From: Anaerolinea sp.
GTDB taxonomy: Bacteria; Chloroflexota; Anaerolineae; Anaerolineales; Anaerolineaceae
Direction of reading: 5' to 3'
Length of the DNA: 10,000 bases
Assembly (NCBI GenBank): GCA_020216845.1
Contig: JAIWNK010000048.1
Location: 1-10,000 of the forward strand
Position numbers and translations under genes: made by a program
The notes under the pieces: model-generated
What the model was told of the DNA's origin: nothing
Database searches by the model: none
Seen by the model: the letters and a program-made list of their open reading frames with translations, nothing else
In this document: positions 1-10,000 of the stretch, piece by piece
Numbering within the stretch: the stretch's first letter is position 1
How the letters are laid out: every line of letters begins with the position of its first letter

Positions 1-345
1 CATGATGAACACACCAACGTTGATGACGCCAAACGGCTCAGGATCATGTGCGTTGGGGTTGATCTGCGAGCCATCCGCCGCCAGCAGGGAATGCAGCGGC
101 AGCTGCGGGGCAGGCGGCAGGTGAGCCGTGAGGGGCTGATCCAGCGGGACGGCGCAGCGCAAGGTCGGCGCATGTTGAACAACCTGCGCCACACGGCTGC
201 GCAAGGCGTCGAGCTCTTCGGCCAATTCGGCCAGGCAGCGGCGGGCGAGCTCCACCCGCTCCAGGCGCTCACGCGCAACGCGCGGGGCCAATTGACCCAT
301 CTCGCGGATTTGGAGCTGAATTTGCGCAAAATTGACCGGGGACAT
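1..345 (-). CDS. nurA: NurA-domain DNA repair nuclease, N-terminal 115 residues (partial)
   Basis: This gene is read on the minus strand from ATG at 345 and is cut by the left edge after 115 codons, so only the N-terminus is visible. NurA proteins are Mn-dependent nucleases that in archaea work with the HerA ATPase in resecting DNA double-strand breaks; several bacterial phyla carry homologues. Residues 1-60 form an Arg/Glu/Leu-rich helical segment, probably a coiled coil. A proline-rich stretch (about 72-84) follows, then LLAADGSQINP at 88-98. The DGS there (Asp91) matches NurA motif I, where the Asp binds metal, and is followed by a typical INVG at 108-111. The start is supported by GGAAAGG at 352-358 with AAAGG 6 nt upstream, and by a promoter 35 bp upstream. 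It is divergent from the composite signalling gene and polA. No HerA partner is visible here. The family call rests on one motif and its surroundings. Confidence 0.78.
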   Translation of the reverse strand, partial: MSPVNFAQIQLQIREMGQLAPRVARERLERVELARRCLAELAEELDALRSRVAQVVQHAPTLRCAVPLDQPLTAHLPPAPQLPLHSLLAADGSQINPNAHDPEPFGVINVGVFIM

Positions 346-351
346 TGCCTG

Positions 352-358
352 CCTTTCC
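352..358 (-). promoter_or_regulatory. Ribosome binding site of the NurA gene
   Basis: GGAAAGG on the minus strand; its AAAGG core ends 6 nt before the ATG at 345. It supports that codon as the start. Confidence 0.5.
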
Positions 359-379
359 GCAGAAAAATGGAACATTTGT

Positions 380-408
380 ATTATGATGGCATTCATGGCA
401 ATTGTCAA
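380..408 (-). promoter_or_regulatory. Sigma-70-type promoter of the NurA gene
   Basis: On the minus strand a consensus -35 box TTGACA (403-408) is followed after exactly 17 bp by CATAAT (380-385), a five-of-six match to the -10 box. Transcription would begin near 373, giving a leader of about 28 nt that contains the Shine-Dalgarno sequence for the start at 345. This is the best-matching promoter in the window. It is called from sequence alone. Confidence 0.72.
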
Positions 409-412
409 GGTG

Positions 413-462
413 GGCATGACGGTCTTCAACCCAGCCTCGCCCACCTCATCCCCCGTCATGCC
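413..462. repeat. 10-bp inverted repeat in the divergent control region
   Basis: GGCATGACGG (413-422) and its perfect reverse complement CCGTCATGCC (453-462) flank 30 bp. A second pair, AGGTGGGC (408-415) and GCCCACCT (439-446), overlaps the left arm, so the two stems would exclude each other. The repeat lies between the -35 box of the NurA promoter and the promoter of the 531 gene. It could be an operator for a regulator controlling both directions. The 30-bp spacer is long for a simple dimer site, and chance cannot be excluded in GC-rich DNA. Confidence 0.4.
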
Positions 463-495
463 TCCCTCGGCGCAGCATTTCACCCTCAAATGCAC

Positions 496-524
496 TTGCT
501 TGCAACCGACGGGCGTGATATAGT
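496..524 (+). promoter_or_regulatory. Promoter of the 531-7364 operon, predicting a leaderless mRNA
   Basis: TTGCTT (496-501) and TATAGT (519-524) are separated by 17 bp. The -10 box ends 6 bp before the GTG at 531, so the expected transcription start falls on or next to the start codon. No Shine-Dalgarno sequence lies before the GTG (the preceding bases are TTTTAAC), which fits a leaderless transcript. A less likely -35, TTGCAA at 500-505, would leave only 13 bp of spacer. Confidence 0.55.
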
Positions 525-530
525 TTTAAC

Positions 531-2261
531 GTGCCCAAAAATATCCTCGTCGCTTCTCCACACCCCACCTTCGGCGAGCTGCTGCGGCTCAGCCTGGAGG
601 AATGTTGTGCCTATTACGTGCGTCTCGTGCAATCCTGCAAAGAAATTGAAGACATCAGTCAGCGCATGAACTTCGACCTGGCATTGCTTGATGCTGAGCT
701 AAGCGATCAGCCCTTCCCCGAAACGGTGCAACGATTAATGGAGCGCTTCCCCAATCTAAAGCTGATCGTCTTCCCGCCCGAAAACAACCCCCAACACCCC
801 GATATGGCCGGGCTGCGCCCACACGCTTACATGAACAAACCCTTCTACCTGCCCGACCTTGTGGAAGTGATTGAAAGTTTGTTGTCCGTTCCCAGCGCCC
901 CTGCGTCAGCGATGCTTGCGCCCCCAACGCCTGCCCCGGCCTGGTTGCAAGATGTGAACACCGCTGCGCAACACCTCACCCGCCTGCTGCTGGAATCTTC
1001 TGCACAGGCCGCCCTGATCACGCGCCGGACCGAAATTTGGGCCTATGCCGGGCACCTCGATCAGCCTACCGCCCAGGAAATTGCCACCGTGATGGGCCGT
1101 GCCTGGGATAAATATGCCCAAACGGACCTGGCGCGCTTTGTGCGCCTGGAAAACGGCGGCGAGTTCCTCGTCTATGCCACATCGCTGATTGGGGAGATGG
1201 TGTTGGCCATGGTCTACGATGTCTCCATGCCGCTGACGCGCATCCGCTCACAAGCCAGCAAACTGGCGCGCGCCCTGGCAAGTGCCACCAACACCGCCCC
1301 GCAGCTTCCGCAGCCCGAAGAAGCCGTCTCGCCGACAGCGCCTGAGGAAGAGGAAATGGAAGGCCCCGATCTGAGCGAGCAAGAACGCCTTGATATTCTT
1401 GCCATGCTCTCCGACATGCCTTCGCCCGACCCCGAGCCGAACAGCGAGGCAGCCCTCTGGCAAACCGAAATATTTTCGCTCCCCGCAACGAGCGAGGCCA
1501 TCGCCGAGCCGCCAACCGCAGCACAGGCAAGCGAACAGGAAGTGGTGTCGCTTGTCGTCGAACAAGAGCCTAGCACAGAGACGCGCCCCGCTCAGGCAAG
1601 CGAACAGGAAGTAGTGTCGCTTGTCGTTGAAGAAGAGCCCAGCACAGAGACGCGCCCCGCTCAGGCAAGTGAACAGGAAGTGGTGTCGTTTGTTGTTGAA
1701 GAAGAGCCCTGCGCCGAGACGCAACCCGCCCAGGCAACCTTGCTGGAAGAAACCCGCCCGATTGTGCGGCAACCCGTCAGCGAGGCGCTGCCGCTTGCGC
1801 TGAACGACCTCGACCCGGCGGCGCCCGGCTTGAGCTACCTGGCCTACACCTGCATTCTGTTGCCGCGCTTTAGCGAACACTTCCTAACCGGCGAGCTAGC
1901 CGCCCAACTCGGCCAATGGCTGCCGGAGCTGTGCGTTGCGTTTGGCTGGCGGCTGGAAGGCATCGCCATCCGCCCAGAATATTTGCAGTGGACGTTGCGC
2001 GTCCCGCCGGCAGTTTCTCCCGGCGCATTGGTGCGCACCTTACGTCAACAAACCTCGCAGCGCGTTTTTCATGCCTTTCCACACCTCAAGAACCCCGCCG
2101 AAGATTTTTGGGCGCCCGGCTATCTCATCGTGAGCGGGGCACAACCCCCCGCTGCGGACCTGCTGCGCGAATACATGGAGCAAACTCGCCGCCGTCAGGG
2201 AAAGGCCACCCGAAAATCAAGAAAAGAGTCTGTTCATGCCTCCCGTTCTGTTTCTGATTGA
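531..2261 (+). CDS. Composite protein: degenerate receiver + roadblock-like + repeat linker + inactive TnpA (Y1 transposase)-like domain
   Basis: A 576-residue cytoplasmic protein with four regions. Residues 4-118 have a response-regulator receiver fold: Asp54 (in ALLDAEL) and Lys103 (in MNKPF) fit the phosphoacceptor and conserved Lys. The paired acidic residues after strand 1 are Ser9-Pro10, and the Thr/Ser site is Pro82, so normal phosphorylation is doubtful. Residues about 137-251 resemble roadblock/LC7 domains. Residues 252-433 are an acidic, Pro-rich linker with three 23-residue repeats at 332-400. Residues 434-552 resemble IS200/IS605 TnpA: LTGEL at 452-456, VPP at 491-493, FWAPGY at 526-531, and REYMEQT at 546-552, where Tyr548 aligns with the catalytic Tyr. 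The HUH motif position reads Tyr484-Leu485-Gln486, so the metal-binding histidines are missing. A basic tail (553-566) follows. The GTG start is chosen because it begins the first receiver strand and follows a promoter directly. It overlaps polA by 26 bp. Probably a non-catalytic DNA-binding or regulatory protein; function unknown. Confidence 0.82.
   Translation: MPKNILVASPHPTFGELLRLSLEECCAYYVRLVQSCKEIEDISQRMNFDLALLDAELSDQPFPETVQRLMERFPNLKLIVFPPENNPQHPDMAGLRPHAYMNKPFYLPDLVEVIESLLSVPSAPASAMLAPPTPAPAWLQDVNTAAQHLTRLLLESSAQAALITRRTEIWAYAGHLDQPTAQEIATVMGRAWDKYAQTDLARFVRLENGGEFLVYATSLIGEMVLAMVYDVSMPLTRIRSQASKLARALASATNTAPQLPQPEEAVSPTAPEEEEMEGPDLSEQERLDILAMLSDMPSPDPEPNSEAALWQTEIFSLPATSEAIAEPPTAAQASEQEVVSLVVEQEPSTETRPAQASEQEVVSLVVEEEPSTETRPAQASEQEVVSFVVEEEPCAETQPAQATLLEETRPIVRQPVSEALPLALNDLDPAAPGLSYLAYTCILLPRFSEHFLTGELAAQLGQWLPELCVAFGWRLEGIAIRPEYLQWTLRVPPAVSPGALVRTLRQQTSQRVFHAFPHLKNPAEDFWAPGYLIVSGAQPPAADLLREYMEQTRRRQGKATRKSRKESVHASRSVSD
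1524..1730 (+). repeat. Three tandem 69-bp in-frame repeats
   Basis: Three units, 1524-1592, 1593-1661 and 1662-1730, each encode 23 residues of the pattern QASEQEVVSLVVE followed by EPSTETRPA. Units 1 and 2 differ at only 4 of 69 positions by my count. Unit 3 is more diverged (SFVVE, EPCAETQPA). The repeats lie in the acidic linker between the roadblock-like and TnpA-like domains. The near-identity of the first two units points to recent duplication, so copy number may vary between strains. Confidence 0.93.
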
Positions 2262-5025
2262 TGGCCACGCCCTGGCCTACCGCGCCTATTATGCCCTGAC
2301 CGCCGGCGGCAGCCAACGCCTGACGACCAGCAAGGGCGAACCAACCGCTGGCATCTATGGCTTTGCCAGCGTGCTGCTACGCCTGTTGGAACAGGAGCAC
2401 CCCGAATATCTCGCCGTCGCTTTTGACACCGGCAAAACCTTTCGCAACGAACTCTACCCCGAATATAAGGCGACGCGCGCCAAAATGCCGGATGACCTGC
2501 GCCCACAAATCGAGCACATTCGTCGCCTGGTAGATGCTTTTGGCATTCCGCGCCTGGAAGTGGAAGGCGTCGAGGCGGATGATGTGCTTGGCAGCATTGC
2601 CCAACAAGCCGTACAACATGGCCTGGGCGTTAAAATCATCACCGGCGACCGCGACTTGCTACAATTGGTCAACGCCCGCGTGATCATCAACCTGGCTGGC
2701 AGCAAACTGGCCGAAGCGCGTGACTTTACGCCCGAAACGGTTGTCGAAGTGCTGGGCGTACGCCCCGAACAAGTTGTGGATTACAAAGCACTGGTCGGCG
2801 ACACCTCGGATAACATCCCCGGTGTCAGCGGGGTGGGCGAAAAAACCGCCGTGCAGCTGCTGCAACAATACCCCACCCTGGATGCGATTTACGCCAACCT
2901 GGAGGCGTTGACGCCGCGCGTGCGCACCCGCCTGGAGGCCGGGCGGGAATCAGCTTATCTCAGCCGCAGATTGGCAACCATCCGCACCGACGTGCCGCTT
3001 TCACTGGAAATTGAACGCGCCCGCACCACGCACCTCAACTTTTCCGCTGCCGAGGCCATCTTCCACGAGCTGGAATTTCGCACCCTGTTGCGCCGCTTAC
3101 AAACCATCGCCGCACAATTCAACGAGCAAGCGCCCACCCCCACCCAACAGCTCAGCCTGTTTGGCGAGCCGCTGCGCCGCCTGGGGCAGCCGCCGCGCCC
3201 CGACCTGCGCACGCGCATCGTCACCACGCCGGACGAACTCTCTGCCCTGGTGCAGGCGCTGGAGACCGCAGAATGGATCGCGCTGGATACGGAAACGACT
3301 GACACCGACCCGATGAAAGCCGCCCTGGTTGGCATTTCGCTGGCCATCTCGCCCGATGAAGGCTGGTATATCCCCGTCGGTCACACCACCCTGGAAGCCT
3401 CACAACTACCGCTCGAAGAGGTGCTGGCCGCCCTCCGCCCGGCATTGACCCATGCACAGCAACCCAAGCTCGGCCAAAACCTCAAATATGATTGCATCGT
3501 GCTGGCACAGCACGGCTTGGACGTGACTCCGTTGGCCTTTGACACGATGATTGCCCAATGGCTGATCAACCCCGATGCCCGCCTGGGCCTGAAAGACATG
3601 GCCGAAGATTGGCTCGGCATGGAGATGACGCACATCGAAGCGCTGATTGGCAAGGGCAAGAATCAGCGCAAAATGAGCGAAGTGCCCATTGACGAAGTCG
3701 CCCCCTACGCCGCCGCAGATGCTGCCGTGCCACTGCGCCTGCGTCCGCTGCTGCAAGAGCGCTTGCAAGCCCTTCAGGCAGACCGGCTGTTGCATGAGAT
3801 TGAAATGCCACTTGTGCCGGTTCTGGCGCAAATGGAACGCACCGGCATCCGCCTGGACGTGCCTTTCCTGGAGCAAATGTCCGGCGAGCTGAGTGAGCGG
3901 CTGAACGGGCTGGAGCAGGATATTTATCGGACTGCGGGCACAACCTTCAACATCAACTCGACCCAACAGCTTTCAGACGTGTTGTTCAAGCGCCTGGGGC
4001 TTGAGCCGCCCGACCGCAAGAAGCGCACCGCTAGCGGCCATTTTTCCACCTCCGCCGATGTGCTCGAAGAGCTGCGCGGGCAACACGCCATCCTCGACCT
4101 GTTGCTGGAATACCGCGAGCTGACCAAGCTCAAATCCACCTATGTGGATGCGCTGCCGCGTCAGGTCAACCCCAAGAGCGGGCGAGTACACACCTCCTAC
4201 AACCAAACCGGCTCGGTCACCGGACGATTGGCCTCTGCCAACCCCAACCTGCAAAACATCCCCATCCGCAGCGAGCTAGGGCAGCAAGTGCGGCGGGCCT
4301 TCATCGCTGCTCCGGGCCATCAGTTGCTGTCGGTAGATTATTCACAGATTGAATTGCGCATTGTCGCTGCCATGTCGGGCGACGCGGCCATGATTGCCGC
4401 CTTCCAGGCCGGTCAAGATATTCACGCCGCAACCGCAGCCGCCATTTATGGCATTCCACTGGAGCAAGTGAGCAAAGAACAGCGCCGCCATGCCAAGGCG
4501 ATCAACTTTGGGCTAATTTATGGCATGAGCGCTTTCGGGCTGAGCCGCTCCACCGACCTGACCCTGGCCGAGGCGGAACGCTTCGTCAAGGCCTACTTCG
4601 AGCGCTTCCCCGGCGTAAAAGAATACCTGGATGGCATCCGGCGCCTGGCTGCACGGCAAGGCTATGTCGAAACGCTGCTGGGACGGCGGCGCTACTTCCC
4701 CAACCTGCAATCGAATGCCAACCCGGCCTTGCGCGCCCGCGAAGAGCGCGAAGCAATCAATGCCCCCATCCAAGGCACAGCTGCTGACCTGCTCAAAATT
4801 GCCATGATTCGCCTGCCCGCTGCACTGCAAGCCGCCGGATTGCAGGCCAACCTGCTCTTACAAGTCCATGATGAGCTGGTGTTGGAGTGCAAAGACAACG
4901 AAATTGAGGCCACAGCTGACGTTGTTCAGGATATAATGGAGAAGGTCTATTCTTTGGCCGTGCCACTCCTCAGTGAGGCCCGCTTTGGACCCAACTGGGG
5001 CGAAATGCAGCCCATTAAACGTTAA
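2236..5025 (+). CDS. polA: DNA polymerase I, with 5'-3' and 3'-5' exonuclease domains
   Basis: A 929-residue family A polymerase, matching the usual length (E. coli 928). It fills gaps and removes RNA primers in replication and repair. The 5'-3' nuclease (about 1-295) shows LIDGHALAYRAY with Asp9, EADD at 113-116, GDRDLL at 137-142 and GDTSDNIPG at 188-196. The proofreading domain (about 325-510) keeps all three exo motifs: Asp351/Glu353 in DTETT, Asp419 in NLKYD, and Tyr491/Asp495 in YAAAD. The polymerase domain (about 515-929) has motif A DYSQIELR (Asp701, Glu706), motif B with Arg750, Lys754, Phe758 and Tyr762, and motif C QVHDE (Asp879). Phe758 matches the E. coli-type residue that discriminates against dideoxynucleotides. 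The ATG lies inside the 3' end of the preceding gene (26-bp overlap), with only a weak purine-rich stretch (AAAAGAG, 2222-2228) upstream, so translational coupling is likely. Proofreading residues are intact, unlike in Taq polymerase. Confidence 0.98.
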   Translation: MPPVLFLIDGHALAYRAYYALTAGGSQRLTTSKGEPTAGIYGFASVLLRLLEQEHPEYLAVAFDTGKTFRNELYPEYKATRAKMPDDLRPQIEHIRRLVDAFGIPRLEVEGVEADDVLGSIAQQAVQHGLGVKIITGDRDLLQLVNARVIINLAGSKLAEARDFTPETVVEVLGVRPEQVVDYKALVGDTSDNIPGVSGVGEKTAVQLLQQYPTLDAIYANLEALTPRVRTRLEAGRESAYLSRRLATIRTDVPLSLEIERARTTHLNFSAAEAIFHELEFRTLLRRLQTIAAQFNEQAPTPTQQLSLFGEPLRRLGQPPRPDLRTRIVTTPDELSALVQALETAEWIALDTETTDTDPMKAALVGISLAISPDEGWYIPVGHTTLEASQLPLEEVLAALRPALTHAQQPKLGQNLKYDCIVLAQHGLDVTPLAFDTMIAQWLINPDARLGLKDMAEDWLGMEMTHIEALIGKGKNQRKMSEVPIDEVAPYAAADAAVPLRLRPLLQERLQALQADRLLHEIEMPLVPVLAQMERTGIRLDVPFLEQMSGELSERLNGLEQDIYRTAGTTFNINSTQQLSDVLFKRLGLEPPDRKKRTASGHFSTSADVLEELRGQHAILDLLLEYRELTKLKSTYVDALPRQVNPKSGRVHTSYNQTGSVTGRLASANPNLQNIPIRSELGQQVRRAFIAAPGHQLLSVDYSQIELRIVAAMSGDAAMIAAFQAGQDIHAATAAAIYGIPLEQVSKEQRRHAKAINFGLIYGMSAFGLSRSTDLTLAEAERFVKAYFERFPGVKEYLDGIRRLAARQGYVETLLGRRRYFPNLQSNANPALRAREEREAINAPIQGTAADLLKIAMIRLPAALQAAGLQANLLLQVHDELVLECKDNEIEATADVVQDIMEKVYSLAVPLLSEARFGPNWGEMQPIKR

Positions 5026-5029
5026 CTCC

Positions 5030-5034
5030 AAAGG
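5030..5034 (+). promoter_or_regulatory. Ribosome binding site of the TPR gene
   Basis: AAAGG, 8 nt before the ATG at 5043, in the 17-bp gap after polA. It fixes the start of the downstream gene and fits operon-internal translation by a Shine-Dalgarno mechanism. Confidence 0.55.
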
Positions 5035-5042
5035 CAGAAAGT

Positions 5043-7364
5043 ATGTCAGGTAATCAAGAAGCATTCCAAAAAGCGATGAATCAGGGCAATTCCAGCGCCT
5101 GGGATCAGGCCTGGGAACAGGCGAGTCGCTACTATCGCCTGGCATTGGAAGAATTCCCCGACAACGTGCAAGCGCTCACCAACCTGGGGCTGGCGTTGTT
5201 GGAAATGCGCGAATACAACGATGCTCTGCAATATTATCAAAAAGCAGCCAAACTGGCGCCCGAAGACCCTGTTCCGGTGGATAAGATGGCGCGCATCTTT
5301 GAGCGGCAAGGACGGGTGGATTTGGCCGTGCGGGCCAGCATTCAGGCAGCTGAGTTATTCCTGCGCGCTCGCGATGTGGAGAAAGCGATTCAAAACTGGA
5401 ATCAGGTGCTGAGTATGCAACCTGAGAACATTCCAGCCCGCTCGCGCCTGGCCACCGTCTATGAGAAAACTGGGCGGAAAGCCGAAGCGGTGACACAATA
5501 TCTGGCCATGGCCAGCATCTTACAAAGCGCCGGCGACCGCGCCAAGGCGGCACAATTGGTGCAATATGCCTTACAGTTAATGCCCGACAGCGTGGATGCC
5601 AACGCCGCACAATCCTTGTTGCAATCCAACCTGCCGCTGCCCAAACCGCCGCGCCCGCGCGGCGGCACCGGCCCCATGCGCATGGCGGAAGTGCGACAGT
5701 TGCAAGCCCCGGTTGAAGAAACTGCCCCGCCGACCCCAGACCCCATCACGGAGGCCAAACAAAACGCCCTGGTGGAAATTGCTGCCCTGTTATTCGAGCA
5801 AGAAGATGACCCCCCTATCAGCGGCTCGATAGGACGGCGTGGCATCAGCAGCCTGACGCGCGGCACAGGTGGACTGACGATGGGCCAAAACGACCGTAGC
5901 AAGGTGTTGTTGCACCTCAGTCAGGTGATTGATTCGCAATCGCACGGTCAGGACGCTCAGGCAGCCGAAGAATTGGAACGCGCCGTCAATACCGGCCTGA
6001 ACAAAGCCGCTGCACTGTTTGACCTGGGCTTGCTCCTGGTCGAGCGCGACCCGCAAAAAGCACTGCGTTACCTGCAAATGGCCATCAAACACCCAACGTA
6101 TGCCCTGGCCTGCAACCTGCTGATTGGCAGCATTCACGAGTCAAACCAAAATTATCGCGAGGCGGCCATTGCTTACCTGCAAGCCCTGCGGTTGGCCGAT
6201 GCGGCAGCCATTGATTCCAAGCTGGCCGATGAGGTCAGTCAGCTGTATGAACCGATCATTGACGCCCAAAACCGCGAAACGGACGAAGAAAATTTCAAGA
6301 AAATCTGTCGCGCTGTCGCGGAACAAGTTGTGCGCCCGGATTGGAAGCGCTACCTGCAAACTGCCCGACAGCAATTGCCCATACAACCCGAGGGCAACCC
6401 GCCGCTGCCACTGGCAGAAATGCTGCTAGAATCGCACAGCGGACAGGTTGTTGAATCGCTGGCCAATGTGCGCCGCCTGGCTGCCAAGGGCAAACTCAGC
6501 TCCGCCATGGAAGAGGCCTTCCACGCCCTGCAATATGCCCCCACCTACCTGCCGCTGCACATCCAAATCGGCGAGCTGCTGGCCCAAGAGGGACGCCTGC
6601 CCGAGGCTGTGCAAAAGTTCATATTGGTGGCGCAGCTCTACAGCCTGCGCGGCGAAACCACACAGGCCATCCGCCTGCTGGAACGCGTTTTGCAGCTTGC
6701 CCCCATGGACCTGAACGTGCGCAATCAACTCATCGAGCTGTTGACTGCACAAGGGCGCGTGGACGAGGCCATCCAACAATACATAGACCTTGCCAGCATC
6801 TATTACAGCCTGGCCGAACTAACCCTGGCGCGCGAAACCTATGTGGCAGCATTGCGCCTGGCGCAAGAATCCAACACGAGCCGCGAATGGCCGGTGAAGA
6901 TTTTGACGCAAATTGCTGATATTGACATGCAGCGCATTGACCTGCGTCAGGCCTATCGCATCTTCGAGCAGCTGCGCACACTGGAGCCCGAAAACAGCGA
7001 GCACCGCCGCCACCTGATTGACCTGAGCTTTCGCACCGGACAAGACTCGGTTGCAACAACTGAGCTGGATGGCTACCTGGCCGTCATGGAAAATGCTGGC
7101 AAACGTGCCGAGGCCATTCAATTCGTCTCAGATTTGATCAACGAATACCCCGAACGGCTGGAATTGCGCAAACGCCTGGCCGATATGTATGTGCGCAGCG
7201 GCGAGATCGAAAAAGCCGTGGTTGAACTAGATAACCTGGCCGACATGCTCATGTCGCGCGGCAACCGCGCCGCGGCCATCGCCATCGTACAGGCGGTCAT
7301 CAGCCTCAACCCGCCCAACGTGCAAGAATATCGCACGGTGCTGAAAGAGCTGCGCGGCGGTTGA
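5043..7364 (+). CDS. Large tetratricopeptide-repeat (TPR) protein
   Basis: A 773-residue protein made mainly of TPR helix pairs, which serve as scaffolds for protein-protein contacts. No signal peptide or membrane segment is seen, so it is probably cytoplasmic. Clear TPR-like units occur at about 27-73 (NLGLALLEMREYNDALQYYQKAAKLAP), 75-110, 112-180, 320-385 and more or less continuously from 468 to 765 (for example LHIQIGELLAQEGRLPEAV at 505-523). A non-repeat linker rich in Pro, Gly and Arg (about 195-282, with a Pro/Arg cluster at 198-206 and a Gly-rich stretch at 273-282) separates an N-terminal and a C-terminal superhelix. No catalytic domain is recognised. It follows polA by 17 bp with a good ribosome binding site, so it is probably cotranscribed with polA and the composite gene. 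Its partner is unknown; a role with either upstream product is inference from position. The gene ends 2 bp from the convergent dehydrogenase gene. Confidence 0.9.
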   Translation: MSGNQEAFQKAMNQGNSSAWDQAWEQASRYYRLALEEFPDNVQALTNLGLALLEMREYNDALQYYQKAAKLAPEDPVPVDKMARIFERQGRVDLAVRASIQAAELFLRARDVEKAIQNWNQVLSMQPENIPARSRLATVYEKTGRKAEAVTQYLAMASILQSAGDRAKAAQLVQYALQLMPDSVDANAAQSLLQSNLPLPKPPRPRGGTGPMRMAEVRQLQAPVEETAPPTPDPITEAKQNALVEIAALLFEQEDDPPISGSIGRRGISSLTRGTGGLTMGQNDRSKVLLHLSQVIDSQSHGQDAQAAEELERAVNTGLNKAAALFDLGLLLVERDPQKALRYLQMAIKHPTYALACNLLIGSIHESNQNYREAAIAYLQALRLADAAAIDSKLADEVSQLYEPIIDAQNRETDEENFKKICRAVAEQVVRPDWKRYLQTARQQLPIQPEGNPPLPLAEMLLESHSGQVVESLANVRRLAAKGKLSSAMEEAFHALQYAPTYLPLHIQIGELLAQEGRLPEAVQKFILVAQLYSLRGETTQAIRLLERVLQLAPMDLNVRNQLIELLTAQGRVDEAIQQYIDLASIYYSLAELTLARETYVAALRLAQESNTSREWPVKILTQIADIDMQRIDLRQAYRIFEQLRTLEPENSEHRRHLIDLSFRTGQDSVATTELDGYLAVMENAGKRAEAIQFVSDLINEYPERLELRKRLADMYVRSGEIEKAVVELDNLADMLMSRGNRAAAIAIVQAVISLNPPNVQEYRTVLKELRGG

Positions 7365-7366
7365 TT

Positions 7367-8122
7367 TTAGCAAGCCGTCCGGCGTCCAAGCGAAGCCAAA
7401 TAGATGACGAATTGTGCTTCGCCATCCAGCCCCAACGCCTGATTGAGCACCTCGTCCTCATAGGCGGCAATCGCACATACGCCGCAATTGAGCGGCTCGG
7501 CGGCCAGGTAGAGATTCTGGCACACATGACCAGCATCCAACAACAGATAGCGATAACCGCGCTCGCCATAACGCCAGGTCATGCGCTCGGTGATTGCCAC
7601 CCAAATGAAAGTCACCGCGCTGCCGCGCACCTGTCGCTGATCGTAACAGCCCTTGGTGATCACCTCAACCATTTCGGCATCCAACCGCACCGGCAAGAGC
7701 GCGTTTTCCAGTGCCACGTAACGATACAGCCCCGCTTGCAACCCCTCCACGCGATTGACGAGCAGATACGTCTCAAACGCATGGCGCGCCCCAGCAGAAG
7801 GCACCGTGCGCAGCGTCACCGGACGATGCGTCACCTCTTTGACCCCTTGGGTGGCCCAAAGCAAGAAGGACAACTCGCCCAGCGAAAGCGGCTCCTCGGC
7901 ATAGGTGCGCACCGTCACGCGCTGCTCAATCACCTGACGCAGGTCAAGCGGCGGCAGTGACAGTTCCTTCGGATCGGGCAGGGCAATCAGCGGCGCGTCC
8001 AACGGATAGGGCAGCTCCAGTGCCGGCTGCGGCAAACCCTGACTCTGCGCCGAGGGGGGCAGGTAACGATGTTGCGTCAGACGCATGAATTCACGACCAA
8101 TTCCATCTGAAACTTCTGACAT
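7367..8122 (-). CDS. SagB-type (nitroreductase-family) FMN-dependent dehydrogenase
   Basis: A 251-residue protein of the SagB/ThcOx branch of the nitroreductase superfamily. These FMN enzymes include those that oxidise thiazolines and oxazolines in azole-modified peptides, but many members stand alone with unknown substrates. Family signs are VTVRTYAEEPLSLGELSFLLWATQGV (69-94, with the Arg expected near FMN phosphate), VPSAGARHAFETYL (107-120), GLYRY (131-135), DAGHVCQNLYLAA (196-208) and CGVCAIAAYEDEVLNQALGL (213-232). An upstream in-frame start at 8464 exists but would read through the murJ 3' end. The ATG at 8122 is preferred because AGGAGG lies 5 nt before it and family similarity begins downstream of it. 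It is 23 bp after the murJ stop, so probably the last gene of that transcript. No cyclodehydratase (SagC/SagD) or precursor peptide is in the window, so a peptide-azole role is not supported here. Confidence 0.9.
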   Translation of the reverse strand: MSEVSDGIGREFMRLTQHRYLPPSAQSQGLPQPALELPYPLDAPLIALPDPKELSLPPLDLRQVIEQRVTVRTYAEEPLSLGELSFLLWATQGVKEVTHRPVTLRTVPSAGARHAFETYLLVNRVEGLQAGLYRYVALENALLPVRLDAEMVEVITKGCYDQRQVRGSAVTFIWVAITERMTWRYGERGYRYLLLDAGHVCQNLYLAAEPLNCGVCAIAAYEDEVLNQALGLDGEAQFVIYLASLGRRTAC

Positions 8123-8127
8123 GAGAA

Positions 8128-8133
8128 CCTCCT
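8128..8133 (-). promoter_or_regulatory. Strong ribosome binding site of the SagB-type dehydrogenase gene
   Basis: AGGAGG on the minus strand, 5 nt before the ATG at 8122. It decides between this start and the longer reading frame that extends to 8464 inside murJ. Confidence 0.8.
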
Positions 8134-8145
8134 GAAAGCAAAGGG

Positions 8146-9708
8146 TTATCGTCGCAACACACGCCGCAAGAGCATGTGCAGTTCTTCCACGCGCAACAAC
8201 GCCGCCATGGCCAAATAGACCGCCGCCCCCAGCAACACGCCGCCCAAAGTCAACCAGGCCGGGGAAAGGGCCGCCGCCCAACGCAACCACCCCAACAGGG
8301 CAAGGCTCATCGCCAGCACCGCCAGGGTTGCCTGCCACACCGCCTGAGCGATGCGGCGCCCCTCCAGGCCGCCCAACCGGCGGCGCATCAGCACCAGCAA
8401 AATGATCGCCTCCAACGCCGTGGCGAATGAATTGGCCAGAGCCAACCCGCCATGCGGCGCCCACCCCAGGCGCAAAAACCCAGCTGGCAGGCTCAGGCTG
8501 AGCAGGATGTTAAGCGACATGGCGGCGACGCCGACCATCACCGGGGTGCGTGTATCATGCAGCGCATAAAAGGTGCGGCTGAGAATCTCGACCACCGCAT
8601 GACCGAGCAAACCAGCCGCATACCAAAGCAAGGCCCAGGCCACCAGTCGGGTAGAAGCAGCGGTAAACTCGCCCCCCTCATATAAGAAACGCACCAACGG
8701 TACGCGCAACATGATCAAGCCCAGAGCAGCCGGAATGGAAAGCAGCAAAACGCCGCGCAAGCTACCCGCCAGCGAATGGCGCAACTGATCCAACCGCCCC
8801 AGGGCTACCTGCGCCGAAAACGTCGGCAGCGCCGCAATCGCCACCGATTGGGCAATGGCCGCCTGCGGCATCAGCATCAGCGCAAAAGCCAGCGAGATCG
8901 CCGAAACACTGCCGGCTGGCAAAGACAGGGCAATGATGGTGTTGGCAATGAAATTGATTTGCACCACGGCCACGCCCAAAATGCGCGGGCCCATCAGCAG
9001 CATCACCTGCCGCACCTCCCGCATGCGCAGCCCCAACACCAGGCTATAACTGCCGCCCAGGCGCAACAACAGCGGCGACTGCACCAGCAAGTGAAACAAT
9101 GAGCCAAACAAAACACCCACCGCCAGGCGAACAATGCCCCACTCTGCCGGCAGGAAAAGCACCCCGGCGATCTGACCGAGCGAATACATCGCCGGAGCGA
9201 TGGCCGGCACCCAAAAGCGCTGATGAGCATTGAGAATGCCCATCACCAGGCCGCTCAGGCCAAAGATGACCACCGTCGGCAATTGAATGCGCAAAAGCGC
9301 CACGGTCAGCGCCTCCTGACCGGCGGGCAAATCGGGCGCAAGGATAAACAAACCATAGCGCACAACCTGCGGCGCAAACAAAGCCACCAGACCGGCCACA
9401 AGCGTCAGCACCAACAGCAACAAGTTGGCAATTGCCGAAGCCAGCTTCCAGGCCTCGGCGCGGCGTTCCTGCGCCAGCAAACCGGTGAAGGTAGGGATGA
9501 AGGCCGACCCCAAAGCCCCACCCGCCATCAGGTTGAACAGCAATTCGGCCACACGGTTGGCAGCGTTGAACGAATCCAAATCAGCCGACGTGCCAAAGGT
9601 GCGATAGATCAAAATACCGCGTAACACACCGATGATTTGCGTAATCAGGAAGGCAACCATCACCGTCCCGGCGGCTCGTGCAATTTGACGAAGGGGGGAA
9701 GACTGCAT
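8146..9708 (-). CDS. murJ: Lipid II flippase MurJ (MviN family, MOP superfamily)
   Basis: A 520-residue polytopic inner-membrane protein of the usual MurJ length, with about 14 hydrophobic segments from residue 13 to about 505. MurJ flips the lipid-linked peptidoglycan precursor lipid II to the outer face of the membrane. Diagnostic features are the N-terminal IIGVLRGILI (25-34, with Arg30), the acidic stretch SADLDSFNAANR (41-52), NLMAGGALGSAFIPTFTG (59-76) and FLYEGGEFTA (341-350), all in family order. Arg52 lies where E. coli MurJ has an essential Arg; this is by eye. The C-terminus is short and basic (LLRRVLRR, 513-520). The ATG at 9708 begins just before the first membrane helix. It has no Shine-Dalgarno sequence, but a TATAAT box ends 8 bp upstream. 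It sits 28 bp after an upstream membrane-protein gene and 23 bp before the SagB-type dehydrogenase. Confidence 0.96.
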   Translation of the reverse strand: MQSSPLRQIARAAGTVMVAFLITQIIGVLRGILIYRTFGTSADLDSFNAANRVAELLFNLMAGGALGSAFIPTFTGLLAQERRAEAWKLASAIANLLLLVLTLVAGLVALFAPQVVRYGLFILAPDLPAGQEALTVALLRIQLPTVVIFGLSGLVMGILNAHQRFWVPAIAPAMYSLGQIAGVLFLPAEWGIVRLAVGVLFGSLFHLLVQSPLLLRLGGSYSLVLGLRMREVRQVMLLMGPRILGVAVVQINFIANTIIALSLPAGSVSAISLAFALMLMPQAAIAQSVAIAALPTFSAQVALGRLDQLRHSLAGSLRGVLLLSIPAALGLIMLRVPLVRFLYEGGEFTAASTRLVAWALLWYAAGLLGHAVVEILSRTFYALHDTRTPVMVGVAAMSLNILLSLSLPAGFLRLGWAPHGGLALANSFATALEAIILLVLMRRRLGGLEGRRIAQAVWQATLAVLAMSLALLGWLRWAAALSPAWLTLGGVLLGAAVYLAMAALLRVEELHMLLRRVLRR

Positions 9709-9716
9709 GATGAAAG

Positions 9717-9748
9717 ATTATACCATCCCAAAGCGCTCAGGGCGTCAA
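9717..9748 (-). promoter_or_regulatory. murJ promoter with extended -10, predicting a leaderless or nearly leaderless mRNA
   Basis: On the minus strand a perfect TATAAT (9717-9722) is preceded by TGG, giving the extended -10 pattern TGnTATAAT. It ends 8 bp before the murJ ATG, so the transcript would begin within about 2 nt of the start codon. TTGACG (9743-9748) could be the -35 box, but the spacer of 20 bp is longer than usual, and this hexamer overlaps the last codons of the upstream gene. The extended -10 may reduce the need for a -35 box. Confidence 0.6.
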
Positions 9749-10000
9749 CGGGCGAAAGCCGCGCCCATTTTGCCGCTGCACCACATCATCTGGGCAAACC
9801 GGCACACAGGGGAACGGCTCATACCAACACTGCAAATATTGCTGTGCCTGCCATAAACGGGTGCCATCGGCCAGGGTGCACGGCTCAGTCGGCAAGGATG
9901 GATAGGGCGCCGGCAAAAGCCAGGTCGAACGCAGCTGTGCAGCATCGAAGGAGCGTGCCAGGAAGAAACTCTGATAGGCCATCAAGCCAATCAGCAAGAA
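9737..10000 (-). CDS. C-terminal end of an unidentified membrane protein (partial)
   Basis: The last 87 codons of a minus-strand gene that enters from the right edge. An in-frame TTG at 9997 is not a credible start because the frame is open to the edge and the visible part begins inside a hydrophobic helix (LLIGLMAYQSFFLA). This looks like the last membrane segment, followed by a roughly 70-residue tail that is probably extracytoplasmic. The tail has several Cys and Trp residues, including LQCWYEPFPCVPVCP. I have an impression of similar 'QCW..P.PC.P' tails on polytopic, possibly glycosyltransferase-like membrane proteins, but I cannot confirm it. The stop is 28 bp before murJ, on the same strand. 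The murJ promoter lies in this gap, so murJ may be transcribed both with this gene and on its own. Confidence 0.62.
   Translation of the reverse strand, partial: FLLIGLMAYQSFFLARSFDAAQLRSTWLLPAPYPSLPTEPCTLADGTRLWQAQQYLQCWYEPFPCVPVCPDDVVQRQNGRGFRPLTP

Follow-up and report, generated by a model that had tools for sequence, protein, structure and literature searches.

The closest described relatives of the domain studied here are the TnpA transposases of the IS200/IS605 family. According to the available part of the survey by Quentin et al. 2018 (PMC6006769), TnpAs work as dimers, and active ones favour the lagging strand. For the TnpA of IS608, affinity for fork-like DNA and a presumed interaction with the DnaN sliding clamp are described. 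Of 924 TnpA-Y1 proteins, 722 were kept there as probably active, and 202 without complete core motifs were set aside. TnpA-REP (RAYT) proteins, which the same source regards as possibly domesticated, are Y1 proteins encoded by the host.

MglB, the Roadblock GAP of MglA, resembles another part of the protein described below. Roadblock domains dimerise. TldR proteins are nuclease-dead TnpB repressors; they have lost catalysis, kept binding and been turned to regulation. TldR belongs to the same transposon family as the TnpA considered here and differs in being derived from TnpB and RNA-guided; one later paper, in its available part, describes it as phage-encoded. Other IS200/IS605-family exaptations are named in PMC8987985, in the available part of which the word TnpA is absent.

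The window analysed here is a single stretch of 10,000 nucleotides. It encodes a host receiver-Roadblock protein with an IS200/IS605-type TnpA domain at its C terminus, and polA follows this gene closely in most of the loci sampled from this order of Anaerolineae (Chloroflexota). The domain has the whole fold and the element order of the TnpAs of ISDra2, IS608 and DR_0177, and it has a W, a Y, a P and two basic positions in common with them. Unlike them, it lacks the full set of H-x-H and Tyr, has nearly always lost the metal-binding Gln and treats the Tyr as optional. It is also fused C-terminally to receiver and Roadblock domains, at a recurrent host locus where no transposon ends were seen. 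The likeness to RAYT proteins (4er8) lies in host encoding. Some sources label these fusions “RayT”; the fusion lacks the combination of HUH motif, Y---NP motif and REP flanks by which RAYTs are recognised. No description of a receiver-Roadblock-TnpA fusion was found in the literature searched, and “response regulator” does not occur in the main text of PMC6006769, as far as available.

Domain structure of the fusion protein

The features of the window are collected in Table 1. The listing gives 120 of the 1769 matches at E<=0.001, and many of these 120 extend over 96-98% of the length of the fusion.

Table 1. Positions of the fusion gene, its parts and the genes downstream of it in the window
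Feature	Position	Strand	Basis
Fusion ORF, 576 aa: receiver, MglB-like Roadblock, disordered linker, TnpA	531..2261	+	ORF
Receiver (REC) domain, degenerate by its residues, residues 3-122	537..896	+	
MglB-like Roadblock/LC7 domain, residues 137-254	939..1292	+	profile and predicted topology
Disordered acidic linker, about residues 258-432	1302..1826	+	pLDDT mostly <50
Three tandem repeats within the linker, 69-bp spacing (23-aa unit)	1521..1749	+	
TnpA (Y1 transposase) domain, catalytically dead as read from its residues, residues 434-557	1830..2201	+	sequence profile and fold
Former HUH site, Tyr484-Leu-Gln486	1980..1988	+	alignment to solved TnpAs and family tally
Former nucleophile helix, Tyr548 and Thr552	2172..2186	+	family tally
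polA (DNA polymerase I)	2236..5025	+	Pfam DNA_pol_A and both exonucleases
TPR-repeat protein, third gene of the recurrent run	5043..7364	+	Pfam TPR

Asp54 of the receiver is invariant (34/34 aligned proteins). The position of the beta-1 acidic pair, for which we take the CheY-type consensus as the yardstick, reads Ser-Pro-His in the window protein, and judged by its residues the receiver is degenerate. The middle domain, used as a 24-sequence profile, matches MglB structures at E 2.9e-6, and a structure model predicts the element order a-b-b-a-b-b-b-a, which we take to be the Roadblock topology; none of the 24 family sequences matched the Pfam Roadblock models. The arrangement differs from that of MglB, since the Roadblock domain here sits between receiver and TnpA and no GTPase gene adjoins it in the window. 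Matches of the whole-protein model to Rag GTPases were set aside and read as an arrangement of receiver (alpha/beta) and Roadblock, not as a GTPase.

The linker that follows is acidic throughout the family, with a median net charge of -10 over 123 linkers. It carries a proline motif, LSDMPSPDP, at residues 293-301, which a pattern search found in 77 of 107 non-redundant linkers.

The C-terminal domain matches the Y1_Tnp sequence profile and is predicted to have the TnpA fold; its match to NCBIfam transpos_IS200 falls below the cut-off of that model. VIA-align of the whole-protein model returned receiver rows only, and the TnpA domain was then predicted alone and re-aligned. The TnpA layout that a sequence-only reading had seen in residues 434-552 is upheld by the profile match, the predicted fold and the alignment to solved TnpAs.

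Catalytic residues and selection

That the HUH histidines are replaced by Tyr484 and Gln486 was confirmed in the alignment to solved TnpAs, and the loss extends to orthologues. A tally was made over 121 fusion ORFs, a set that takes in near-copies and the window itself. At the first HUH position it gave Tyr in 108, His in 5, Phe in 3, Thr in 2, and Ala, Val and Cys in 1 each; at the second, Gln in 106, Glu in 5, His in 3, Leu in 2, Arg in 2, and Tyr, Val and Cys in 1 each. The nucleophile position holds Tyr in 84, Phe in 36 and Leu in 1; the Tyr548 noted earlier is thus present in the window protein but is not conserved across the family. Thr552 occupies the place of the metal-binding Gln of active TnpAs (a role given in the available part of PMC6006769). 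At this third metal ligand position, Tyr+4, the fusions have Thr in 95, Ile in 12, Gln in 5, Val in 4, Ala in 3 and Ser in 2.

His, His and Tyr occur together in none of the 121 fusions. H-x-H at both HUH positions was seen in one of 111 (L136), with Phe for the Tyr and Thr for the Gln. As a control, 30 loci were taken from the best free-standing PF01797 matches in the same order. No more than 19 of them could be aligned to the profile of the fusion family; among those, His occurs in 18/19 and 18/19, Tyr in 16/19 and Gln in 16/19. Read from these residues, catalytic activity is absent from the fusions.

The lost site does not go with relaxed selection. Ten pairs, in which some proteins recur, were hand-picked from the 15 listed with the highest similarity, out of 90 pairs with identities of 75-95%. 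Their NG86 dN/dS ranged from 0.013 to 0.050 in the TnpA part, from 0.040 to 0.136 in the receiver-Roadblock part and from 0.080 to 0.220 in the linker, and the TnpA part was the lowest of the three in all ten. P445, P497 and R553 are found in 121 of 121 fusions and W473 and W527 in 120, and several W, P, G and R positions of the domain stand at 95-100%. The residues that replaced the catalytic ones are conserved as well: Tyr484 in 108, Gln486 in 106, Thr552 in 95 and Arg553 in 121 of the 121. Low dN/dS, conserved replacement residues and strict positions of the family's own indicate that the domain has been kept for something; strong selection on a dead domain fused to signalling domains suggests a new function for the cell. 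Motif loss was taken in the available text of Quentin et al. 2018 (PMC6006769) to suggest non-functional proteins; this group is instead strongly conserved. Y1 homologues without the motifs were set aside there as probably non-functional; in the present family a domain of this kind is under tighter constraint than any other part of a widespread host protein. Sequence, predicted fold, family-wide residue loss, purifying selection and the recurrent host synteny described below support the earlier reading of an exapted, catalytically dead TnpA fused to signalling domains. That the domain is dead, exapted and under selection is almost certain.

What the domain is kept for can be read in several ways. 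One is that the catalytic pocket was rebuilt for another ligand or partner, with Tyr-x-Gln...Thr-Arg as new functional residues. These residues are indeed conserved rather than drifting. The pocket is not uniform, however, since fusions of family f4 have His/Tyr-x-Glu at the HUH site and keep Gln at 552; the solved structure 2fyx likewise has Tyr at the first HUH His, and conserved residues may only hold the fold. This explanation seems improbable.

Another model gives the domain a purely structural part: it would no longer bind nucleic acid and would serve as a dimerisation or protein-protein scaffold that pairs two receiver-Roadblock units. The dimeric working of TnpAs (PMC6006769, available part) fits such a role. 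The median net charge of the domain, +3 over 123 ORFs against +6 for 18 free-standing TnpAs, points the same way, and DNA affinity is possibly reduced in view of it. So do conserved residues unlike those of active TnpAs, namely W473-R474, NPSGDFWAPGY and RxRQG. Yet basic positions that match conserved lysines of free-standing TnpAs stay basic in the fusions (R446 and R505, each for Lys), next to W527, Y531 and P493, which are retained from them. The constraint also seems high for dimerisation alone, given that the Roadblock domains would already dimerise. A scaffold is rather unlikely.

The polA locus and the origin of the fusion

Loci were drawn from the best 80 of 193 relatives and from genome stretches around matches, a sample in which near relatives are over-represented. 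Once 13 near-copies were dropped, 107 fusion loci were left, 104 of them with at least 600 bp downstream. A polA ORF on the same strand starts between -400 and +700 bp from the fusion end (median 51) in 91 of these 104; in the window the two coding sequences overlap by 26 nt, the polA start codon coming before the fusion ORF ends. Of the other 13, L075, L103 and L142 have polA at a greater distance; in the remaining ten, four of which (L013, L061, L076, L079) have about 10 kb downstream, none was seen. Among the 60 non-redundant loci with more than 5.5 kb downstream, 54 have the TPR gene, on the same strand. A fixed upstream gene was also sought; the largest cluster of upstream stop-to-stop ORFs covered only 26 of 67 loci with room, so nothing appears to be fixed on that side. 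The recurrent synteny with polA speaks against mobility, and inspection for repeats, as distinct from a dedicated search for IS ends, showed no end-like repeats around the fusion gene.

Receiver-Roadblock proteins without a TnpA domain were found at 21 loci. Four of them (L097, L098, L198, L199) stand directly before polA; at the other 17, polA is missing from the stretch available, which in L185 includes almost no downstream sequence. These relatives likely mark the state before capture and so allow tests of how a transposase became a host factor. From the sequences we infer that TnpA joined an older receiver-Roadblock gene, one that was linked to polA in at least part of the class. A fusion from another order of the class (L183:2000-3424, minus strand) has the same domain order and a dead site, and no polA lies within 2 kb of it; it branches first in the tree as drawn and is perhaps the oldest form.

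The tree is unrooted and holds 65 rows: 39 labelled fusion (including L163, with its parts in separate frames, and L167, cut by a contig end), 7 solo copies and 19 free-standing TnpAs of the same order, profile-aligned. A branch with 100/100 support has the free-standing TnpAs on one side and every fusion and solo copy on the other. Six short solo copies of the dead domain from family f2 (L091-L096, 182-231 aa), also without the catalytic set, nest among the fusions (98/98), which suggests that the dead domain was later duplicated out.

Of 151 genomes from the order, 80 match the protein family at E<=1e-20, a number that includes genomes in which the match is confined to the receiver-Roadblock part. 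Longilinea arvoryzae is among the species with the fusion (L003). The window's taxonomic family has the gene in 4 of 17 sampled genomes. Thirteen genomes of that family were searched for polA and all have it; 12 are without a fusion-family match at E<=1e-20, so the gene appears dispensable there, and only G490 has the fusion upstream of polA.

Absence from the other 13 of the 17 sampled genomes could mean that a transposon once inserted into the 3' end of a gene linked to polA and that the domain is its functionless, decaying relic. Such decay would fit the 115 aa left of the TnpA domain in G200 (L102) and what may be a weak remnant ahead of polA in G311 (L201). The selection data contradict it: the dN/dS of the TnpA part is the lowest in every pair, an ORF with both parts exists in 107 non-redundant loci, and the near-invariant positions persist. 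A relic is extremely unlikely.

Apart from the fusion, Y1_Tnp matches one protein in the assembly that holds the window: a cut protein of TnpA-REP type on contig C122 (L104:1-400, minus strand), with a YIQNNP motif recognised by eye. Among viral contigs, 9 pattern matches were all unrelated to the single query protein, a query that detects close relatives only; they gave no sign of phage carriage.

A co-occurring GTPase and the possible role of the fusion

An MglA-like small GTPase of about 181 aa is encoded elsewhere in the genome (L213:2411-2953, minus strand), between an uncharacterised gene and, by eye, a hydrolase-like gene. Of 151 genomes, 119 contain a match to it (E<=0.001), in most of them at 73-90% identity. 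The GTPase is present in 77 of 80 genomes with the fusion family and in 42 of 71 without it (Fisher p 1.2e-8, uncorrected for phylogeny). Within the window's taxonomic family the figures are 4/4 and 0/13. Its absences cluster, mainly in genera of that family and, as far as listed, in family f101. GAP activity of the Roadblock part on an MglA-type GTPase is a possibility raised by this co-occurrence.

The explanation preferred here is that the fusion binds DNA structures and thereby regulates some step of DNA repair or replication. The TnpA domain would have been captured by the older receiver-Roadblock gene and would still dimerise. Without cutting, it would still hold nucleic acid, whether ssDNA, a hairpin or fork-like DNA; the hairpin or ssDNA reader first proposed is one possibility among several. 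That binding state might then be relayed by the long acidic linker and the receiver-Roadblock half to a partner. The most likely one would be the MglA-like GTPase, reached via the MglB-like domain, and/or Pol I, whose gene overlaps that of the fusion. A link to replication has literature support in the fork affinity and presumed sliding-clamp interaction of IS608 TnpA and in the preference of active TnpAs for the lagging strand (PMC6006769, available part). Several observations count against this explanation: the GTPase gene sits among other genes elsewhere in the genome, the L183 fusion and 17 of the 21 TnpA-less relatives show no polA in their stretch, 13 fusion loci have no polA close by, the gene appears dispensable in the window's taxonomic family, the net charge of the domain is lower than in free-standing TnpAs, and the receiver is degenerate. 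With the mechanism included, we give this reading a probability of roughly 0.45.

Alternatively, the link to polA may be no more than frozen synteny, and the role of the protein may lie in polarity, in motility or in some other GTPase pathway that has nothing to do with DNA. The MglB-like domain, the co-occurring GTPase and the TnpA-less relatives without polA nearby are all consistent with this. Against it, the fused domain has a DNA-binding fold, and the closeness of polA in 91 of 104 diverged loci, together with the overlap in the window, argues for co-expression. Frozen synteny is on balance unlikely.

A more specific form of the regulator can be imagined. A non-cutting sensor of hairpin or fork DNA at lagging-strand gaps would set, via the MglB-like Roadblock domain, an MglA-like GTPase that controls DNA polymerase I. 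This version is very doubtful; if true, it would amount to a GTPase-linked switch of DNA repair or replication, of which none was found described in the literature searched. For annotators, the results give reason against naming these genes “transposase” or “RayT”, labels now in use in some sources.

The TPR protein of the recurrent run also co-occurs with the fusion family (76 of 80 genomes with it, 39 of 71 without). This was discounted as a lead because the protein is widespread and its absences cluster in a few clades; four f97 genomes carry the fusion family without it. Homologues of the nitroreductase-family gene and murJ (7367-9708, minus strand) turned up in the available stretch of just 3 and 2, respectively, of 90 fusion loci, which places both genes outside the recurrent run. 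At the other end of the window, a divergent gene fragment cut by the contig edge (1-495, minus strand) has no Pfam NurA match and carries an ADGSQI stretch that, as we take it, recalls NurA.
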